64,000 nt of DNA. Source: Metallumcola ferriviriculae. Lineage in GTDB: Bacteria; Bacillota; JADQBR01. The number at the start of each line of letters is the position of its first letter. The stretch's first letter is position 1. Shown here in pieces: positions 1-64,000 of this stretch. The notes beneath the pieces were generated by a model that saw only the letters and a list, made by a program, of their open reading frames with translations, searched no databases and was not told the DNA's origin. A program made the translations under genes and the position numbers. Location: NCBI RefSeq assembly GCF_035573695.1, contig NZ_CP121694.1, positions 1,774,501 through 1,838,500 on the forward strand. The letters are read 5' to 3'.

Positions 1-104
1 CATTTGATGGACGCCAAATACATAAATAACATGTGGGGGGTTGTTTACCGTACTGGAAATGTTAGACTTTTCTGCCGGGGATTGATAAGAATTTCTAAAG
101 AATT

Positions 105-133
105 TTGCAGGATTTTTACGCCCTACCGCGAAT
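105..133 (+). promoter_or_regulatory. Promoter-like TTGCAGGA...GAAT module upstream of hdrC
   Basis: TTGCAGGATTTTTA is followed, at fixed distance, by GAAT. The same layout with identical total length recurs at 17736-17764 upstream of the lysE-like gene. It lies about 90 nt before hdrC and is the only promoter-like signal I can support in the first 223 bases. The role is inferred from position and recurrence; the -10-like part is poor for a standard vegetative promoter. Confidence 0.35.
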
Positions 134-223
134 TACACTCGTAATATGGGTTTATGGGCCTATTTGGGTATGACTTTGTGCCAAATAGTGCATTTTATTT
201 TTGTTTTTAAGAGGGGGGATAGT

Positions 224-796
224 ATGGAACGGATAAATCTTAGTACCACTGCGGCAGAAAGCCGTACGCTCAGGGAACAAATCAAAGCTCACAGCGGGGT
301 TGATGTAAAGGATTGCTATCAATGCGGCAAGTGTACTGCAGGGTGCCCGGTAGCATTTGCCATGGATTATACTCCGCGGCAGGTTATTAGATTGGTGCAG
401 CTAGGCTTAAAAGATGAGGCATTGAAGTGTCACAGTATTTGGCTATGCGCTTGTTGCGAGACATGTTATGCCCGGTGCCCGCGTCAAGTAGACTTGGCTA
501 AATTAATGGAAGCGCTGCGAATTGAAGCAAAAGGGATGGGATATATTCCTGAAAAGAATGTTGACCTTTTCAATGATCTTTTCCTTAAGTCCGTTGAAAA
601 AAACGGCAGAGTACATGAAATGGGCCTGATCTTGCAATACAATCTTCAAAGCAGACAGTTTCTCAAGGATGCTACTTTAGCTCCCAAACTGTTTACAGAC
701 GGTAAAATCCATATCGCTGCAGAAAAAATTGCGGATAACGGTGCAGTGAAAAGAATCTTTGATAAGGTAAGAAATATGGGAGAGGAGGTTAAATAA
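224..796 (+). CDS. hdrC: CoB-CoM heterodisulfide reductase subunit C-like (HdrC)
   Basis: Small cytoplasmic iron-sulfur subunit that passes electrons from HdrA to the catalytic HdrB. Two [4Fe-4S] motifs are visible: CYQCGKCTAGCP near residue 31 and CACCETCYARCP near residue 86. The 190-aa length is normal for HdrC. I chose the ATG at 224 because a strong GAGGGGGG Shine-Dalgarno precedes it; the frame is open back to 146 but that extension is hydrophobic and atypical. The stop is immediately followed by hdrB, so the genes are translationally linked. In non-methanogens the true disulfide substrate of this complex is not known. Confidence 0.9.
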   Translation: MERINLSTTAAESRTLREQIKAHSGVDVKDCYQCGKCTAGCPVAFAMDYTPRQVIRLVQLGLKDEALKCHSIWLCACCETCYARCPRQVDLAKLMEALRIEAKGMGYIPEKNVDLFNDLFLKSVEKNGRVHEMGLILQYNLQSRQFLKDATLAPKLFTDGKIHIAAEKIADNGAVKRIFDKVRNMGEEVK

Positions 797-1696
797 ATGA
801 AGTATGCTTATTATCCTGGCTGCTCCCTTAATTCCACAGGCATAGAGTATAATGTTTCTGCAAAGGCGGTGGCCAAGCACCTGGGTCTGGAGCTGTGGGA
901 GATTCCCGAATGGAACTGCTGCGGTGCTTCCGCGGCACATAATACAGACCATCTGCTTTCACTGGCTCTTCCGGCACGGAATCTGGCCATAGCAGAAAAA
1001 GAGGGGCTTGATGTGGCGGTGCCATGTGCAGCTTGTTTCAATCGGCTTAAAGCTACGCAGCAGGCAGTAAGGCAATCTTCGGCCACCAAAGAGACTATCA
1101 ACAGTGTTATTGAGATGGAATACCAGGGGACAAACGATGTGCTGGCTTTATCTGAAGCTTTGGTCAGAGCTTTTAGTTTGGAAAGCATTAAAGAAAAAGT
1201 TGTTCGCCCGTTAACGGATTTAAAGGCGGCGGTTTATTATGGTTGTTTATTGGTTAGGCCGCCTGAACTGACACAGTTTGACGATGCAGAGGACCCACAA
1301 AGCGTGGATAATATCATCACTGCTTTGGGAGCCGACCCTGTCAACTGGGCCTTCAAGGTAGAGTGTTGTGGCGCGGGCCATTCCACCACCAGACCCGATG
1401 TAGGACTGCCTATGATAGATAAGATTCTGGCAGATGCCAAGGCTAATGGTGCTGATTGTGTGGTAACCGCATGCCCGCTTTGTTTCTTGAATTTAGATAT
1501 GCGTCAGAAGGAAATTGAGCAGAAATATGACCGCTCTTATCAATTACCAATTTTCTACTTTACTGAATTGATGGGATTAGCTTTTGGCTATTCAACCAAG
1601 GATATGGGGGTCAACAAGCACTTTGTTAACCCTATGCCTTTATTAGAAGGAAAAGATCTATTGAGACATCCGGCCACAAGGAGGGATGAAGCATGA
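797..1696 (+). CDS. hdrB: CoB-CoM heterodisulfide reductase subunit B-like (HdrB)
   Basis: Catalytic disulfide-reducing subunit of the Hdr complex. It carries the two CCG domains of the family (NCCGASA around residue 41 and ECCGAGHS around residue 194), each with its companion upstream Cys and downstream CxxC (PCAAC, ACPLC). In the characterised enzymes these bind noncubane [4Fe-4S] clusters. The 299-aa length fits. The start directly abuts hdrC after a GGAGAGGAGG site, and the end overlaps hdrA by four bases (ATGA). The physiological disulfide in a bacterium is not predictable from sequence. Confidence 0.9.
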   Translation: MKYAYYPGCSLNSTGIEYNVSAKAVAKHLGLELWEIPEWNCCGASAAHNTDHLLSLALPARNLAIAEKEGLDVAVPCAACFNRLKATQQAVRQSSATKETINSVIEMEYQGTNDVLALSEALVRAFSLESIKEKVVRPLTDLKAAVYYGCLLVRPPELTQFDDAEDPQSVDNIITALGADPVNWAFKVECCGAGHSTTRPDVGLPMIDKILADAKANGADCVVTACPLCFLNLDMRQKEIEQKYDRSYQLPIFYFTELMGLAFGYSTKDMGVNKHFVNPMPLLEGKDLLRHPATRRDEA

Positions 1697-3678
1697 ATAG
1701 AATTGGAGTTTTTGTTTGCCATTGCGGTACTAATATTGCCGCTACAGTTGACGTAGCACATGTAGCAGAAGCTGCACGTACCATGCCCAATGTGGTGTTT
1801 GCCACAGATTACAAGTATATGTGTTCTGAGCCCGGGCAGGAGGAAATCCGCAAGGCGATCAAGGAGCATAACCTCAATAGGGTAGTGGTAGCCAGTTGCA
1901 CACCGCGGCTGCATGAAACAACTTTCCGTAAGACTTTAGAAAATTCTGGGTTAAACCCCTATCTGTTAGAGATATCCAATATCCGTGAACAGTGTGCCTG
2001 GGTACATTCCAAGGAAAAAGATGCGGCCACTACAAAAGCCGTCGAATTGGTAAGAATGGCCGTGGCTAAATCTTCTAAAAATGAGGAATTGCATAGCACG
2101 AACATTCCAGTTACGAAAAAGGCATTGGTAATCGGTGCCGGGATTGCCGGTATGCAGACCGCGATAGATATAGCTGATGCCGGCCATCAAGTAGTACTAG
2201 TAGAGAGGGAGACCACCATTGGCGGTAAAATGGCCATGTTGGATAAGACTTTCCCCACTCTGGATTGCTCCGCCTGAATAAGCACACCGAAAATGGTTGC
2301 TGCGGCGCAGCACCCTAATATTACTTTGTTAACTTATTCAGAGGTAGAAAAAGTAGATGGCTATATCGGTAACTTCGATGTTACCATTCGTAAAAAGGCA
2401 AAATATGTAGATTATGATAAGTGTAATGGTTGTGGGCTCTGTACAACCAAGTGTCCCAAAAAGAAAATACCCAGCGAGTACAATCTGGGTTTAGGTACAC
2501 GTACTGCTATTTATTTACCGTTTCCCCAAGCGGTGCCCGCTAAGCCAACTATCGATGCTGAGAACTGCCGCAAGCTTAATGAAGATAAATGCGGGGTTTG
2601 TGCAAAGGTTTGCCCGGTGGGGGCGATTAATTTTGAAGATCAGGATGAACTGGTTACCGATAGATTTGGTGCTATCATTATGGCTACCGGTTTTGACCTG
2701 TTCGAATGGGATAAGGCATATGGCGAGTATGGTTATGGTAAATACCCGGATGTTATTACCGGCTTGCAGTTTGAAAGGATGTCAAATGCCGCGGGCCCTA
2801 CTGACGGAAAGATTTTACGACCTTCTGACGGTAAGGAGCCCAAAAATGTAGTGTTTATTAAATGCGTTGGTTCCAGAGATGATGCCAAGGGTAAAAGCTA
2901 TTGCTCAAGGGCCTGCTGTATGTATACAGCTAAACACGCCCATCAAGTATTGGAAAAAATCCCGGATTCAAACGCTTACGTATTCTATATGGATGTACGT
3001 ACAGCGGGTAAAGCTTACGAAGAGTTTTATCAGAAGACTTTGGATGACGGAGCAGTTTATTTACGGGGCAGAGTATCAAAGATTTATCAGCGTGGCGATA
3101 AACTGATTGTTCTTGGTGAAGACTCCCTAATCGGCAAGCAGGTAGAAGTTGAAGCTGATATGGTGGTATTAGCTACGGCAATGGTACCCAGCATTGGGTC
3201 AGGAAAAATGGCCAATATTGTTGGTTTCCAGGTTGATAAAGACGGTCTCTATCAAGAAGCGCATCCAAAATTGCGTCCTGTGGAAACACATACCGGTGGA
3301 GTATTCTTAGCCGGTGCCTGTCAGGGACCCAAAGATATTCCGGACACGGTAGCCCAAGCCAGTGCGGCTGCGGTTAAAATTGCGGCGCTATTTTCTAAGG
3401 ACGAAATGGCTACCGATCCCATGATTAGCAATGTCAATGAAAATATCTGCTCCGGGTGTGCACTTTGTAATCCCGTTTGCCCTTACGGAGCAATAGAAAT
3501 GAAGATAATTGAAGAAAGAGTCCCCGGCGGAACTGTGGAGCGTCAGGTTGCTTCGGTTAATAAAGGACTTTGTCAAGGTTGTGGCGCCTGTACGGTAGCC
3601 TGTCGTTCCGGGGCAATTAATTTAAAAGGATTTACTAATGAACAAATCCTAGCGGAGGTGGATGCAGTATGTCTGTAG
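1693..3678 (+). CDS. hdrA: Heterodisulfide reductase subunit A (HdrA), selenocysteine-containing
   Basis: FAD and iron-sulfur subunit that bifurcates electrons between HdrB/C and ferredoxin. A TGA at 2275-2277 interrupts the frame at residue 195, in DCSA-U-ISTPKMV, where ordinary HdrA has Cys (typically DCAAC-ILTPKMV). The frame continues unchanged to 3678, giving a 661-aa protein of normal HdrA length. The FAD-binding GAGIAGMQ motif is near residue 149. Ferredoxin-type clusters lie at [21 protein letters not shown] and, C-terminally, [12 protein letters not shown] and [12 protein letters not shown]. Downstream of the TGA is a hairpin fitting the bacterial SECIS rule. Reading this as two genes would split the protein at a cofactor Cys, so I annotate one selenoprotein. 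Sec-containing HdrA is known in some methanogens and anaerobic bacteria. Confidence 0.9.
2295..2314 (+). promoter_or_regulatory. Candidate bacterial SECIS hairpin in hdrA
   Basis: GGT and GCTG pair with CAGC and ACC, with one bulged T, giving a 7-bp stem with loop CGGCG. The loop starts 25 nt after the TGA and has G at its second position. Bacterial SECIS elements usually place the apical loop about 16-37 nt from UGA with a G in its first two bases. Stem and spacing were read by eye. Confidence 0.6.
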
Positions 3679-4118
3679 AACAAGCAGCTCAAGCCACCCA
3701 GCAGGAGTGGGCGCCTAAAGTTGTGGCGTTTTGCTGCAACTGGTGTGCGTATGCTGGAGCGGATTTAGCCGGTCTTAATCGCCTGCAGTATCCCCCGAAT
3801 GTACGGGTGATACGAGTACCGTGCTCCGGGCGGGTAAACCCGCAGTTTGTTATTCGTGCATTTCAACGTGGAGCTGACGCTGTTTTGGTAGCTGGTTGAC
3901 ACCCTGGTGACTGCCACTATGTTAGTGGCAATTATTTCACCCGGCGGCGCTATCTTTTAATGCAGCGTATGTTGGAATTTATCGGAATTGACCCCCAGCG
4001 GTTTCAGGCACGCTGGATTTCCGGTTCTGAAGCGGTAAAGTTTGCTGATACTATCGCCAAACTGACAGAACAAATAAAACCCTTGGGACCAAATAGGAAG
4101 TTGAGGGATGAAGTATGA
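3669..4118 (+). CDS. mvhD: MvhD/FlxD-type iron-sulfur subunit, selenocysteine-containing
   Basis: Small [2Fe-2S] electron-transfer protein linking HdrA to its electron-donating partner. The N-terminus has the family motif [12 protein letters not shown]. The TGA at 3897-3899 (residue 77) sits in LVAG-U-HPGDCHY, where the family has Cys (VAGCHPGDCHY). The same frame then continues for 72 more family-like residues to a TGA at 4116, giving 149 aa, the usual length. A perfect 8-bp hairpin follows the internal TGA at SECIS distance. The start overlaps the hdrA end and the end overlaps the next ATG (ATGA), so reading through the TGA is also what keeps the operon coupled. Confidence 0.9.
3912..3930 (+). 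promoter_or_regulatory. Candidate bacterial SECIS hairpin in mvhD
   Basis: TGCCACTA pairs perfectly with TAGTGGCA around a TGT loop. The loop begins about 20 nt after the UGA and contains G at position 2, matching the bacterial SECIS spacing and loop rule. It is the cleanest of the three hairpins in the window. Confidence 0.7.
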
Positions 4119-5005
4119 TTAACGTTCAGCAGTTACGCGACAGAGCGAAGGAATTGTTGGAGAGCGGGGAAGTAAAGTACGTATTCGGGTGGAGAAAGGG
4201 TACTTTCTGGTACCAATCCCCTCCGGTAATCATCAGTAAAGCTGAAGATGCCGATAAGTTGATATGGGACGAGTTTTGTCTTAATAATCTCAGTAAATAC
4301 CTGCTTGATTACAAAAATTTGGATGGTAAAATAGCCATATTTGTAAAAGGATGTGATTCCCGGGGGGTTAACCGTTTAATTCAGGATCAGCAGGTTAAGC
4401 GTGAAAGTGTCGTCTTAATAGGTTTGCCCTGCCCCGGCATGAAGGATCCACAGCTAGCTAGGGAAATGGGAGAGAGCAAACTCAATGAAGTTCCTAAAAT
4501 AGAAAAGTGTGCCCAGTGCTTGACCCCTAATCCCGTAGAGTATGATGAACTAATGGGCGATGAAGTAGCTGCGGGACTAGCTGTGGAAGAACGTTTTGTG
4601 AGAGTGCAAGATTTGGAAAGCAAATCTGCTGATGAAAAATATGAATTTTGGCAGCAACAGTATGATAAGTGCATTCGTTGTTTTGCCTGTCGTAATGTTT
4701 GTCCCGCCTGCAACTGCCGTGAATGCTGCTTTGACCAGAGTGAACCCGAATGGTTGGGTAAACGTGTGGTCACGGCAGAAAACCAATTTTTTGCTTTGAC
4801 CCGGGCGATGCATGTTGCCGGTCGCTGCATTGAATGTGGTGAATGTGAACGGGTGTGTCCCATGGATATTCCTATCATGAGTTTAAATAAAAAGATTATC
4901 AAGGATATCAATGGGCTTTTTGGTGAGTATGATGCGGGTGTAAATGTGGAGGATAAGCCTCCTCTTGGTCGCTTTGACGAGAATGACCCTGAAGAGTTCA
5001 TGTAG
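4115..5005 (+). CDS. 4Fe-4S dicluster protein of the Hdr-Flx complex (FlxC-like)
   Basis: Cytoplasmic iron-sulfur protein of 296 aa. The C-terminal half has two ferredoxin-like motifs, CIRCFACRNVCPACNC with extra Cys (about residues 187-205) and CIECGECERVCP (about 237). The N-terminal half contains KGCDSRGVNRL and GLPCPGM, as in hydrogenase/sulfite-reductase electron-transfer subunits. It starts inside the mvhD stop and is followed by two related genes. This position matches the flx genes that accompany hdrABC in sulfate reducers and fermenters. Which published Flx letter applies is inferred from order and domains. Confidence 0.75.
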   Translation: MINVQQLRDRAKELLESGEVKYVFGWRKGTFWYQSPPVIISKAEDADKLIWDEFCLNNLSKYLLDYKNLDGKIAIFVKGCDSRGVNRLIQDQQVKRESVVLIGLPCPGMKDPQLAREMGESKLNEVPKIEKCAQCLTPNPVEYDELMGDEVAAGLAVEERFVRVQDLESKSADEKYEFWQQQYDKCIRCFACRNVCPACNCRECCFDQSEPEWLGKRVVTAENQFFALTRAMHVAGRCIECGECERVCPMDIPIMSLNKKIIKDINGLFGEYDAGVNVEDKPPLGRFDENDPEEFM

Positions 5006-5028
5006 GGAGAAAGGAGGAGGTGTGAAAA

Positions 5029-6027
5029 ATGAAGATTATCAAGAGAGATAAGTTAAAAGACCTGTTGAACAGTTTTGCCAAGAATGCGCAAACCCTTGCT
5101 CCCGTTAAAGAAAACGATACAATAAAATTTCTTCCCTGGAAAGGGCAAGGAGAGATAGATTTAAGTCAAAACGCACTGCTGCCTCCCAAGGACTTGCTTT
5201 TTCCACAAACTGAGGTAATGTATCGCTATACAGACGGTGGTGTGCAGGGAGAAATTACCGATGTGGCTGCAGCTGCGGAAAGACAGGTGATATTTGGTAT
5301 TCGCCCTTGCGACGTCCGGAGTCTGACCATGATGGATGATGTGTTTATGACTAAAGGATACGAAGATGACTATTATAAAAGTAAGCGGGAAAATACTATT
5401 TTGATATCGCTTGGCTGTAATGAGCCCCAACCTACCTGCTTTTGTACTTCTATGGGCATTGACATGATGGAAGCTGACGGCGCGGATATTGTGATGTACG
5501 ATTTAGGTGAAAAATTGGCTTTAGAACCTAAAACTGACGCCGGCGAACAACTGCTAAACGATGTCGATGTATTGGAAGACGGTGCTGCCGAAAAGCCTGT
5601 GGCAAAGGAATGTCAACTGAAAGCAGACGCTGAAGGGTTGGCTGAGAAGCTGGCGCAAATGTTCCACCATTCCTATTGGGAGGATCTTAGTCGTACTTGC
5701 ATTGGCTGTGGTACCTGCACTTATCTTTGTCCTACATGTCATTGCTTTGATATTAGAAGAAAAAATATAGGTGAAGAAGGCTTCCAATTTCGCTGTTGGG
5801 ACTCCTGCATGTTTTCCGAATACACACGGATGGCAGGTGGTCATAATCCCAGGCCCTCAAAAAAAGAGCGGGTACGCAACAGATTTTTACACAAACTGCA
5901 GTATTTCCCTGAGCGTTACGGCAAAGTGGCCTGCGTGGGCTGTGGCAGATGTGTCGGTAAGTGTCCGGTAAATATTGACATTACCCGTATCATTGGGGAA
6001 CTGAGGGAGGTGTCTGTCGATGAGTAA
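5029..6027 (+). CDS. 4Fe-4S subunit, AsrA/sulfhydrogenase-beta type (FlxB-like)
   Basis: Predicted electron-transfer subunit of 332 aa. It shows FGIRPCDVRSLTMMD (about residues 90-104) and two C-terminal cluster motifs, CIGCGTCTYLCPTCHC (about 225) and CVGCGRCVGKCP (about 302), as in anaerobic sulfite reductase subunit A and NiFe sulfhydrogenase beta subunits. AAAGGAGGAGGTG precedes the ATG. It overlaps the next gene (6020) by eight bases. With the FAD/NAD-binding partner downstream it probably carries NADH-derived electrons to MvhD/HdrA. Confidence 0.75.
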   Translation: MKIIKRDKLKDLLNSFAKNAQTLAPVKENDTIKFLPWKGQGEIDLSQNALLPPKDLLFPQTEVMYRYTDGGVQGEITDVAAAAERQVIFGIRPCDVRSLTMMDDVFMTKGYEDDYYKSKRENTILISLGCNEPQPTCFCTSMGIDMMEADGADIVMYDLGEKLALEPKTDAGEQLLNDVDVLEDGAAEKPVAKECQLKADAEGLAEKLAQMFHHSYWEDLSRTCIGCGTCTYLCPTCHCFDIRRKNIGEEGFQFRCWDSCMFSEYTRMAGGHNPRPSKKERVRNRFLHKLQYFPERYGKVACVGCGRCVGKCPVNIDITRIIGELREVSVDE

Positions 6028-6862
6028 TAGTGTCGCAAAGCAATTAGAAGAACACCCATTGGTTCCTATGGTGGGAGAAGTTAGCAAAATTGTTGACGAG
6101 ACTCCCGATGTAAAGACGTTCCATATCTATTATGAACAGGGAAAACCGTTTACGCCAATGCCTGGGCAGGTTGCGATGCTGTCTTTATTATCAGTTGGAG
6201 AAGCAATGTTTTCCGTCAGAGGTGTGGATGAAAATCATTTGGAATTCAGTCTTAAGAAAACCGGTATTCTCACTGATGCCCTGCACGAAATCGAAGAAGG
6301 TCAAAAGGTGGGCGTTCGCGGTCCTTATGGGAATGGTTTCCCGATAGATTTTTGTAAAGGTAAGGATATGCTCTTCATTGGTATGGGTATCGGCCTTGCT
6401 CCGGTGCGTACAATGATTTATCATTGTATAAATAACCGAGAAGACTATGGCAAAATGCAGATTATTTACGGTGCACGTTCACCACAGGATTTAGTGTTTA
6501 AGGAAGATTTGTTTGAAAACTGGCATAAGGTTCCCAATTGTGGTGTAGATGTTACGGTGGATAGAGGCGATGATGACTGGGACGGGAACGTTGGTTTTGT
6601 TCCCCCATTTGTTGAAGGACTGGCGCCAAACCCGGAAAATACTGTGGCAATCATTTGTGGACCGCCAATAGGTATCAAATTCACACTGCCTGTATTAGAA
6701 AAATTAGGTTTTACTAATGACCAGATTATTACGACGTTGGAAATGCGGATGAAATGCGGTATAGGTAAATGCGGCCGTTGTAACATAGGCAGCTGCTATG
6801 TCTGCCTGGATGGCCCGGTATTTAGCTTAGAACAGCTCAAGGTAATGCCTGATGAATATTAA
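6020..6862 (+). CDS. FAD/NAD(P)-binding oxidoreductase subunit (FlxA-like)
   Basis: Ferredoxin-reductase-type flavoprotein of 280 aa expected to oxidise NADH. The FAD region contains KVGVRGPYGNGFP (about residue 94). The nucleotide region starts at FIGMGIGLAPVRTM (about 119) and includes IICGPP (about 210). The end has the [2Fe-2S]-binding Cys cluster MKCGIGKCGRCNIGSCYVC typical of the PyrK/AsrB/HydG family. It is the last gene of the hdr operon and is followed by a strong terminator. With the upstream genes it supports an NADH-dependent Flx-Hdr complex; no hydrogenase large subunit is present. Confidence 0.8.
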   Translation: MSNSVAKQLEEHPLVPMVGEVSKIVDETPDVKTFHIYYEQGKPFTPMPGQVAMLSLLSVGEAMFSVRGVDENHLEFSLKKTGILTDALHEIEEGQKVGVRGPYGNGFPIDFCKGKDMLFIGMGIGLAPVRTMIYHCINNREDYGKMQIIYGARSPQDLVFKEDLFENWHKVPNCGVDVTVDRGDDDWDGNVGFVPPFVEGLAPNPENTVAIICGPPIGIKFTLPVLEKLGFTNDQIITTLEMRMKCGIGKCGRCNIGSCYVCLDGPVFSLEQLKVMPDEY

Positions 6863-6876
6863 AGTATTTTTTTGCA

Positions 6877-6901
6877 CCCCGGCTAAGCCGGGGATTTTTC
6901 T
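6877..6901 (+). terminator. Rho-independent terminator of the hdr-flx operon
   Basis: CCCCGGC pairs with GCCGGGG around a TAA loop, followed by ATTTTTCTTT. It lies 15 nt past the last stop codon. Confidence 0.9.
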
Positions 6902-7006
6902 TTAACAGTTGTATTAAAGGAGCCACGATTTGTCCTCACATTCGAAAGAATAAAATCTTTTGCGAATGATACAATAATGACGTAACCAAAAAGCGGGGTG
7001 TAAAAT

Positions 7007-8011
7007 ATGCTGGAAATTGGATTGCTCCTTCTCAGTTTAGGGATAATTTTGCTTGGTGCAGAAGTCTTCACCAATGGTGTAGAATGGCTAGGAAAAAAAT
7101 TAAACCTCTCTGAGGGCGCGGTGGGAAGTATCCTAGCTGCTGTGGGCACGGCGCTTCCAGAGACGATGATTCCGGTGATCGCCATATTGTTTGGACCGGG
7201 AGAAGAGGGGCATGACATTGGTATTGGTGCCATCCTTGGTGCTCCTTTTATGCTTGGAACACTGGCTTTTTTCCTAGTAGGTGTTGCCGCAATAGTCTTC
7301 AAAGGACGACGCAAGAATACCGATTTCATGAAGGTGGATATCTCCACCATGTCTAGAGATCTAAGCTTTTTCTTAATCGTCTACAGTTTAGCAGTGCTAG
7401 CGGCCTTCCTACCCACGCACAATATGAAGCTTCTGGTGATTATTTTTCTGGTCGGTGCTTACGGTTTCTATGTTTGGCAGACGCTTACCAGGGAAGATGA
7501 TTTGGGTGAAGATCATGACTTAAGTCCACTGTTTTTTAGCAGGAAAAGTCCGGACCCTTCGCTGAACAAAGTGTTGCTTCAGGTATTCACGGCCTTAGTT
7601 CTAATAATTATCGGTGCTAAAGTGTTTGTTGGCAGCATTGAACATCTGGCAGGAATTATCGGTATACCTCAATTTGTATTAGCATTAATTATTGCCCCGG
7701 TTGCCACAGAGTTACCGGAAAAGTTTAACAGTATTATCTGGGTTAGCAAAGGAAAAGATACGTTAGCATTGGGTAATATTACCGGAGCGATGGTTTTTCA
7801 AAGCTCGTTAATTCCGGCATTGGGTATTGCCCTAACTGATTGGAATTTAACTTTTGCTGCCATTATGAGCGTAATTTTGGCATTGGCTTCAGCACTGGTT
7901 GTTTATCTACAGTTAAAAATAAGGAAAGTAATTACGCCTTATTCTCTAATGACCGGCGGTGTTTTTTATTTAATATTTGTTGTGCTGGTCGTGACAGGCG
8001 TAATACAGTAA
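7007..8011 (+). CDS. Na+/Ca2+ exchanger family (CaCA) membrane protein
   Basis: Integral membrane cation exchanger of 334 aa made of about ten hydrophobic segments. The two alpha repeats are recognisable: GAEVFTNG...AVGTALPETM in the first half (about residues 18-58) and APVATELPEKFNS in the second (about 228). The acidic loop (about residues 160-190) separates the halves. A GGGTGT site precedes the ATG. It stands alone between two terminators. The transported ion cannot be told from sequence. Confidence 0.85.
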   Translation: MLEIGLLLLSLGIILLGAEVFTNGVEWLGKKLNLSEGAVGSILAAVGTALPETMIPVIAILFGPGEEGHDIGIGAILGAPFMLGTLAFFLVGVAAIVFKGRRKNTDFMKVDISTMSRDLSFFLIVYSLAVLAAFLPTHNMKLLVIIFLVGAYGFYVWQTLTREDDLGEDHDLSPLFFSRKSPDPSLNKVLLQVFTALVLIIIGAKVFVGSIEHLAGIIGIPQFVLALIIAPVATELPEKFNSIIWVSKGKDTLALGNITGAMVFQSSLIPALGIALTDWNLTFAAIMSVILALASALVVYLQLKIRKVITPYSLMTGGVFYLIFVVLVVTGVIQ

Positions 8012-8041
8012 AAAGAGCACTTTAATATGCTTATAATTTTT

Positions 8042-8073
8042 AAACACTTGCCTTCAGGTAAGTGTTTTTCTTT
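8042..8073 (+). terminator. Terminator of the CaCA exchanger gene
   Basis: AAACACTTGCC pairs with GGTAAGTGTTT (one G-T pair) around a TTCA loop and runs into TTTCTTTT. Confidence 0.85.
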
Positions 8074-8144
8074 TACTTAAGGAATTTTGTTACATAAACA
8101 TCCCGACAAAAAATCATACTACTAAATAAGGAAGGAGGCGATTT

Positions 8145-8588
8145 ATGATAATCATCGATCCTTACAAGGCGGGGATGTTTGAAAAAAACCCTTATGCAAA
8201 AAAACGCGACATTCTTGGTTCGCTGATAGTGGTATTGGATGGAAGACTTGATGAGCGGGGTTTACAGCTGATTGCGCCAATATCGAGAGCGCTGTTAGCA
8301 GGCGAAATCCATGAACTGATTTTAACTGACGAAGAGGGCGCGGGGCCCAACAAAAAGGTAAATAAAATCGCTTATCTAGGTTTTTTCGAAGTCAGCCAAA
8401 GCGGAGTAATGGTTACCGGTGATGATATATATGTTGCCCGTCAAAAAATTGGCCGGGTGGCCGGTTTTGATATTACGCACATGCCTAACCATCTGAACAT
8501 TGTGATATACAGCGATGAGAGAACCAGCGGCCTGGAAAAAGGCCTTGAGCTGGGAACAGAATTTAAATGCAGTAAACCGAACTCTTAG
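8145..8588 (+). CDS. Conserved protein of unknown function, first gene of the PLP/B12 cluster
   Basis: A 147-aa soluble protein without membrane segments or cofactor motifs I recognise. Alternating hydrophobic strands (SLIVVLDGRL, HELILTDEEGAG, LNIVIYSDE) suggest a compact alpha/beta fold. A strong AAGGAGG site sets the ATG. It sits about 50 nt ahead of a RidA-like gene and a PLP enzyme, so it probably belongs to the same operon and may serve the same pathway. I do not assign a function. Confidence 0.65.
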   Translation: MIIIDPYKAGMFEKNPYAKKRDILGSLIVVLDGRLDERGLQLIAPISRALLAGEIHELILTDEEGAGPNKKVNKIAYLGFFEVSQSGVMVTGDDIYVARQKIGRVAGFDITHMPNHLNIVIYSDERTSGLEKGLELGTEFKCSKPNS

Positions 8589-8637
8589 TTCGGTTCTGAT
8601 AACACTAAGCAGTAAAATTGAAAGGAGGATGAGTCAA

Positions 8638-9096
8638 GTGTCATATGAAGAGAAAATCAAAGAATTGGGACTGACAATTCCCGAGGCGCCTAAACCGGTG
8701 GCCGCTTACGTACCCGCGGTTAAGGTGGATAGCTATGTCTATACTTCAGGACAGATTCCTTTTGTGAATGGCGAATTGAAATTCAAAGGCAAAGTAGGAA
8801 GAGACATTAAGCTTGAACAGGGCTATGAGGCCGCCAAAACCTGCGCCTTAAATTGTTTGGCAGTGATTAAAGGGCAGATTGGTTCTTTAGACAATATCGA
8901 CCGTATTGTGAAGGTGACTGGATTTGTCAATAGTGCCCCTAACTTCACCGACCAACCAAAGGTGATAAACGGTGCCTCCGAGCTGCTGGGAGATATTTTC
9001 GGTGATAAAGGGCAGCATGCTCGGGCTGCAGTGGGAGTAAATGAATTGCCGGTGGATGCAGCAGTAGAAGTAGAAATGGTGGTCAAAATTAAATAA
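8638..9096 (+). CDS. RidA/YjgF-family protein
   Basis: A 152-aa member of the RidA family, whose characterised members hydrolyse reactive enamine/imine intermediates released by PLP enzymes. Family-like features are YTSGQIPFVNGEL near residue 38, the central VKVTGFVNSAPNF, and ARAAVGVNELPVDAAVEVEMV at the C-terminus, although the usual R in the R-x-x-V region appears as A-R-A-A-V. AGGAGG is 9 nt before the GTG at 8638; the ATG at 8629 sits directly on the Shine-Dalgarno site, so GTG is preferred. Lying between an unknown gene and a PLP enzyme, it suggests imine chemistry in this pathway. Confidence 0.8.
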   Translation: MSYEEKIKELGLTIPEAPKPVAAYVPAVKVDSYVYTSGQIPFVNGELKFKGKVGRDIKLEQGYEAAKTCALNCLAVIKGQIGSLDNIDRIVKVTGFVNSAPNFTDQPKVINGASELLGDIFGDKGQHARAAVGVNELPVDAAVEVEMVVKIK

Positions 9097-9118
9097 ACTA
9101 TATTAGGAGGTAATACAA

Positions 9119-10579
9119 ATGGCGCACAAATATAAATTTCAACTGTATAAAGATTTACTTGCAAACGTTGCTAACATTTACGGGGATGCAAAAAAGGCTG
9201 CTGATGAAATCGGTATTCCGAAAGAGATTAGAGGGAAATTCGGTATGACTGGGGCTATATCCGGATGTCCTGCCCCCTTACGTAAGGACATTTTGGAAGC
9301 CAGCGAAAAAGGAGCCAAGGAAGTCATTCCCTTAGCGAAGTTGATGGAAGAAATTCGTGAACTTGTGAAAGATGTTTACGGAGATGAATATGATGCGGCA
9401 GCTGTAAGCACCTGCGAGGCTGGAATTTGGGCCAGCTTTGACACATTATTCACGCCGCCGATGCAGGGGCGAGGTGATAACTATCGGGCTCGTTACATTG
9501 CACCGTATGAGAAGCACTTGCACCACCAAGGCAGTTATGGCCGCCCATTTCCTGGACGCTTTAAAGATATTTTTGCCGACAGAGGCTCAACGCCGGGTGA
9601 ACTCGGATTTTACGGTAAAAGGCAGAATAACACAGATACGGTAATTGTACCGTTGGAAGGCGCTGATTACAGCGTTCACGGTATCAAATACCATCCGGTA
9701 CCACTATTAACAGGAGTGGACCCGGAAGCATCGATAGAAAAATTGGCACTCCATGCAGAAATACATGAAAATATGCTCACCGGCTTTACTTCTCTTGGCT
9801 ATGAAACACCGGGTTATGGTTACGGAGCCAAGGATGAAGACGGTACTCCGCTTCTGCAAAAATATATAGCCGATTTGGCTCACTCCTATGATATTCCTTA
9901 TGTGGTAGATAACGCTTGGGGACTACCTTTCGTCGGGCATGACCCCAGAAAAAGCGGTGCTGATGTGGTTATTTACAGCATGGATAAAGCAACAGGAGCT
10001 GCAACGAGCGGTTTGATAATTGGTAAAGAAGAATATATGGTACCAATTAGGCGCGCGTTGGGATTGCATGGCGATCGCTGGGGTACTACCGCTTCTTACG
10101 GTAAGGCAGCATATGTAGCCTTTGACGCGGGTAAAGAGGCTCTACTTACCCAGGTCCAAGCCCTTAAGGTTCTCAAAGACAATCCGGAAGTGCTGACTAA
10201 ACCCGTGGACGACCTTGAACGCATCGTGAAAGAAGAATTCGATAAGATAAACCCCAAACTTAGAGATGGTATCTTAATTTCTAAGTCCTATAATTCTACG
10301 GCGGTGGAGGTAAATTACGAGGGTACATGGAAGAATGGTCAAATGGGAATTCCCATTTTCTCTATAGAAGATATGTACTCAGGTACTAACCTGATGCAAA
10401 CAGGTATGGGTCAGTTGGGCGTTATTCCCACTGTGGCGTACGATGGTAACATCTATATTTCCACAGGCCTCGGTACTACTGACGAAGATGGTAATCTGAT
10501 TGAAGATGTAGCCCGCTATGGCGTCAAGGCCCAGGTAAAGCTGATAGAAATTATTTGCCATTACGCTGGATTACTGTAG
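9119..10579 (+). CDS. Fold-type-I PLP-dependent enzyme, substrate unknown
   Basis: A 486-aa soluble enzyme with the layout of the aspartate-aminotransferase/SepCysS/decarboxylase superfamily. YVVDNAWGLP (about residue 261) supplies the ring-binding Asp. SMDKATGAATSG contains the likely Schiff-base Lys at about residue 290. The protein is longer at the N-terminus than typical aminotransferases, with a Gly/Pro-rich section near residues 41-50. TAGGAGG precedes the ATG. Close neighbours are RidA-like, flavoprotein and permease genes. It could be a lyase, decarboxylase or transferase; the sequence alone does not decide. Confidence 0.75.
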   Translation: MAHKYKFQLYKDLLANVANIYGDAKKAADEIGIPKEIRGKFGMTGAISGCPAPLRKDILEASEKGAKEVIPLAKLMEEIRELVKDVYGDEYDAAAVSTCEAGIWASFDTLFTPPMQGRGDNYRARYIAPYEKHLHHQGSYGRPFPGRFKDIFADRGSTPGELGFYGKRQNNTDTVIVPLEGADYSVHGIKYHPVPLLTGVDPEASIEKLALHAEIHENMLTGFTSLGYETPGYGYGAKDEDGTPLLQKYIADLAHSYDIPYVVDNAWGLPFVGHDPRKSGADVVIYSMDKATGAATSGLIIGKEEYMVPIRRALGLHGDRWGTTASYGKAAYVAFDAGKEALLTQVQALKVLKDNPEVLTKPVDDLERIVKEEFDKINPKLRDGILISKSYNSTAVEVNYEGTWKNGQMGIPIFSIEDMYSGTNLMQTGMGQLGVIPTVAYDGNIYISTGLGTTDEDGNLIEDVARYGVKAQVKLIEIICHYAGLL

Positions 10580-10607
10580 GAAAATAGTAAAGGGGGACTT
10601 AAACGAA

Positions 10608-11894
10608 ATGAGCAAAATTATAATAGTTGGGGGTGGATGGGCCGGCTCTGCTGCCGGCCTGGCCGCCCAAAAAGCTGGTGCTCAGGATGTAACCGTTTTA
10701 GAACGGACAGATATGCTGCTGGGAACCGGTTTAGTAGGCGGCATAATGAGAAACAACGGTCGCTTTACGGCCACTGAAGAGATGCTGGAAATGGATGGCG
10801 GAGACCTGTTTCAAGTTACTGATGAGAATTCTCGTCATAAAAACATTGATTTTCCGGGTCATAAACATGCAAACCTATATGATGTGGCCAAGATTGAACC
10901 GGCGGTTAAAAAACGGCTGGAAAAGGCTGGCATAAATGTGAAAACCAACACCCGTATTAAAGGGGTAGAGACCGACGGCAAGAAAATTGTCGCGGTTGTT
11001 GCGGAAAATGGTGACAGATATGAAGCGGATGTCTTCGTGGAAGCTACCGGAACCTCGGGCCCCCCCGGAAACTGCTCAAAATATGGTAATGGCTGCGCCA
11101 TGTGTATCTATCGCTGTCCTACCTTCGGGCCGCGTATCAGTGTTGCGGCGAAAGCCGGGGCAGAAGAATTTATGGGTAAAAAAGCAGACGGATCTATTGG
11201 TGCCATGAGCGGTTCTTGCAAACTTCATAAAGAATCCCTCAGCGAGGATATTGTCCATCAATTGAATGAAACAGGAGTGGCGGTAATTCCAATTCCAAAG
11301 GAGTTACAAAAAGGAGAAGGTATGCTGGCTACAAAGGCCTGCCAGCAGTATGCATTGAAAGAATTTGCGGAAAACATCATCCTCTTGGATACCGGACACG
11401 CTAAATTAATGTCTCCATTCTATCCACTTGATATGCTGCGCAGGATACCCGGATTTGAAAATGCAAGGTACGAAGATCCATATGCAGGTGGTATCGGTAA
11501 TTCCATGCGCTACCTAGCAATTTCTTATAGGGACAATGCACTGAAAGTGGAAGGACTGGATAATCTGTTTTGCGGCGGGGAAAAGGCTGGTCTGTTAGTA
11601 GGACATACAGAGGCTATCGTCACCGGAACTTTGGCGGGCCATAATGCTGTGCGCCACGCTGTTGGTAAAGAGCTGCTTTCTCTTCCTGACAGCTTAGCTG
11701 TTGGTGACGCAATTAATTATGTAGGCCGGCAGATGCGCTCCGAAGAGGGTATAACTAAAAAGTATACTTTTTCCGGTGCAGTCTACTTTAATCGCATGAA
11801 AGAACAAAATCTTTACACTACCGATAAGGCCGAGATTAAGAAAAGAGTTAGTGACGCCGGAATGACCAACGTGTTCAGCCAAAAGGTGATGTAA
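10608..11894 (+). CDS. FAD-dependent oxidoreductase (GidA-like fold) with Cys-rich insert
   Basis: A 428-aa soluble flavoprotein. IIIVGGGWAGSAAGLAAQ at the N-terminus is a dinucleotide-binding motif, VFVEATGTSGP (about residue 144) is the second FAD contact, and GLDNLFCGGEKAG (about 318) is the third. Between residues about 155 and 170 lies NCSKYGNGCAMCIYRCP, four Cys that could bind an Fe-S cluster or zinc. GGGGG precedes the start. It follows the PLP enzyme by 28 nt and presumably oxidises or reduces an intermediate of the same pathway; its electron partner is unknown. Confidence 0.75.
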   Translation: MSKIIIVGGGWAGSAAGLAAQKAGAQDVTVLERTDMLLGTGLVGGIMRNNGRFTATEEMLEMDGGDLFQVTDENSRHKNIDFPGHKHANLYDVAKIEPAVKKRLEKAGINVKTNTRIKGVETDGKKIVAVVAENGDRYEADVFVEATGTSGPPGNCSKYGNGCAMCIYRCPTFGPRISVAAKAGAEEFMGKKADGSIGAMSGSCKLHKESLSEDIVHQLNETGVAVIPIPKELQKGEGMLATKACQQYALKEFAENIILLDTGHAKLMSPFYPLDMLRRIPGFENARYEDPYAGGIGNSMRYLAISYRDNALKVEGLDNLFCGGEKAGLLVGHTEAIVTGTLAGHNAVRHAVGKELLSLPDSLAVGDAINYVGRQMRSEEGITKKYTFSGAVYFNRMKEQNLYTTDKAEIKKRVSDAGMTNVFSQKVM

Positions 11895-11913
11895 TTTTAA
11901 AGGAGGTTTCTGA

Positions 11914-13311
11914 ATGCCTCAATTAGGTATTCTTCACTGGATATATGTATTTGTAGTACTAGTAGTATTGGTGGTAATGGTAATGCGCCGGGACACGGTA
12001 CTTCCTTGCCTGCTGGGACTATTTTTGTTCGGCTGGGTTGCCAAAGGCGGTCTGGTAGGTGCAATATCCACGGTGTTTAATGCATTGATTGCTTCAGGCG
12101 GTCAATTTTGGAGCATTATTGTGGTTATTTCCTTGGTTGTAGCTATGTCCAAAGCCCTTTCGGATGTGGGTTCGGATTATCTGATCATGCAGCCTGCGGC
12201 CAAATTAATGGTCAATGCCGATGTAGCTTTTTGGGTATTGGGAGTGGGAATGCTGGTGGTTTCCTGGTTTGTTTGGCCAACCCCGGCGGTGGCGCTCATT
12301 GGTGCCATTATTTTGCCGGTGGCCATTCGGGCCGGTTTGCCCAGTATAGGGGCAGCTATTTCCATGAATATTTTCGGGCATGGGTTAGCCCTGTCCACGG
12401 ATTATATTATCCAAGGTGCACCAGGATTAACTGCTGCCTCAGCCGGTTTTCCCAGTGATGTAGGTGCTTTGGGAGTAATAAGACCCAGTATTCCGCTTTT
12501 CATCACCATGGCTTTGGTTACCACCACGTTAGCTTACCTAACCACCAAAAAGAGCATTCGGGAGGAACACGAAAAGCATGAGGAAGAACGGCAGCGCTTT
12601 GCCGAAGAAGAGGCAAAAAAAGAGAGTCAGACTTTTACCTTATCCGCTTACCTGACGGCGATACTGGTTCCTATTGCTTTCGGTCTGGATGTAGTCGCCT
12701 TACTTGTGTTTGATTTAAAAGGCGGCGATGCTACTGCCTTGGTTGGCGGTACAGCAGCACTTGTGATGACTGTCGGTGCTATGTCCCAGTTTGGGGTGGA
12801 TTCCTTAGAAAAGATAACTGATTATATCCGGGATGGATTTATGTTTGGTATCAAAATTTTTGCCCCGGTTATAGTCATTGGTGGTTTCTTTTTCCTGGGG
12901 TCTGAAGAGATTGCCCCACAAATTTTAGGTGTGGAGAAGTTTCCAGGATTACTTACGGATTTGGGTAATGCTCTAGCTAGTGTGGTTCCTTTATCAAAAA
13001 TACCTATTGCTTTTATTCAATTGACCATTGGCGCCATTACGGGTCTGGATGGTTCCGGTTTTTCGGGACTGCCATTGGTGGGATCGCTGTCGCAGACTTT
13101 TAGTACTGCGGCAGGGGTGGATAAAGGTACTTTAGCGGCCTTAGGTCAATTTTCCTCAGTTTGGATTGGCGGTGGTACCGTAGTACCTTGGGGCTTGATA
13201 CCTGTAGCTGCTATTTGTGGAGTCGAACCCATGGAATTGGCTCGGAAAAATTTCTGGCCGGTAATAATAGGTTTGATAGTCACAACCATCGTAGCGATAG
13301 TTATCATGTAA
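11914..13311 (+). CDS. GntP/CitM-like secondary transporter
   Basis: Polytopic membrane permease of 465 aa with roughly twelve hydrophobic segments. A charged cytoplasmic loop rich in E, K and R (about residues 211-237) divides two halves. Small-residue motifs such as GLDGSGFSGLPLVG (about 374) and IGGGTVVPWG (about 418) resemble the ion transporter superfamily that includes gluconate and other organic-anion permeases. AAAGGAGG precedes the ATG. As the last gene of the 8.1-13.3 kb operon it is the likely importer of the pathway's substrate, perhaps an amino or hydroxy acid. Confidence 0.7.
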   Translation: MPQLGILHWIYVFVVLVVLVVMVMRRDTVLPCLLGLFLFGWVAKGGLVGAISTVFNALIASGGQFWSIIVVISLVVAMSKALSDVGSDYLIMQPAAKLMVNADVAFWVLGVGMLVVSWFVWPTPAVALIGAIILPVAIRAGLPSIGAAISMNIFGHGLALSTDYIIQGAPGLTAASAGFPSDVGALGVIRPSIPLFITMALVTTTLAYLTTKKSIREEHEKHEEERQRFAEEEAKKESQTFTLSAYLTAILVPIAFGLDVVALLVFDLKGGDATALVGGTAALVMTVGAMSQFGVDSLEKITDYIRDGFMFGIKIFAPVIVIGGFFFLGSEEIAPQILGVEKFPGLLTDLGNALASVVPLSKIPIAFIQLTIGAITGLDGSGFSGLPLVGSLSQTFSTAAGVDKGTLAALGQFSSVWIGGGTVVPWGLIPVAAICGVEPMELARKNFWPVIIGLIVTTIVAIVIM

Positions 13312-13312
13312 T

Positions 13313-13355
13313 AAAGAATGGTCCGTCCAACCAATTTGGACGGACCATTCTTTTA
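13313..13355. terminator. Long bidirectional terminator between convergent genes
   Basis: An 18-bp perfect stem (AAAGAATGGTCCGTCCAA and its complement) around a five-base loop, A-rich on the left and T-rich on the right. It separates the plus-strand permease gene from the minus-strand gene ending at 13380, so it can serve both. Confidence 0.9.
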
Positions 13356-13379
13356 ATATATTTTTTAATATGTTCTTGT

Positions 13380-14156
13380 TCAAATAAATAAATTATTGTT
13401 TAAAAGAGAAATTTTTAAAGATGGGTGAAGTTTGATGCTTTTTATACGTTTTTTCTGTCTATGATAGTTTTCCAGAATTATCAACTGATTATAGGAAGTA
13501 AGTGTGGTGTTATTTCTGGGGACTGTTTCCAGCTGTTTGTCGAGCAATGGAGGTAGAGTATCCTCTACCTGGATGGCAGCATGTTTAAAATTAGAAACAA
13601 GTGCTTTAATCAATAATGTACCGTAACCTGAAGCGATAATGAGTGTAGAATCCTGATAACTTAATCTGTCCAGCCCCAGTATAGCTGGCTGGCTGGAATA
13701 ACTGATCTGCATGGATGGATAATTCTGCAGGTAATATTTCTCCCGTATTGATGTGACATTAAGTGCTACTGTAATTAAATTAAGCTCTTTGTTTATATTC
13801 ACAATCACACCGGGTATTTTTAAATATACCGGTGGGTCCTGATGTATCACGTGTACTGAAGAAAATAAGCTTAGATCTGCTATTGTTTCCGAGTGTGTGA
13901 ACGCAAAATAAAGCACACCGTTTGCCGGTAAATAAAAATTTTGGGCGTGCTGCAGATAACCTTTAGCAACTATCGGTGCTTCTATGGGATCACGTTTTTC
14001 CAAAAAGATGCACCTTCCCGGCCAATGACAGTCACAGGTGTCCACTTCCCCTAATTGACCGCAAAGCGGACATTGAGAAACTTCCGTAAGAATGCACGGG
14101 CAATAGGTTTTATAATGCGGGCAAAGGTCAGAAGGTGATATATTTTCAATTTGCAT
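13380..14156 (-). CDS. Cys-rich protein of unknown function, possible flavodoxin-reductase-like fold
   Basis: A 258-aa protein I do not recognise. The first 50 residues hold nine Cys in spaced groups (CPHYKTYCPC, CPLCG, CDCHWPGRC), suggesting Fe-S or zinc sites. The middle is beta-rich. IIASGYGTLLIKALV near residue 173 recalls the nucleotide-binding turn of ferredoxin-reductase-like electron-transfer subunits, but no full motif is present. GGGAGGATCC lies ahead of the ATG at 14156. It sits in reverse orientation between the permease and the B12-mutase genes, divergent from the latter. Confidence 0.6.
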   Translation of the reverse strand: MQIENISPSDLCPHYKTYCPCILTEVSQCPLCGQLGEVDTCDCHWPGRCIFLEKRDPIEAPIVAKGYLQHAQNFYLPANGVLYFAFTHSETIADLSLFSSVHVIHQDPPVYLKIPGVIVNINKELNLITVALNVTSIREKYYLQNYPSMQISYSSQPAILGLDRLSYQDSTLIIASGYGTLLIKALVSNFKHAAIQVEDTLPPLLDKQLETVPRNNTTLTSYNQLIILENYHRQKKRIKSIKLHPSLKISLLNNNLFI

Positions 14157-14284
14157 AAAATGGATCCTCCCTATTGTTTTTTATCAATTTATGCACTTAA
14201 TAAACAGGATGTGAAACTTAACGCATAATTGACCTGTCTCAATTTCATAATAAAAATGCGATAACAGAAAGGAGAGAGCTTAAT

Positions 14285-14521
14285 TTGGAAATTCTTGACC
14301 ATGTAATGGATGCATTAGATGTAGAAACCTTTCTAATTTGTGATTCTGAAGAAGAAGGCAGGGCTTTAGCATTAGAGCTGATAAAGGAAATGGGGTTTAA
14401 GGATTTTGATATAGTAAATTTGGATTATCAGGGCGTTGGTGCCCGGGTGCGAGTACGGGCTTATATTCATAGGTCCGGTGATAAATATGGCTGGCTGCAG
14501 CTGCCGAAAGAGGTGAACTGA
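14285..14521 (+). CDS. Small acidic protein preceding the B12-dependent mutase
   Basis: A 78-aa soluble protein beginning with TTG behind AAAGGAGAG. It has a helix-strand pattern (ALALELIKEMGFKDFDIVNLD) and a C-terminal beta section, with no cofactor motif. Its stop is separated by one base from the next ATG, so the two are co-translated. By position it may be a small subunit of the mutase, as glutamate mutase S and ornithine aminomutase OraS are for theirs, but its sequence does not resemble either. Function unknown. Confidence 0.65.
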   Translation: MEILDHVMDALDVETFLICDSEEEGRALALELIKEMGFKDFDIVNLDYQGVGARVRVRAYIHRSGDKYGWLQLPKEVN

Positions 14522-14522
14522 A

Positions 14523-16352
14523 ATGTCTAAAAAAAAGCAAGTACTGTTGGCACCGCTGGACCCTGTTCATGATATAGGTCTAAAAATGATTCGCCGCGGT
14601 TTGGAACACGGCGGGCATAAGACCCATCTGTTACCGCCTGATTTACCTGCGGAAGAAATTATTCAAGAAATCATTAATCGTGATGCGGAGACCGTCTTGA
14701 TTAGCCGTACCCTGGGATATGGCGTTGCGGAATTGTTAGCTCGTTTTGTAGATTTGGTAGATGCCGCAGGCCTTCGAGATAAAGTAACTTTGGGTATCGG
14801 CGGCATGGCAATCCGCCCGGAACTAGCTGCCGAATTAGGGTTTGATGCAGGTTTTGGACCCGGAACTACGGTAGAAGAGGCAGTTGCTTTTGTAGAAGGC
14901 AAAGAATTTAAGGCAGCGAAGCAAGGCGTTGAAAAGAAAAAAGTGGATATAACCAGCGGTTATTCCTATCAATTCATTAATGAGGGACTTGGCCGAAAAA
15001 TCGAACAAGTAGCGGAACTCATTATACAATGGGCGGAAAATAAAACTAGCCCCGGGGTGCGCCGAGCGGTTGTTAGAGATGAACTGTGGGACGTAGAGCG
15101 GTGGCGGAATCGTCAGGGTAACTCTGAATTTGATAAAGAATACCCGCAACTGTGTGGTGAACAACCTAGGAATTATTATTTTAAAGGCGAGCTGCATCCT
15201 AAAACCAGGAGATTTACCAGGGAAGAAGTTATTGCTTTGGAAAAATTTATACACGAAACGAAGCCTCGTGTTATGCTCAACCGCTTGCAGCATACTAAGT
15301 CGCGTCCTGTAGTTTTTAATCAGTATGGTACTGGTTGCCCATTTATGGATATTGGCCATATTAAGGTTAGCGAGGCATGGGGTGCCGACGGGGTGGTTCA
15401 CTTTGATCCTTCGTGGGGGGCAAGAACAGAGGGATTTTTTGATGGTTTTTTAACCCACCAAGAGGATGGCACGGTAATTACCCCGGCCAATTTAAACCGA
15501 ATACATGGAGGGTTAGAACCATCGACGCTTTGGCAGGTGAGGGCACATCGGGGGTTAAATACCCCGGAAACCGTTGTGCTGGGCGCAAAAATCGGTGCGG
15601 ATTTAACCAAGATTAATATTTGTTATGGTTCTTTGGGGGCCGGGACAGACCCGGAACGTTTGACAGTGGATGGCTATCATGCCATTCGTTACGCAGCCAA
15701 ATATAAAATGCCTTTTGATGTGGTTACCAACGAAGAACTGGCTGGTGTACCGGCACACAAGGCCTTTGCCGGCATGTTAATTGTAAGTGCTTTGGCGGTT
15801 AAACTGGGAGGCAGGCCTATGCTTCAGCCCCTCTTTGCTTATTCGCCGGAAGCAATGATTAGTGAACAGATGGAGGATAACTATGTAGATTTTAATGCGG
15901 CAAAGATTTACGCTTTAAAGAGCATAATTGATGCGCCTATTTGGCCGGGTGCGCCTATCGGGTTTTTAACTCAAACAGAAGATAGGGTACAATCGTCCAC
16001 TACTACAGCCCTGCACGCTTGTTTGGCCTCTTCCTTAGGGGTAGATGCCATCTCTATCGCTTCTTCGGATGAAGCGTATTCAGGTGGGCCCATTGCAGTG
16101 CCATCCCGAACCGATACACTAAAAGCGGTTGGTGAAGGGTTTAGGTTTTTTGGCGGTACCGGAATCAGCCCTTCGGAAAGGGCGAAAATCTGGGCGGAGG
16201 AATTGACAGAGAGTATCGAAGCGGTAGTGGACCAAGTAATTGATACAGGTGATTTTGTAGAGGCGCTCTATCAAGGGGTTTTGGGCAATCGGGAAGAGGG
16301 GGCTTATCCTGGTCGTGCCGGCAAAGGCACAGTCCGGCAAGTGGAGAGTTAG
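14523..16352 (+). CDS. Cobalamin-binding mutase/aminomutase-like protein
   Basis: A 609-aa protein. Residues about 6-130 form a B12-binding domain: DPVHDIG supplies His16 as likely lower axial ligand, SRTLGYG follows near 61, and GIGGMAI near 91 lines the nucleotide tail. The usual DxHxxG is shifted, with Pro two residues before His and Asp three before. The remaining part (from about 190) looks like a TIM barrel as in glutamate mutase E and related enzymes, with TNEELAG, YSPEAMISEQ and TEDRVQSSTTTALHA segments. It therefore probably catalyses an adenosylcobalamin radical carbon-skeleton or amino shift. The substrate is not inferable. It is coupled to the small gene before it and followed directly by an NTPase. 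Confidence 0.7.
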   Translation: MSKKKQVLLAPLDPVHDIGLKMIRRGLEHGGHKTHLLPPDLPAEEIIQEIINRDAETVLISRTLGYGVAELLARFVDLVDAAGLRDKVTLGIGGMAIRPELAAELGFDAGFGPGTTVEEAVAFVEGKEFKAAKQGVEKKKVDITSGYSYQFINEGLGRKIEQVAELIIQWAENKTSPGVRRAVVRDELWDVERWRNRQGNSEFDKEYPQLCGEQPRNYYFKGELHPKTRRFTREEVIALEKFIHETKPRVMLNRLQHTKSRPVVFNQYGTGCPFMDIGHIKVSEAWGADGVVHFDPSWGARTEGFFDGFLTHQEDGTVITPANLNRIHGGLEPSTLWQVRAHRGLNTPETVVLGAKIGADLTKINICYGSLGAGTDPERLTVDGYHAIRYAAKYKMPFDVVTNEELAGVPAHKAFAGMLIVSALAVKLGGRPMLQPLFAYSPEAMISEQMEDNYVDFNAAKIYALKSIIDAPIWPGAPIGFLTQTEDRVQSSTTTALHACLASSLGVDAISIASSDEAYSGGPIAVPSRTDTLKAVGEGFRFFGGTGISPSERAKIWAEELTESIEAVVDQVIDTGDFVEALYQGVLGNREEGAYPGRAGKGTVRQVES

Positions 16353-16353
16353 A

Positions 16354-17409
16354 ATGTCCTTTTCATCCAGAGTCATAGGTATTGCAGGGACCGCAAAAAA
16401 CACGGGTAAAACTACTGCCACTAACTTTATTTTAAAAGAAATGCATAAAAGAAAACTAACCCCTGCTTTGACAAGTATTGGCTATGACGGGGAACGGCTG
16501 GATAATGTGACCGGACTTCCTAAACCCAGGGTACCCGTTGTGCCGGGAACCCTGGTAGCGGTTGCCCATCGTTGCCTGCCTGTCAGTACGGCCCAGGTAG
16601 AAGTGATAGAAGAGACTGGGATTAGTACTCCGCTGGGTCCGGTGGTTTTGGGTATTATAAAGAAAGCCGGACAGATGGTCGTGGCGGGACCCAATAAAAG
16701 CAGCAGCTTACGAGTTATTTTGGATAAACTGACCGTATATAAGCCCCATCTGATATTGGTGGATGGGGCATTAAATCGAATAGCGCCCATGGTAGAGACC
16801 CAGGGATTTATTTTGGCAACTGGGGCATCGCGCAGTTCAGACATTACCCGCCTGGCTTATGAGGCGCACAGTCTAGACTACTTGTTTCGATTGCCGCTTT
16901 ATCAAGGTGATTGGTATAATTACATTACCTTGGTAGGTGGTGATCAGATAAGTTTTGATTTTAGTTCAGTGTTTACTCGCAGTCAGGTAGATAGAATCAT
17001 TGCAAAATTCAGCCCTGCCGTAGAGAAAATTATTATTCCGGGTGTTGTCAGGGAGGAATTATGGAAGGAACTAGCTGGTGTTATATCTGCCCAAGGAGCC
17101 GGCGTTACAATTGCCGTGGCTGACCCGATAAAACTGGCCTTAGGGGGGAGTGTGGGAAACCTTCATCGTCTTTTTGAGGGATTGGGGGAGCGGGGAGTAG
17201 CAATTAAAGTTAAACGCCCATTGCCATTGTTGGCGATTTCCGTGAACCCATTTTATCCTAAGTATCGTTTTGAGGCTAATGACTATCATCCTGCGTACGT
17301 TGATGCAGAGCGGTTACATAAAGCGGTGGCGCGGGCGGTAACGGTGCCCGTAGCCGATGTGATGAGAAATGGCGGGTTGTTGTTAGAAGCCTTGGGGATA
17401 AAGGAATAG
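16354..17409 (+). CDS. P-loop NTPase next to the B12 mutase, possible reactivase or chaperone
   Basis: A 351-aa soluble protein with Walker A GTAKNTGKTT at residues about 10-19, followed by acidic segments such as LILVDGALN. I chose the ATG at 16354, two bases after the mutase stop and behind GTGGAGAG. The tight coupling suggests it loads or reactivates the cofactor, as MeaB/MutL/KamBC-type NTPases do for other B12 mutases. That role is inference from position; the sequence is not one I recognise as a named reactivase. Confidence 0.6.
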   Translation: MSFSSRVIGIAGTAKNTGKTTATNFILKEMHKRKLTPALTSIGYDGERLDNVTGLPKPRVPVVPGTLVAVAHRCLPVSTAQVEVIEETGISTPLGPVVLGIIKKAGQMVVAGPNKSSSLRVILDKLTVYKPHLILVDGALNRIAPMVETQGFILATGASRSSDITRLAYEAHSLDYLFRLPLYQGDWYNYITLVGGDQISFDFSSVFTRSQVDRIIAKFSPAVEKIIIPGVVREELWKELAGVISAQGAGVTIAVADPIKLALGGSVGNLHRLFEGLGERGVAIKVKRPLPLLAISVNPFYPKYRFEANDYHPAYVDAERLHKAVARAVTVPVADVMRNGGLLLEALGIKE

Positions 17410-17420
17410 GCAGTATTAAG

Positions 17421-17447
17421 AAAAGCCCGGTGTTTTAACGCACCGGG
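17421..17447 (-). terminator. Terminator favouring the minus-strand gene
   Basis: CCCGGTG pairs with CACCGGG. On the minus strand the stem runs into GCTTTTC; on the plus strand no T-run follows. It lies between two convergent genes. Confidence 0.6.
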
Positions 17448-17460
17448 TAATAAATAGTGT

Positions 17461-17643
17461 TTAAAATAATTTATCAAAATCTTTTTTATTGACATGGGGG
17501 TCATCATCAGGAGGCTCATCTTGCTCTTTCTCATCTTTAATTTCAAATTGTGATAATTCTTCTTTGCTGGCATCTAAAGGCGTGGCAAACTCATAGCTGG
17601 GGTCAAAAGATTCATTTCTAATCCAGGGAATTTTTTCAGCCAA
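17461..17643 (-). CDS. Small acidic hypothetical protein
   Basis: A 60-aa highly acidic protein (many D and E, with a PPDDDP stretch near the C-terminus) without membrane segment. It starts with TTG behind GGGAGGAATT and ends just before a terminator, which supports it as a real gene. Function unknown. Confidence 0.5.
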   Translation of the reverse strand: MAEKIPWIRNESFDPSYEFATPLDASKEELSQFEIKDEKEQDEPPDDDPHVNKKDFDKLF

Positions 17644-17735
17644 CTTTAATTCCTCCCTATCTCCATAATTATTTATATTTTGTACCCTTCAGAAAAAATT
17701 ATGTAAATGCGCTTCGTGGGTGACGCCTAGTTTTC

Positions 17736-17764
17736 TTGCAGGACTTTTATTGGTAAACTAGAAT
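17736..17764 (+). promoter_or_regulatory. Promoter upstream of the lysE-like gene
   Basis: TTGCAG, 17 nt, TAGAAT. It contains the same TTGCAGGAYTTTTA...GAAT module as 105-133, with equal spacing. It lies 38 nt before the start codon. Confidence 0.55.
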
Positions 17765-17801
17765 GTCATGATAATGACTCTACCTAAAGGGGCGTTGGCT
17801 A

Positions 17802-18455
17802 TTGTCTCTATCAGCTATTTTAATTGCGGCATTTTTCGTAGGTCTTTCCGGCGCAATGGTACCTGGACCGCTTCTTACTGTAGCCATTGTTCAATCAGCG
17901 CAAAAGGGATGGATTGCCGGCCCGCTGTTAATGATTGGTCATAGTTTACTTGAGCTGCTGGTGATTGCAGGTCTTTTTCTTGGTTTAGACCAATTGGTTT
18001 CGGGCAGGATATTTGGGTCTGTTCTCAGTTTGGCCGGTGGCGGGGTACTGTTTTGGATGGGATATGTCATTATTAAAGATGCTATGGCCGGTAAGTTTTC
18101 ATTAAGGGTAGACAATGTTTCACCGGTGATACGACAGCGGGGCTCCGGAGCATTGATTACTTTAGGAATTGTTGTCACTGCCGCCAATCCCTACTGGATG
18201 TTGTGGTGGGTAACATTTGGCGCTAGTTTCCTACAGAAGTCATTGATTCATGGCAATGCCGGGGTCCTCGCCTTTTTTTCTGGGCATATTTTGGCTGATT
18301 TCGGGTGGTACACGCTGGTTTCTGTCATGGTTGTTATGGGGCAAAAATTCTTGGATAGTAAGGTATATCAATACATATTAATTTTGTCAGGCGTCTTTTT
18401 GATATTCATGGCATTGTACTTTATTTATAGTGGCATATATAATATGAATTGGTAA
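17802..18455 (+). CDS. LysE/RhtB-family exporter
   Basis: A 217-aa membrane protein with six hydrophobic helices. The N-terminus contains the family signature GLSGAMVPGPLLTVAIVQ (about residues 14-31) and the centre has AANPYWMLWW. Members export amino acids or related small molecules. TTG start behind AAAGGGGCG. The next gene begins 12 nt later. Confidence 0.8.
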   Translation: MSLSAILIAAFFVGLSGAMVPGPLLTVAIVQSAQKGWIAGPLLMIGHSLLELLVIAGLFLGLDQLVSGRIFGSVLSLAGGGVLFWMGYVIIKDAMAGKFSLRVDNVSPVIRQRGSGALITLGIVVTAANPYWMLWWVTFGASFLQKSLIHGNAGVLAFFSGHILADFGWYTLVSVMVVMGQKFLDSKVYQYILILSGVFLIFMALYFIYSGIYNMNW

Positions 18456-18467
18456 GGGGGACTTAAG

Positions 18468-18830
18468 ATGGATTCTTATGATAAAGCGCAGCAACTGGCC
18501 AAGGCACTAGCCAATAGTGAGGAGTATCAACAATTTACTAGGGCTAAAGAGAAGGTGGAGGAAGACGAAAGTAATATGTCCTTACTGCAGGAATTCCGCC
18601 GGCGGCAGTTAGAATTGCAAATGTCTCAGATCACCGGTGAGGAAGTGGACGAGGAACAAGTGGAACAAGTGGAGCAGATGTACCAAATGCTTTCACTAAA
18701 TAAAAACATTAATGAATACCTAAATGCCGAGTATAGGTTATCTAGATTGATGTCTGATATTCAAAAGATTATTGGTGATGCAGTGAAGGACTGGTTTGAA
18801 TTTGGGGAACGAGAAAGTAGTCTAAATTAA
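18468..18830 (+). CDS. YlbF/YmcA-family protein
   Basis: A 120-aa all-helical, highly charged protein of the Com_YlbF type. In Bacillus, relatives form a complex with YaaT that affects RNase Y, sporulation and competence. The family-like core is EFRRRQLELQMSQITGEE followed by LNKNINEYLNAEYRLSRLM. GGGGGAC precedes the ATG. Assignment is by overall helical pattern and length. Confidence 0.7.
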   Translation: MDSYDKAQQLAKALANSEEYQQFTRAKEKVEEDESNMSLLQEFRRRQLELQMSQITGEEVDEEQVEQVEQMYQMLSLNKNINEYLNAEYRLSRLMSDIQKIIGDAVKDWFEFGERESSLN

Positions 18831-18835
18831 TTAAT

Positions 18836-18885
18836 TTGCCTTTACCCTAACGGTTCGTTATAATAATGGTAATAGTTATTAATAA
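18836..18885 (+). promoter_or_regulatory. Promoter with overlapping PerR/Fur-like operator
   Basis: TTGCCT, 17 nt, TATAAT. From 18858 an imperfect dyad of TTAT/ATAA half-sites (TTATAATAATGG...TTATTAATAA) overlaps the -10 box. This is the usual placing of an autoregulatory Fur/PerR box, so the downstream regulator probably represses itself. The operator is inferred from pattern. Confidence 0.6.
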
Positions 18886-18897
18886 GGAGCAATAATT

Positions 18898-19290
18898 ATG
18901 GCAAGGCTGACAAAGCAGCGTATGACTAAACAAAAAAAATTAATATTGGATATCGTTAAAGGCACAACATCACATCCTACTGCAGATTGGGTCTACCAGA
19001 AGGCTAGAGAAGTGATGCCTAATATTAGTTTGGGAACAGTTTATCGCAACCTGCGGTTTTTAGTAGAAATGGGAGAAATAATGGAGTTAAATTATACTAA
19101 TTCTTACAGCCGATTTGATGGCAATCCAAGTAATCATTATCATTTTGTCTGCCAAACTTGTGGCGAAGTTTCTGATTTGGAATTAACTTCTCACCCGGAT
19201 ATAGATGTTCTTATAAAGGATAAAGATTTGGTGGTGTTTTCGCATCGTTTGGAATTCTACGGATTATGCAGCAAATGTCAGTCTGACTGA
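18898..19290 (+). CDS. Fur-family transcriptional regulator, PerR-like
   Basis: A 130-aa metal-dependent repressor. The winged-helix part covers residues 1-80, with LGTVYRNLRFL as recognition region. NHYHFVCQTCGEV and the C-terminal YGLCSKC hold the structural zinc site (CxxC plus CxxC), and the HYH and downstream His/Asp residues form the regulatory metal site. Length and motifs fit PerR/Fur. The neighbouring bacillithiol genes fit a peroxide-responsive role, but PerR versus Fur cannot be settled from this sequence. Confidence 0.8.
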   Translation: MARLTKQRMTKQKKLILDIVKGTTSHPTADWVYQKAREVMPNISLGTVYRNLRFLVEMGEIMELNYTNSYSRFDGNPSNHYHFVCQTCGEVSDLELTSHPDIDVLIKDKDLVVFSHRLEFYGLCSKCQSD

Positions 19291-19313
19291 ACCGGGGGCT
19301 TCCTCGGTTTTTC
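19290..19313 (+). terminator. Terminator after the Fur-family gene
   Basis: AACCGGGG pairs with CCTCGGTT (one G-T pair) around GCTT and runs into TTTCTG. It begins at the last base of the stop codon. Confidence 0.75.
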
Positions 19314-19365
19314 TGTTAACGGGTATCAGTTAGGGATAATAATGAACTTAGAGGAGATATGTTAG

Positions 19366-21006
19366 ATGCAGGTGTTACATAGGAAACCTTTGGTTAGTGG
19401 TGAAATAGCAAAAGATTATTATTACAATTACAATCACCTGGCTTCCCGCTTTGAGGTTGCTCCTGATGATTATATGCAATATGCAAAAAGAGTTACTAAC
19501 AATTTGCCACACCGAAGGGAATTATCGGAATGCTTACAGGTTTACAATGAAAAATTAGGAGCGGGTAAAAAATCAATTGCCAATGCCGGTAATTTGGCAA
19601 GGGAAGATTGTCTAGTGGTAGTGGCAGGACAGCAGACTGGATTTCTAACAGGACCGGCTTTAACGATATATAAGGCGATGACAGCCGTACGCATGGCCGA
19701 CAAATTAAGCTCACAGCTTCAGCGGCCGGTAGTGCCCATATTTTGGATGGCAGGGGAGGATCATGACTACGCTGAAGTTAATCGCCTACAGATTATAGAT
19801 GTTAAAAATCGCAGAAAGCTGATAGAGTCACGAACAAAACCTTTGGGGCGGCCTTCAGCCGGCAGTACTACGATCTTTAAAGAAGATGAGTTTTTTCATC
19901 GATTGGCTGCAGCTTTGCCGGACACGGACTGGGGTCAAAAATTAGTGACAGAAATTAAACAGGCAGCAGAAGAAGCCACTGACCTGAATCATTGGTTTGG
20001 TTTTCTAATGCTTAAATTAATGGGGAAATATGGTTTAGTAATGATGAACCCGATGCTGCCGGAAATTCGGAAAATTTCTCAGCCTATTTTTCAGCGCGCT
20101 ATTATTGAAAGTGCTGAATTACAGCATCAACTTTTAACAGGAGAACGCGCCTTGAGAGAATTGGGCTATACCCCGGAAATTACCAAAAAGCCTGGTCACA
20201 TGAATCTCTTTTATTATGACGACGATGGTAATAGAATGCCGCTGTACCTGCACCAGGACCAGGTATGTACCAGGGGAGAGTTAGCTGACTGGCAAATGCC
20301 ATTGGCAGATTTAATAGCTATCTGTCAGTCCGACCCGGCTAAGTTTAGTCCCGGCGTTGCGTTAAGACCGGTTTTGCAGGATTATTTACTGCCCACCGCT
20401 TTGTTTGTTGCAGGTCCCGGTGAAATTAATTATCTCGCTCAGCTTAAAGAAGTTTACCGTGGTTTTGGTATCTCTATGCCGCCCATATATCCTAGGGCCC
20501 AAATTACGGTAGTTGGTTTAAAGGAAAATAATATTCTTAGAGAGCTGGCAGTAGGAGACGACTGGTTGGAGACAGGATTCAAACAGTACATTGAAAAATA
20601 TCTGGCTAAAAGGGACCCGGTAAATATTTCGGAAACGATTAATGAAAAGAAGAGAATTATAAAAGAACAGCACCAGCAGTTGGTGGAGCAGTTTGAGCAG
20701 TTGGACAATAAGTTCTCAACAATAGGTGAGGAAAATTGGCAAAAAATTGACGGCCATCTAAGTTACATGGCGAAAAAAGCTGTTCAGAGTCTTCGCAAGA
20801 AACACCGTGAATTCTTAAAAAGGGTCGATACAGTGGAGGACGTGCTTTCACCCGGTGGTAATTGTCAGGAAAATATCTATAGTTTTTATTCACTGTTAAT
20901 ATATTTCGGCGAAACCTTACTGCCAATCTTAGACCAGGTGGATTTTACTGATGTATGGCATCATCAGTTGGTTTATTTATCTAAACAAATACATGAGGTG
21001 GAGTAA
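19366..21006 (+). CDS. bshC: Putative cysteine ligase BshC (bacillithiol synthesis)
   Basis: BshC adds Cys to glucosaminyl-malate, the last step of bacillithiol biosynthesis. The 546-aa length is normal for the family. Recognisable parts are VVAGQQTGFLTGPALTIYKA (about residues 83-102), IFWMAGEDHDYAEVN (about 126-140) and a C-terminal coiled-coil-like region (about residues 425-485). GAGGAG precedes the ATG. It is immediately followed by bshB1, so the two form a bacillithiol operon. Confidence 0.92.
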   Translation: MQVLHRKPLVSGEIAKDYYYNYNHLASRFEVAPDDYMQYAKRVTNNLPHRRELSECLQVYNEKLGAGKKSIANAGNLAREDCLVVVAGQQTGFLTGPALTIYKAMTAVRMADKLSSQLQRPVVPIFWMAGEDHDYAEVNRLQIIDVKNRRKLIESRTKPLGRPSAGSTTIFKEDEFFHRLAAALPDTDWGQKLVTEIKQAAEEATDLNHWFGFLMLKLMGKYGLVMMNPMLPEIRKISQPIFQRAIIESAELQHQLLTGERALRELGYTPEITKKPGHMNLFYYDDDGNRMPLYLHQDQVCTRGELADWQMPLADLIAICQSDPAKFSPGVALRPVLQDYLLPTALFVAGPGEINYLAQLKEVYRGFGISMPPIYPRAQITVVGLKENNILRELAVGDDWLETGFKQYIEKYLAKRDPVNISETINEKKRIIKEQHQQLVEQFEQLDNKFSTIGEENWQKIDGHLSYMAKKAVQSLRKKHREFLKRVDTVEDVLSPGGNCQENIYSFYSLLIYFGETLLPILDQVDFTDVWHHQLVYLSKQIHEVE

Positions 21007-21032
21007 GTACTTTTATGAATGGAGGTAAGCTT

Positions 21033-21749
21033 ATGTCTCTTGATGAACCCATGGGGGTAGACTTAATGTTCTTTGGTGCCCACCCGGATGATATCGAAAT
21101 TGGTGCCGGAGGCCTAGTTGCACAGCAGACTGCTAAAGGAAGAAAGGTGGTGCTGGTTGATTTAACGGCGGGGGAGATGGCTTCAAACGGTACTGTAGAG
21201 CAAAGGGCAGAAGAAGCCCAAAAAGCTGCAGAAATACTTGGTGTTTATCAGCGGGTAAATCTAGGATTGCCTGATAGCAGGCTCGCGGTAACTGAGGAAT
21301 ATCTGGAGGCAGTCGTGCGGGTTTTGCGTCGATTTAAACCCCAATTGGTATTCGCGCCATACCGGGAGGACCGTCATCCTGACCATATTGCCGCTGCTAA
21401 CCTGGTTACCCAAGCGCTATTTTTGGCAGGACTTTGGAAAAAGTTCCCTGATCAACAACCGCATCGAACTATGAAATTGTTTCATTATTTTCTACACTAT
21501 ACGGAAAAGCCCTCGTTTATTGTGGATATTACTAAGGTTTATAATCAAAAGCTGGAATCGATAATGGCGCATACTTCCCAATTTGGCGTAAACCTCGAAG
21601 AGAAACCCACGGAACTGCCTCGATTGTTTAAAAGGCTTGAAGCGAGAAACACATTTTTTGGCAGTCTGGCTGCAGTGCAGTATGGTGAGGGTTTCTACGC
21701 TGCGGAACCAATCAGGGTTGATGATGTGATGCGGCTTTCCGGCAGCTGA
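21033..21749 (+). CDS. bshB1: Bacillithiol deacetylase BshB1
   Basis: Zinc-dependent N-acetylglucosaminyl-malate deacetylase of the PIG-L/LmbE family, 238 aa. Metal-binding motif AHPDDIEIG (about residues 15-23) and the downstream RHPDHIAA (about 115) are present. I chose the ATG at 21033 because GGAGG lies 7 nt before it; an upstream ATG at 21015 has no site of its own. It directly follows bshC. Confidence 0.9.
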   Translation: MSLDEPMGVDLMFFGAHPDDIEIGAGGLVAQQTAKGRKVVLVDLTAGEMASNGTVEQRAEEAQKAAEILGVYQRVNLGLPDSRLAVTEEYLEAVVRVLRRFKPQLVFAPYREDRHPDHIAAANLVTQALFLAGLWKKFPDQQPHRTMKLFHYFLHYTEKPSFIVDITKVYNQKLESIMAHTSQFGVNLEEKPTELPRLFKRLEARNTFFGSLAAVQYGEGFYAAEPIRVDDVMRLSGS

Positions 21750-21763
21750 AAGGGGGAAAGTTA

Positions 21764-22462
21764 GTGTCGCAGTACCTGTGGCCTAATGAACTGGTTAGGG
21801 CTAGATTTCTTGAAAGACGTAATCGTTTTGTTGCCTGCGTAGACATAAATGAACGCAAGGAATTAGCACATGTACCTAACTCTGGTCGTATGAAGGAACT
21901 ATTGGTTCCCGGAAATGAAGTGTTTTTGCTGCCTACCCCTGGCGAGAACAGGGTGACCCAATATCAATTATGCCTAGCTCGTTATGGGCAAGAACTGGTG
22001 TCTTTAAATTCTCTGCTACCAAACAAGTTATTGGAAAGGAAGCTGCAGGAAAATGCTTTCCCATGGCTTTTCGGGACAGGATGTCAACGGGAAGTTACTT
22101 ATAAGAATAGCAGATTCGATTTTTTTGTGAGTACTGAAGGGGTCGGCGGTTGTTATGTGGAGGCCAAGTCAGTGACCTTGGTTGAATCTGATACCGCTTT
22201 TTTTCCTGACGCACCTACTGCCAGAGGTAAAAAGCATTTAGAGCACCTAATTGATGCCAGGTCTCAAGGGTACAGCGGTGCAGTGGTTTTTGTGGTACAG
22301 CGGTGTGATGCTAAGTCATTTCGTCCCAATGAGGCTAGGGATCCGGAATTTGCCAGGACTTTATTGGCCGCAGTGCAGCGGGGAATCACCATCAAAGCCT
22401 ATAATTGTAGGGTAAACCATCAAGGTATCTACTGGCAAAGAGAAATACTGGTGCAATTATAA
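21764..22462 (+). CDS. sfsA: SfsA-family protein
   Basis: A 232-aa member of the sugar-fermentation-stimulation family. It contains RFVACVDI, the AHVPNSGRMKELL segment, VEAKSVTL and FPDAPTARGKKHLEHL (about residues 147-162). The nuclease-like fold and charged motifs are typical, but the cellular role is not established. GTG start behind AAGGGGGAAAG. A short hairpin (GCGGT/ACCGC, 22474-22497) follows the stop and may terminate the operon. Confidence 0.88.
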   Translation: MSQYLWPNELVRARFLERRNRFVACVDINERKELAHVPNSGRMKELLVPGNEVFLLPTPGENRVTQYQLCLARYGQELVSLNSLLPNKLLERKLQENAFPWLFGTGCQREVTYKNSRFDFFVSTEGVGGCYVEAKSVTLVESDTAFFPDAPTARGKKHLEHLIDARSQGYSGAVVFVVQRCDAKSFRPNEARDPEFARTLLAAVQRGITIKAYNCRVNHQGIYWQREILVQL

Positions 22463-22502
22463 CTTAGTTTGCTGCGGTTTATCCCAACCAACACCGCGGA
22501 TA

Positions 22503-22558
22503 TTAAAATCCTGCGAGGCTTAACCCTCGTACCGGTTCGATTTCGGTCCCCGGCACCA
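22503..22558 (+). pseudogene. 3' half of a tRNA-Leu(UAA) gene, likely integration scar
   Basis: From the anticodon loop (TTAAAATCCTG) onward this matches tRNA-Leu(UAA): a long variable arm (CGAGG/CCTCG), a T arm (ACCGG, TTCGATT, TCGGT), an acceptor 3' strand CCCCGGC, discriminator A and encoded CCA. The matching 5' half (GCCGGGG...) is absent; upstream bases do not fold with it. It therefore cannot be a functional tRNA. It abuts a serine-recombinase relic, so it looks like an attachment-site remnant. Confidence 0.75.
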
Positions 22559-22864
22559 CTTGAAATGTAACGAGGTATATCGCCTCGTTTCATTGATTCT
22601 TCCAGGCCCTTTGAATAGAACACAATATTAAGTTTCTTAGTTTCTGGATAAATTCGATCCTGCGAATGAAAGTTCTAAGCATCATGCGCTTTTGTTCGTT
22701 GCTTCCAGTTTCAAATAATTCGCGGAAGTGAGAAATTAAATGATAGGCTTGACCAACATCAATCTCACTGCTTGAGGTTGGCGTTTTTTAATATCTTCTA
22801 GTTTTTGGTGAAGCTCATCTTTTTGTTCCTTAAGTTTAGATAAACGTTCTTTGGGGTATGTAAA
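22559..22864 (-). pseudogene. Relic of a serine recombinase C-terminal region
   Basis: Reading the minus strand with at least two frame changes gives a coiled coil (LSKLKEQKDELHQKLEDI), then HLISHFRELFETGSNEQKRMM with RTFIRRIEF, then PETKKLNIVFYSKGLEES. This is the typical C-terminal end of a large serine integrase or resolvase. The catalytic N-terminus is gone; the left end of an IS256-type element begins where it breaks off. Its 3' end runs into the tRNA fragment, the usual int-att geometry. Confidence 0.6.
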
Positions 22865-22974
22865 TAACTTTGTGTAAACGGAAAAGTTAATCTAAGTTCG
22901 GTTTATGTAGGTTTCATGCATTATCCTTCCAAAACTTGGAGATAATATACATGGCTCTTATCTATCAGGAGGAT

Positions 22975-23024
22975 AGGGCATATTCCGACTTTTGATATAT
23001 TCCGATGATTTTTCAAAACATGCT
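22975..23024. repeat. Left 50-bp terminal inverted repeat of the RIT element
   Basis: Begins AGGGCATATTCCGAC and ends CAAAACATGCT, and is identical to the reverse complement of 26428-26477. Internal TTCCGA/TCGGAA motifs recur just inside (near 23062 and 26376), giving a multi-site end that probably binds the recombinases. Confidence 0.9.
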
Positions 23025-23074
23025 GGGAACGTAAGACAACTCATTACGTCCCCAGCAATTATCGGAATATTATT

Positions 23075-24139
23075 TTAACCCAATCCAAGCAGACGACTAA
23101 TCATTACCTCGTTGCCTACCCAAGTAGCTTTTTCAACTTCCGGACTAACTGATCCGGTCACAGCCGATGCATTTTCAATGGCTTTGCGTTTCATCTCTTT
23201 GTCTGCGCGAGCATAAATTAATGTGGTCGTTGGATCATTATGCCCCAGAAATTGAGCGAGTAATTCTAGTGGCATTCCTGCCTGATACAGAAGCATAGCA
23301 CGCGTTTTCCTGATTAGGTGAGGGTGGACACGGTCAGGGACTTCTAAGCACTCAGTTTTTGCAGAATTTCCGTATTTGCTGACAAATCTGGCCACGTTGT
23401 CGTCAGACATCTGCCCCTTGTTGCCATGCCGAATCGTATAAAACATGGGAACAAATCCGTCTTTTTGGGGATGAAAGATTTTCGCATATATGTGAAAATG
23501 CTGAATGGTATCATCGCTAATCGGAACACTTCTCGGCTTGTTCCCTTTCCCTAACAAATAGACAACTTTTCCTACCGGGTCAAAATCACAAAAACGCATG
23601 GATAGCATTTCGCAGTCACGGGCAGCTGAGTCATACATTAACACCAGAAAGAACAAATCGCGAATCCCCATTTTCTTGGATGGGTCAGGTTGGCGAAGAA
23701 CAGTAGTTATTGCATCCTTGGACATATACTCCAGCATGAAGGACTTGTTCACATCTTTTTGCATCGGAATACCTCGCAGATCTTCCAGATAAAAAACAAG
23801 CGTCGGTTCTATGCTAGCTACATAACGAAAAAATGCGCGGATGCGTGCCAACCTGTGATTTCGTGTAGACGGGGTCCATCCTTTTGTTTGCTGCATTTTA
23901 TCCAGAAAGTTTATCACGTTTTCGCGGGAAAGATCCGCAAAGGTGAGGCTCTCAACACGCTTACCGGTTGCGTCACACACGAAGGAAAGCAGCATATTCC
24001 ACACCTGTTTTGTGGCTAGGATTGTATGCGGGCTGCGCTGAGCCTGCTTAGTTAAGAAGATGGTAAAAAACTCTCGCAGATGTGAGAACAGGTTATCTTT
24101 AATCTTCTTCATAATCATAAGCCTCCGGTATGATACCAT
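23075..24139 (-). CDS. Tyrosine recombinase, third gene of the RIT trio
   Basis: A 354-aa site-specific recombinase. An N-terminal SAM-like core-binding domain (about residues 20-125) precedes the catalytic domain. Active-site features are DSAARDCEML (first Arg), HPHLIRKTRA (HxxR), LGHNDPTTTLIYARAD (His and nucleophile Tyr). The start overlaps the preceding gene by 41 bases. Expected to act jointly with the other two in excision and integration of the element. Confidence 0.88.
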   Translation of the reverse strand: MVSYRRLMIMKKIKDNLFSHLREFFTIFLTKQAQRSPHTILATKQVWNMLLSFVCDATGKRVESLTFADLSRENVINFLDKMQQTKGWTPSTRNHRLARIRAFFRYVASIEPTLVFYLEDLRGIPMQKDVNKSFMLEYMSKDAITTVLRQPDPSKKMGIRDLFFLVLMYDSAARDCEMLSMRFCDFDPVGKVVYLLGKGNKPRSVPISDDTIQHFHIYAKIFHPQKDGFVPMFYTIRHGNKGQMSDDNVARFVSKYGNSAKTECLEVPDRVHPHLIRKTRAMLLYQAGMPLELLAQFLGHNDPTTTLIYARADKEMKRKAIENASAVTGSVSPEVEKATWVGNEVMISRLLGLG

Positions 24140-25106
24140 TTGAGCGAGTGAAGTCCATAAGAGCTAACCGCTCTGGCAGTAAATGAATGTAGTAGTATGT
24201 GGCAGAAAAGCTTTCGTGCCCCATATATGCACTGAGGTATGGGATCATCGCGTCTAAATCCCTTCCCTCTTCAATCCAGCGCATGAGTATTTGTGTAGCG
24301 AAATTGTGTCGGAGAGCATAGGGAGTACAGGAACCACGACTGGTTACATTCCCGCTCATCTCCCAACATATACGGAAAGCATCGCAGAGCCAGTCGGTTG
24401 TGTAGGCCTTTCCCAATTGAGTTTGAAAGAAATATGTTCTTTGGGGGGTAATTTTTTCCGCTATTTGGTTGTACCTCTTGCACATCTCCATAACGTCTGC
24501 GTTAGTAGGCAAGCACCGATCCTTGTGGCGCTTTCCATCGGCGATATAAATAGTATTATCAGTGAAGTTGAAATCCGTACACCGTAGACACCGCACCTCT
24601 TGTGGACGCATTCCGCATGCATACTGTAAACGGAAAATGACTGGCACTGTAAAATCATGCAGAACGTTTCTTTCACCGCTGGGGTAGCAATCCGTAGCCT
24701 CAAAAAAGTTCGTTAGTTCAACATGATTCATGATGATAGGTTGCTTGGCCTTTGGCATAGGAAAGAAAGATGATGGCATGACATATGCTTCTTTGCCTGC
24801 AAGGGAGATATAGCGAGCAAATCCGCGAAGCGCACTTGCTCTATTAAAGGCACCTTTACCATTGCCTTTGGCATCGTTGCACCAAGCGAACGCAATTTCT
24901 TTCGTAAGAATGGTTTCGTTTGGGAAATGATTCATACAAAACCGATCAAAGTTCGCAAAGAGCTTATTGTAATTTTTCACAGAATATCTCATTGTAGCTC
25001 TATGTTCCAGCATTTCTTGGATTTGCCCGGCAAATCCGCTTTTAAATTCATATGTCATAATAGACCAACTTTCTTGGTTCTGAACATGGATATGTCTAGA
25101 CAGCAT
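24099..25106 (-). CDS. Tyrosine recombinase, second gene of the RIT trio
   Basis: A 335-aa recombinase. CGMRPQEVRCL gives the first catalytic Arg, TPYALRHNFATQ the second box, with Tyr where His is usual three residues before Arg, and MGHESFSATYYYIHL the third box with the nucleophile Tyr. It overlaps both neighbours, by 52 bases upstream and 41 bases downstream, so the trio is translated as a unit. Confidence 0.88.
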   Translation of the reverse strand: MLSRHIHVQNQESWSIMTYEFKSGFAGQIQEMLEHRATMRYSVKNYNKLFANFDRFCMNHFPNETILTKEIAFAWCNDAKGNGKGAFNRASALRGFARYISLAGKEAYVMPSSFFPMPKAKQPIIMNHVELTNFFEATDCYPSGERNVLHDFTVPVIFRLQYACGMRPQEVRCLRCTDFNFTDNTIYIADGKRHKDRCLPTNADVMEMCKRYNQIAEKITPQRTYFFQTQLGKAYTTDWLCDAFRICWEMSGNVTSRGSCTPYALRHNFATQILMRWIEEGRDLDAMIPYLSAYMGHESFSATYYYIHLLPERLALMDFTRSNGIIPEAYDYEED

Positions 25107-26287
25107 ATGCGAAGGCCTTCTGTGTCTAAGGCAACATAACGTTTGGCGGAGTTTGGATTCGCATGCCCAAGCATCTCACCAACGGATCGAATGGGCACTC
25201 CAGCCCGAACCAGTCTTGTGCCAAAAGTTCTCCTTAATGCGTGGAATGACTTGCCATCCCAAGCTTCATGAGAAATGCCTGCTTTGCAAAGAGATCTAAC
25301 CATAATGTCCCTACCTGCGGTATCACTTAACCTATCATAAGGCCTTCTATGACGGACAAATATGTATGGAGAATCCGTTTCGGGGCGACCGTTTAGAATA
25401 TAGTCTGCTATAGCGTTGCCTACTCCCGACGATAATTCCGTTTGAATACCCACAACGGTTTTGCCTTGGACCACATCAATGACCTTGCGATTCCAATCGA
25501 TGTCCGATCTCTTTAGGTCTAAAACGTCCACGCCTCGAAGCCCTGTCCAAAGTGCGAGCATTATGATAGCATAATCTCGTTTCCCGATAGGAGTAGTCCT
25601 GTCCACACTGTCAAGAATAGCATCCGCCTCTTTGTCGGAAAAGCAAGGTAGCAATTTTCGATACCTGGGTGCCGGGTTGATAAGATTCCATTCAGCGTTG
25701 ATAGATGCAAGCCCGGTATCAGCTAGGTGTGAAAGAAATTTTCTTGTTGCACCCGTGAACTTTGACATACTGGCTTTGTTGTTTGGAGCTGCGTTCGCAA
25801 TAAAATCCTTCACATTATTGGACCTTAATTTGTTGAAATTCTGCATGCCGTTTTGCTCAATGAAAACAAGAAACTGCCGTATAATGCCTATGTGCGTCCG
25901 AATAGTTCTAGGAGCTAAGGATTGAGAGAGGTGGGTGGAATAGTCAGCCAGAATCTCTTCAAAGTACTCGCACAGCTTTTGCTGTTTGAAATTCTTGTGC
26001 TCCCATACAAGCTCCCTGCCTTGCATGCAGTCTGTCAGTAGTGCAGCCGCTTTCCTGCGGTGTATCGCAGTAGATTTGCTAAACTCACCGTTCTTAGCCT
26101 TTGACATCTGTTCCTCTGCATAGGCATGCATTTCGTCATCAGAAAAGATTCTAATACAGTTGACCTCGCAGTAAGGAACAATGTTACTTAACAAATAAAT
26201 CTTATACTGCCTAATGCTGCTACTACTGAGGGGGATATTTCTGAGAAATGCCAAAACACACTCAATTGCTTCCATGATCTTTTGCAT
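25055..26287 (-). CDS. Tyrosine recombinase, first gene of the RIT trio
   Basis: The longest of the three (410 aa). TGLRGVDVLDL holds the first Arg, FHALRRTFGTRL the HxxR box, and LGHANPNSAKRYVAL the His and Tyr. AGGAGGTTTTTT precedes the ATG at 26287. A 140-nt leader to the right repeat contains extra TTCCGAT motifs that may be recombinase binding sites and could also contain the promoter of the trio. Confidence 0.88.
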   Translation of the reverse strand: MQKIMEAIECVLAFLRNIPLSSSSIRQYKIYLLSNIVPYCEVNCIRIFSDDEMHAYAEEQMSKAKNGEFSKSTAIHRRKAAALLTDCMQGRELVWEHKNFKQQKLCEYFEEILADYSTHLSQSLAPRTIRTHIGIIRQFLVFIEQNGMQNFNKLRSNNVKDFIANAAPNNKASMSKFTGATRKFLSHLADTGLASINAEWNLINPAPRYRKLLPCFSDKEADAILDSVDRTTPIGKRDYAIIMLALWTGLRGVDVLDLKRSDIDWNRKVIDVVQGKTVVGIQTELSSGVGNAIADYILNGRPETDSPYIFVRHRRPYDRLSDTAGRDIMVRSLCKAGISHEAWDGKSFHALRRTFGTRLVRAGVPIRSVGEMLGHANPNSAKRYVALDTEGLRICCLDISMFRTKKVGLL

Positions 26288-26427
26288 AAAAAAACCTCCT
26301 TATTAGATTAGTCTTGGCTGATCGCCAGACATCTCTATTATAGAGGTGTAAACAAAAACAGTAGAATATAATATTCCGATTCTTTCAGCCAATAGGATAG
26401 TGACGGTGTTGCATATACAAAATACTA

Positions 26428-26477
26428 AGCATGTTTTGAAAAATCATCGGAATATATCAAAAGTCGGAATATGCCCT
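26428..26477. repeat. Right 50-bp terminal inverted repeat of the RIT element
   Basis: Perfect reverse complement of 22975-23024. It ends with ATGCCCT, which also begins the adjoining palindrome at 26472-26505. Confidence 0.9.
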
Positions 26478-26505
26478 AAAATTCCGATATCGGAATCTTA
26501 GGGCA
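26472..26505. repeat. 34-bp near-perfect palindrome at the RIT right end
   Basis: TGCCCTAA...TTAGGGCA around the centre ATTCCGATATCGGAAT; 32 of 34 positions are self-complementary. It carries the same TTCCGA/TCGGAA words as the terminal repeats and is present at the right side only. It could be a recombinase site, a target remnant or a scar of a second end. Confidence 0.7.
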
Positions 26506-26616
26506 ACGCTGGAGAGCGACCCGAGCGCCTGGTTTGGCTTCTGCCGAGGACACGAGGGGTAGCGATAACCCCTCCTTTTTTGTGTCCTTGGGAGAATTTA
26601 AAGCGATAAACTCAAA

Positions 26617-27797
26617 CTACAGAGCCAGCTCGTCCTCAAGTCTTTCAAATATATCCCAAATTGCGAGATACAGTTCCTCCAGCTTCTCACCGGCTGCGTC
26701 CACTTTCTGGATAGATCCATTGTTGCCAGATAAATTATCTTGGTTAAAGCATCGTCATTCGGATATGCAGTTTTGGTCTTGGTTACTTTCCGCAGCTGGC
26801 GGTGGTAACCTTCGATGATGTTCGTGGTGTAAATCATCTTTCTGATTTCCTGGGGATAGTTGAAATAGGCGGTAAGCTCGACCCAATTATTCTCCCAAGA
26901 CCTGATGATTAACGGGTGTTTTTTGCCCCATATTTCCTTAAATTCCTCGAAAGCAAGTTCTGCTTCTTCAATGGTCAAAGCTTGGTAAACTTTCTTTAAA
27001 TCTACCATTACTTTTTTCTTCTCTTTATGCGGCACATATTTCATTGAATTCCTAATTTGGTGTATGATACATGTTGATGGCTTCAGAGAAGCCAGAAAGC
27101 CCGCCCTTACAGGCGATAAGGATGTCTTCAAGGCCTCGGTTTTTGAGGTCATTACATACTCCAAGCCAGAACTTTGCACTTTCATTTTCACCTATCCAAA
27201 TACCGAGAATATCTTTATGTCCTTCTAGGTTGATACCTAAAACGCTATAGGCAGCCTTATTAACTATCTTGCCTTCCTTACGCACTTTGAAGTGAATGGC
27301 ATCTAGAAAAACTATGGGGTAAACTCTTTCCAATGGTCGGGACTGCCATTCTGTTATCATGGGCATAATTTTGTCGGTAATTTTACTGACCATGGTGGGC
27401 GACACATCAATGTCGTAGATATCCTGCATATGATCTTCAATATCACGGGTAGACATTCCCTTGGCATACATGGTGACAACTAGGTCCTCAAGCTGGTTTG
27501 CAGTTCTACCCCATTTAGGAACGACCTTCGGTTCAAATTCACTGTTTCGGTCTCTAGGGATATCTAATTCGGTTTCCCCAAACTGGTTTTAACAGTTTTC
27601 TGACTGTAGCCATTGCGGCTGTTTCCAGAACCATTACCTGATGGAGAATGTTTTTCATAGCCTAAATGTTCGTCCATTTCTGCTTCAAACATTTCTTGCA
27701 TTAGGTCTCCGAACAATTCTTTCATCTTCTCCTGAGCATCTTCAATGCTGCGGCAGCCCTTTGCTAACTCTTTAGCAAAGCTTCTTTGGTTTTGCAT
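26617..27797 (-). pseudogene. IS256-family transposase, frameshifted
   Basis: Three pieces in different frames together cover a mutator-type transposase. The N-terminus (27564-27797) has QEMFEAEMDEHLGYEKH. The middle has IVFLDAIHFKVR (first Asp). IACKGGLSGF corresponds to the second-Asp box but has Gly in place of Asp. The C-terminus has TTNIIEGYHRQLRKVTK (Glu), and in yet another frame LAIWDIFERLEDELAL ends at a stop near 26617. At least three frame changes and the lost Asp show it is inactive. Confidence 0.85.
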
Positions 27798-27851
27798 AAA
27801 CGGTCAACTCCTTTATATTGGTAAGTTTAACCATTTACACAAGTTATCTAA

Positions 27852-28121
27852 GATATGCTTAACTACTTAGATGGATATCCGCTTGAATTGCCATGCAGAT
27901 ATGCTAATAAAATAGCTTGCTTTACCAAAGTTTACATTATCTCTAATATTGATCTGTCAGAACAGTATCGAACTGTTTAAGAGGAACACCCAGAGACTTG
28001 GAATGCTTTCTTACGTCGGATAAAAACAGTAAAAATATATGATAAGAAATCCAACGTTCCAAAGGAGTATAATCTTACCAAACTCAGTTATCAGCTTATT
28101 TGGAATATATTTATGAATTGA
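27852..28121 (+). pseudogene. C-terminal remnant of a rolling-circle Rep-type replication protein
   Basis: One frame reads NYLDGYPLELPCRYANKIA...TKVYIISNIDLSEQYRTV, then TAA, then EEHPETWNAFLRRIKTVKIYD and on to a stop at 28119. This resembles the end of superfamily-3-helicase-type Rep proteins of small Firmicutes plasmids and integrative elements. The 5' part is missing, cut at the right end of the IS256-type element, and the internal stop is a further lesion. Confidence 0.55.
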
Positions 28122-28166
28122 TAGCATATAATATCACTAAAGAGGGAATGATATCATATACTATCA
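28119..28166. promoter_or_regulatory. Inverted repeat, candidate operator of the toxin-antitoxin operon
   Basis: Two 17-bp arms (28119-28135 and 28150-28166) are inverted copies with two mismatches, starting TGATAG and ending CTATCA, separated by 14 nt. They end 8 nt before the -35 box of the toxin gene promoter. An HTH antitoxin commonly binds such a dyad; the binding itself is inferred. Confidence 0.6.
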
Positions 28167-28173
28167 ATAAAGG

Positions 28174-28202
28174 TTGCGTAAAGCGAAGTTTTTAGCTATA
28201 AT
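28174..28202 (+). promoter_or_regulatory. Promoter of the MqsR/MqsA-like operon
   Basis: TTGCGT, 17 nt, TATAAT, with the -10 box a perfect consensus. The transcript would start about 25 nt before the first coding bases. Confidence 0.75.
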
Positions 28203-28234
28203 GGAGGTGATAAAAGGTTAAGGAGTTGAAAAAT

Positions 28235-28576
28235 TTGCCTTACCAATACGTCGAAGACTTTTTGGATGAGTGTGGCAAACTAATCGATGCTCGACAGGTG
28301 GACCCATTTACAAATAACCCAGAGACAAAAGCAACATTAAATATATTAGGCTATAATCCGCGAGTCATGCTTCAAGAGATCAAAGAATTAGAGCCAGATA
28401 CTTTGTATAAAGGTCCGGTTCCTGACATTGACTCTAAATACCTTGGTAATGTATGGATATTTAAGAAAGATATTCAGGGTTACGTTATTTACATAAAGCT
28501 TAAAATAAGGATATATAGGCATTATAGAGAGTTGTTCGTAATGTCCTTTCATATTGATAGACCTAGAAAAAATTAG
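28235..28576 (+). CDS. MqsR-like type II toxin (RelE fold, mRNA interferase)
   Basis: A 113-aa protein fitting the MqsR pattern: an N-terminal helix, the central VMLQEIKELEPDTLYKGP with D and YK, VWIFKKDIQGYVIYIKLKI, and a C-terminal LFVMSFH. MqsR toxins cleave mRNA and are held by a zinc/HTH antitoxin. AGGAG sits 9 nt before the TTG at 28235; an in-frame TTG at 28226 is directly adjacent to it, so I prefer 28235. The antitoxin-like gene follows after 20 nt. Confidence 0.7.
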   Translation: MPYQYVEDFLDECGKLIDARQVDPFTNNPETKATLNILGYNPRVMLQEIKELEPDTLYKGPVPDIDSKYLGNVWIFKKDIQGYVIYIKLKIRIYRHYRELFVMSFHIDRPRKN

Positions 28577-28596
28577 AAAGAGAAAAGGGGGAGAAT

Positions 28597-29289
28597 ATGG
28601 TTGCAGGTAAAATTTTATTTTGCCCGGCATGTGACGAGCCGCGTAGTTATGAAAAAAGAGAGACAACTGTTATTCATTCAATTAAAGGTGAAGATATTCA
28701 AGTCAAGGCAAAAATTCCTTTTTGCACAGAATGTGGGGCTCAGCTTTCAGACTTAGACGTTGAAGAGAAACATTTTAATTCTGCCCTGCAAGAATATTGC
28801 GAAAGACATAACTTGTTATTGCCATATCAAATTAAGAAGATTAGAAAACAGTATGGATTATCACAAAGAGCCTTCGCAAGAGCACTGGGTTTTGCTGAGT
28901 CTACTATCAATAGATATGAGCTTGGTGCTTTGCCTGATGCTGTTCATAACGCTATAATTAGTCTAGTTATGCAGCCAGAAAATATGATCAGGATGGCAGA
29001 GCAAAATCGTGATAACATTAGTGACAAAGAGTTTGGAGCAATTAAGGATAAAGTGTCAGAGTCCCAAAAAAGTTCTAGCCAAATTACTGTAAGCAAAAGC
29101 TCCATTTCTACATTGATTGAAAGGGTAGAGGAGTTGAGTAAAAAGATAGATAAGATGGAAAGGGAAATAGAAAAAATGTCTTCAATAGATTTTTATTCTG
29201 AAGCAGATACTTATTCTCACTATATTAATAAAAAAACATGTTTTCCTCCTATAGCTATTAAACAGGGGTGGGGTTTGTATGAAAACTAA
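28597..29289 (+). CDS. MqsA/YgiT-like antitoxin with extended coiled-coil tail
   Basis: A 230-aa protein. The N-terminal zinc site has CPACDEP and CTECGAQL (about residues 8-50). The HTH (about residues 85-115, GLSQRAFARALGFAESTINRYE) binds DNA. MqsA normally stops near 130 aa, but here a further 100 residues follow, with a heptad-like coiled coil (LIERVEELSKKIDKMEREIEKM). GGGGGAG precedes the ATG. It overlaps the next gene by 11 bases, so a third component is translationally linked. Confidence 0.75.
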   Translation: MVAGKILFCPACDEPRSYEKRETTVIHSIKGEDIQVKAKIPFCTECGAQLSDLDVEEKHFNSALQEYCERHNLLLPYQIKKIRKQYGLSQRAFARALGFAESTINRYELGALPDAVHNAIISLVMQPENMIRMAEQNRDNISDKEFGAIKDKVSESQKSSSQITVSKSSISTLIERVEELSKKIDKMEREIEKMSSIDFYSEADTYSHYINKKTCFPPIAIKQGWGLYEN

Positions 29290-30058
29290 CGGTTTGGAAA
29301 ATGTTGTAGAATGGTTTTACAACCTCAGCGAGAATAAACGGGATGATATCTTAGATGTATTGAACCATGGATCAATAATATCTTTGGATAGTGAAACACA
29401 AAAGATGCTTAAGAAATTAAGGGATAAGGTTATTCATCAAATAAGGGAGCTGGAAGAGAAGAAAAAGGTTCTAAAATACTTAACGGGTTCAGGCGTAAAG
29501 AAGGACGAGGCCAAAGTAATTTATAAATATTGTCGGTCGGTAAAACCTCAATTAGAAGATTCCATAGCCATCAAGAAAATGAATTCTGATGCATTTTACG
29601 ATGTAGTAGAATTTATTATTAATAAAGTGTTTGTATATAAGGAATATAAATACTATCCATTTAATGAATTAGTACGCTTGGGAGATTTTCAAAAGACCGA
29701 TGAAGCTGGGCAAAGTTTAAGGTTTCTTTTTAATATGATTTCTTTAGTGTGCAAAAGGGAAGTAAGACCTTCAACTCTTGAACAAATACTTATAAAAGAC
29801 TTTGATCTTTCTCAAGAACTTGCGGATATTGTTACTGAAAGCGTACAGGTTAATTTGGATGAAATTCAAAAGACCTATTTAGTATCTACAATTGATGAAC
29901 TTAATCAAAAGGTAGAGTGTATAGAAAGTATGTTAGATGATCTAGACGACAGAGTGGACGATATTGAAGACTCTGTTTCTGATTTAGAGAGTTTGATGGA
30001 CGATATCGATGATAAGATTGATGACATAGATGACAAGATTGACGATATACAGAACTGA
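29279..30058 (+). CDS. Coiled-coil protein co-translated with the antitoxin, function unknown
   Basis: A 259-aa charged, mostly helical protein without recognisable domain. The last 55 residues are strongly acidic and end in a repeated DDIDDKI unit, predicting a long coiled coil that could pair with the coiled-coil tail of the antitoxin. It overlaps the antitoxin gene by 11 bases. No transmembrane segment or catalytic motif is visible. It could be an antitoxin partner or an effector of a three-gene defence module. Confidence 0.6.
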   Translation: MKTNGLENVVEWFYNLSENKRDDILDVLNHGSIISLDSETQKMLKKLRDKVIHQIRELEEKKKVLKYLTGSGVKKDEAKVIYKYCRSVKPQLEDSIAIKKMNSDAFYDVVEFIINKVFVYKEYKYYPFNELVRLGDFQKTDEAGQSLRFLFNMISLVCKREVRPSTLEQILIKDFDLSQELADIVTESVQVNLDEIQKTYLVSTIDELNQKVECIESMLDDLDDRVDDIEDSVSDLESLMDDIDDKIDDIDDKIDDIQN

Positions 30059-30177
30059 ACATTGGGACGGGATTGGTATAAGCTCTTTAGTTTTGTGGTA
30101 GAGGGCTTTAAGATTTTATAATTGGATTGTTAACTGTTGAGGGAAATACAAATGTACATTTCAGACCAATCCCGGTA

Positions 30178-30187
30178 CCCGGCACCA
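30178..30187 (+). repeat. Second att-like CCCGGCACCA copy
   Basis: The terminal 10-mer of the tRNA-Leu fragment recurs here, preceded by AATCCCGGTA. A 10-bp inverted repeat (CGGGATTGGT at 30068, ACCAATCCCG at 30165) flanks it. It abuts the second serine-recombinase relic, as the first copy abuts the first relic. Confidence 0.5.
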
Positions 30188-30770
30188 ATACTTTGCACTA
30201 AGTTATCAGGGTAAAATCCTACCCTGATTTCTTCATTTTCGGGGATTAATTCAATGTGGCGGATGAAGGTCCCACATTAGTTCGCGTTTTCCCTTAATTG
30301 TGGCATTTTCATAAGCAGTCTTGAAGTTGGTGAAGAAAATACGAAGCGCATCAGCATCTATTTTGGTTTAATGGGCATAGGCTTTTCTAAAGAGGCAATT
30401 TGGTCTTCCAGATGGTCTCTTTTTTCTTTAAGCTGTTTATCTCATCATAAATGAGGGAAGGGTCTATACCTGATTTGACAGCATCTAGGCGTCTAATTTC
30501 GATATCAGTAGTTTTAATTTGTTTCCTATGTTGATTGATGGCAGCATCCAATTCTTGGTTCTTGGTTGAAGCCATAGAAGAAATATCGCTAACTAATTTA
30601 TCCGCCACATCGGGGGTATTATACGTTTTTCAATTTCCTTAACTAAAGCTTGCTCTAGCCATTTCTGGTCAATCATCCACTTGCTGTTGCAGGCCACCAG
30701 TCCTCTCATGCGGTTAACACCACAAATATATTTGTGCCAATTATGGCTCGAATTACCTAGCCAATAACAT
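30188..30770 (-). pseudogene. Second serine-recombinase relic, C-terminal half
   Basis: On the minus strand, in several frames, one reads CGVNRMRGLVACNSKWM, QKWLEQALVKEIEKRI, a coiled coil with ELDAAINQHRKQIKTTDIEI, then NFKTAYENATIKGKREL and IELIPENEEIRVGFYPD. This is the order expected in the zinc-ribbon/coiled-coil part of large serine recombinases. Frameshifts and missing N-terminus make it inactive. Its 3' end meets the CCCGGCACCA copy at 30178. Confidence 0.65.
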
Positions 30771-30789
30771 TATCTCCGCAATTAGCATA

Positions 30790-31030
30790 AGTAAACATGG
30801 TGAGTTGCGAAGAAGGGTAAAGGCGCTAGAAGAAAGGAGTAAAGGCCAGTAGCAACCGGCGAAGCAGGTGTACCTTTACATGGAGATGGGCTAGTGTGCT
30901 AGCCTGGTTACCAAGGCAGCACCCAAGAGCGAAACGTAGGGGCATGTCGGCAAGTTGCCTTACAGCACACGCCCAAAGGCTCCATGTCAAGGTTTGCGGA
31001 TGGCCTTCTTTACATTATGGGAGTAATTTG
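30790..31030 (+). ncRNA. Candidate structured RNA, possibly the 5' part of a group II intron
   Basis: No frame is open. A long-range stem joins ACATGGAG (30878) with CTCCATGT (30979). Inside it are GCTAG/CTAGC, GGCA/TGCC and GGGC/GCCC helices separated by purine-rich loops such as GAGCGAAACG. Base composition is richer in G+C than the surrounding island. The dense nested pairing recalls a group II intron domain I, but no reverse transcriptase follows and I cannot name the family. Confidence 0.35.
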
Positions 31031-31285
31031 ACCGCATAAAAAAGGAAGGATTGTAAAACTCAGGAGGAAAATTATGTTATTTTGGAGAAGTAATTTTGAA
31101 AAAGTATATTTTTGTAAAAAGGATAAGCTTTGTTAGAGTTTTAGATGTTGTAGGTGAAGTGTTTAGGGGGGGATTTGGACGTGATAAGTGATACTGATAT
31201 TGAGAGCTTGCATTTTGATACAAGAAAGTATAACCATATAGTATGGAAAAACGAAAAGGATTTTTATAGAAGTTAAGGAAAAGGA

Positions 31286-32704
31286 TTGAAGCAAGAGGTA
31301 GTAGATAAAAAAGGAAAGATATTTATTAGAAGAAATTTTGAAGATGGAGTTTTATTAAAGGATTATTCTTTGATAAATGAGACGGAAGATATTTTGATAA
31401 ATCATAAAACCATTGCATTAGTCAAAGCAATGGTGAAAAGGTTACCTAATATTTTGTATTTCGATGATTTTAGCGATAGGGTTCCTGAATTAGTTACCTT
31501 TCCAGCTAATTATGTAAGTGAGAGGAAGTATAGCCGTGGAAAGGACCGCGAATGGCAAGAAATCATTGTTGAAATTTTTTCAAGGGCGTTACATGAGGAA
31601 TTTTCACTTACAAAATTTCTACAGCTTGAGGATGAAGATGACCAAGACAACTATTTAAGCGATGTTACAAAAACACTTAACAATGAAATAATCGATGAGT
31701 GGCGAAAGCTAAAAAGCGCTTTTTCTGCGATATCCGATGAAGGGGATAAGTTAGAATTAGAAATTAAACATTCATTGGTTGAAGATAAACCTACATTTAA
31801 ATTTAAAGTAATTGATAGTGAAAGCAGTGGAAATGATCGTAAATTTGATATTGGGCAAAGAAGCAAAGGCTTTCAGTGGTTCTTTAATTTTATAATGAAG
31901 TTAAAGTTCAATCCGAAATACAAATTGAATCCTGAAAATGCAATTTATCTGTTGGATGAACCTGGGTCGTATTTACACTCATCTGCGCAAACTGAATTAC
32001 TTAGAAAGCTTTGTGATATTGGCCAAAACAACACGATAATATATTGTACACATTCTCAGTATTTGCTTGATCCGGACATAATTAATATTGCAGGGATAAA
32101 AATAGTGTCAAAATCTGAAGGTGATATTGAACTGGTGGATTATGGTAACAGCAGCCATGTAAAAACTCTTGGTGCATTTTCAGCATTAAATGATGCATTG
32201 CATTTAAAATTTGGTTTTCATGAAAGCATGCTTAAGCGTTGCGTTTTGACCGAAGGAATAGTGGATTACTACTTTTATAATATGTTTTTCGATTTTGACG
32301 GAATTAATATAATACCTGGGGCGGGCTGCGGACATTTACGTGAATTAATATCGATCATGATTTCTTGCAGCGAACAATTCGTGTTAGTGTTGGATTATGA
32401 TGAGGAGGGTAGGACTAATTATAGTCGTTATTCTCATTACTTTGGAGATAGTTTTACAAGTAGAACGTATCAATACGAAGGAGTATGCAAAGGTAAAGAT
32501 TTTATGCTGGAGAATATATTATCATTGGAAGACGTAGAAAGGATCAAAGTAGCTATGGAATGCGACGACATTAAGAAAGCAATTGTAGCATTATATTTTA
32601 AGGATGAAGTGACTAAGGTGGATATAGTTAACGGAATTAACAAGGAGACAAGGCAAAACATTGATATTATTCAAATGAGGATTAAATCAATTTTTAATAT
32701 CTGA
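31286..32704 (+). pseudogene. OLD-family-like ATPase/TOPRIM protein lacking its N-terminus
   Basis: A 472-aa open frame. IGQRSKGFQWFFNF resembles the ABC signature, IYLLDEPGSYLH (about residue 216) is Walker B, and IIYCTHSQYLL the H-loop. CVLTEGIVDYYFYN and VLVLDYDEEGR (about 313-374) form a TOPRIM domain. Full-length OLD/AAA_15-type defence nucleases carry an N-terminal Walker A of which there is no trace; the frame stops at 31274. A TTG start at 31286 exists, so a truncated protein could be made, but ATP binding should be lost. Low G+C like the rest of the island. Confidence 0.65.
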
Positions 32705-32758
32705 AATTGTTGTGTACTAGCGTTAAAGTGGGGCCATTATAAGTGCAAACTATACAAT

Positions 32759-32768
32759 CCCGGCACCA
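32759..32768 (+). repeat. Third att-like CCCGGCACCA copy, right island edge
   Basis: AATCCCGGCACCA recurs here in the same orientation as the copies at 22549 and 30178. To its right composition and gene type return to chromosomal, so it likely marks the right end of the tandem elements. Between 32705 and 32919 I see no gene. Confidence 0.5.
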
Positions 32769-32919
32769 TCACATTTTATAAAAGTTTCTGTGTTAATACA
32801 TTGTTTCCTTAGGTTCAGAACCTACATTATTAAAGCAGGTGTTATTGCGGTTCACCCCTAAACAAACACCGTTGGGACGTTGATTTTGTTATTTCGACGG
32901 GACTTCGTTTACCAAAGCA

Positions 32920-32949
32920 TTGACTTTATAGTAAAATTGAGTTGATAAT
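32920..32949 (+). promoter_or_regulatory. Promoter of the small 46-aa gene
   Basis: TTGACT, 18 nt, GATAAT, 20 nt before the GTG start. Confidence 0.55.
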
Positions 32950-32969
32950 ATACGAGGTAGGTGTTTTTC

Positions 32970-33110
32970 GTGTTGGATGGGGTTGGAACTGCTCAAAAAA
33001 GTGCTCAATCGGACAGCTTTTCTGTGGATGAGGTGCATCGTTGGGTGGATTACTTGCGCTGGCTTGGTGTCAAGGTAGAAGAACCGACAACAGAAAAATT
33101 CGAAGAATAG
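32970..33110 (+). CDS. Small hypothetical protein, 46 aa
   Basis: GTG start behind GAGGTAGGTG. The product contains SVDEVHRWVDYLRWLGVKVEEP, an amphipathic helix, and is acidic at the end. It has its own promoter and a terminator directly after the stop, which together support a real monocistronic gene. Function unknown. Confidence 0.55.
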   Translation: MLDGVGTAQKSAQSDSFSVDEVHRWVDYLRWLGVKVEEPTTEKFEE

Positions 33111-33135
33111 GCCTCTGGAAAGGGGCTTTTTTTTT
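33111..33135 (+). terminator. Terminator of the 46-aa gene
   Basis: GCCTC pairs with GGGGC (one G-T pair) around TGGAAA, followed by nine T. It begins at the base after the stop codon. Confidence 0.8.
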
Positions 33136-33250
33136 GCCTATTTCCTTTTTCCCGTGACTATTTTGCTATAACAATGTGAGGTGTAACACACTCTTTCGGT
33201 GAAAACTGGGTTATAATTGTAATAGCAAAAGAGGAAGAGGAGGGAGAGAG

Positions 33251-33889
33251 ATGAATTTAAGCAATTTGGTAATATTTGAAGCATGTAGGGCGAGTAAGGG
33301 ATGCCCCAATGCTTGCTTATCGGTCGAAGAATCAGTTGCTGCATTGGAGAAGTTAGCGGTGGATGAAATGCTTAACAAAAGGTTGAGAGACCGAGTTGTT
33401 GGGCCGGTATTATACCATCATACTTTTCGCATTGCACTGTCTGGATGTCCTAATAGTTGTTCTCAGCCTCAAATAAAGGATATCTCTATCCAAGGGCAAA
33501 TTATTCCTCAAATTGATGAAGATAACTGTAACGGTTGTGGTAGTTGCAGCGAGGTATGTCCGGATAAAGCCATAGATGTTTCAACAGGAACAGCAGTTAT
33601 TGACAGAAAGAATTGTCTTAACTGCGGTCTTTGTATCAAAGAATGCCAGGTCAATGGGATGACAGCGGGTGAAGTCGGATTTAAGGTATCTATTGGGGGA
33701 AAGCTAGGCAGGAGGCCTCAGTTTGCCCAAGAATTTGATCCTCTGGTGGATAAGAATGAAATAGTAACCACAGTGGCGAATATTATCACTAAGTACCTGG
33801 ATCGAGCAGGTGCTGAGGAAAGAATGGCAGATTTGGTAAACCGCATCGATGCTAAACAATTATTCATTCCAGGAGGGAATTCGAACTGA
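33251..33889 (+). CDS. Small siroheme reductase-like 4Fe-4S protein
   Basis: A 212-aa cytoplasmic protein combining half of a sulfite/nitrite reductase with a ferredoxin. CRASKGCPNAC and ALSGCPNSC (about residues 13-23 and 62-72) recall the CxxxxxC...CxxxC site that ligates the siroheme-coupled cluster. CNGCGSCSEVCP and CLNCGLCIKECQ (about 94-130) are ferredoxin clusters. The family is far shorter than dissimilatory sulfite reductase, and its reaction is not established. It ends one base into the next gene's ATG (CTGATGG), so it is coupled to the AAA protein. Confidence 0.75.
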   Translation: MNLSNLVIFEACRASKGCPNACLSVEESVAALEKLAVDEMLNKRLRDRVVGPVLYHHTFRIALSGCPNSCSQPQIKDISIQGQIIPQIDEDNCNGCGSCSEVCPDKAIDVSTGTAVIDRKNCLNCGLCIKECQVNGMTAGEVGFKVSIGGKLGRRPQFAQEFDPLVDKNEIVTTVANIITKYLDRAGAEERMADLVNRIDAKQLFIPGGNSN

Positions 33890-34770
33890 TGGTTGAGAAA
33901 GAGACACTTTGGAAGCACTTTACTGAAGAAGGGTATATTTGTGACCGACGGTTGATAACTACTGTTTATCTTGCTTTACGATTGGAGAAGCCATTGTTAA
34001 TTACCGGGGCACCGGGGGTTGGTAAGACGGAAATCGCTAAGGTGCTCAGTCAAGTGTTTGACACAGAACTAATACGGCTACAGTGCTATGAGGGGCTGGA
34101 CGAAACAAAAGCACTTTACGAGTGGAATTACCAAAAACAGCTGCTACGCATCCAACTCAGCAAAGCAGATGGGAGTGATAAACTGGCGGAAGACCAACTT
34201 TTTTCCGCTGAGTACCTGCTGGAGAGGCCTTTGCTTAAGGCTATTCGCATGGAGACTAAACCGGTGTTACTAATAGATGAGATTGATAAAACAGATGAAG
34301 AGTTTGAGGCCTTTTTGTTCGAAATGCTGTCAGATTTCCAGGTCTCAATTCCTGAAATGGGTACTATAACCGCGAGACAGATACCGATGGTGGTCTTGAC
34401 CAGTAATGCGGCTCGGGAACTTTCCGATGCGTTAAAACGACGCTGCATTTTTTTATACATCGATTATCCGTCTGTGGAAAAGGAATTACAAATTATCAAT
34501 AGCCGTGTGCCTGATGTACCAAAGAAGCTGGCGGAAGAAGTGGCCATGGCTATTTCCTTTATTCGCAGAGAACTTGAGTTGAAAAAACCGCCCGCTATAG
34601 CGGAGACATTGGATTGGGTACGGTCATTAATGGCTTTAGATGCGGATCGCCTCTCTCCTGAATTAATTGAAGATACACAGACGGTAATATTTAAGAACCA
34701 AGAGGATGTCCTTAACTTTGAGAAACATACCGGGACGGAGGCGCTATATCGTTATGTGCGCCAGTCTTAA
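33889..34770 (+). CDS. MoxR/CoxD-like AAA+ ATPase
   Basis: A 293-aa cytoplasmic AAA+ protein. Walker A GAPGVGKT is at residues 40-47, Walker B VLLIDEIDK near 126, sensor 1 VVLTSNAAREL near 169, and the arginine finger region DALKRRC follows. Such ATPases work with a VWA protein as a chaperone pair that inserts metals or remodels enzymes; CoxD/CoxE and CbbQ/CbbO are examples. The VWA partner follows, overlapping by 17 bases, and the reductase-like protein precedes. Confidence 0.85.
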   Translation: MVEKETLWKHFTEEGYICDRRLITTVYLALRLEKPLLITGAPGVGKTEIAKVLSQVFDTELIRLQCYEGLDETKALYEWNYQKQLLRIQLSKADGSDKLAEDQLFSAEYLLERPLLKAIRMETKPVLLIDEIDKTDEEFEAFLFEMLSDFQVSIPEMGTITARQIPMVVLTSNAARELSDALKRRCIFLYIDYPSVEKELQIINSRVPDVPKKLAEEVAMAISFIRRELELKKPPAIAETLDWVRSLMALDADRLSPELIEDTQTVIFKNQEDVLNFEKHTGTEALYRYVRQS

Positions 34771-36109
34771 CACCAACATGGAGCACTCTGAAAATTTAAT
34801 TGAGGTCAGTCTGCTGAGATTTATCAACCTTTTACGTCTTAGAGGCATTCGTATCAGCTCTGCAGAGACGCTGGATGCTCTTTCCGCGCTTACTCATGTC
34901 GATATCAGGGACCGTGATGAGGTTAAGGCAGGTTTGTCGGGCACTCTGGTCAAAGATGCTGACCAGATGGAAGTTTTTGAACTAGCGTTTAATAATTTTT
35001 TTATACCTCAGTCAGAAAGAAAAGAGCTGACAGAGAAACACCAGCAGCAAGTGGAACAGCAGGCTGAACAAATAGAGAAAGCCCAAACGGACTTGCAATT
35101 TCAAGATGAAGGGTTGGAACTGAACAAAGAAGACAACTTGGCCTACAATGAAATGTCTTCGGAGGAGCAGGCACGATTACAGGAGTTTTTGAAGCAGACG
35201 AGTCAAGGGAAAAAAGTAGATAATAAATTTAAGCCCATTGTGGAATCGTTGGTAAAAGGACATATTGAGAGATGGAAAAACAACAGCGGATTTAAATCAA
35301 TAGAGATAGAAACCAGCGGAGACCAATATTTGGATGCGTTGATGTCTGAACTGATGGAGAAGCACCCACCCGAAGCCAGTTTGATTCACCAGGACATGGG
35401 AAACATTAAAGATGAAGACCTCCCTCAGATGAACCAGGTTATTCGTCGGTTATCTAAAAAATTGGCCACCAAAATTTCCCGACGTTATGAAAGTGCTAAG
35501 CGCTCTCGGCATGTAGATATTCGCAAAACAATTCGGGCAAACCTACGCTATGGCGGTATACCGATTGATTTGAAATATCGCCAGAAAAAAATTAAGAAAC
35601 CGGAATTATTGCTGCTTTGTGATGTGTCCGGATCCATGGCTAGATATTCTACTTTTTCCATACTGTTTATTGCCGGGCTATGGTCGGTGGTTAGAAGGGT
35701 ACAGCTCTTTTTATTTTCTGAGGATTTGGAAAGGGTGGACTTGACTCATACGGCAGAGGGAATGGAAAAATTTGCACAACAGTTGCAGCAGGGGAGTATG
35801 GTTTGGGGGAAAGGAACGAATTTAAATCGTGCTTTGAGCCAGCTGAATAACAAATTTCCTACGGCTGTCGGAGGTAACACTGTGGTAATAATTATTAGTG
35901 ATACCAGGACCTTACAACCAGGCAGCGCTGCCAATAAACTAAAAAAAATTAGCCAGCAGGTCAAAGAGGTAATATGGCTAAATCCGCTGCCCGGCGAACA
36001 ATGGCCAAAAAATAAAACCGTTAGTTTATTCAAGAGGCACAGCCAAATGCATCTTTGCAATACTCTTGCCCAACTAGAAGCAGTATTTAAAAATAAACTT
36101 TTTTCATAA
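34754..36109 (+). CDS. VWA-domain CoxE-like protein
   Basis: A 451-aa partner of the AAA protein. The C-terminal von Willebrand factor A domain starts at LLLCDVSGSMARYS (MIDAS DxSxS, about residue 290), with NTVVIIISDTRT as the later metal-site Asp. The N-terminal half is helical and Gln/Glu-rich. I chose the ATG at 34754 because GGAGG lies about 11 nt before it; the frame is open to 34706. It probably matures an enzyme using the reductase-like protein or another target. Confidence 0.82.
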   Translation: MCASLNTNMEHSENLIEVSLLRFINLLRLRGIRISSAETLDALSALTHVDIRDRDEVKAGLSGTLVKDADQMEVFELAFNNFFIPQSERKELTEKHQQQVEQQAEQIEKAQTDLQFQDEGLELNKEDNLAYNEMSSEEQARLQEFLKQTSQGKKVDNKFKPIVESLVKGHIERWKNNSGFKSIEIETSGDQYLDALMSELMEKHPPEASLIHQDMGNIKDEDLPQMNQVIRRLSKKLATKISRRYESAKRSRHVDIRKTIRANLRYGGIPIDLKYRQKKIKKPELLLLCDVSGSMARYSTFSILFIAGLWSVVRRVQLFLFSEDLERVDLTHTAEGMEKFAQQLQQGSMVWGKGTNLNRALSQLNNKFPTAVGGNTVVIIISDTRTLQPGSAANKLKKISQQVKEVIWLNPLPGEQWPKNKTVSLFKRHSQMHLCNTLAQLEAVFKNKLFS

Positions 36110-36186
36110 CGGGTAGGCGAAGGATACATGACATAATGGCCATGTTCTAGCAGTACCACAGGCAATACTAGCAGCCCCCAATAATA

Positions 36187-36215
36187 TTGACAAGCTTGTG
36201 CTTTTGTTGTAACAT
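36187..36215 (+). promoter_or_regulatory. Promoter of the triple-HTH regulator gene
   Basis: TTGACA, 17 nt, TAACAT, 47 nt before the ATG. Confidence 0.6.
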
Positions 36216-36261
36216 GATACCGTATATACACCCTATGGGTATAATTGGAGGGGTAGGCAGC

Positions 36262-37038
36262 ATGGTTATTCTAGGTGAGAAAATTCGTGAACTACGAGAA
36301 GAACGCGACTATACACTAAGTGACTTGGCTGAACGGGCAGGTTTATCTATTTCTTATTTGAGCGAAATAGAACGAGGGGCTAAGCGACCTTCCTTAAAAA
36401 CTCTTGACAAGATAGCTGCCGCATTGAATGTATCGCGTAATGTTTTGGTGGATATAGGCGGGGAAAAGCTAAAGATTTCTATGGGCGATAAAATTCGTAT
36501 GCTTAGAGAAGAAGATAAGCTCACATTAGGTGATTTGGCGAAGAATGTTGGAATTTCTCCTAGCTATCTGAGCGAAATCGAAAGGGAAAGCGTTCACCCA
36601 TCGGTATCCACTATCAAGTCCATTAGCAGGGCATTAGAAGTTCCTATTACCACCATTATGCACAGCCATGAAAGTACCATTGGGTTAAAACTGCGTGCGA
36701 GCCGAGAAGAGCAGGGAATGACCCAGGCTGATTTAGCGGATAAAGCCGGAGTATCTGCCGGCCTTATCGGTCAGATTGAAAATGGTCGTGTCCAACCGTC
36801 CCTAAAGACGTTGGAAAACGTTGCAGATGTTTTAGGGGTTTCACCCTGTTATTTTGTTTTGGATAACGACAGCATTGAGCAAATGCTGCCGAGTTTTTCG
36901 CCAGAATTGCGAAAAATGTTGGCTGATGATAATGTTCAAGCAGTCCTTAGGTTAATTTGTAATTTAAGTGAGGATGAGTTAAAGTTTATCCTGAACTTTA
37001 TTCAGCTCTTTAAAAAATCAAAAATTACCAACTTTTAG
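36262..37038 (+). CDS. Transcriptional regulator with three XRE-type HTH domains
   Basis: A 258-aa cytoplasmic protein built from three tandem XRE domains: residues about 5-60 (LSDLAERAGLSISYLSEIERG), 70-125 (LGDLAKNVGISPSYLSEIERE) and 135-190 (QADLADKAGVSAGLIGQIENG). A C-terminal helical tail may oligomerise. I chose the ATG behind GGAGGGGTAGG. Three domains in one chain suggest binding to a long or repeated operator. It has its own promoter and terminator; targets unknown. Confidence 0.88.
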   Translation: MVILGEKIRELREERDYTLSDLAERAGLSISYLSEIERGAKRPSLKTLDKIAAALNVSRNVLVDIGGEKLKISMGDKIRMLREEDKLTLGDLAKNVGISPSYLSEIERESVHPSVSTIKSISRALEVPITTIMHSHESTIGLKLRASREEQGMTQADLADKAGVSAGLIGQIENGRVQPSLKTLENVADVLGVSPCYFVLDNDSIEQMLPSFSPELRKMLADDNVQAVLRLICNLSEDELKFILNFIQLFKKSKITNF

Positions 37039-37042
37039 GATC

Positions 37043-37070
37043 AAAGAGGATGGTTGCCGCCATCCTCTTT
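37043..37070 (+). terminator. Terminator after the triple-HTH gene
   Basis: AAAGAGGATGG pairs perfectly with CCATCCTCTTT around TTGCCG. The multi-hairpin repeat starts six bases later. Confidence 0.85.
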
Positions 37071-37075
37071 CAAGA

Positions 37076-37253
37076 TGTATAGGAAATTATGGGTTGTGGA
37101 TAATTTTCTATACATGGGGGTTGTTAAGGGGGCAAGGCCCCCTTATGTTGATTCAGGAGGGTCATAGCGAAGCGACCTAGGGAACCAGGGGTTCCCTGGG
37201 TAAGAACAAAAGCATACCTTAAATGCCGAATGGCATGAAATGCTTTTGTTCTT
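37076..37253. repeat. Multi-hairpin intergenic repeat, copy 1
   Basis: A 178-nt non-coding unit nearly identical to 60603-60782. In order it has a 15-bp hairpin (TGTATAGGAAATTAT) whose loop region holds TGTGGATAA, the perfect DnaA-box 9-mer (37095-37103); AAGGGGGC with GCCCCCTT; GGTC...GACC with inner GC; AGGGAACC with GGTTCCCT; and a 14-bp stem AAGAACAAAAGCAT enclosing a small ATGCC/GGCAT hairpin. It lies between a terminator and the response-regulator gene. It is non-coding in all frames. It could be a MITE-like element, a structured RNA or a protein-binding repeat. Confidence 0.85.
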
Positions 37254-37273
37254 AGCGAGGAGGGTGGATAATT

Positions 37274-37966
37274 ATGGCTGTAAGAATTCTATTTGCAGAT
37301 GATGAAGAGAAGATGCGTAATCTGGTACGAATGTTTTTAGAAAAAGAAGGATATCAAGTTGAAGTGACAACTGATGGTAATCAGGCAGTGCGCCGAGCAG
37401 CAGAAGGCAAATTCAACCTGATAATTTTGGATGTAATGATGCCCGGCCAGGACGGATTGAGCGTATGCCGGGAAATACGTAAATTTTCTTCAGTGCCTAT
37501 TATCATGCTCACTGCTCGCGGCGATGAAATAGACCGAGTGTTGGGATTTGAACTCGGAGCAGATGACTATGTGGTAAAGCCTTTCAGTCCTAGAGAATTG
37601 GTGGCACGAGTAAAGGCCCTACTCCGGCGTGCCGGAACATATAGTAATGATGAGTCAAAAGAAGTCCTGATAGAATTTGACGGACTGTCTATAGATGTGG
37701 GTGCACGCAAGATAATGAGCGGTGACCATGAAATAACACTGACACCCAAGGAATTTGACCTACTTTTATTTTTGGCTGAAAACCCCAGTAAGGTTTTTAC
37801 CCGCGAAAATATTTTGGCGCGAGTTTGGGGTTATGATTATTTTGGTGATTTGCGAACGGTGGATACTCATATTAAGAAGCTGCGGGAAAAACTTAGCCAA
37901 TCCGGAAACAAATTTGTTCACACTGTATGGGGTGTGGGTTATAAATTTGAGGTGAGCAGGGAATGA
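37274..37966 (+). CDS. OmpR/PhoB-type response regulator
   Basis: A 230-aa regulator. The receiver domain (residues 1-118) has the acidic pocket DDEE, the phosphorylation Asp in LIILDVMMPGQDG (about residue 53), and Lys in VVKPFSP. The winged-helix DNA-binding domain (about 130-228) has LTPKEFDLLLFLAENP and WGYDYFGDLRTVDTHIKKLR. It overlaps the kinase gene by four bases, so the pair is a two-component system. Signal unknown. Confidence 0.92.
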   Translation: MAVRILFADDEEKMRNLVRMFLEKEGYQVEVTTDGNQAVRRAAEGKFNLIILDVMMPGQDGLSVCREIRKFSSVPIIMLTARGDEIDRVLGFELGADDYVVKPFSPRELVARVKALLRRAGTYSNDESKEVLIEFDGLSIDVGARKIMSGDHEITLTPKEFDLLLFLAENPSKVFTRENILARVWGYDYFGDLRTVDTHIKKLREKLSQSGNKFVHTVWGVGYKFEVSRE

Positions 37967-39723
37967 ACCTTAGACGCAGTATGGTGGGTAAGATGTGGCT
38001 GGGGACCGTAATATTGGTGATCGTAATTCTATTGCTCTTGGGAGTTCTGCTGACGCATCTGCTGGAAAACTTTTATTATGATCAGAAAGAGGCGGAACTG
38101 GTGCGGCAGGGCTCTTTGCTTGCCCACTCCCTGGCAGAGGGAGACGAAACCACTATGAATAACCTGGATTCCCTTGAAGAGTATCTCAATGCTACTGTGA
38201 TGGTGGTCAACCGTTCCGGTTTAGTGCGGGCCTGTGGCGGCATGATGGGTATGCGTCCTGGTATGCGGATGCAAAGTGGAGAAGTGGACAGGGTTTTAAG
38301 CGGGGAGATTATTACCAACAGAGGGTTTGATCCTCGTTTTGATAGGGCAGTTTTGTCCGCGGCAGTACCCATCGAAAAAGGCGATAAGGTGATCGGTGCA
38401 GCAATGCTCTATACACCTGTAGAGCCGATTAGTGAGACCATTGCGCATATGCGCCGAATAGTCTTGTTAAGCGGTGCAGTAGCAATACTTTTAGTAACTG
38501 TGCTGGGTTTTTTTATGACCAGGAAGTTATCGTTACCGTTGCTTCAGATGAAGGAACAGGCACATCGTATGGCCAGTGGTGACTTTAAGGGTAGAGTACC
38601 GGCGGAAAGTGACGATGAGATTGGTCTATTGGGTAGATCATTTAATTACATGGCAGAGCAGTTAAACAGTTCAGTGATGGCCCTGTCTCAGGAAAAAGAG
38701 AAACTGTCAAACATTGTGACCAGCATGTCTGACGGCGTTGTTACCTTTTCTTCTTCTGGTGAAATTATGTTTCTCAATCAGCAGGCAAAAGCATTGCTGA
38801 AAGCTGCCGGTTTTGCCGGGGAAGAAGAAATAGTTAATTTGTTTTCCCAGTGGATTAAGCAGGTTTTGATTTCCGGAAACCAATTAAATGAAGAAATGCC
38901 GGCCCGAGAAAGTATTTTGGCCGTACGCATATCTCCGTTGTGGGAGGATAAAAGTCCTGCGGGGGTGGTTGTCCTCCTACAGGACGTGACCAAGGAAAGG
39001 GAGCTTGAGAGACTGCGCCGAGAATTTCTGGCCAGCGTTTCCCACGAGCTGCGTACACCACTCACTTACCTTCAGGGATATGCTGAAGCGATGCAGGACG
39101 GACTGGCAGAAAGCCCGGGCGAAAGAGAGCAGATAATTAATATTTTTCTGGAGGAAACTCTTCGCCTCCGCCGCTTGGTAAACGATTTACTTGACCTTAA
39201 CCAACTGGAAAACGGACAGTTGGTAATGAACTTCGGTGTAGTAGATTTAAACATGTTGGTAAAACGGGTAACTGATAAGATGCAGCCCCTCGCTCAAGGA
39301 CATGAAATTAGCTTGGACAAGCAGCTGTATCCTGAAAAAGTTGCTGTTCGGGGAGACTTTGATAGACTTCAGCAGGTGTTGGTAAACTTGTTGGATAATG
39401 CACTCCAGCATACTCCTGCTCATGGCCGTATTGTAGTGTCGGTAGATAAAGTTGAAAGTGGAATAATCAGGGTGAAAGATTCCGGTGCAGGTATTCATGA
39501 AGCTGAGGTCGACCATATTTGGGAACGATTTTATAAAGTTGATAAGGCACGAACCAGAACTCAAGCGGGCACTGGGTTAGGATTGGCAATAGTTAAAAAT
39601 ATTATTAAAGCCCATAGCGGAGAAGTAGCCGTGATTAGTAAACCTGGTATAGGAGCGGAATTCTCTGTTGCCATTCCTTTGAGTGAACCATCTGAAGAGA
39701 AAAAAGCAGTACAGAATGCGTAA
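37963..39723 (+). CDS. Membrane sensor histidine kinase
   Basis: A 586-aa kinase. TM1 (about residues 12-34) and TM2 (about 165-187) flank an extracytoplasmic sensor domain rich in Met and Arg (MMGMRPGMRM). HAMP, PAS-like (about 245-350), HisKA (SVSHELRTPLTYL, phospho-His) and HATPase (N box NLLDNALQH, G boxes DSGAGI and GTGLGLAIV) follow. The architecture matches PhoR/ResE-type kinases. The Met-rich sensor segment could bind a metal ion; that is only suggestive. Confidence 0.92.
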   Translation: MNLRRSMVGKMWLGTVILVIVILLLLGVLLTHLLENFYYDQKEAELVRQGSLLAHSLAEGDETTMNNLDSLEEYLNATVMVVNRSGLVRACGGMMGMRPGMRMQSGEVDRVLSGEIITNRGFDPRFDRAVLSAAVPIEKGDKVIGAAMLYTPVEPISETIAHMRRIVLLSGAVAILLVTVLGFFMTRKLSLPLLQMKEQAHRMASGDFKGRVPAESDDEIGLLGRSFNYMAEQLNSSVMALSQEKEKLSNIVTSMSDGVVTFSSSGEIMFLNQQAKALLKAAGFAGEEEIVNLFSQWIKQVLISGNQLNEEMPARESILAVRISPLWEDKSPAGVVVLLQDVTKERELERLRREFLASVSHELRTPLTYLQGYAEAMQDGLAESPGEREQIINIFLEETLRLRRLVNDLLDLNQLENGQLVMNFGVVDLNMLVKRVTDKMQPLAQGHEISLDKQLYPEKVAVRGDFDRLQQVLVNLLDNALQHTPAHGRIVVSVDKVESGIIRVKDSGAGIHEAEVDHIWERFYKVDKARTRTQAGTGLGLAIVKNIIKAHSGEVAVISKPGIGAEFSVAIPLSEPSEEKKAVQNA

Positions 39724-39749
39724 AACAAAACTTTAAACGGCCATCCCCA

Positions 39750-39778
39750 TTGACAGCGAAAATAAGGAAAAGTATAAT
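39750..39778 (+). promoter_or_regulatory. Strong vegetative promoter of the MerT-like selenoprotein gene
   Basis: TTGACA, 17 nt, TATAAT, both perfect. It is embedded in CATTGACAGCGAAA, which is repeated almost exactly at the promoter 42279-42307. Confidence 0.85.
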
Positions 39779-39810
39779 AAAGCTAGCTTTTGTTGGGGGG
39801 AGCGAGTGGA

Positions 39811-40128
39811 TTGAAAGAAAAATTAGCTAGTATCGGAGCAGTAATCGCAGCATTTTTTTCATGTCTTACCTGACTAGGCCCATTGGTATTTGCGGCGCTC
39901 GGTCTGAGCGGCGTCAGTATGGGAGCTATGGCGGTTTCCTTTAGTAGATATAAAAATGTATTTTTGCTGTTTACAGCAGCCATGTTAGCATTATCATACT
40001 ACCTGGTTTATCATAAATCCAACGGCAGCAGGCTAAATAAGGTGATTTTTTGGTTTTCTGCAACATTGGTAGCAGCCATGTTGATATACACTAACCGTTT
40101 TCTTTTGATGCCGTGGCTATTGTTATAG
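39811..40128 (+). CDS. MerT-like small membrane protein with CxxU motif (selenoprotein)
   Basis: Reading through the TGA at 39871-39873 gives 105 aa. SCLT-U-LGPLVFAALGLSG (Sec at residue 21) aligns with the TCCLGPLVLVALGFSG segment of the mercuric transporter MerT, where the Cys pair in the first membrane helix carries Hg(II). Here Cys18 and Sec21 form CxxU. Three hydrophobic helices follow. TTG start behind GGGGGGAGCGA and a perfect promoter; without read-through only a 20-aa peptide results. A 5-bp hairpin with a G-starting loop lies at SECIS distance. Function (metal or thiol chemistry) is inferred from the family. Confidence 0.75.
39896..39910 (+). promoter_or_regulatory. Candidate bacterial SECIS hairpin in the MerT-like gene
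   Basis: CGCTC pairs with GAGCG around loop GGTCT. The loop starts 28 nt after the UGA and begins with GG, as expected for bacterial SECIS elements. The stem is short, so this is the weakest of the three. Confidence 0.5.
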
Positions 40129-40155
40129 TCCTTTAATTTTGGGGAGGTTTTTATT

Positions 40156-40539
40156 GTGCGAAATTTAAAAAAGAATGTTATTTTATTAACAGTAATTGTC
40201 TTAACATTGTTTACTCTTACGGCATGTACAGCTAATGGCTATCGCAATGTCAGCGCAGAAGAGGCCAAACAATTAATCGATGCGGGTGGAATAACGGTAG
40301 TTGACGTTCGCACGCCGCATGAGTTTAACCAGGGCCATATCAAGAACTCACAGTTGGTGTCAATTGAACAAGTGGCGGAAACAGCTAAACAGTGGCCAAA
40401 AGACACCAAGCTTCTTATGGTATGTGCCTCTGGTTCACGAAGCGGTGCTGCAGCAGAGATGCTGGCGGAGAAGGGATATACTGAAGTTTACAATTTGGCC
40501 GGCGGTGTTTACCAATGGCCATATGGTTTAGTGAACTAA
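40156..40539 (+). CDS. Rhodanese-domain lipoprotein
   Basis: A 127-aa exported protein. A signal peptide ends in the lipobox LTAC (Cys24), so it is probably anchored outside the membrane. The single rhodanese domain has VVDVRTPHEFNQGHI (about residues 50-64) and active-site loop CASGSRSG (Cys about 98). It probably handles sulfane sulfur or thiol redox at the cell surface. GTG start behind GGGGAGG. It follows the MerT-like gene by 27 nt. Confidence 0.85.
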   Translation: MRNLKKNVILLTVIVLTLFTLTACTANGYRNVSAEEAKQLIDAGGITVVDVRTPHEFNQGHIKNSQLVSIEQVAETAKQWPKDTKLLMVCASGSRSGAAAEMLAEKGYTEVYNLAGGVYQWPYGLVN

Positions 40540-40554
40540 CGGGAGGTGAAGCTG

Positions 40555-40755
40555 ATGCCAAATTATGACTTCAAATGCAAAGAGTGTGGAGAACTTTTTA
40601 GTAAGAGGGTACCGATGAATGATAGAGGAAAAGTTATCTGCCCAAAGTGTTCTGGTAAAACGGAGCAGCGTCTTACGGGCTTTGGTCTAGTTAAAGGCGG
40701 CAGCAGTAGTAGCAGTGCAGGAAGTTGCGGTCCAAGCGGCAGCCGTTTTACTTGA
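40555..40755 (+). CDS. FmdB-family zinc-ribbon protein
   Basis: A 66-aa protein: MPNYDFKCKECGELF and CPKCSGKTEQRLTGF form a zinc ribbon (CxxC, CxxC) typical of FmdB-type putative regulators, followed by a Gly/Ser-rich tail. I chose the ATG at 40555 because GGGAGGTGA sits 6 nt before it. It is likely cotranscribed with the rhodanese gene. Confidence 0.8.
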   Translation: MPNYDFKCKECGELFSKRVPMNDRGKVICPKCSGKTEQRLTGFGLVKGGSSSSSAGSCGPSGSRFT

Positions 40756-41001
40756 GGGTAAAAATGAGGGAAGCAGTTTGCTTTCCTGATATGCGCAATA
40801 AATCAATTTTGATGTTTTCAGATATAAAAACATGGGTGTGGTGGCGTAAGCCACCTTGTTTTTTGCATTCGTTTCCAGAATAAACAAGGGTGACTGCTGT
40901 TGACATTTCGGGTCAACTTGTACTATTATTTACTTTGTGAGATGATGTACAATTTGTTGACAGGCTTATTAAGTTTTGCCGAAAAGAGAGGGGAATCCGC
41001 A

Positions 41002-41646
41002 ATGCTTAAATTTTTTAGGAAAAACAACAAAATCATTTTTATAATACTTACACCGTTGCTGGCTGTAGGTTTGGTTTTGTCCTTTACCATCTGGTCTGCA
41101 CCATCCATTACCAATTCCAATGGAAATCACCAGGTGAAACAAGGTGGGCCCCCTGTTCAACAGGATGATGCCTTGGTAGAAGAGCTGACTAATATTCGTC
41201 GTTACGAACAAGCATTGAAAGCTAATCCCGATAACCATACCATGCTGATAGACCTTGGTAACGCCGCCTATGATGTTGGGCTTAAATATTTTGAGACTCA
41301 GCAGGTGGAAAATGGCATTAAATATTTTAATAAAGCGGTGGAGGCGTATCAGAATTCCTTAGAGATTGGCGAAGCCGACCCAAATGTGATGACTGATCTT
41401 GCAACCGCGGCTATGTACAGCGGACAGGATCAGGTTGCTGAAGAATACTTCAAAAAAGCGATTGAAATGGATGATAGTCATATTTATGCAAAGATGAACT
41501 ATGGTGTGTTTTTGGCAAATGTTAAGCAGGACTATGCCAAGGCAGTTGAGCAGTGGCAAAAAGTAGTGGCCGAGAGTACTGACCCTGACTTGAAGAGTAG
41601 GGCGCAAACTCTAATCAGCAATGCCCAAGCAAATAGCGGGCAATAA
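41002..41646 (+). CDS. Membrane-anchored TPR protein
   Basis: A 214-aa protein with an N-terminal membrane helix (about residues 11-33) and an extracytoplasmic domain of tetratricopeptide repeats (NIRRYEQALKANPDN, GIKYFNKAVEAYQNSLEIG, AEEYFKKAIEMDDSH). AGAGGGGA precedes the ATG at 41002; the frame is open upstream but the extension lacks a site. Together with the CcmH-like gene that follows it resembles the CycH/NrfG partners of cytochrome c maturation. A TTGACA...TATTAT promoter may lie at 40900-40929. Confidence 0.8.
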   Translation: MLKFFRKNNKIIFIILTPLLAVGLVLSFTIWSAPSITNSNGNHQVKQGGPPVQQDDALVEELTNIRRYEQALKANPDNHTMLIDLGNAAYDVGLKYFETQQVENGIKYFNKAVEAYQNSLEIGEADPNVMTDLATAAMYSGQDQVAEEYFKKAIEMDDSHIYAKMNYGVFLANVKQDYAKAVEQWQKVVAESTDPDLKSRAQTLISNAQANSGQ

Positions 41647-41656
41647 TCCTGTTCAA

Positions 41657-41687
41657 AATTAAGCCCGCATTAGGGCTTAATTTTTTT
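41657..41687 (+). terminator. Terminator after the TPR gene
   Basis: AATTAAGCCC pairs perfectly with GGGCTTAATT around GCATTA and is followed by TTTTT. Confidence 0.9.
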
Positions 41688-41762
41688 GTGCACGGCAGGG
41701 ATTTAATTATGTATAGCGAAATATAATAATATTAGACGTTAACATAGGAAGGGGTGTGGGGG

Positions 41763-42221
41763 ATGAATAAGTTTACTACTTTGATGCTGATTTTGATGAT
41801 GTCTCTTGGTTTATTGGTGCCAGTTGCTTTTGCAGCAGAGATAGATGCCCAGGCAATGATAAGTTGTTTTATGGCACCTGATTTTTGTGGCAAGACGCTT
41901 TCCGCTTGTGAGGGTGGTATATCTGAGAATATGCGGCAGGAAGTCGCGGCTATGGTGGATTCGGGTAAAACTAAGGACGAAATCATACAGCACTATGTAG
42001 GGATATACGGTATGCAAATACTGTCCGCCCCTCCCAAAGAGGGCTTTTATTTGACCGCTTGGTTTATGCCGGTTATTGGTCTGGCAGCGGGTGTGGCAAT
42101 TATGTTTGGCTATATGCAGCGCACTAAAATCAAAGGTTCCAAACAGAGTAATGCCAACTCACAAGCCGATAACGGTGCCTACGATGAAGAAGTTGAAGAG
42201 GAATTAAAGAAATACATTTAG
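41763..42221 (+). CDS. CcmH/NrfF-like protein (cytochrome c maturation type)
   Basis: A 152-aa protein with signal peptide (about residues 1-23), an extracytoplasmic domain and a C-terminal membrane helix (about 98-117). MRQEVAAMVDSGKTKDEIIQHYVGIYG and SAPPKEGF match the CcmH helical core. The heme/apocytochrome CxxC is altered: Cys occur as SCFMAPDFCGKTLSACE, a CxxxxxxC followed by another Cys, instead of RCxxC. ATG chosen behind AAGGGGTG. The unusual Cys pattern suggests a modified redox role. Confidence 0.7.
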   Translation: MNKFTTLMLILMMSLGLLVPVAFAAEIDAQAMISCFMAPDFCGKTLSACEGGISENMRQEVAAMVDSGKTKDEIIQHYVGIYGMQILSAPPKEGFYLTAWFMPVIGLAAGVAIMFGYMQRTKIKGSKQSNANSQADNGAYDEEVEEELKKYI

Positions 42222-42237
42222 AACTTATTGTTTTCAA

Positions 42238-42268
42238 AAAACCGCAGTTTAACTCTAACTGCGGTTTT
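42238..42268 (+). terminator. Terminator after the CcmH-like gene
   Basis: AAAACCGCAGTT pairs perfectly with AACTGCGGTTTT. Confidence 0.9.
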
Positions 42269-42278
42269 AAAACATCCA

Positions 42279-42307
42279 TTGACAGCGAAATAAAATATAA
42301 GTATAAT
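42279..42307 (+). promoter_or_regulatory. Strong promoter of the small ferredoxin/thioredoxin operon
   Basis: TTGACA, 17 nt, TATAAT, both perfect. CATTGACAGCGAAA and the -10 context AAGTATAATA repeat the promoter at 39750. Confidence 0.85.
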
Positions 42308-42343
42308 AGTAAATAACAAATAGGGTATAGCGGAGGTGAGAGA

Positions 42344-42508
42344 GTGAATCTAGAAGAAAAAATCAAGTCCGTTACTGACCAGCTTAATGATTTAATAAAA
42401 CGCCTTCCGGCTCATTCTCTTAAACCTAGCATGTGGGCTCAGGTTGAGGAGTTAGAAGAAGAACTGCAGCACCTTAAGAAATTGGCAGCCGAAAAGGAGG
42501 ATGGCTAG
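42344..42508 (+). CDS. Small coiled-coil protein, 54 aa
   Basis: GTG start behind CGGAGGTGAGAG. The product is helical and charged (LEEKIKSVTDQLNDLIKRLP, then QVEELEEELQHLKKLAAE), predicting a short coiled coil. The stop TAG shares its G with the next GTG start, so it is coupled to the ferredoxin. Function unknown; an adaptor or subunit of the ferredoxin is possible. Confidence 0.7.
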   Translation: MNLEEKIKSVTDQLNDLIKRLPAHSLKPSMWAQVEELEEELQHLKKLAAEKEDG

Positions 42509-42696
42509 TGCCGGGATCACGCGCAATAATTGATGGGGATAAGTGCCGGCAGGAGGCAGATTGCCCGCCTATGGAAAATTGCCCTGCCAATGCGATAATT
42601 AACGACGAAGGATTTCGTTATGTAGATAACAGCTGCCGCGGTTGTAAAAAATGTGTTATTCTTTGCCCTTATCGGGCTATAATTATGGTGAAATAA
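42508..42696 (+). CDS. Ferredoxin-like 4Fe-4S protein
   Basis: A 62-aa protein with one clear cluster motif, CRGCKKCVILCP (about residues 43-54), and an N-terminal divergent one (CRQEADCPPMENCP) with longer spacing. It starts within the stop of the 54-aa gene and precedes trxA by 29 nt. Probably an electron carrier for thiol redox; the atypical first site may bind a different cluster or none. Confidence 0.8.
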   Translation: MPGSRAIIDGDKCRQEADCPPMENCPANAIINDEGFRYVDNSCRGCKKCVILCPYRAIIMVK

Positions 42697-42725
42697 AGAT
42701 AAATATTTAACTAGGGGGTAAAAAA

Positions 42726-43028
42726 ATGTCTAAAATTAAACAGCTCAACGACAAGAACTTTAACGAAGAAGTGAAGCAGGGGAAGGTTTTAGTTGATTTT
42801 TGGGCACCTTGGTGCGGACCGTGCAAGATGATGGCACCGGTATTGGAAGAGGTTTCCCAAGAGGTGGAACAGGTCACCATTGCCAAAGTAAATGTGGATG
42901 AGAACCCCACAGTTGCGGCCCGTTTTGGTGTGATGAGCATTCCCACATTGGCGCTGCTTGCAGATGGCGAAGAAATTGATAGAATTGTCGGGTTTGTGGA
43001 CAAAGCAACTTTAAAGGCAAAACTCTAA
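42726..43028 (+). CDS. trxA: Thioredoxin
   Basis: A 100-aa thioredoxin fold with active site FWAPWCGPCKMM (about residues 23-34) and cis-Pro in MSIPTLAL. Length and motifs are canonical for a cytoplasmic disulfide reductase. AGGGGG precedes the ATG. Cotranscription with the ferredoxin suggests ferredoxin-linked or general thiol reduction. Confidence 0.93.
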   Translation: MSKIKQLNDKNFNEEVKQGKVLVDFWAPWCGPCKMMAPVLEEVSQEVEQVTIAKVNVDENPTVAARFGVMSIPTLALLADGEEIDRIVGFVDKATLKAKL

Positions 43029-43031
43029 AAG

Positions 43032-43175
43032 TTATTTTCCATGTAATGTATCCAGGAATTGCTCATAGCAGCTTTGACACATGGGCAGCTGGTACCAGCC
43101 AAAGTTTCGCAGGGATTTTTTACTGATTGGCTGTTGGCAGTAACAACAGAGTTGCATTTTGATTAATTGTCCCAT
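43032..43175 (-). CDS. Small CxxC zinc-knuckle-like protein, 47 aa
   Basis: ATG on the minus strand behind AGGGTGAT. The product has two Cys pairs, CCYC near residue 10 and CQSC near residue 33, spaced as in a minimal zinc ribbon, and a short helical end. It converges with trxA, its stop lying 4 nt from the trxA stop. No other evidence of expression; function unknown. Confidence 0.5.
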   Translation of the reverse strand: MGQLIKMQLCCYCQQPISKKSLRNFGWYQLPMCQSCYEQFLDTLHGK

Positions 43176-43240
43176 AATATCACCCTAAAGTTGGTTTTAT
43201 TTTAATGCTTGTTCGTATGGTCTCCCTCAAGACCACCTAT

Positions 43241-43278
43241 TATAGCTCCGGGTAATTATTTCCGGAGCTATATTTTTT
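43241..43278 (+). terminator. Strong hairpin terminator in the trxA-ROK gap
   Basis: TATAGCTCCGG pairs with CCGGAGCTATA, followed by TTTTTT. A small TGGTCT/AGACCA hairpin precedes it at 43218-43235. It is more than 200 nt after trxA, so the terminated transcript is uncertain. Confidence 0.75.
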
Positions 43279-43379
43279 GCGCTGTTTTCTATTTATTATT
43301 TTGTATCAGCAGTGGCGTTAATATCCCATCGGTTTTTTTGATAGAATAAAGATATAGAATAAATATGGCGGTGATTTAA

Positions 43380-44333
43380 TTGGGGATTATAGCGGCTATT
43401 GATTTGGGCGGTACTGCGATTAAGGGAGCTTTATTTGATGGGACAGGTCCGTTGACAAAAAAGAACCACCCAACAGAGGCGAAAAAAGGTTATGGACATG
43501 TACTGCAAAACATTGATCAATTAATCCAGCGAATGGCCGATAACAAGGGGATAAAGGTCGACGAGATAAGGTCGGTGGGCGTGGGGGTACCGGCCTTTAT
43601 GGCCGAGCAAGGAAGACGTGTGGTATTGGCGCCAAACTTGGGCTGGAGTGACGTTGATTTTGCCAGCGACCTAGCTGAACAGATGCAAAAACCGGTATTC
43701 TGCAACAATGATGCTAATTTAGCTGCTTTGGGTGAACACTGGCAGGGAAACGGTAAGGACATCGAGAATTTGTTAATGGTTACCATTGGCACGGGCATTG
43801 GGTCGGGATTAATACTGAACGGAGAATTGTATCAGGGTAAAAGCGGTATGGCTGTGGAAGTGGGTCACATGGTGATAATGGCTGAAGGGAGCCACCGGTG
43901 CAGCTGCGGTCGCCAGGGCTGTGTTGAGGCGCTGACCGCTGCACCTGCAATTGTGCGTGAAGCAAAAAAATTAATGGACGTACCTACTGATTGCTTGCCC
44001 GATGTGAATATTACTGAAGCCAAGCAGGTTTATCAGGCGGCAGCCAGTGGGGATAAGCGGGCCCTTCAGGTAGTGGAAAAAGCGGCTTATTTTCTAGGAG
44101 TAGCTTTAGCTAATATACTGAACTTTTACGAATTAGATGTAATTATCATCGGCGGCGGGGTTGCCCAGGCTGGCGATATTCTGTTAAACCCATTAAGGCG
44201 GACAGTCGCACGGGAGACGGTGTTTTTCCAGCGGAGACCGACAGAAATACTGCCGGGAATGCTTGGTAATGATGCCGGGGTTTTTGGTGCCGCGCGGTGG
44301 GCTGCGCTGGGTGAGGCGAAAAAAAGAGGGTGA
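43380..44333 (+). CDS. ROK-family sugar kinase, glucokinase-like
   Basis: A 317-aa cytoplasmic kinase. AAIDLGGTAIKGALFD at the N-terminus is the phosphate-binding loop, NNDANLAALGEHW (about residue 105) holds the catalytic Asp, GTGIGSGLI and the zinc motif GHMVIMAEGSHRCSCGRQGCVEAL (about 162-185) are typical of ROK glucokinases. TTG start behind GGCGGTGAT. The sugar specificity is not determined. Confidence 0.88.
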   Translation: MGIIAAIDLGGTAIKGALFDGTGPLTKKNHPTEAKKGYGHVLQNIDQLIQRMADNKGIKVDEIRSVGVGVPAFMAEQGRRVVLAPNLGWSDVDFASDLAEQMQKPVFCNNDANLAALGEHWQGNGKDIENLLMVTIGTGIGSGLILNGELYQGKSGMAVEVGHMVIMAEGSHRCSCGRQGCVEALTAAPAIVREAKKLMDVPTDCLPDVNITEAKQVYQAAASGDKRALQVVEKAAYFLGVALANILNFYELDVIIIGGGVAQAGDILLNPLRRTVARETVFFQRRPTEILPGMLGNDAGVFGAARWAALGEAKKRG

Positions 44334-44337
44334 CACC

Positions 44338-44580
44338 ATGGAAGTAACCATAAAACTATTTGCCAATTTACGGGAAAAGGCACCGGAATGTGCCCGTAAT
44401 GGGCAGTGGGTAATGGAAATTGGTGGTCAGGACAGGGTCGTGGATATACTGCAAAAGTATGATTTGGTGTTAGCTACCGATAAGATGCTGGTTACGGTTA
44501 ACGGTCAGGTGCTAAAGGAAAACTATCAACTGCAGGAGGGTGACGAAATCTGCGTCTTTCCTCCGTTGATAGGCGGCTAG
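44338..44580 (+). CDS. MoaD/ThiS-family sulfur carrier protein
   Basis: An 80-aa ubiquitin-like protein ending in PPLIGG; the C-terminal Gly-Gly is the site that receives sulfur as thiocarboxylate. GAGGGTGAC precedes the ATG, 4 nt after the ROK stop. In sequence it is closest to MoaD/tungsten-enzyme carriers, but no activating enzyme gene is adjacent. Confidence 0.8.
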   Translation: MEVTIKLFANLREKAPECARNGQWVMEIGGQDRVVDILQKYDLVLATDKMLVTVNGQVLKENYQLQEGDEICVFPPLIGG

Positions 44581-44590
44581 GGGGATAATT

Positions 44591-45151
44591 ATGCTTAAGA
44601 TATTTCAGCAGCTTGGTAGAGATTTGTTTATTTCAGGTTTGATTTCTTCCCATGGTGGTAATATGAGTATTATTGACGGAGAGAGGGTACATATTACCCG
44701 GTCAGGATCAATGCTGGGTCGGCTTATTGATGGCGATGTAGTGGTTACCGGATTGAATGTTGATGATGGTGATTTTAAGCTTGCTTCTTCTGAATTAGTG
44801 GTTCATCGGGCTGTTTATCGGCACACTGATGCCCGGGCGATACTTCATGCCCATCCCCCCTACGCAGTGGCGCTATCGCTGCTGACCGATGAAGACATTG
44901 TACCGGTGGATTCTGAGGGCGCTTATTTGTTGAAAAGAGTACCAGTGATATCAGCCAAAGAAACCATCGGCTCACAGGAAGTAGCCGAAAAATTGCCTCA
45001 GGCTTTATCACGAGCGCCAATCAGTGTATTGAAGGGGCATGGCAGCTTTGCAGTGGGCAGTACTTTGGCAGAGGCACTTCAGTATACTACTGCGTTAGAA
45101 TTGGCGGCTAAAATAATTTGGTTGAGCAGCAGGCATGGCGGTCGGAGGTAA
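44591..45151 (+). CDS. Class II aldolase/adducin-family protein (FucA/AraD type)
   Basis: A 186-aa metal-dependent aldolase-fold protein: SSHGGNMSII (phosphate site, about residue 19), LHAHPPYA (metal His, about 78) and LKGHGSFAVG (third metal His, about 136). The family includes fuculose- and ribulose-phosphate enzymes and dehydratases; substrate unknown. It follows the sulfur carrier by 10 nt. Confidence 0.82.
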   Translation: MLKIFQQLGRDLFISGLISSHGGNMSIIDGERVHITRSGSMLGRLIDGDVVVTGLNVDDGDFKLASSELVVHRAVYRHTDARAILHAHPPYAVALSLLTDEDIVPVDSEGAYLLKRVPVISAKETIGSQEVAEKLPQALSRAPISVLKGHGSFAVGSTLAEALQYTTALELAAKIIWLSSRHGGRR

Positions 45152-45254
45152 AGTTTAGATAAATAATGGTTGCTGCCCATTGCATAAAATACTATTGATG
45201 GGGATTAACTATGGATAGTCGGTTAACGGCTAAGTTCTTAAGGAGATGGTAACA

Positions 45255-46637
45255 GTGTTTGATATGATCGTATTGGGCGGTGGTCCCGGCGGATATACGG
45301 CTGCTATCAGGGCGGCGCACCAAGGGGGTAAGGTGGCGCTCATTGAAAGAGATGCTTTGGGAGGTACATGTCTTAATTGGGGCTGCATTCCCACTAAGGC
45401 TCTTGTGAAATCCGCTGAGGTTTATCGGTCTGTTCGTGATGCTGAGCAGTTTGGCGTGAATGTAGAAAACTCCAACCTGAATTTTAGTGGGGTTACCATG
45501 CATAAAACAAAAGTCGTCAACGATCTTCGTAAAGGGTTGGACCAGTTGATGAAGGCCAATAAGATTGAGGTATTTAGCGGCAGTGGCGAGGTGCAGGATT
45601 TGCACACCATTTTAGTTGACCAAGGTAATGGGGAAAAGACTGCCGTAAAAGGCAAAAATATAGTGATTGCAACTGGTTCGGTTCCCATACGCATACCAAT
45701 ACCGGGTGCTGATGCCGAAGGTGTAATAACTTCAGACCAGGCTTTGTCACTAACTTCACTGCCAGACAGTATGGTGGTAATTGGCGGCGGTGTAGTGGGA
45801 TTGGAGTTAGCAAGTGTCTTTAACAGTTTTGGCTGTAAAATAACGGTGGTAGAAATGGCACCGTTTATTTTACCGCCCATGGATCAGGAAATATCGAGGC
45901 GTTTGACCCCGATGTTAAAAAAACAGGGCATGAACATTTTTACCGGTACAGTAGTAAAAGAGATAAAAAGGCAGGATAAACTAGTGGTCACTTTGGAAGG
46001 GAAACAGGACCGGCAGATAACTGCGGATATGGTATTATTGGCTACTGGCAGGGTACCCAATTTAGCGGGGGTTTCAATAGATAAATTAGGGATACATCAT
46101 CAAGGCCAAAGAATAGCCGCCAACGAACGCATGGAGACAAATCTCCCTGGTATCTATGCTGTGGGCGATGTTACCGGTGGCACAATGCTGGCGCATGTAG
46201 CGGCTGCTGAGGGGATGGTGGCAGCGGATAACTGTATGGGCCAACAAAGGGAGTTTGATTTTCGTGCAGTACCGGCATGTATATTTACTTATCCGGAAGT
46301 AGCTGCAGTGGGTATGACTGAACAGCAGGCAAAGGACGCATACACAAATATTACAGTCAGTAAATTTCCCTTTTCGGCAAGCGGTAAGGCATTGACTTTA
46401 GGAGAAGGCGCGGGTATCACTAAAATGATTGCCCATGCCGAAACCGGGCAGATACTTGGCGTACATATTTTGGGTGCCCAAGCAACAGAACTGATTGCCG
46501 AGGCGGCACTCGCAATTGATGCCCGTCTTACCGCCCAGGAAGTAGCAGATACCATTCACGCTCATCCCACCTTAGCAGAGACTATTGCGGAAGCTGCGCA
46601 CGGCATAGTGGGAAAATCTATTCATACTGTTCGCTAA
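45255..46637 (+). CDS. lpdA: Dihydrolipoyl dehydrogenase
   Basis: A 460-aa flavoprotein disulfide reductase. MIVLGGGPGGYTAAIRAAQ-type FAD motif at the start, redox pair GGTCLNWGCIPTK (about residues 35-47), NAD motif VVIGGGVVGLELASVF, and the C-terminal HAHPTLAET with the catalytic His. AAGGAG is 10 nt from the GTG at 45255, but only 1 nt from the ATG at 45246, so GTG is preferred. No lipoyl-protein complex genes are adjacent. Confidence 0.9.
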   Translation: MFDMIVLGGGPGGYTAAIRAAHQGGKVALIERDALGGTCLNWGCIPTKALVKSAEVYRSVRDAEQFGVNVENSNLNFSGVTMHKTKVVNDLRKGLDQLMKANKIEVFSGSGEVQDLHTILVDQGNGEKTAVKGKNIVIATGSVPIRIPIPGADAEGVITSDQALSLTSLPDSMVVIGGGVVGLELASVFNSFGCKITVVEMAPFILPPMDQEISRRLTPMLKKQGMNIFTGTVVKEIKRQDKLVVTLEGKQDRQITADMVLLATGRVPNLAGVSIDKLGIHHQGQRIAANERMETNLPGIYAVGDVTGGTMLAHVAAAEGMVAADNCMGQQREFDFRAVPACIFTYPEVAAVGMTEQQAKDAYTNITVSKFPFSASGKALTLGEGAGITKMIAHAETGQILGVHILGAQATELIAEAALAIDARLTAQEVADTIHAHPTLAETIAEAAHGIVGKSIHTVR

Positions 46638-46711
46638 GATAGAACATCTTTTGATAACTGTTTCAGAGGGAACGTGAAAGTAAATCGATTTGTTTTGGGA
46701 GGGGGAAAGAT

Positions 46712-47773
46712 ATGAAATTACAGTCGTACAGTGCCATGGCCATAGGCAGTTTGCCCTTCAAGGAACCTGAGAAGGCCCTGGACCTCATATGGAAGTATAT
46801 TCCGGATTACCCGCACTGGCCGCAGCTGCCCCAGCGCGGTCCAAGAGAACATTTCGTATATCAGTATTTATACCCGCTGGTTCAGCTGGGTATTTTAGAG
46901 GAGCAGTCTAACGGTAAAATGCGAGTGGCGGGGAACTCTGATGGGTGGGAAGAAAAGCTAACCACCTTTTACACCTGGTTTTTAGATGGCAGCGAAAAGG
47001 GCAATTTAAATAACTTTAGGGCTACCCGGGAATCGGCTGCTGGGTTTTATAGCTTCCTAGAAGATATAGAGCTTTTTGGCACTAGAAGAGCAAAGGCCCT
47101 CAAAGGTCAGATAAGTGGCCCACTGAGTGTATCCTTATATCTATACGATCAAGAAGGTAAATCTGCTTATTATAATGCGGAAGTAAGGGATGTCCTTATT
47201 AAGGCACTGAGCTTACAAGCGCGCTGGCAGGCTAAGGAAATGGCTAAGCATGGGCTGCCGGCAATAATTTTTATTGATGATCCTGCGGTTGCCGCGGTGG
47301 GTTCCTCGACCTTTGTTTCCATCCAGAGAGAGGCAGTGGTGGAGATATTCAAAGAAATGCTGGCAGAAATCAGGAAGGATGCGGCTCTCATCGGGGTGCA
47401 CTCTTGTGCCGGGGTTGATTGGTCTATTTTTGTGGATGCCGGAATTGACATAATTAGTTTTGATGCCGACCAATATTTTGAGTCTTTACTGGTGTACTCC
47501 AAAAGTATTAAAGAATTTCTTGCAAGGGGCGGCACATTGGCATGGGGAGGTATTCCCACCACCGAAGCCATATTTAATACCGATAAGAAAGGCCTGGTTA
47601 CAGCGTGGAAAAGGCAGCGGGAACGTTTGGTAAAGGCAGGCATAGCCGAGCAGCTGCTCAACCAGATGGTCATTACCCCTAGCTGCGGGGCGGGAACTCT
47701 AACGTCCCAAGCGGCTGAAAAAATATATTCCTTAAACTATGATTTTGCTTCATATCTGCAGGAAATAGGCTAA
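46712..47773 (+). CDS. Cobalamin-independent methionine-synthase-like/UROD-superfamily protein
   Basis: A 353-aa TIM-barrel protein. IGSLPFKEPEKALD at the N-terminus, IFIDDPAVAAVGSS (about residue 186), GVHSCAGVDWS (His-x-Cys zinc ligands, about 228) and TPSCGAGTLT (last zinc Cys, about 325) fit the core MetE family, whose members transfer methyl groups to thiols. The protein is far shorter than enterobacterial MetE, resembling archaeal core types. The methyl donor is unknown. GGAGGGGG precedes the ATG. Confidence 0.8.
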   Translation: MKLQSYSAMAIGSLPFKEPEKALDLIWKYIPDYPHWPQLPQRGPREHFVYQYLYPLVQLGILEEQSNGKMRVAGNSDGWEEKLTTFYTWFLDGSEKGNLNNFRATRESAAGFYSFLEDIELFGTRRAKALKGQISGPLSVSLYLYDQEGKSAYYNAEVRDVLIKALSLQARWQAKEMAKHGLPAIIFIDDPAVAAVGSSTFVSIQREAVVEIFKEMLAEIRKDAALIGVHSCAGVDWSIFVDAGIDIISFDADQYFESLLVYSKSIKEFLARGGTLAWGGIPTTEAIFNTDKKGLVTAWKRQRERLVKAGIAEQLLNQMVITPSCGAGTLTSQAAEKIYSLNYDFASYLQEIG

Positions 47774-47787
47774 CGGGGGGCTGACAA

Positions 47788-48339
47788 TTGTCTGAGCTTA
47801 TTATTGAAGGTGTACGGGGGATACCTCTAGAATGGCAGGTCTTTTTACTGTCCATGCTGCCGGTGACAGAACTGAGGGCGGCAATACCAATCGGTTTGGC
47901 CAGAGGCCTTAATATTTCCCAGGCGTTGTTTTTTGGTATAATGGGAAATTTAATTCCGGTAGTGCCCTTGCTGCTGCTGCTGGACCCCGTCAGTACCTTT
48001 TTGAGTCGTTTCCCGTTCTTTCAACGAATTTTTAATTGGATATTTGAACGGACTAGAACAAAAAGTGACAAAGTAGAAAAGCTAGGCGCCTGGGGTTTAC
48101 TTTTGTTTGTAGGAATTCCGGCACCTGGAACTGGAGTGTGGACCGGGAGTCTGATAGCATTTTTACTGGGGATAAAGTTCTGGCGTGCATTATGGCCAAT
48201 CTGCATCGGTACAGTGCTTGCTGGTATCCTGGTTTCTATGGCCACTCTGGGGGTTTTGAAGTTATTCACTGGTGAATTGGGCTTATTACTGTTATTGGTT
48301 ATTATCGTACTGGTGTTTTGGAAGTACCGAAGAAGTTAG
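47788..48339 (+). CDS. Small multidrug export family membrane protein
   Basis: A 183-aa integral membrane protein with about five hydrophobic helices. SMLPVTELRAAIPIGLARG (about residues 22-40) and GIPAPGTGVWTGSLIAFLLG (about 111) match the Sm_multidrug_ex family. The actual substrate of this family is not established. TTG start behind ACGGGGGG. The next gene begins at the base after its stop. Confidence 0.8.
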   Translation: MSELIIEGVRGIPLEWQVFLLSMLPVTELRAAIPIGLARGLNISQALFFGIMGNLIPVVPLLLLLDPVSTFLSRFPFFQRIFNWIFERTRTKSDKVEKLGAWGLLLFVGIPAPGTGVWTGSLIAFLLGIKFWRALWPICIGTVLAGILVSMATLGVLKLFTGELGLLLLLVIIVLVFWKYRRS

Positions 48340-49401
48340 GTGGTGGCAACTTTGTCAGTTTATGAATATACAGGTAATCTGCATGTGCACTCCACTTATT
48401 CAGATGGGTCCGGGGATATTCCCGAAATAGCTGCAGCGGCTGGGAAAGCCGGAATAGATTTTGTCGGAATCAACGACCATCACACTTTGGCAGGTATGAA
48501 AGACGGACTGGAGGGCTGGCGCGACGGCGTCTTAATATTGGTGGGCATGGAAAATAACCATAATAACCATCATTATTTATCCTACGGCGCCTCAACGGAA
48601 GTCCCGGATAATACCGATAATCCTCAGAAGGTAATTGATGCTGTCAATGCTCAGCATGGCATTGGTTTTATCGCTCACCCCTTTGAAAAAGGGAGTCGAA
48701 TGGTATTTGGAGGACACGCATACACGTGGGATGATTGGTCTGTTAAAGGATATACGGGTATTTCAATTTGGAATTACAGTTCACAATGGCGTGACGGAGC
48801 TACCGGTTTGGTGCAGGCATTGTATAATCTTTACCTGAAACCACACCGCCCTATTACCGGACCATGTTCGGAGGCATTGGCAAAATTGGATGAGGTTGCC
48901 CAGCAGCGAAGAATTACTGCCATAGGCGGGTCCGATGCTCATGCTGTGAAGATAAAGTATGGGCCCTTGTCGCCCTGCATTTTCCCGTATCAGTTTTTGT
49001 TTCGCACGGTAAATACCCATGTTTTATTAGACAGCCCATTAACAGGGGACGTAGAAATCGATAAGGTTAAAATTTACCGTGCGTTAGCAGAAGGTAAGTG
49101 TTTTGTCGCCTTTGATTTTTATAAACCGACCAAGGGTTTTCGTTATTGGGCGGTCAACGGGGAGAGACTTCTGAGTATGGGTCAGGCGGTAGACTTTTCC
49201 GGTGGGTGGGAAATGAAGGCAGAGTTACCGGATAAGGGCGATATCAGCATTATTAGAAACGGGCATGTAGTAATACAGGAGACCGGTCGGAGTGTAAAGA
49301 TGTTAGTAGAAAAACCCGGAGCATATCGACTGGCTGTTCGGCAGCGTCGAGGTTTAGGGAGTTTACCGTGGATATATAGCAATTATCTATATTTTCGCTA
49401 G
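48340..49401 (+). CDS. PHP-domain metal-dependent phosphoesterase
   Basis: A 353-aa protein. The PHP metal site is visible as NLHVHSTYSDGSG (about residues 13-25), INDHHTL (about 46) and ENNHNNHH (about 68), with GFIAHPF and a final GGSDAHAVK (about 197). The C-terminal 100 residues form a beta-rich domain of unknown role. It abuts the preceding gene. Substrate unknown. Confidence 0.8.
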   Translation: MVATLSVYEYTGNLHVHSTYSDGSGDIPEIAAAAGKAGIDFVGINDHHTLAGMKDGLEGWRDGVLILVGMENNHNNHHYLSYGASTEVPDNTDNPQKVIDAVNAQHGIGFIAHPFEKGSRMVFGGHAYTWDDWSVKGYTGISIWNYSSQWRDGATGLVQALYNLYLKPHRPITGPCSEALAKLDEVAQQRRITAIGGSDAHAVKIKYGPLSPCIFPYQFLFRTVNTHVLLDSPLTGDVEIDKVKIYRALAEGKCFVAFDFYKPTKGFRYWAVNGERLLSMGQAVDFSGGWEMKAELPDKGDISIIRNGHVVIQETGRSVKMLVEKPGAYRLAVRQRRGLGSLPWIYSNYLYFR

Positions 49402-49458
49402 TTCTTAAGAAGATGGTATAGTTAGTGGATCAGTGTTCCAACAAGAAAGAAATTGTTT

Positions 49459-49487
49459 CCCCCTGGGCATACTAATGCCAAAGGGGG
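49459..49487 (+). promoter_or_regulatory. Hairpin covering the ribosome-binding site of the 62-aa gene
   Basis: CCCCC and GGCAT pair with ATGCC and GGGGG across a small internal loop; the loop is ACTA. The 3' arm contains the AGGGGG Shine-Dalgarno sequence of the gene at 49495, so the folded form would block translation. Confidence 0.55.
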
Positions 49488-49494
49488 TGAATGG

Positions 49495-49683
49495 ATGCTT
49501 AATCAGCGTGCGGTAAAAATTAATCGACGCGAACCCGGTGGTGATAAAATTTCCCGGGTGGCACAAAGCAAGAAGGCCAATATGGAAATGGCCCATGCCA
49601 TAACAACTGACCTGCGTAAAGTAAATCGCCCGGACTTCCACTTTGATGAAAGTGGTGGTGCAGATTATTTTGGCGGCGTATAA
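49495..49683 (+). CDS. Small hypothetical protein, 62 aa
   Basis: A basic N-terminal half (VKINRREPGGDKISRVAQSK) and an acidic, Gly-rich end (DFHFDESGGADYFGGV). AAGGGGGTG sets the ATG at 49495. The gene converges with the minus-strand 77-aa gene. I do not recognise it. Confidence 0.55.
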   Translation: MLNQRAVKINRREPGGDKISRVAQSKKANMEMAHAITTDLRKVNRPDFHFDESGGADYFGGV

Positions 49684-49688
49684 GAAAA

Positions 49689-49922
49689 TTAGTCTTTTTC
49701 ATGAACCTTGCAATAAGGTTCATTTTCTTTTGCCCTTCTTTCTTTTTCCCTTTCACTACTATTTGATACTTCTGTCAGTATTTCCGCTTCAGTTTCGTCT
49801 CTGGCGTCAAACATGTTTGGCTTTGTGGCTTTGGGGTTCTTGGCCCAAAAATACAAACCGCCTAAAAAGATAAAAGCCAATGTACCGACTACCCACAGCA
49901 GTATCTCGGATATTGGATTCAT
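49689..49922 (-). CDS. Small membrane protein, 77 aa
   Basis: An N-terminal hydrophobic helix (ILLWVVGTLAFIFLGGLYFW, about residues 7-26) followed by a charged cytoplasmic tail with many Glu and Lys. AGGAGG precedes the ATG at 49922. It lies upstream of and divergent from mraZ. Function unknown. Confidence 0.55.
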   Translation of the reverse strand: MNPISEILLWVVGTLAFIFLGGLYFWAKNPKATKPNMFDARDETEAEILTEVSNSSEREKERRAKENEPYCKVHEKD

Positions 49923-50045
49923 GGAAATGCCTCCTTTAATGGTTTAATCCTAGAATGGTGTTTTTCCGGATATTTATCCCTTGAAAAAAAATTTTAAAAA
50001 ATTTTCCAGCTAAGCAGGAAAATAAAGGGGGTAGAGAGAATAGAA

Positions 50046-50091
50046 AGTGGTAGTAAGTGGAGGAAAGTGGTAGATTATACCCACAAAGTGG
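50046..50091 (+). promoter_or_regulatory. MraZ boxes upstream of mraZ
   Basis: AGTGG occurs at 50046, 50056, 50066 and 50087. The first three are spaced exactly 10 bp, one helical turn, the pattern bound by MraZ rings at dcw promoters; the fourth is offset by 21 bp, also near two turns. They lie 11-56 nt before the mraZ ATG, which supports autoregulation of the cluster. Confidence 0.75.
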
Positions 50092-50101
50092 AGTGACGCC
50101 T

Positions 50102-50539
50102 ATGTTTATGGGGGAATATTTTCATACAGTTGACGGTAAAGGGCGTCTGATTATCCCGGCCAAGTTTAGAGAAGGCCTGGAAGATACTTTCGTGGTTACT
50201 AAAGGGTTAGATAATTGCCTTTTCGTTTATCCGCCGGATGAATGGAAGACATTGGAGCAAAAACTAAAAGCACTTCCTTTTACTAAAAAGGATGCGAGAG
50301 CCTTCGTTCGGTTTTTCTTTTCCGGGGCCACGGAATGTGAACTGGACAAACAGGGAAGGATTTTATTGCCGGCCAGCTTGCGAAATTATGGTCAATTGGA
50401 AAAAGATGTAGTAATTATCGGTGTTTCATCCAGGGTTGAGATTTGGAGTAGGGAGAGTTGGGAAAAATACAGTACTGAAGCAGAAATGGATTATGAGGAG
50501 ATTGCGGAGAAGATTGTTGACTTTGATATCGACTTGTAA
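50102..50539 (+). CDS. mraZ: Transcriptional regulator MraZ
   Basis: A 145-aa protein of two SpoVT/AbrB-like repeats: [24 protein letters not shown] in the first and [18 protein letters not shown] in the second. MraZ binds DNA as a ring and represses the dcw operon. I chose the ATG at 50102, which gives the typical MFMGEY start; the frame opens at 50057 but within the MraZ boxes. Confidence 0.93.
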
Positions 50540-50575
50540 CGTTCGGTTAAATGTAAATAAAGGAGTAGTGGCCCG

Positions 50576-51511
50576 ATGGAATTTTATCACCGATCGGTGA
50601 TGCTGCAGGAATGTATGGAATTATTAAAAATAAAGCCGAATGGCATCTATTTTGACTGCACCTTGGGCGGTGGCGGACACGGTGAAGCCATAGCCGAAAA
50701 ACTCAATGATCAGGGCTTATTGGTTGGCCTTGACCAAGATGAAGACGCTTTAGAGGCTGCAGAAGGAAGATTGCAGCAGTATTCTGATAAAGTTAAGATT
50801 GTGCGTAGTAATTTCCGTTACCTAGGTCAAGTAGCTGCTGATCTTGGCATAACACAAATAGATGGCTTCTTGTTTGATTTGGGCATATCGTCTTATCAGG
50901 TTGACCAAGCAGATAGAGGATTTAGTTACCAGCAGGAAGCGCCGTTAGATATGCGTATGGATAAGCAGCAGGTAACTAATGCCGGCACGCTGGTGAATGA
51001 ATTAAGTGAAGCGCACTTAGCAGAAATTATTAAAAACTATGGCGAAGAGCGTTGGGCTGCCCGAATTGCCAGCTTTATTGTCAATTTTAGGGCAAACCAA
51101 CATATAGAAACCACCACTCAGTTGGTGGATATAATTAAAAAGGCAATACCCGCTGGGGCAAGGAAAGCCGGTCCCCATCCCGCCAAACGGACTTTCCAAG
51201 CCCTGCGGATTGCTGTAAACAGTGAATTGGATGTTATATCTGAAGCATTAAAGCAGGGAGTCGGCCTTTTGTCACCCCGCGGTAGAATAGTAGTTATTTC
51301 CTTCCATTCGTTGGAGGATAGAATTGTGAAGCAAACTTTTCGGGACATGGCCCAAAGTTGTAAATGCCCACCCGGGTTTCCTGTTTGCACATGCGGTGTC
51401 CAGAAACAGGTACGTATAGTTACCTCTAAGCCAGTCATTCCGTCTGAAGAAGAAGTAAATGCTAATCCCCGGGCGCGCAGCGCCAAGGTAAGGGCGGCGG
51501 AAAAGCTGTAA
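50576..51511 (+). CDS. rsmH: 16S rRNA m4C1402 methyltransferase RsmH
   Basis: A 311-aa SAM-dependent methyltransferase. FDCTLGGGGHGEAI (about residues 26-39) is the SAM-binding motif, FDLGISSYQVD (about 101) the catalytic region, and HPAKRTFQALRI with ISFHSLEDRIVK are family signatures. AAAGGAG precedes the ATG. Second gene of the dcw cluster. Confidence 0.95.
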   Translation: MEFYHRSVMLQECMELLKIKPNGIYFDCTLGGGGHGEAIAEKLNDQGLLVGLDQDEDALEAAEGRLQQYSDKVKIVRSNFRYLGQVAADLGITQIDGFLFDLGISSYQVDQADRGFSYQQEAPLDMRMDKQQVTNAGTLVNELSEAHLAEIIKNYGEERWAARIASFIVNFRANQHIETTTQLVDIIKKAIPAGARKAGPHPAKRTFQALRIAVNSELDVISEALKQGVGLLSPRGRIVVISFHSLEDRIVKQTFRDMAQSCKCPPGFPVCTCGVQKQVRIVTSKPVIPSEEEVNANPRARSAKVRAAEKL

Positions 51512-51541
51512 AGTTCTAAAGCTGAAAGAGGGTGAATAAGC

Positions 51542-52051
51542 TTGTTATTAGCACAAAAACAGGAAGATTATAATAATTACTATGATACAGTACCAACCAT
51601 CAAACCGAAGCCGGCACCACAAGCCAAGACTTGGCCAAAGCCATTGATGGTGGCCATTGTACTGGTTGCATTTCTTTCGGGCTTATTCATGATTTCAAAA
51701 TATGTCCAGCTTTCTATGTTAGGCACCGAAATAAATCAGGTAAAAAAACAAATTGATACTTTAAAAAATGATAATGAAAGATTACAATTAGAAATTGCCA
51801 AGCTTAATTCACCGGAGCGGGTAGCGGTTATTGCCAGTACAAGATTAGGAATGCGTGAACCCAATCTAAAACAGTTCAAACTGGTTACACCTTTGCCGGA
51901 ACAACCCACCGCTGCTATCAAACTGGTCAATCAACCGACGCCGGAGGGTAGTGAGAATTTAAGTGAGGAAATGGGTTTTGTTCGGGCTATCACCCACTGG
52001 GTCTCCCATTGGGTTGGTGGTGTTTCTGAAGTTGAGGCGTCTCCGTTATAA
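51542..52051 (+). CDS. ftsL: Cell division protein FtsL-like
   Basis: A 169-aa bitopic protein: cytoplasmic N-terminus, one membrane helix (about residues 37-55), and an extracytoplasmic leucine-zipper-like coiled coil (LGTEINQVKKQIDTLKNDNE). Position between rsmH and the PBP gene is the usual one for ftsL. The Pro-rich C-terminal tail is longer than in most relatives. TTG start behind AGAGGGTG. Confidence 0.85.
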   Translation: MLLAQKQEDYNNYYDTVPTIKPKPAPQAKTWPKPLMVAIVLVAFLSGLFMISKYVQLSMLGTEINQVKKQIDTLKNDNERLQLEIAKLNSPERVAVIASTRLGMREPNLKQFKLVTPLPEQPTAAIKLVNQPTPEGSENLSEEMGFVRAITHWVSHWVGGVSEVEASPL

Positions 52052-52113
52052 GAGGGTTAAATGACAATCGCCTCCGGTTAGCTAAAAAATATTTTATTTC
52101 CTGAGGTGAGATT

Positions 52114-54258
52114 ATGAACACAAGGTTAGTAATTCGAAAGCGCACAACGTGGCTTTTTGTTGCCTTTACCTGTGTTCTTTTTTTGTTGGTAGGCAGACTT
52201 ATTTGGGTTCAATTTGTACGTGGGGATGAATACCAGCAGATAGCGTTGGAGGCCCGACTGCGGGAAGTGCCGGTGGAGGCAAAGCGCGGCACGATTTTTG
52301 ATCGTAATGGTAATAAATTGGCTATCAGTGTATCTGCTGATTCAGTTTACGCTCTACCCGCCGAGGTGCGGCGCTCAGAAAAATCGCAGGAAATAGCAGC
52401 AACATTAGCTGACATCCTTGAGTTATCGGCAAAGGATGTTCATGAGAAAATTACCAAAGATAGTTCATTTATGTGGATAAAACGGAAGGTGTCTATTGAA
52501 CAGGCAGCCCAAATCAAGAAGGCTAACCTTGCTGGGATAAAAATTGTGGAAGAAAGTCAACGTTTTTACCCTAAAGCAACCTTGGCATCCCATTTGTTGG
52601 GGTTTGCCGGGGTGGATAACCAAGGCCTTGAAGGGTTGGAAGTTATGTATGATAAAACGCTGCGGGGAAGTCCCGGTAGAATAGTAATTGAATATGATGC
52701 AGGAGGGAGACAGATTCCTCAAGCTCTGCATCAGTATTACCCGCCCGAGGACGGTATGAATATACGTTTGACTATAGACCAGACCATTCAGTACATAGCC
52801 GAACGGGAATTAGATGCATTGGTGGCCAGCCCTACAAATCCAAAAAGTGCTACTATTATTGTAATGGAACCTAAAACCGGTCGTATTTTAGCGCTGGCCA
52901 GCAGGCCCAATTATGATCCAAATACATTTCGGGAATTTTCGCCGAAAGTATGGAGAAACATTGCCGTTTCCAATGCATACGAGCCAGGGTCCACTTTTAA
53001 AATTATTACTACGGCTACGGCGCTGGAGGAGGGTGTAGTAAAGCCCGATGAGCGCTTATATTCGCCGGGTTACATCAAAGTGGGGTCAGAGCGGATTAAA
53101 TGCTGGCGGTCTTATAATCCCCATGGCAGTCAAAGTTTTGTCGAAGGGGTGCAAAATTCCTGCAATCCAATTTTTGTGGAAGTAGGGTTGCGTGTTGAAG
53201 AAAAACAGAAAGGTTTATTCTACCAATACATTAAAGGATTCGGTTTTGGCACCCAGACGGGGATAGACCTACCCGGTGAAGCAAAGGGTATTATGATTCC
53301 CGAGGATAAATTAAAAAAGATTAATACCGCTACTATCTCCATCGGGCAATCTATCGCTGTGACGCCGATTCAGTTAATTACGGCAGTATCGGCAGTTGCC
53401 AACGGCGGGAATTTGATGAAACCGCAGTTGGTTGAAGCGGTGCTGGATAAGGATGGAAATATAGTACAAGAATTTGGGCCGCAAAAAGTAAGAACGGTAA
53501 TATCCCAAGAAACTTCGCGGGAAGTGGCTATGATATTGGAAAGTGTTGTTAGTGAAGGTACCGGTTTGAATGCATATATCGATGGATACAGGGTGGCAGG
53601 TAAGACAGGTACTGCGCAAAAGGCAGGACCAGGCGGTTACCAAGACGGAAAGTATGTGGCTTCCTTTATTGGCTTTGCACCGGCGAATGACCCTCGTTTG
53701 GCGATTTTGGTAGTAGCGGATGAACCTCAAGGATACCCTTATTATGGTGGTACCGTGGCGGCACCAATATTAAAGCGAGTAATGGAAGACGGTTTGCGCT
53801 ATTTGGGAGTCCCCCGGCAATTTTCAGAGAAGGAAGGAAGCAAGACCGAGGACGAGAAGAAGAAAGAGGTACTGGTGCCGGATGTGATTTCCTTACCTCT
53901 TGATAAGGCCAGCCATGCTATTCGAGCGGTTGGGTTAACCCCGAAGGTGGCAGGTGAAGGGCATACTGTGATTGAACAAATTCCGGCTGCGGATACAAGG
54001 ATTATTACGGGCAGCCAGGTACTATTGAAGTTAAGTGAAGGAATTAGTAATGATTCGGAAGTGACTGTTCCCGACGTTACTGGAAAAAGGGTGCCTAGGG
54101 CTGCCACACTATTGGAAGCGATGGGCTTGGTTCTGAAGCCTCAGGGCGCGGGTACAGCGGTGGAACAAAGACCCGTCCCGGGAACTAAGGTTAGCCCAGG
54201 TACTGAAATTTATGTGATATTCAAGGAAGTTCCTGAGCAAACCACCACGGCTCCGTGA
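52114..54258 (+). CDS. spoVD: Peptidoglycan transpeptidase PBP2/SpoVD with PASTA domains
   Basis: A 714-aa class B penicillin-binding protein. One N-terminal membrane helix is followed by the dimerisation domain (about residues 60-200) and the transpeptidase with STFK-type nucleophile motif EPGSTFKI (about 291), SCN (about 346) and AGKTGTAQ (about 495). Two PASTA domains (about 585-640 and 650-705) end the protein. PASTA presence and position point to SpoVD-type or division PBP2b-type enzymes; sporulation versus division cannot be separated here. Confidence 0.9.
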   Translation: MNTRLVIRKRTTWLFVAFTCVLFLLVGRLIWVQFVRGDEYQQIALEARLREVPVEAKRGTIFDRNGNKLAISVSADSVYALPAEVRRSEKSQEIAATLADILELSAKDVHEKITKDSSFMWIKRKVSIEQAAQIKKANLAGIKIVEESQRFYPKATLASHLLGFAGVDNQGLEGLEVMYDKTLRGSPGRIVIEYDAGGRQIPQALHQYYPPEDGMNIRLTIDQTIQYIAERELDALVASPTNPKSATIIVMEPKTGRILALASRPNYDPNTFREFSPKVWRNIAVSNAYEPGSTFKIITTATALEEGVVKPDERLYSPGYIKVGSERIKCWRSYNPHGSQSFVEGVQNSCNPIFVEVGLRVEEKQKGLFYQYIKGFGFGTQTGIDLPGEAKGIMIPEDKLKKINTATISIGQSIAVTPIQLITAVSAVANGGNLMKPQLVEAVLDKDGNIVQEFGPQKVRTVISQETSREVAMILESVVSEGTGLNAYIDGYRVAGKTGTAQKAGPGGYQDGKYVASFIGFAPANDPRLAILVVADEPQGYPYYGGTVAAPILKRVMEDGLRYLGVPRQFSEKEGSKTEDEKKKEVLVPDVISLPLDKASHAIRAVGLTPKVAGEGHTVIEQIPAADTRIITGSQVLLKLSEGISNDSEVTVPDVTGKRVPRAATLLEAMGLVLKPQGAGTAVEQRPVPGTKVSPGTEIYVIFKEVPEQTTTAP

Positions 54259-54321
54259 TGGATGCTGAATATATTTTCCAATACAGGAAATAATATCTGG
54301 ATAGGTTAAGGAGGGGGTCCT

Positions 54322-55782
54322 GTGCATTTTGTCAATTTGGTTGGGGGCCTGAAAGCAGAAATAGTCGGTAAGACTAACATAGATATCAGTGGAATTGCCT
54401 ACGATTCCCGGCAGGTTAATCCAGGAGATTTGTTTGTAGCCATCCCGGGATTTAAAACGGACGGGCATCAATTCATTAATCAGGCAGTAAGCAGCGGTGC
54501 TGCTGCTTTGGTGGTAACTGACAGAAACGTTCGCGCCGATGTGCCTGTCGTTTATGTCGATAACAGCCGTAAGGCGCTGGCGTTTTTGGCGGCGAATTTT
54601 TATGGACACCCTTCCCATGCATTAAAGGTTTTTGGTGTTACCGGCACCAATGGTAAGACCACAACTTGCCATCTGCTTCGAGAAGTTTTTAGTCAGCAGG
54701 GTTACAAGGTGGGAGTAATGGGTACAATCGGGAACTGGCTTGGTACACAACGGATGAATACGGCCAGGACCACCCCGGAATCATTGGAAATTCAGAAAAT
54801 GTTTCGTGATATGGTTGACAGCGGCGTCAGCCACGTGGTTATGGAGGTATCATCCCATGCCCTTGAACTGCACCGGGTGGACCAGGTAAACTTTCGCAGT
54901 GCGGTCTTCACTAATTTAAGTCAGGATCATTTGGATTTTCATGAAAATTTAGAGGAGTACCTTCAGGCGAAAGGAAAACTCTTCAAAGGATTAACCGGCG
55001 ATGCACTAGCCATCATCAACATGGACGATATGGGTAGCTTTCGACACTTACAGGAGGTAACCCAGGTTCCTATTATTACTTATGGCAGACACAAAGATGC
55101 TATATTTAAAGCAGAAAACATCGTTTTAAGCAGGGATGGCGTTACATTTGATATTTCTTACCGGGAGCAAAAGTTACCTGTGGCCTTACATACGCCCGGT
55201 TTATTTAGTGTTTATAATGCTTTGGCAGCGGCAACTGTTGCTTTAGAGGAAGGTGTAGAACCTGGTGCGGTAAGTAGTGCACTAGCCGATGTGCTTGGCG
55301 TATCCGGGCGGTTTCAGCGGGTTGATTGTGGTCAAGAGTTCACTGTAATAGTTGACTATGCGCATACTCCGGATAGCTTGAAAAATATTTTGGTTACAGC
55401 AGAAGAGTTCGTTTCCGGGCGGTTAATTACTGTATTCGGTTGCGGTGGCGACAGGGACAAAGCTAAAAGACCACTCATGGGTGAAGTTGCCGCTAAGAAT
55501 AGTGACCTCACTGTCGTGACATCAGATAACCCACGCAGTGAGGAACCTGAAGATATCATTTCGGATATACTTCCCGGGGTAAAGGCATATACGGAGAATT
55601 ATCGTGTAATTGAAGATAGAAGGCAGGCCATCCACTATGCTGTCAGCCAGGCGAAAGCCGGAGACATGGTAGTTATTGCTGGAAAGGGCCATGAAACATA
55701 TCAAGAAATAAAAGGACAGGTTTTTCCTTTTGATGACCGAGAAGTGGTTAAAGATGTGCTGCGGGGGCAAATATCATGTTAA
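54322..55782 (+). CDS. murE: UDP-N-acetylmuramoyl-tripeptide synthetase MurE, meso-DAP type
   Basis: A 486-aa cytoplasmic ligase. ATP site TGTNGKTTTCH (about residues 109-119), and TSDNPRSEEP (about 400) carries the DNPR box typical of meso-diaminopimelate-adding enzymes. GTG start behind AGGAGGGGG. Overlaps murF by seven bases. Confidence 0.95.
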   Translation: MHFVNLVGGLKAEIVGKTNIDISGIAYDSRQVNPGDLFVAIPGFKTDGHQFINQAVSSGAAALVVTDRNVRADVPVVYVDNSRKALAFLAANFYGHPSHALKVFGVTGTNGKTTTCHLLREVFSQQGYKVGVMGTIGNWLGTQRMNTARTTPESLEIQKMFRDMVDSGVSHVVMEVSSHALELHRVDQVNFRSAVFTNLSQDHLDFHENLEEYLQAKGKLFKGLTGDALAIINMDDMGSFRHLQEVTQVPIITYGRHKDAIFKAENIVLSRDGVTFDISYREQKLPVALHTPGLFSVYNALAAATVALEEGVEPGAVSSALADVLGVSGRFQRVDCGQEFTVIVDYAHTPDSLKNILVTAEEFVSGRLITVFGCGGDRDKAKRPLMGEVAAKNSDLTVVTSDNPRSEEPEDIISDILPGVKAYTENYRVIEDRRQAIHYAVSQAKAGDMVVIAGKGHETYQEIKGQVFPFDDREVVKDVLRGQISC

Positions 55783-57137
55783 GCACTCTTGGTTCTATTT
55801 CCAACGCAGTCCACGGGCAATTGCAAGGTGACGGAAACCAAACAGTAACCGGAATTTCCATTGATACCCGTACCTTGGAAAGCGGTGAGTTATTTTTTGC
55901 TCTCAGAGGGGAAAGAGATGGTCACCAATTTTTAGAGGCTGCCCAGTATAGGGGTGCCGCTGGAGCAGTGGTCAATATATACCAGGAGAATTTATCGCTG
56001 CCTCAAATTGTTGTCAAAGACAGTCTGCAAGCACTGCAGAGTCTTGCCCAAAAGAAATTGGCAATGCTTAAGGTACATGTGGTGGCGGTCACCGGCAGCA
56101 ACGGTAAAACTACAACCAAGGATATTATTGCTTCGGTGCTGGGCACCAAATATCGTACATTAAAGACGCAGGGTAACTTTAACAACGAAATTGGGCTGCC
56201 TCTTACATTACTTCAACTGGATGAAAGATACCAGGCAGCAGTTGTTGAAATGGCTATGCGTGGTCGAGACCAAATAAGGCGATTGACAGAAATCGCCCCG
56301 CCCAATGTTGGTGTGATTACAAATATCAGCAGTACCCACATGGAACTTCTGGGATCCATGAAGAATATTGCCGCAGCCAAGGGGGAACTGCTTGAAGGCC
56401 TTGCCTCAGGCGGAACTGCAATATTAAACGGTGATGACCACCGGTGCCGTGACTTGGGCAGGAATTTCAAGGGCAAGAAAATTTATTTCGGTTTAAACGA
56501 GGGTAATGAGCTTAGGGCAGTGAATATTAAGCAGCAGGGGTGGCGCACATATTTTTCCGTGCCGGCATTGGGGGCAGGGGAATTTCACCTGCCATTGCCA
56601 GGGCTTCATAATATTCGTAATGCGATGTCTGCGTTAGCAGTTGCCAGCTCAATGAATATACCCGTACCGCTGATGCAGGAGGGCTTAGAGAATGTGTCTC
56701 TTTCCTCTATGCGCCTCGAAACACTAAGAGGTGTTGATAGCAGCTTAATTATCAACGACGCTTATAATGCCAATCCTGCATCTACCATGGCTTCACTTCA
56801 GATATTGAAGGAATTTGCTAGGAAAAGAAGCATTGCGGTGCTAGGTGATATGTTTGAGCTGGGGGAATATTCAGAGGAGGGGCATAGAGAAGTCGGGCGA
56901 AAGACGGTAGAATTAGGAATTGATTATTTATTTACTGTAGGCAACATGGCTGAATCTATCGGTAAGGAAGCTATTAAACAGGGTATGGAGACTGACCGCG
57001 TCTATCATTTCCCCAAGAGAGAAGAGGCCCTTACGGCAGTACAAAGTATTATCCGGAAAGGCGATACTGTCTTGGTAAAAGGATCGCGGGGAATGCAGAT
57101 GGAATCCATTGCTCAGGGATTGACGGCGAGGGATTAA
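55776..57137 (+). CDS. murF: UDP-MurNAc-tripeptide D-alanyl-D-alanine ligase MurF
   Basis: A 453-aa ligase. ATP site TGSNGKTTTKD, then NFNNEIGLPLTLL and VIEMAMRGRDQI-type Mur signature, and NDAYNANPASTMASL (about residue 327). It adds D-Ala-D-Ala to the UDP-tripeptide. It begins within murE and ends one base before the mraY ATG. Confidence 0.95.
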   Translation: MLSTLGSISNAVHGQLQGDGNQTVTGISIDTRTLESGELFFALRGERDGHQFLEAAQYRGAAGAVVNIYQENLSLPQIVVKDSLQALQSLAQKKLAMLKVHVVAVTGSNGKTTTKDIIASVLGTKYRTLKTQGNFNNEIGLPLTLLQLDERYQAAVVEMAMRGRDQIRRLTEIAPPNVGVITNISSTHMELLGSMKNIAAAKGELLEGLASGGTAILNGDDHRCRDLGRNFKGKKIYFGLNEGNELRAVNIKQQGWRTYFSVPALGAGEFHLPLPGLHNIRNAMSALAVASSMNIPVPLMQEGLENVSLSSMRLETLRGVDSSLIINDAYNANPASTMASLQILKEFARKRSIAVLGDMFELGEYSEEGHREVGRKTVELGIDYLFTVGNMAESIGKEAIKQGMETDRVYHFPKREEALTAVQSIIRKGDTVLVKGSRGMQMESIAQGLTARD

Positions 57138-57138
57138 A

Positions 57139-58107
57139 ATGTACAATTTTTCTTGGGCTATCGGTATGGCATTTGTTATGACAGTTATTTCCGGGCCAAT
57201 ACTGATACCTTTTCTCAAAAAATTAAAGTTTGGACAGTATATCAGGCAGGATGGACCTGCCGCTCATTTTCGCAAAGCAGGCACTCCAACCATGGGCGGT
57301 ATAATGTTTTTAATCGGCATTGTTGTTGCACTATTCTTTGCCGTTGAGTCAAAGTTGTCCGCAACATCTGTCACGTTGCTGGTAGTCACTCTTGGTCACG
57401 GTATCATTGGGTTTGCAGACGACTTTATTAAGATTGTTCGGGGCCGCTCGCTGGGGCTGCGGGCTAGGGACAAAATTCTGGCTCAGCTATTATTAGGTAT
57501 TTTTTTAGCATTTATGGCCACAAATTATATTGGCTTGGGTACATTTGTAAAGATTCCCTTAATTCACGTAACTTGGGAAATGGGCTTCTGGTATTACCCC
57601 TTTGTGCTGCTTGTGTTGATAGGCACTACAAATGCTGTTAATTTAACCGATGGGCTGGATGGTTTAGCGGCAGGGTCAATGTTATTCGCCAGTCTTGGTT
57701 ATGCATTAATTGCTTTGATGACGGAAGCACCGGAAATTGCGTTATTTGGTTTGGCAGTGGCAGGTGGATGTGCCGGCTTTTTGGTATATAATAAACACCC
57801 GGCCAGGATATTTATGGGGGATACCGGGTCGTTGGCCTTGGGAGCGGCACTGGCTAGTATGGCTGTGTTTTCTAAGACGGAGCTAATTTTACCATTGGTG
57901 GGCGGAATATTTGTGATTGAAACCCTGTCTGTTATTATCCAGGTAATTTCTTTTAGGCTTACCGGTAGAAGGGTGTTTAGAATGAGCCCGCTGCACCATC
58001 ATTTTGAACTTGCCGGTTGGTCCGAGCGCCGGGTTGTAAGAGTGTTCTGGCTGGTGTCATTTGTATTTTCATTAGTAGGAATAGCAGCACTATATAATTT
58101 TGCCTGA
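57139..58107 (+). CDS. mraY: Phospho-N-acetylmuramoyl-pentapeptide transferase MraY
   Basis: A 322-aa polytopic enzyme of about ten helices. GFADDFIKI (about residue 93) and NAVNLTDGLDGLAAG (about 164) hold the catalytic Asp residues; SPLHHHFEL is the C-terminal His-rich loop. It makes lipid I at the cytoplasmic membrane face. Confidence 0.95.
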   Translation: MYNFSWAIGMAFVMTVISGPILIPFLKKLKFGQYIRQDGPAAHFRKAGTPTMGGIMFLIGIVVALFFAVESKLSATSVTLLVVTLGHGIIGFADDFIKIVRGRSLGLRARDKILAQLLLGIFLAFMATNYIGLGTFVKIPLIHVTWEMGFWYYPFVLLVLIGTTNAVNLTDGLDGLAAGSMLFASLGYALIALMTEAPEIALFGLAVAGGCAGFLVYNKHPARIFMGDTGSLALGAALASMAVFSKTELILPLVGGIFVIETLSVIIQVISFRLTGRRVFRMSPLHHHFELAGWSERRVVRVFWLVSFVFSLVGIAALYNFA

Positions 58108-58133
58108 AAGCACATCTAAAGAGGTGATAATTT

Positions 58134-59486
58134 ATGGAGCTAAAAAAAAGTAAGGTATTAGTGGTAGGTATGGCGCGAAGTGGTGTGGCTGCCGCGACGA
58201 TGTTGGCCCGAGAAGCAGCGATAGTAACAATTTGTGATATTAAACAGGCGGATGCGTTGCAAGAGCCGATTAACAACTTAAGTAGAGCGGATATCGAAAT
58301 TGTTACCGGAGGGTATCCACCGGTAGAGGGGAACTTTGACCTGGTAATTGCCAGTCCCGGAGTTCCTGCAGATGTTCAGCCATTTATCCAGGCGGCGAAT
58401 GTGGGTATCCCTGTTTGGAGCGAGCTAGAATTGGCTGCCCTGTTTATCCAGGGTCCGATAGTGGCGGTAACCGGGACAAATGGTAAAACAACCACTACGG
58501 CACTGATTGGTGAAATGTTTATTCAAGCCGGTGTACCAACGGTGGTGGGCGGCAACATAGGTACGCCGCTGGTCGGGGAAGTGCAGAAAACCACAGATAA
58601 GCATGTAACTGTAGCAGAGGTGAGTAGTTTCCAACTTGAATGGGTAGAAAAATTTCACCCTCGGGTTGCAGTGATTTTGAATATTACTCCGGACCACCTA
58701 GACCGTCATGGTACCATGGAAAATTATATTGCAACCAAAGCTAGAATTTTTAAGGCGCAGAATTTGGCCGACTATACAGTTCTTAATTATGATGATCCAA
58801 AAGTAAGAAAATTAGCGGCAGAAGCATCGGGACAGGTGATATTTTTCAGCAGCAAACATACCTTAAAAACAGGAGTTTCTGTGGACAATGGTTTTATTAC
58901 TATTAAACAGGAAGAAGACTTACAAGTAATCTCTGTGGAGGAAGTTGGCATCAAGGGTGCCCATAATATCGACAATGCTTTGGCTGCCGTTGCTGCCGGA
59001 TGGGCATTGGGACTGACTGCAGCACAGTTAAAAGAGACGCTTGCGGCATTTCCTGGGGTAGAACATCGTTTGGAATTTGTCCGTGAGATTAATCAAGTGA
59101 GATACATAAATGATTCCAAAGGCACTAATCCTGATGCGTCAATTAAGGCATTAGAGGCTTTTCCAAATCCGATTATACTTATTGCAGGCGGCAAGAATAA
59201 AGGCAGTGATTTTAGTGAGTTTGCTCAGTTAATCAAAGCCCGGGCCAAGGATGTAATCCTGCTAGGCGAGGCCGCGGATGAAATTCAGCACGCATTAAGT
59301 AACATTGGCTTCACCAGGGTTCATCAGGTGTCTGATTATCAGCGTGCAGTTCCTTTGGCTGAGGAATTGGCTGAACCAGGAGATATTGTACTTTTATCTC
59401 CTGCCTGTGCCAGTTGGGATATGTTTGGCAGCTATGAGGAACGGGGAAAATTGTTTAAAGAGTTGGTAAATAGCTTGAGGGGGTAG
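58134..59486 (+). CDS. murD: UDP-N-acetylmuramoylalanine--D-glutamate ligase MurD
   Basis: A 450-aa ligase. N-terminal VLVVGMARSGVAAA dinucleotide-type fold, ATP site TGTNGKTTTTAL (about residue 111), NITPDHLDRHG, and FINDSKGTNPDAS-type region (INDSKGTNPDA). Adds D-Glu to UDP-MurNAc-L-Ala. AGAGGTGATAA precedes the ATG. Confidence 0.95.
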   Translation: MELKKSKVLVVGMARSGVAAATMLAREAAIVTICDIKQADALQEPINNLSRADIEIVTGGYPPVEGNFDLVIASPGVPADVQPFIQAANVGIPVWSELELAALFIQGPIVAVTGTNGKTTTTALIGEMFIQAGVPTVVGGNIGTPLVGEVQKTTDKHVTVAEVSSFQLEWVEKFHPRVAVILNITPDHLDRHGTMENYIATKARIFKAQNLADYTVLNYDDPKVRKLAAEASGQVIFFSSKHTLKTGVSVDNGFITIKQEEDLQVISVEEVGIKGAHNIDNALAAVAAGWALGLTAAQLKETLAAFPGVEHRLEFVREINQVRYINDSKGTNPDASIKALEAFPNPIILIAGGKNKGSDFSEFAQLIKARAKDVILLGEAADEIQHALSNIGFTRVHQVSDYQRAVPLAEELAEPGDIVLLSPACASWDMFGSYEERGKLFKELVNSLRG

Positions 59487-59490
59487 AGCT

Positions 59491-60579
59491 TTGCCAGGTA
59501 AGCGCAAATCTCCGGATTTTTTAATATTTTTTGTCACCCTGCTTCTACTGAGCGTGGGAATTGTAATGGTGTTCAGTGCCAGCGCCTATTCGTCGTATAT
59601 GACGTATGGGGATGCTTATTATTACTTAAAAAAGCAGCTTTTGTGGGCGTTGTTGGGTGTGGCAGCCATGGTTTTTACCATGAATATTGACTACCGCCAG
59701 GTTAAAAAATATGTACGGCCCATATTTACTGTTTCCGTTGTTCTCTTAATAACAGTTCTGGCAGTGGGAGTGGCTAAAAACGGTTCCACCCGTTGGTTGG
59801 GGATTGGTCCCATTGGTTTTCAACCTTCTGAAATAATGAAACTGGCTATGGTCATGTATATGGCCAAACGCTTGTCTGAGCGCGGCGAGCGTCTCACGGA
59901 ATTTAGCAAGGGATTAATGCCGCATCTAGGTATCTTAAGCGGAGTTTGTCTATTGATACTTGCCCAGCCGGATTTGGGCACTGCAGTGGCCATTGCCGGT
60001 ACGACATATTTACTATTTTTGATAGCCGGTGCAAAAAAGAGTCATTTAAGTTTTTTAGCTGTTGCAGGTGTGGGCTTGGTTATCCTGGCAATTATTCTCG
60101 AGCCTTATCGCATGGAAAGGTTTGTGGCCTTTTGGGATCCTTGGAAAAATCCCAGCGATACCGGTTGGCAAACCATTCAGTCATTGCTGGCCCTGGGCTC
60201 GGGCGGGTTCTTTGGCGTGGGTCTGGGTCAGAGCAAGCAGAAACTTTTTTATCTCCCTGAGCGACATACGGACTTTATTTACGCAATTTTAGGTGAAGAA
60301 CTGGGATTTATCGGTGCTGTTATCGTCCTAATCTTATTTTTCATCTTTATCTGGCGTGGCTTTCGCGTTGCGGTGACCATCAGAGACAATTATGGCAGTC
60401 TCCTTGCTGCGGGGATAACCTTAATGGTGACCATTCAGGCATTAATTAATATTGCTGTGGTGACAGGGTCCATGCCCGTTACTGGAATAACCCTGCCCTT
60501 TATCAGTTATGGTGGTTCTTCCTTGACTCTTAGTTTGGTAGGGGTAGGAATGCTGCTGAACATATCACGGTATACCTAA
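59491..60579 (+). CDS. ftsW: Peptidoglycan polymerase FtsW/SpoVE
   Basis: A 362-aa SEDS membrane protein with about ten helices. MVFSASAYSS, STRWLGIGPIGFQPSE (catalytic loop region, about residue 107), PDLGTA and FISYGGSS are the family motifs. TTG start behind AGGGGGTAGAG, 4 nt after murD. FtsW and SpoVE are not separable by sequence here. Confidence 0.92.
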   Translation: MPGKRKSPDFLIFFVTLLLLSVGIVMVFSASAYSSYMTYGDAYYYLKKQLLWALLGVAAMVFTMNIDYRQVKKYVRPIFTVSVVLLITVLAVGVAKNGSTRWLGIGPIGFQPSEIMKLAMVMYMAKRLSERGERLTEFSKGLMPHLGILSGVCLLILAQPDLGTAVAIAGTTYLLFLIAGAKKSHLSFLAVAGVGLVILAIILEPYRMERFVAFWDPWKNPSDTGWQTIQSLLALGSGGFFGVGLGQSKQKLFYLPERHTDFIYAILGEELGFIGAVIVLILFFIFIWRGFRVAVTIRDNYGSLLAAGITLMVTIQALINIAVVTGSMPVTGITLPFISYGGSSLTLSLVGVGMLLNISRYT

Positions 60580-60602
60580 ATTCAGCAGCTACATTTTTTC
60601 AA

Positions 60603-60782
60603 TGTATAGGAAATTATGGGTTGTGGATAATTTCCTATACATGGGGGTTGTTAAGGGGGCTTGCCCCCTTATGTTAAATGCAGGAGGGTCACAGCGAAGC
60701 GACCTAGGGAACCAGGGGTTCCCTGGGTAAGAACAAAAGCATTACCTTTAAGTGCCGGAAGGCATGAAATGCTTTTGTTCTT
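60603..60782. repeat. Multi-hairpin intergenic repeat, copy 2
   Basis: 180 nt with near-identity to 37076-37253. Differences lie mostly in loops or keep pairing: the first stem is a perfect 15-bp here where copy 1 has a G-T pair, and the inner small hairpin is GTGCC/GGCAT here and ATGCC/GGCAT in copy 1. The DnaA-box 9-mer TGTGGATAA is at 60622-60630. It sits between ftsW and murG, inside an otherwise compact operon. Confidence 0.85.
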
Positions 60783-60818
60783 TAAACGGGACAAGTTGTA
60801 ACAAAGTGTGGTGATTTT

Positions 60819-61934
60819 ATGCGAGTCTTATTTTCCGGTGGGGGAACCGGGGGGCACATTTACCCAGCACTAGCGGTTAGTGGTGCGCTGACAAAGGATT
60901 ATCCCGGGGTTGAGTTACTTTATGTTGGTACGCCTTACGGGTTAGAGTCAAAATTAGTTCCCAGGGAGGGTATTCGCTTCAAGACTGTCAACGTTAGCGG
61001 TTTGAAGCGCAAGCTTTCGCTGGATACTATTGTTTGGGCGGGGCAAACCACCGGGGCAGCAGCTCAGGCGGTAAAACTGTTAAAAGAATTTAGGCCTGAC
61101 GTTGTGGTGGGGACCGGTGGATATGTCTGTGCCCCGGTTATTTTGGCGGCGGCCGTGCTGCGTGTACCCAGTATACTACATGAACAAAATGCCTTTCCGG
61201 GAAAAACCAATCGATGGTTAGCTCCTTTTGCACAGAAGATTTTAGTCAATTTTGCTGAATCGAAACAGTATTTTGGTCGCCAACGCGGAAAGGTGATTAC
61301 TACCGGTCTGCCTGTGCGTCGGGAAATTATTGATATTTCCCGGAAAAAGGGGGCAGAAATACTTGGTGTTTCGCCGGACAGGCTCACCTTGATGGTGGTG
61401 GGCGGCAGTCAGGGAGCAAAAAGCATTAACCAGGCGGTTTTGCCGTTGGCAGCAAAAGTTGCGGCCAACCCCAGGCTCCAGTTGATTTGGGCCACCGGCG
61501 AAAGCCAATATGATTGGGTTATTGAACGGCTGCAGCAGGATGGAATAAAATCGGGCCAGGTGGGCAATATTACCATAAAACCCTATTTGCACCAGGTTGC
61601 GGCAGCATTGGCGACAGCGGATTTGATTATTTCCCGGGCAGGCGCTACGTTTCTGGCCGAAATTACTGCGCGGGGTATTGCTTCAATCTTGGTACCATAC
61701 CCTTATGCTACGGATAACCATCAGGAATATAACGCTAGGTCATTGGTTAAAAAGGGTGCAGCACTAATGGTGGCTGACGAAGAGCTATCTAAAGGTATAT
61801 TAGTGGACAAGGTAGAAGACCTGCTATCAAAGAGAAAAGTACTTGAAACAATGTCCCAATCGTCCCAAAAGTGTGGTAAACCCGAGGCGCTTGAACAAAT
61901 TGTCAAAGAGATTGTTAGTTGTATCTCAGTCTAG
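60819..61934 (+). CDS. murG: UDP-N-acetylglucosamine transferase MurG
   Basis: A 371-aa GT28 glycosyltransferase at the membrane face. GGGTGGHIYPALAV (about residues 7-20), GTGGYVCAP, EQNAFPGKTNR (about 123), GGSQGA and the UDP-GlcNAc site SRAGATFLAEI (about 269) are present. Makes lipid II. It starts 36 nt after the repeat, behind GTGGTGATT. Confidence 0.95.
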   Translation: MRVLFSGGGTGGHIYPALAVSGALTKDYPGVELLYVGTPYGLESKLVPREGIRFKTVNVSGLKRKLSLDTIVWAGQTTGAAAQAVKLLKEFRPDVVVGTGGYVCAPVILAAAVLRVPSILHEQNAFPGKTNRWLAPFAQKILVNFAESKQYFGRQRGKVITTGLPVRREIIDISRKKGAEILGVSPDRLTLMVVGGSQGAKSINQAVLPLAAKVAANPRLQLIWATGESQYDWVIERLQQDGIKSGQVGNITIKPYLHQVAAALATADLIISRAGATFLAEITARGIASILVPYPYATDNHQEYNARSLVKKGAALMVADEELSKGILVDKVEDLLSKRKVLETMSQSSQKCGKPEALEQIVKEIVSCISV

Positions 61935-61978
61935 TCACACCACGAAGATAACTGCATAATATGAGTGTATCAATAACA

Positions 61979-62150
61979 ATGTCATAAATGGATGGCCGAA
62001 AGTCCGCCGTAGGCATAGGAGACTTGTCAGCGTGCTGGCTTAGTCGTACTTGTGCTCTTGAGTATAAAAAAGACTTTTCAACTTGGTGTTTAAGGCACAA
62101 TTGGGAAACCGCTGAAAGAGGCGAGGATTTTCGAATATGTCATAAATGGA
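61979..62150 (+). repeat. Short direct repeats bracketing the murG-murC gap
   Basis: ATGTCATAAATGGA occurs at 61979-61992 and 62137-62150, 158 nt apart. The 230-nt gap has no convincing gene. The second copy supplies the GGAG just before murC. Origin (duplication or regulatory) is unclear. Confidence 0.5.
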
Positions 62151-62164
62151 GTGAGGTGGCAGCT

Positions 62165-63544
62165 ATGTCAGCAGAATTTGGTCTAACACATTTCATTGGG
62201 ATAGGTGGAGCAGGGATGAGTGCTATTGCTACTGTTTTGCTCCAATCTGGTTGCCCGGTATCCGGTTCTGATTTAAATGATTCACCCGTTGTTTCACGGC
62301 TTAGAGAAATGGGTGCTCAAATATTAATCGGTCACAATGCAAGTAATTTGCCTGCTAACGCGGAAAGAGTAGTATTTTCTACGGCTATATCCCTGGAAAA
62401 CTCGGAGGTTCAGGCGGCAAAACAGCGTGGGATACCGATCATACATCGGGCGGATATGCTTAGTAAGATGATGAACAAACAGAAAGGCATTGCCATTTCT
62501 GGAGCCCATGGGAAAACTACCACCAGTGCAATGATAGGAATGATATTATTGGAAAATGGTCTTGACCCCACGGTGGTTGTCGGGGGGTATGTTACGGCGT
62601 TTAACGGTAATTCTCGCCGGGGAAAAGGGGACTATTTAGTAGCAGAGGCCGATGAAAGTGACGGTTCTTTTTTAAAGCTTTATCCTCATGTGGCAATTGT
62701 TACCAATGTTGAAGATGACCATATGGACTATTACCAATCTTTAGAAAATATTCAAACTGCCTTTAAGCAATTTGTGAGTAAGGTTCCTGAAGATGGGTTA
62801 GTAGTTCTATGTACGGATGACCTGTTTTTAAGAAGGATGGCTAGAGAGGTAAAGGTACCTTTACTAACCTACGGTACTAATGAATATGCTGATTTTACCG
62901 CCCGTAACATTGAGGTGAATGGTGGTACAACTGCTGATATCTGGTATGGAGATAGCTGTCTCGGAAAATTAAACCTCGCAGTACCCGGAAGACACAATCT
63001 ACTAAATGCTCTTGCCGGTATTGCCGTAGCTTTTCAATTGGGTCTTTCTTTTGAACAAATAGCAAATTCCTTGAGTAATTTCAAGGGGGTGGGGCGGCGC
63101 TTTCAGACCATTGGCCGGGGAGGCGGTATTTGGGTAGTGGACGATTATGCACATCACCCTACGGAAATAAAAGCTACCGTTAATGCGGCAAAGGATACCG
63201 ATGTGCAAAGAATAATAGCAGTATTTCAACCGCATCGATACACGCGCACCAAGCAGTTATACCGTGAATTTGGGCAGGCTTTTCAACAAGCGGATTTGGT
63301 AATCTTAGATGATGTATATAGTGCGGGAGAAGGGCCCGTAGAAGGAGTGTCCAGTAAGTTAATCTATCAGGAACTAAGCCACCGGCAGCAAGCAGAAATG
63401 GTATCGGGAAAAGAAAACATTGTTTCACTTCTGGAAAAGACTGTTCGCCCGGGTGACCTGATACTTACTCTAGGTGCCGGGGATGTCTGGAAGGTGGCGG
63501 AGATGATAGTAGAGCGCCTGGGAATTAATGGGGGGGCAAAATGA
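62165..63544 (+). CDS. murC: UDP-N-acetylmuramate--L-alanine ligase MurC
   Basis: A 459-aa ligase. HFIGIGGAGMSAIA at the start, ATP site GAHGKTTTSA (about residue 115), EADESDGSF and DDYAHHPTEI (about 335) are family motifs. I chose the ATG at 62165, which puts the dinucleotide motif at the N-terminus and has GAGGTGG before it; the frame is open back to 61988 without family similarity. Overlaps murB by four bases. Confidence 0.93.
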   Translation: MSAEFGLTHFIGIGGAGMSAIATVLLQSGCPVSGSDLNDSPVVSRLREMGAQILIGHNASNLPANAERVVFSTAISLENSEVQAAKQRGIPIIHRADMLSKMMNKQKGIAISGAHGKTTTSAMIGMILLENGLDPTVVVGGYVTAFNGNSRRGKGDYLVAEADESDGSFLKLYPHVAIVTNVEDDHMDYYQSLENIQTAFKQFVSKVPEDGLVVLCTDDLFLRRMAREVKVPLLTYGTNEYADFTARNIEVNGGTTADIWYGDSCLGKLNLAVPGRHNLLNALAGIAVAFQLGLSFEQIANSLSNFKGVGRRFQTIGRGGGIWVVDDYAHHPTEIKATVNAAKDTDVQRIIAVFQPHRYTRTKQLYREFGQAFQQADLVILDDVYSAGEGPVEGVSSKLIYQELSHRQQAEMVSGKENIVSLLEKTVRPGDLILTLGAGDVWKVAEMIVERLGINGGAK

Positions 63545-64000
63545 GTGCGGATCTGTTTCGACAATTGAAATTCGGTCTTTCCGGCAAGTGCCTGCAAAAT
63601 GAACCGCTAGCAAAATATACTACTTGGCGGGTTGGAGGGGCCGCAGATTTTTATGCAGAAGCTGAAAATGAAGACGATGTTTTATTCTGTTTGGACTTTG
63701 TAGAAAGGCATCATCTGCCCCTGACCCTGATAGGAAATGGGTCAAATTTACTGGTATTGGACGGCGGTGTTCGCGGGGTAGTGATGCGTCTTGGCGGAGA
63801 ATTTAACAAGGTGTCTATTCAAGGTACTGAAGTTATAGCGGGTGCTGCGACAATCTTACCTAGATTGAGTCGGGAAGCGGCTTCTCATCAGCTCAGCGGT
63901 CTGGAGTTTGCGGTTGGAATACCGGCCAGTTTGGGGGGCGCGGTGGTGATGAATGCGGGTATCCCCGGCAATGCTTTAGAGGATATAATCAAAGCCGTTA
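63541..64000 (+). CDS. murB: UDP-N-acetylenolpyruvoylglucosamine reductase MurB, 5' part
   Basis: The first 153 residues are in the window. NEPLAKYTTWRVGG (about residue 20) and the FAD-binding GNGSNLLVLDGGVRG (about 64-78) with VGIPASLGGAVVMNAG identify MurB of the type I/II family. The reading frame runs off the window end. Start overlaps the murC stop as ATGA. Confidence 0.93.
   Translation, partial: MSADLFRQLKFGLSGKCLQNEPLAKYTTWRVGGAADFYAEAENEDDVLFCLDFVERHHLPLTLIGNGSNLLVLDGGVRGVVMRLGGEFNKVSIQGTEVIAGAATILPRLSREAASHQLSGLEFAVGIPASLGGAVVMNAGIPGNALEDIIKAV

Follow-up and report, generated by a model that had tools for sequence, protein, structure and literature searches.

The locus analysed here raises the question of whether a B12-dependent mutase encoded near a PLP enzyme, a RidA-like protein, a flavoprotein and a permease forms a single system with them, and whether that mutase belongs to a type already described. 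The locus lies in a 64,000-nucleotide stretch of the Metallumcola ferriviriculae genome (hereafter the window). The first-pass annotation had read these genes, together with a small subunit and an NTPase, as one uncharacterised system with the look of amino-acid catabolism, and all of them are present (Table 1). They form two operons on the forward strand, operon A (8145–13311) and operon B (14285–17409), separated by one reverse-strand gene. This gene also occupies the equivalent position in loci L037, L039 and L044, and its membership in the system is uncertain. The sequence around the start of the KamB-like ATPase most likely places it at the ATG at 16354, which is one base past the mutase stop and preceded by GGAGAG, and not at the GTG at 16315. 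An Rfam search of the window gave no match, and no riboswitch control was seen.

Table 1 Features of the two operons and their surroundings (window coordinates).
Feature	Position	Strand	Details
DUF6917 protein	8145–8588	+	147 aa; PF21891, E=6.6e-46
RidA/YjgF-like imine-enamine deaminase, predicted	8632–9096	+	PF14588 and PF01042
PLP enzyme, fold-type I, own family	9119–10579	+	486 aa; Schiff-base lysine predicted as K290
GidA/TrmFO-like FAD protein	10608–11894	+	PF01134
Membrane permease, unclassified family, optional part	11914–13311	+	Near the mutase in 17/59 loci
Intrinsic terminator closing operon A	13313–13353	+	18-pair stem, after the permease
Cys-rich PRK05802-like protein, between the operons	13380–14156	-	NF004470, 45 bits
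Small subunit	14285–14521	+	78 aa; TTG start after AGGAGA; homologue of the KamE N-terminal dimerisation domain
B12 mutase	14523–16352	+	PF02310; N-terminal base-off B12 domain (residues 1 to ~130) fused to a KamD-like TIM barrel
KamB-like reactivating ATPase	16354–17409	+	NF052386, 209.0 bits over the full model (curated cut-off 210)
Terminator-like stem 3' of operon B, after the KamB-like gene	17426–17447	- (as listed)

The two operons are one system. Of 398 genomes sampled from the phylum, 38 have the mutase, 40 the PLP enzyme and 39 DUF6917, and every one of the 38 mutase genomes carries both the PLP enzyme and DUF6917, which bears out the earlier supposition that the two halves co-occur. 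The hypergeometric probabilities of these overlaps with the mutase are 4e-51 and 2e-52, respectively, with the relatedness of the genomes left uncorrected. The operons are split and reshuffled among loci, yet retained. In the cases checked, every core partner missing from beside the mutase turned out to be encoded at another place in that genome (DUF6917 in 11/11, the PLP enzyme in 8/8 and the KamB family in 13/13). DUF6917 and the PLP enzyme are obligate partners of the mutase, a role of DUF6917 that the first-pass annotation had missed, whereas the flavoprotein and the permease are neither exclusive nor obligate. RidA and the flavoprotein usually accompany the mutase but do not adjoin it at every locus, and a regulator of the HTH_12-FCD type is found at 38 of the 59 mutase loci. 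The flavoprotein family is present in 113 of the 398 genomes; it was ruled out as a diagnostic core part because 77 of these carry it without the mutase. Flavoprotein genes in such mutase-free genomes often adjoin ScpAB/DacF/SpmAB/RluB or NCX genes.

Judged by sequence profiles and predicted fold, the mutase belongs, in rearranged form, to the lysine 5,6-aminomutase (5,6-LAM)/ornithine 4,5-aminomutase (OAM) class, possessing both a KamD-type TIM barrel and a KamE-type base-off B12 domain. The B12 domain matches the KamE and OraE profiles (hhalign E=2e-25 against KamE), and the barrel aligns with KamD/OraE at an hhalign score of 71, compared with a maximum of 26 in shuffled controls. In a Foldseek search, the AF2 model of the mutase (pLDDT 87) is closest to 1xrs_A (E=1.1e-16), followed by OAM (3kow, 3kp1) and then GlmE (1cb7_B, 7e-11). 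The shifted His motif noticed at first reading is real, as DPVHD is present in 54/54 N-terminally complete homologues. In the B12-domain tree, the window-type mutases form their own clade (support 100/99) outside KamE, OraE, GlmS and MCM, in agreement with the earlier view that the enzyme falls in no known substrate group. The further statement that the mutase, the small subunit and the NTPase match nothing known has to be corrected, as these proteins are KamD/KamE-like, KamE-N-terminal-like and KamB-like, respectively.

A mutase of known substrate type was ruled out by the Pfam/NCBIfam cut-offs, the profile comparisons and the B12-domain tree. The mutase scores 54.7 bits with the NCBIfam model Lys_5_6_beta, in the B12 region only (cut-off 280), and 48 bits with the OraE model NF040743 (cut-off 800). 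Pfam scans of the mutase gave no match to the GlmE barrel (PF06368), and the five genes of the genome that match the methylmalonyl-CoA mutase barrel (PF01642) all lie outside 8145–17409. A GlmE proper is encoded elsewhere in the host genome, as is a separate, true KamDE/KamB cluster (locus L045).

The PLP site of this class is lost in the window mutase. The PLP Schiff-base lysine of 5,6-LAM is Lys144 of the beta subunit, 11 residues past the cobalt-ligating His, and the PLP lysine of OraE is Lys629. At the His+11 position, lysine is found in 27/27 KamE and 4/4 OraE proteins, and leucine or methionine in 54/54 window-type mutases. The barrel of 5,6-LAM contacts PLP through Arg184, Ser189, Ser238, Arg268, Asn299 and Tyr263 (PMC3958899). 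Among these residues, only the stacking tyrosine, Tyr263, is kept, as Y368. Arg184 corresponds to Asp295 and Arg268 to Ala/Gly373 in all aligners, and the Ser189 phosphate loop has been either deleted or replaced. Ser189, Ser238 and Asn299 are unconserved in every aligner, the exact partner residues varying between aligners at a barrel identity to KamD of about 20%. In addition, the mutase has newly invariant residues, including R301, R340, H342, R343, K363 and H293, and K363 is located five residues before Y368. Since the anchoring lysine is gone, along with most of the PLP pocket, the sequence suggests that the mutase is most likely a radical B12 enzyme that no longer uses PLP and carries out a PLP-independent 1,2-rearrangement. 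The loss of the PLP site, the most surprising feature of the locus, had escaped the first reading.

The mutase could still be an aminomutase of the 5,6-LAM/OAM type that depends on both PLP and B12, with PLP held on K363 or K413, or non-covalently. The fold and the KamB-like reactivase are common to it and 5,6-LAM, the retained Y368 lies near the invariant K363, where a Schiff base at an unforeseen site is possible from sequence, and no neighbour resembles an enzyme that could replace the amino shift. We nevertheless consider such an enzyme unlikely, given that the anchor lysine is missing from all 54 homologues, both arginines are substituted and the Ser189 loop is gone or replaced.

The two partners of the mutase in operon B resemble components of the same class. 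The small subunit aligns with the KamE N-terminus at an hhalign score of 43.4, whereas the highest score among 60 column-shuffled controls was 17.2, and adjoins the mutase in 58/59 loci. The KamB-like proteins share with true KamB the deviant P-loop KNTGKT (46/46), and because of this deviation a generic Walker A pattern, used as a regular expression, matched only 2 of the 46.

The proteins of operon A carry conserved motifs of their own. The predicted Schiff-base lysine of the PLP enzyme lies in the pattern [YF][SA]MDKA, found in 41/43 family members. This enzyme gave a weak profile match to DgaE/SelA only (TIGR01437, 45.1 bits over 63 residues; cut-off 385), and its AF2 model is closest to SelA/SepCysS/SufS. 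The DUF6917 alignment contains an invariant G-x-D-x-x-H-x-PNH-x-N, and the RidA-like protein has the catalytic-arginine motif R-x2-V-x-LP in 24/24 sequences. The flavoprotein has an invariant C-x6-C-x2-C-x3-C (37/37), whose cysteines are possible Fe-S ligands. The permease matches no Pfam or PDB family.

We regard as probable a two-module system for amino-acid or amine metabolism, in which a mutase without PLP works beside a separate PLP module. The first module would consist of the small subunit, the mutase and the KamB-like ATPase, and would act as an AdoCbl radical mutase descended from the 5,6-LAM/OAM class. Glutamate mutase and ethanolamine ammonia-lyase carry out 1,2-rearrangements without PLP, and the window mutase may do likewise, its substrate being held by the newly invariant residues, while the KamB-like ATPase would reactivate it through exchange of the damaged cofactor. 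The second module, DUF6917 and the SelA/DgaE-like PLP enzyme, would be responsible for the PLP chemistry, in a step of its own that precedes or follows the mutase reaction. Its enamine or imine product may be hydrolysed by RidA, the flavoprotein may contribute an accompanying redox reaction, and the permease may transport the substrate or the product.

Alternatively, the system may be biosynthetic, making a modified amino acid or an envelope or spore component in spore-forming and other anaerobes. Its loci often lie within housekeeping blocks (ScpAB-DacF-RluB, mre genes), the D-aminopeptidase DppA is nearby in one lineage, the permease is merely optional, and the hosts include the phototroph Heliobacterium chlorum and acetogens (Sporomusa). 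RidA, the permease and the dedicated HTH_12-FCD regulator, however, look catabolic, and the hosts also comprise a Treponema, a Bacteroidetes and a Delongbacteria MAG, so that a biosynthetic role appears quite improbable. Far less credible is a corrinoid methyltransferase or sensor, built of a B12 domain and a TIM barrel without radical mutase activity: such methyltransferase systems also use B12 domains, and the HD-I-G motif resembles those of corrinoid proteins, with weak matches to MtgC and MtbC, but the B12 domain falls outside the corrinoid methyltransferase clade, the barrel resembles KamD in both profile and fold, and the KamB-like reactivase and KamE-N-like subunit are typical of the radical aminomutase class. 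That the operons are unrelated neighbours, as their separate transcription and the reverse-strand gene dividing them might suggest, is refuted by the near-perfect shared phylogenetic profiles of the mutase and PLP/DUF6917, even when unlinked.

In some genomes, related PLP/DUF6917 copies have peptidase and amino-acid genes in their vicinity. Neighbourhoods of unlinked PLP or DUF6917 genes, read at 33 additional loci, include peptidases of the M55, M20, M19 and M24 families, a P5C dehydrogenase (L201) and an aspartate dehydrogenase (L156), among others. An acetolactate-synthase-like TPP enzyme accompanied by a like-type regulator, found at L158 and L201, is the only neighbour at these loci that recurs across unrelated lineages. 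Naming a substrate from these contexts was abandoned, as they are too varied for one pathway. A search of an open-access literature library gave no mention of DUF6917 and no account of this system.

To our knowledge, the reactions of AdoCbl radical mutases known so far are few, each defining a metabolic route. We tentatively propose, at a little under even likelihood, that the window-type enzyme is a new member of this group, which kept the lysine-aminomutase scaffold, dropped PLP and catalyses an unrecorded rearrangement in an undescribed amino-acid pathway, with the PLP chemistry moved to a co-inherited enzyme family partnered by DUF6917. If so, this scaffold, having lost its PLP site, would offer a natural experiment on the role of PLP in such enzymes, and anaerobes would possess an unrecognised route of amino-acid metabolism. 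Roughly a tenth of the phylum's sampled genomes, including those of cultured Sporomusa and Heliobacterium, carry a member of the clade, and the locus provides a first functional context for DUF6917, the unnamed PLP-enzyme family and the unclassified permease.

Compared with known systems, the PLP enzyme resembles DgaE, SelA and SepCysS as a fold-type I enzyme with a similar local lysine region, but is only ~10–17% identical to them in fold alignments and has its own conserved N-terminal half. The flavoprotein shares the GidA-type FAD fold with MnmG and TrmFO, but scores far under both model cut-offs and, with its invariant cysteines, represents a separate family. GlmES is an AdoCbl mutase that works without PLP and is the third fold match, although its hhalign match is marginal (probability 14) and the locus has no GlmL-type reactivase. 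OraS/OraE shares the fold class and a small partner subunit, yet in OraE the B12 domain is C-terminal and the PLP lysine is kept, whereas in the window mutase the domain is N-terminal and this lysine is absent. The closest relative is KamDE/KamB, with a homologous B12 domain, TIM barrel, dimerisation domain and KamB-type ATPase, and it gives the best PDB fold match. In KamDE, the barrel forms the alpha subunit, apart from a beta subunit combining the dimerisation and B12 domains, whereas in the window the B12 domain is fused before the barrel and the dimerisation-like domain is separate; the PLP-anchoring lysine and most PLP contacts are lost, and no kdd or kce gene is a neighbour.

The locus consists of two operons separated by a divergent Cys-rich gene. 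Gene calls and profile matches confirm the gene list of the first-pass annotation, which had described an uncharacterised pathway with PLP enzyme, RidA, flavoprotein, permease, B12 mutase and NTPase. An 18-pair terminator closes operon A, and the NTPase of operon B most likely starts at ATG 16354. The Cys-rich product shows weak similarity to PRK05802 (sulfide/dihydroorotate dehydrogenase-like). Its gene holds the same divergent place adjoining the small subunit (the 78-aa protein) in loci L037, L039 and L044, and a relative of its product adjoins the small subunit in L198.

Features of the locus (window coordinates)
Feature	Position	Strand	Content
Operon A	8145-13311	+	DUF6917, RidA-like protein, PLP enzyme, GidA-like flavoprotein, permease
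Cys-rich divergent gene	13380-14156	-	between operons A and B
Operon B	14285-17409	+	78-aa protein (TTG start), 609-aa B12 protein (mutase), NTPase (KamB-like ATPase)

The host genome (3.72 Mb, single contig) separately holds five PF01642 genes, one GlmE gene and, in a genuine cluster for lysine fermentation, KamD, KamE and KamB. The locus is therefore an addition to those systems, not a version of them. At 3243000-3258000 of this genome (L045), the lysine fermentation genes look complete (KamD, KamE, KamB, Kce-like, Kdd-like), and KamD is immediately preceded by an amidohydrolase gene. Directly upstream of the system, window positions 4115-8011 contain three iron-sulfur/flavin genes and, after them, a gene resembling sodium/calcium exchangers. 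Blocks of this type in other Clostridia (L174, L175, L178) bear the flavoprotein gene alone, suggesting that the system was inserted into such a block.

Pfam recognises only the B12 domain of the mutase. An AlphaFold2 model built from 40 homologues (pLDDT 87) best matches the alpha subunit of lysine 5,6-aminomutase (5,6-LAM; 1xrs_A, E=1.1e-16), followed by ornithine 4,5-aminomutase (OAM) and then glutamate mutase. The barrel scores 71 against the KamD/OraE profile (25 column-shuffled controls reached at most 26), with marginal results for GlmE and methylmalonyl-CoA mutase (MCM), and the B12 domain matches the KamE profile with E=2e-25. In addition, 37 columns of the 78-aa protein align with KamE's N-terminal dimerisation domain, at a score of 43 (60-shuffle maximum 17). 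These alignments therefore place all KamDE parts at the locus, newly arranged. In the B12-domain tree, the mutase family forms one clade (100/99) outside KamE, OraE, GlmS, MCM and corrinoid methyltransferase proteins, each also a clade; the tree shows the family as distinct and leaves its position among these groups unfixed. The shifted B12 histidine motif noticed earlier is real and fixed, as DPVHD occurs in 54/54 N-terminally complete homologues.

In 5,6-LAM and OAM, PLP is anchored by a B12-domain lysine (Lys144 of the beta subunit, Lys629) and further held by Arg184, Ser189, Ser238, Arg268, Asn299 and Tyr263 (PMC3958899). The anchor position lies 11 residues after the cobalt-ligating histidine, in a gap-free part of the alignment; it is lysine in 27/27 KamE and 4/4 OraE, and leucine (53) or methionine (1) in the mutase family. 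Arg184 and Arg268, fixed in 15/15 KamD, become Asp295 and Ala/Gly373 under five alignment settings. For Ser189, Ser238 and Asn299, the alignments show either another residue or a gap and partly disagree on the exact partner; Tyr263 is the sole listed contact kept (Y368). Judged from these sequences, the mutase probably works without PLP. The main alternative is that a lysine elsewhere anchors PLP, such as K363, which belongs to the new barrel invariants together with R301, R340, H342, R343, H293, D295 and E405.

Co-occurrence marks these genes as one system. Profile searches of 398 genomes across the phylum matched the mutase in 38, the PLP enzyme in 40 and DUF6917 in 39, and both partners occur in 38/38 mutase genomes (hypergeometric probabilities 4e-51 and 2e-52, kinship of genomes ignored). 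The two PLP genomes lacking the mutase carry a more distant PLP relative (G051) or a PLP fragment with DUF6917 (G386). Among 59 loci, comprising the window locus and public genome loci, the mutase adjoins the small subunit in 58, the PLP enzyme in 51, the KamB-like ATPase in 48, DUF6917 in 40, a regulator in 38, the flavoprotein in 36, RidA in 33 and the permease in 17, with the genes on one strand in nearly every case. Gene order is shuffled among relatives. Partners missing from a locus were found elsewhere in the genome in all checked cases (DUF6917 11/11, PLP enzyme 8/8); so was a KamB-family gene (13/13), though a true KamB may additionally be present in some of these genomes. Moreover, in G302 and the Fermentithermobacillaceae, DUF6917 and the PLP gene form a pair located apart from the mutase operon. 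Locus counts, unlinked partners and separated operons therefore define a core of small subunit, mutase, KamB-like ATPase, PLP enzyme and DUF6917, with flavoprotein, RidA, permease and HTH_12-FCD regulator as frequent accessories.

Among the named hosts are Sporomusa ovata, S. malonica, Heliobacterium chlorum, Heliorestis acidaminivorans, Desulfovirgula, Thermosediminibacter and Fervidicola, together with MAGs of Treponema, Candidatus Adiutrix, Delongbacteria and Bacteroidetes. In S. ovata DSM 2662 (SOV_4c, L097:10001-11822), the DNA match is full length and the mutase frame falls into two ORFs of 264 and 333 aa, through a frameshift, a sequencing error or a real gene split.

The KamB-like ATPase scores 209.0 bits (model cut-off 210) and has a deviant P-loop, KNTGKT, in 46/46. 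From knowledge of the family, its presence implies an AdoCbl enzyme that would undergo inactivation and be reactivated in the KamDE manner. The PLP enzyme conserves its Schiff-base lysine; its model is fold-type I, nearest to SelA, SepCysS and SufS, with no close relatives. The catalytic arginine of the RidA-like protein (kept in 24/24) fits an enamine or imine product from the PLP enzyme. Pfam and PDB searches found no match for the permease family. The flavoprotein has an invariant C-x6-C-x2-C-x3-C motif (37/37) and was probably recruited, because its family is wider than the system (113/398 genomes, including 36/38 mutase genomes). Several genomes among G053, G013, G128, G257, G095, G369, G283 and G316 carry one or two in-frame TAA/TAG/TGA codons in an otherwise full-length match to this family, possibly because the gene has been divided into two or is decaying. 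Thermosediminibacterales loci hold a second copy (L066:13924-15267, L063:10144-11451, L099:13966-15294), preceded by an unassigned 320-330-aa protein.

Many further contexts of unlinked PLP and DUF6917 genes were read; the peptidases, P5C dehydrogenase, aspartate dehydrogenase and TPP enzyme encountered there have an amino-acid flavour, but no single route emerged. In two unrelated genomes (L158, L201), DUF6917 accompanies a TPP enzyme resembling acetolactate synthase and a regulator that is likewise of the HTH_12-FCD type. Between these DUF6917 and TPP-enzyme genes, L201 additionally encodes a true L-glutamate gamma-semialdehyde dehydrogenase (TIGR01236, 782 bits).

From the established co-inheritance, architecture, homology and PLP-site loss, we infer a possible mechanism. 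AdoCbl homolysis would initiate a 1,2-rearrangement that proceeds without PLP. Its substrate would be an amino acid or amine-derived acid, gripped by the new set of Arg, His and Lys residues. The PLP enzyme and DUF6917 may act before or after the mutase, yielding an enamine/imine for RidA, while the flavoprotein would accept electrons and the KamB-like ATPase would renew the cofactor. Within the open-access literature searched, no paper mentions DUF6917 and related-term searches found no description of the system, although absence there is not proof. Compared with KamDE, every part is present here in a different arrangement: the scaffold is known, but neither the arrangement nor the missing PLP site nor the set of partners is.
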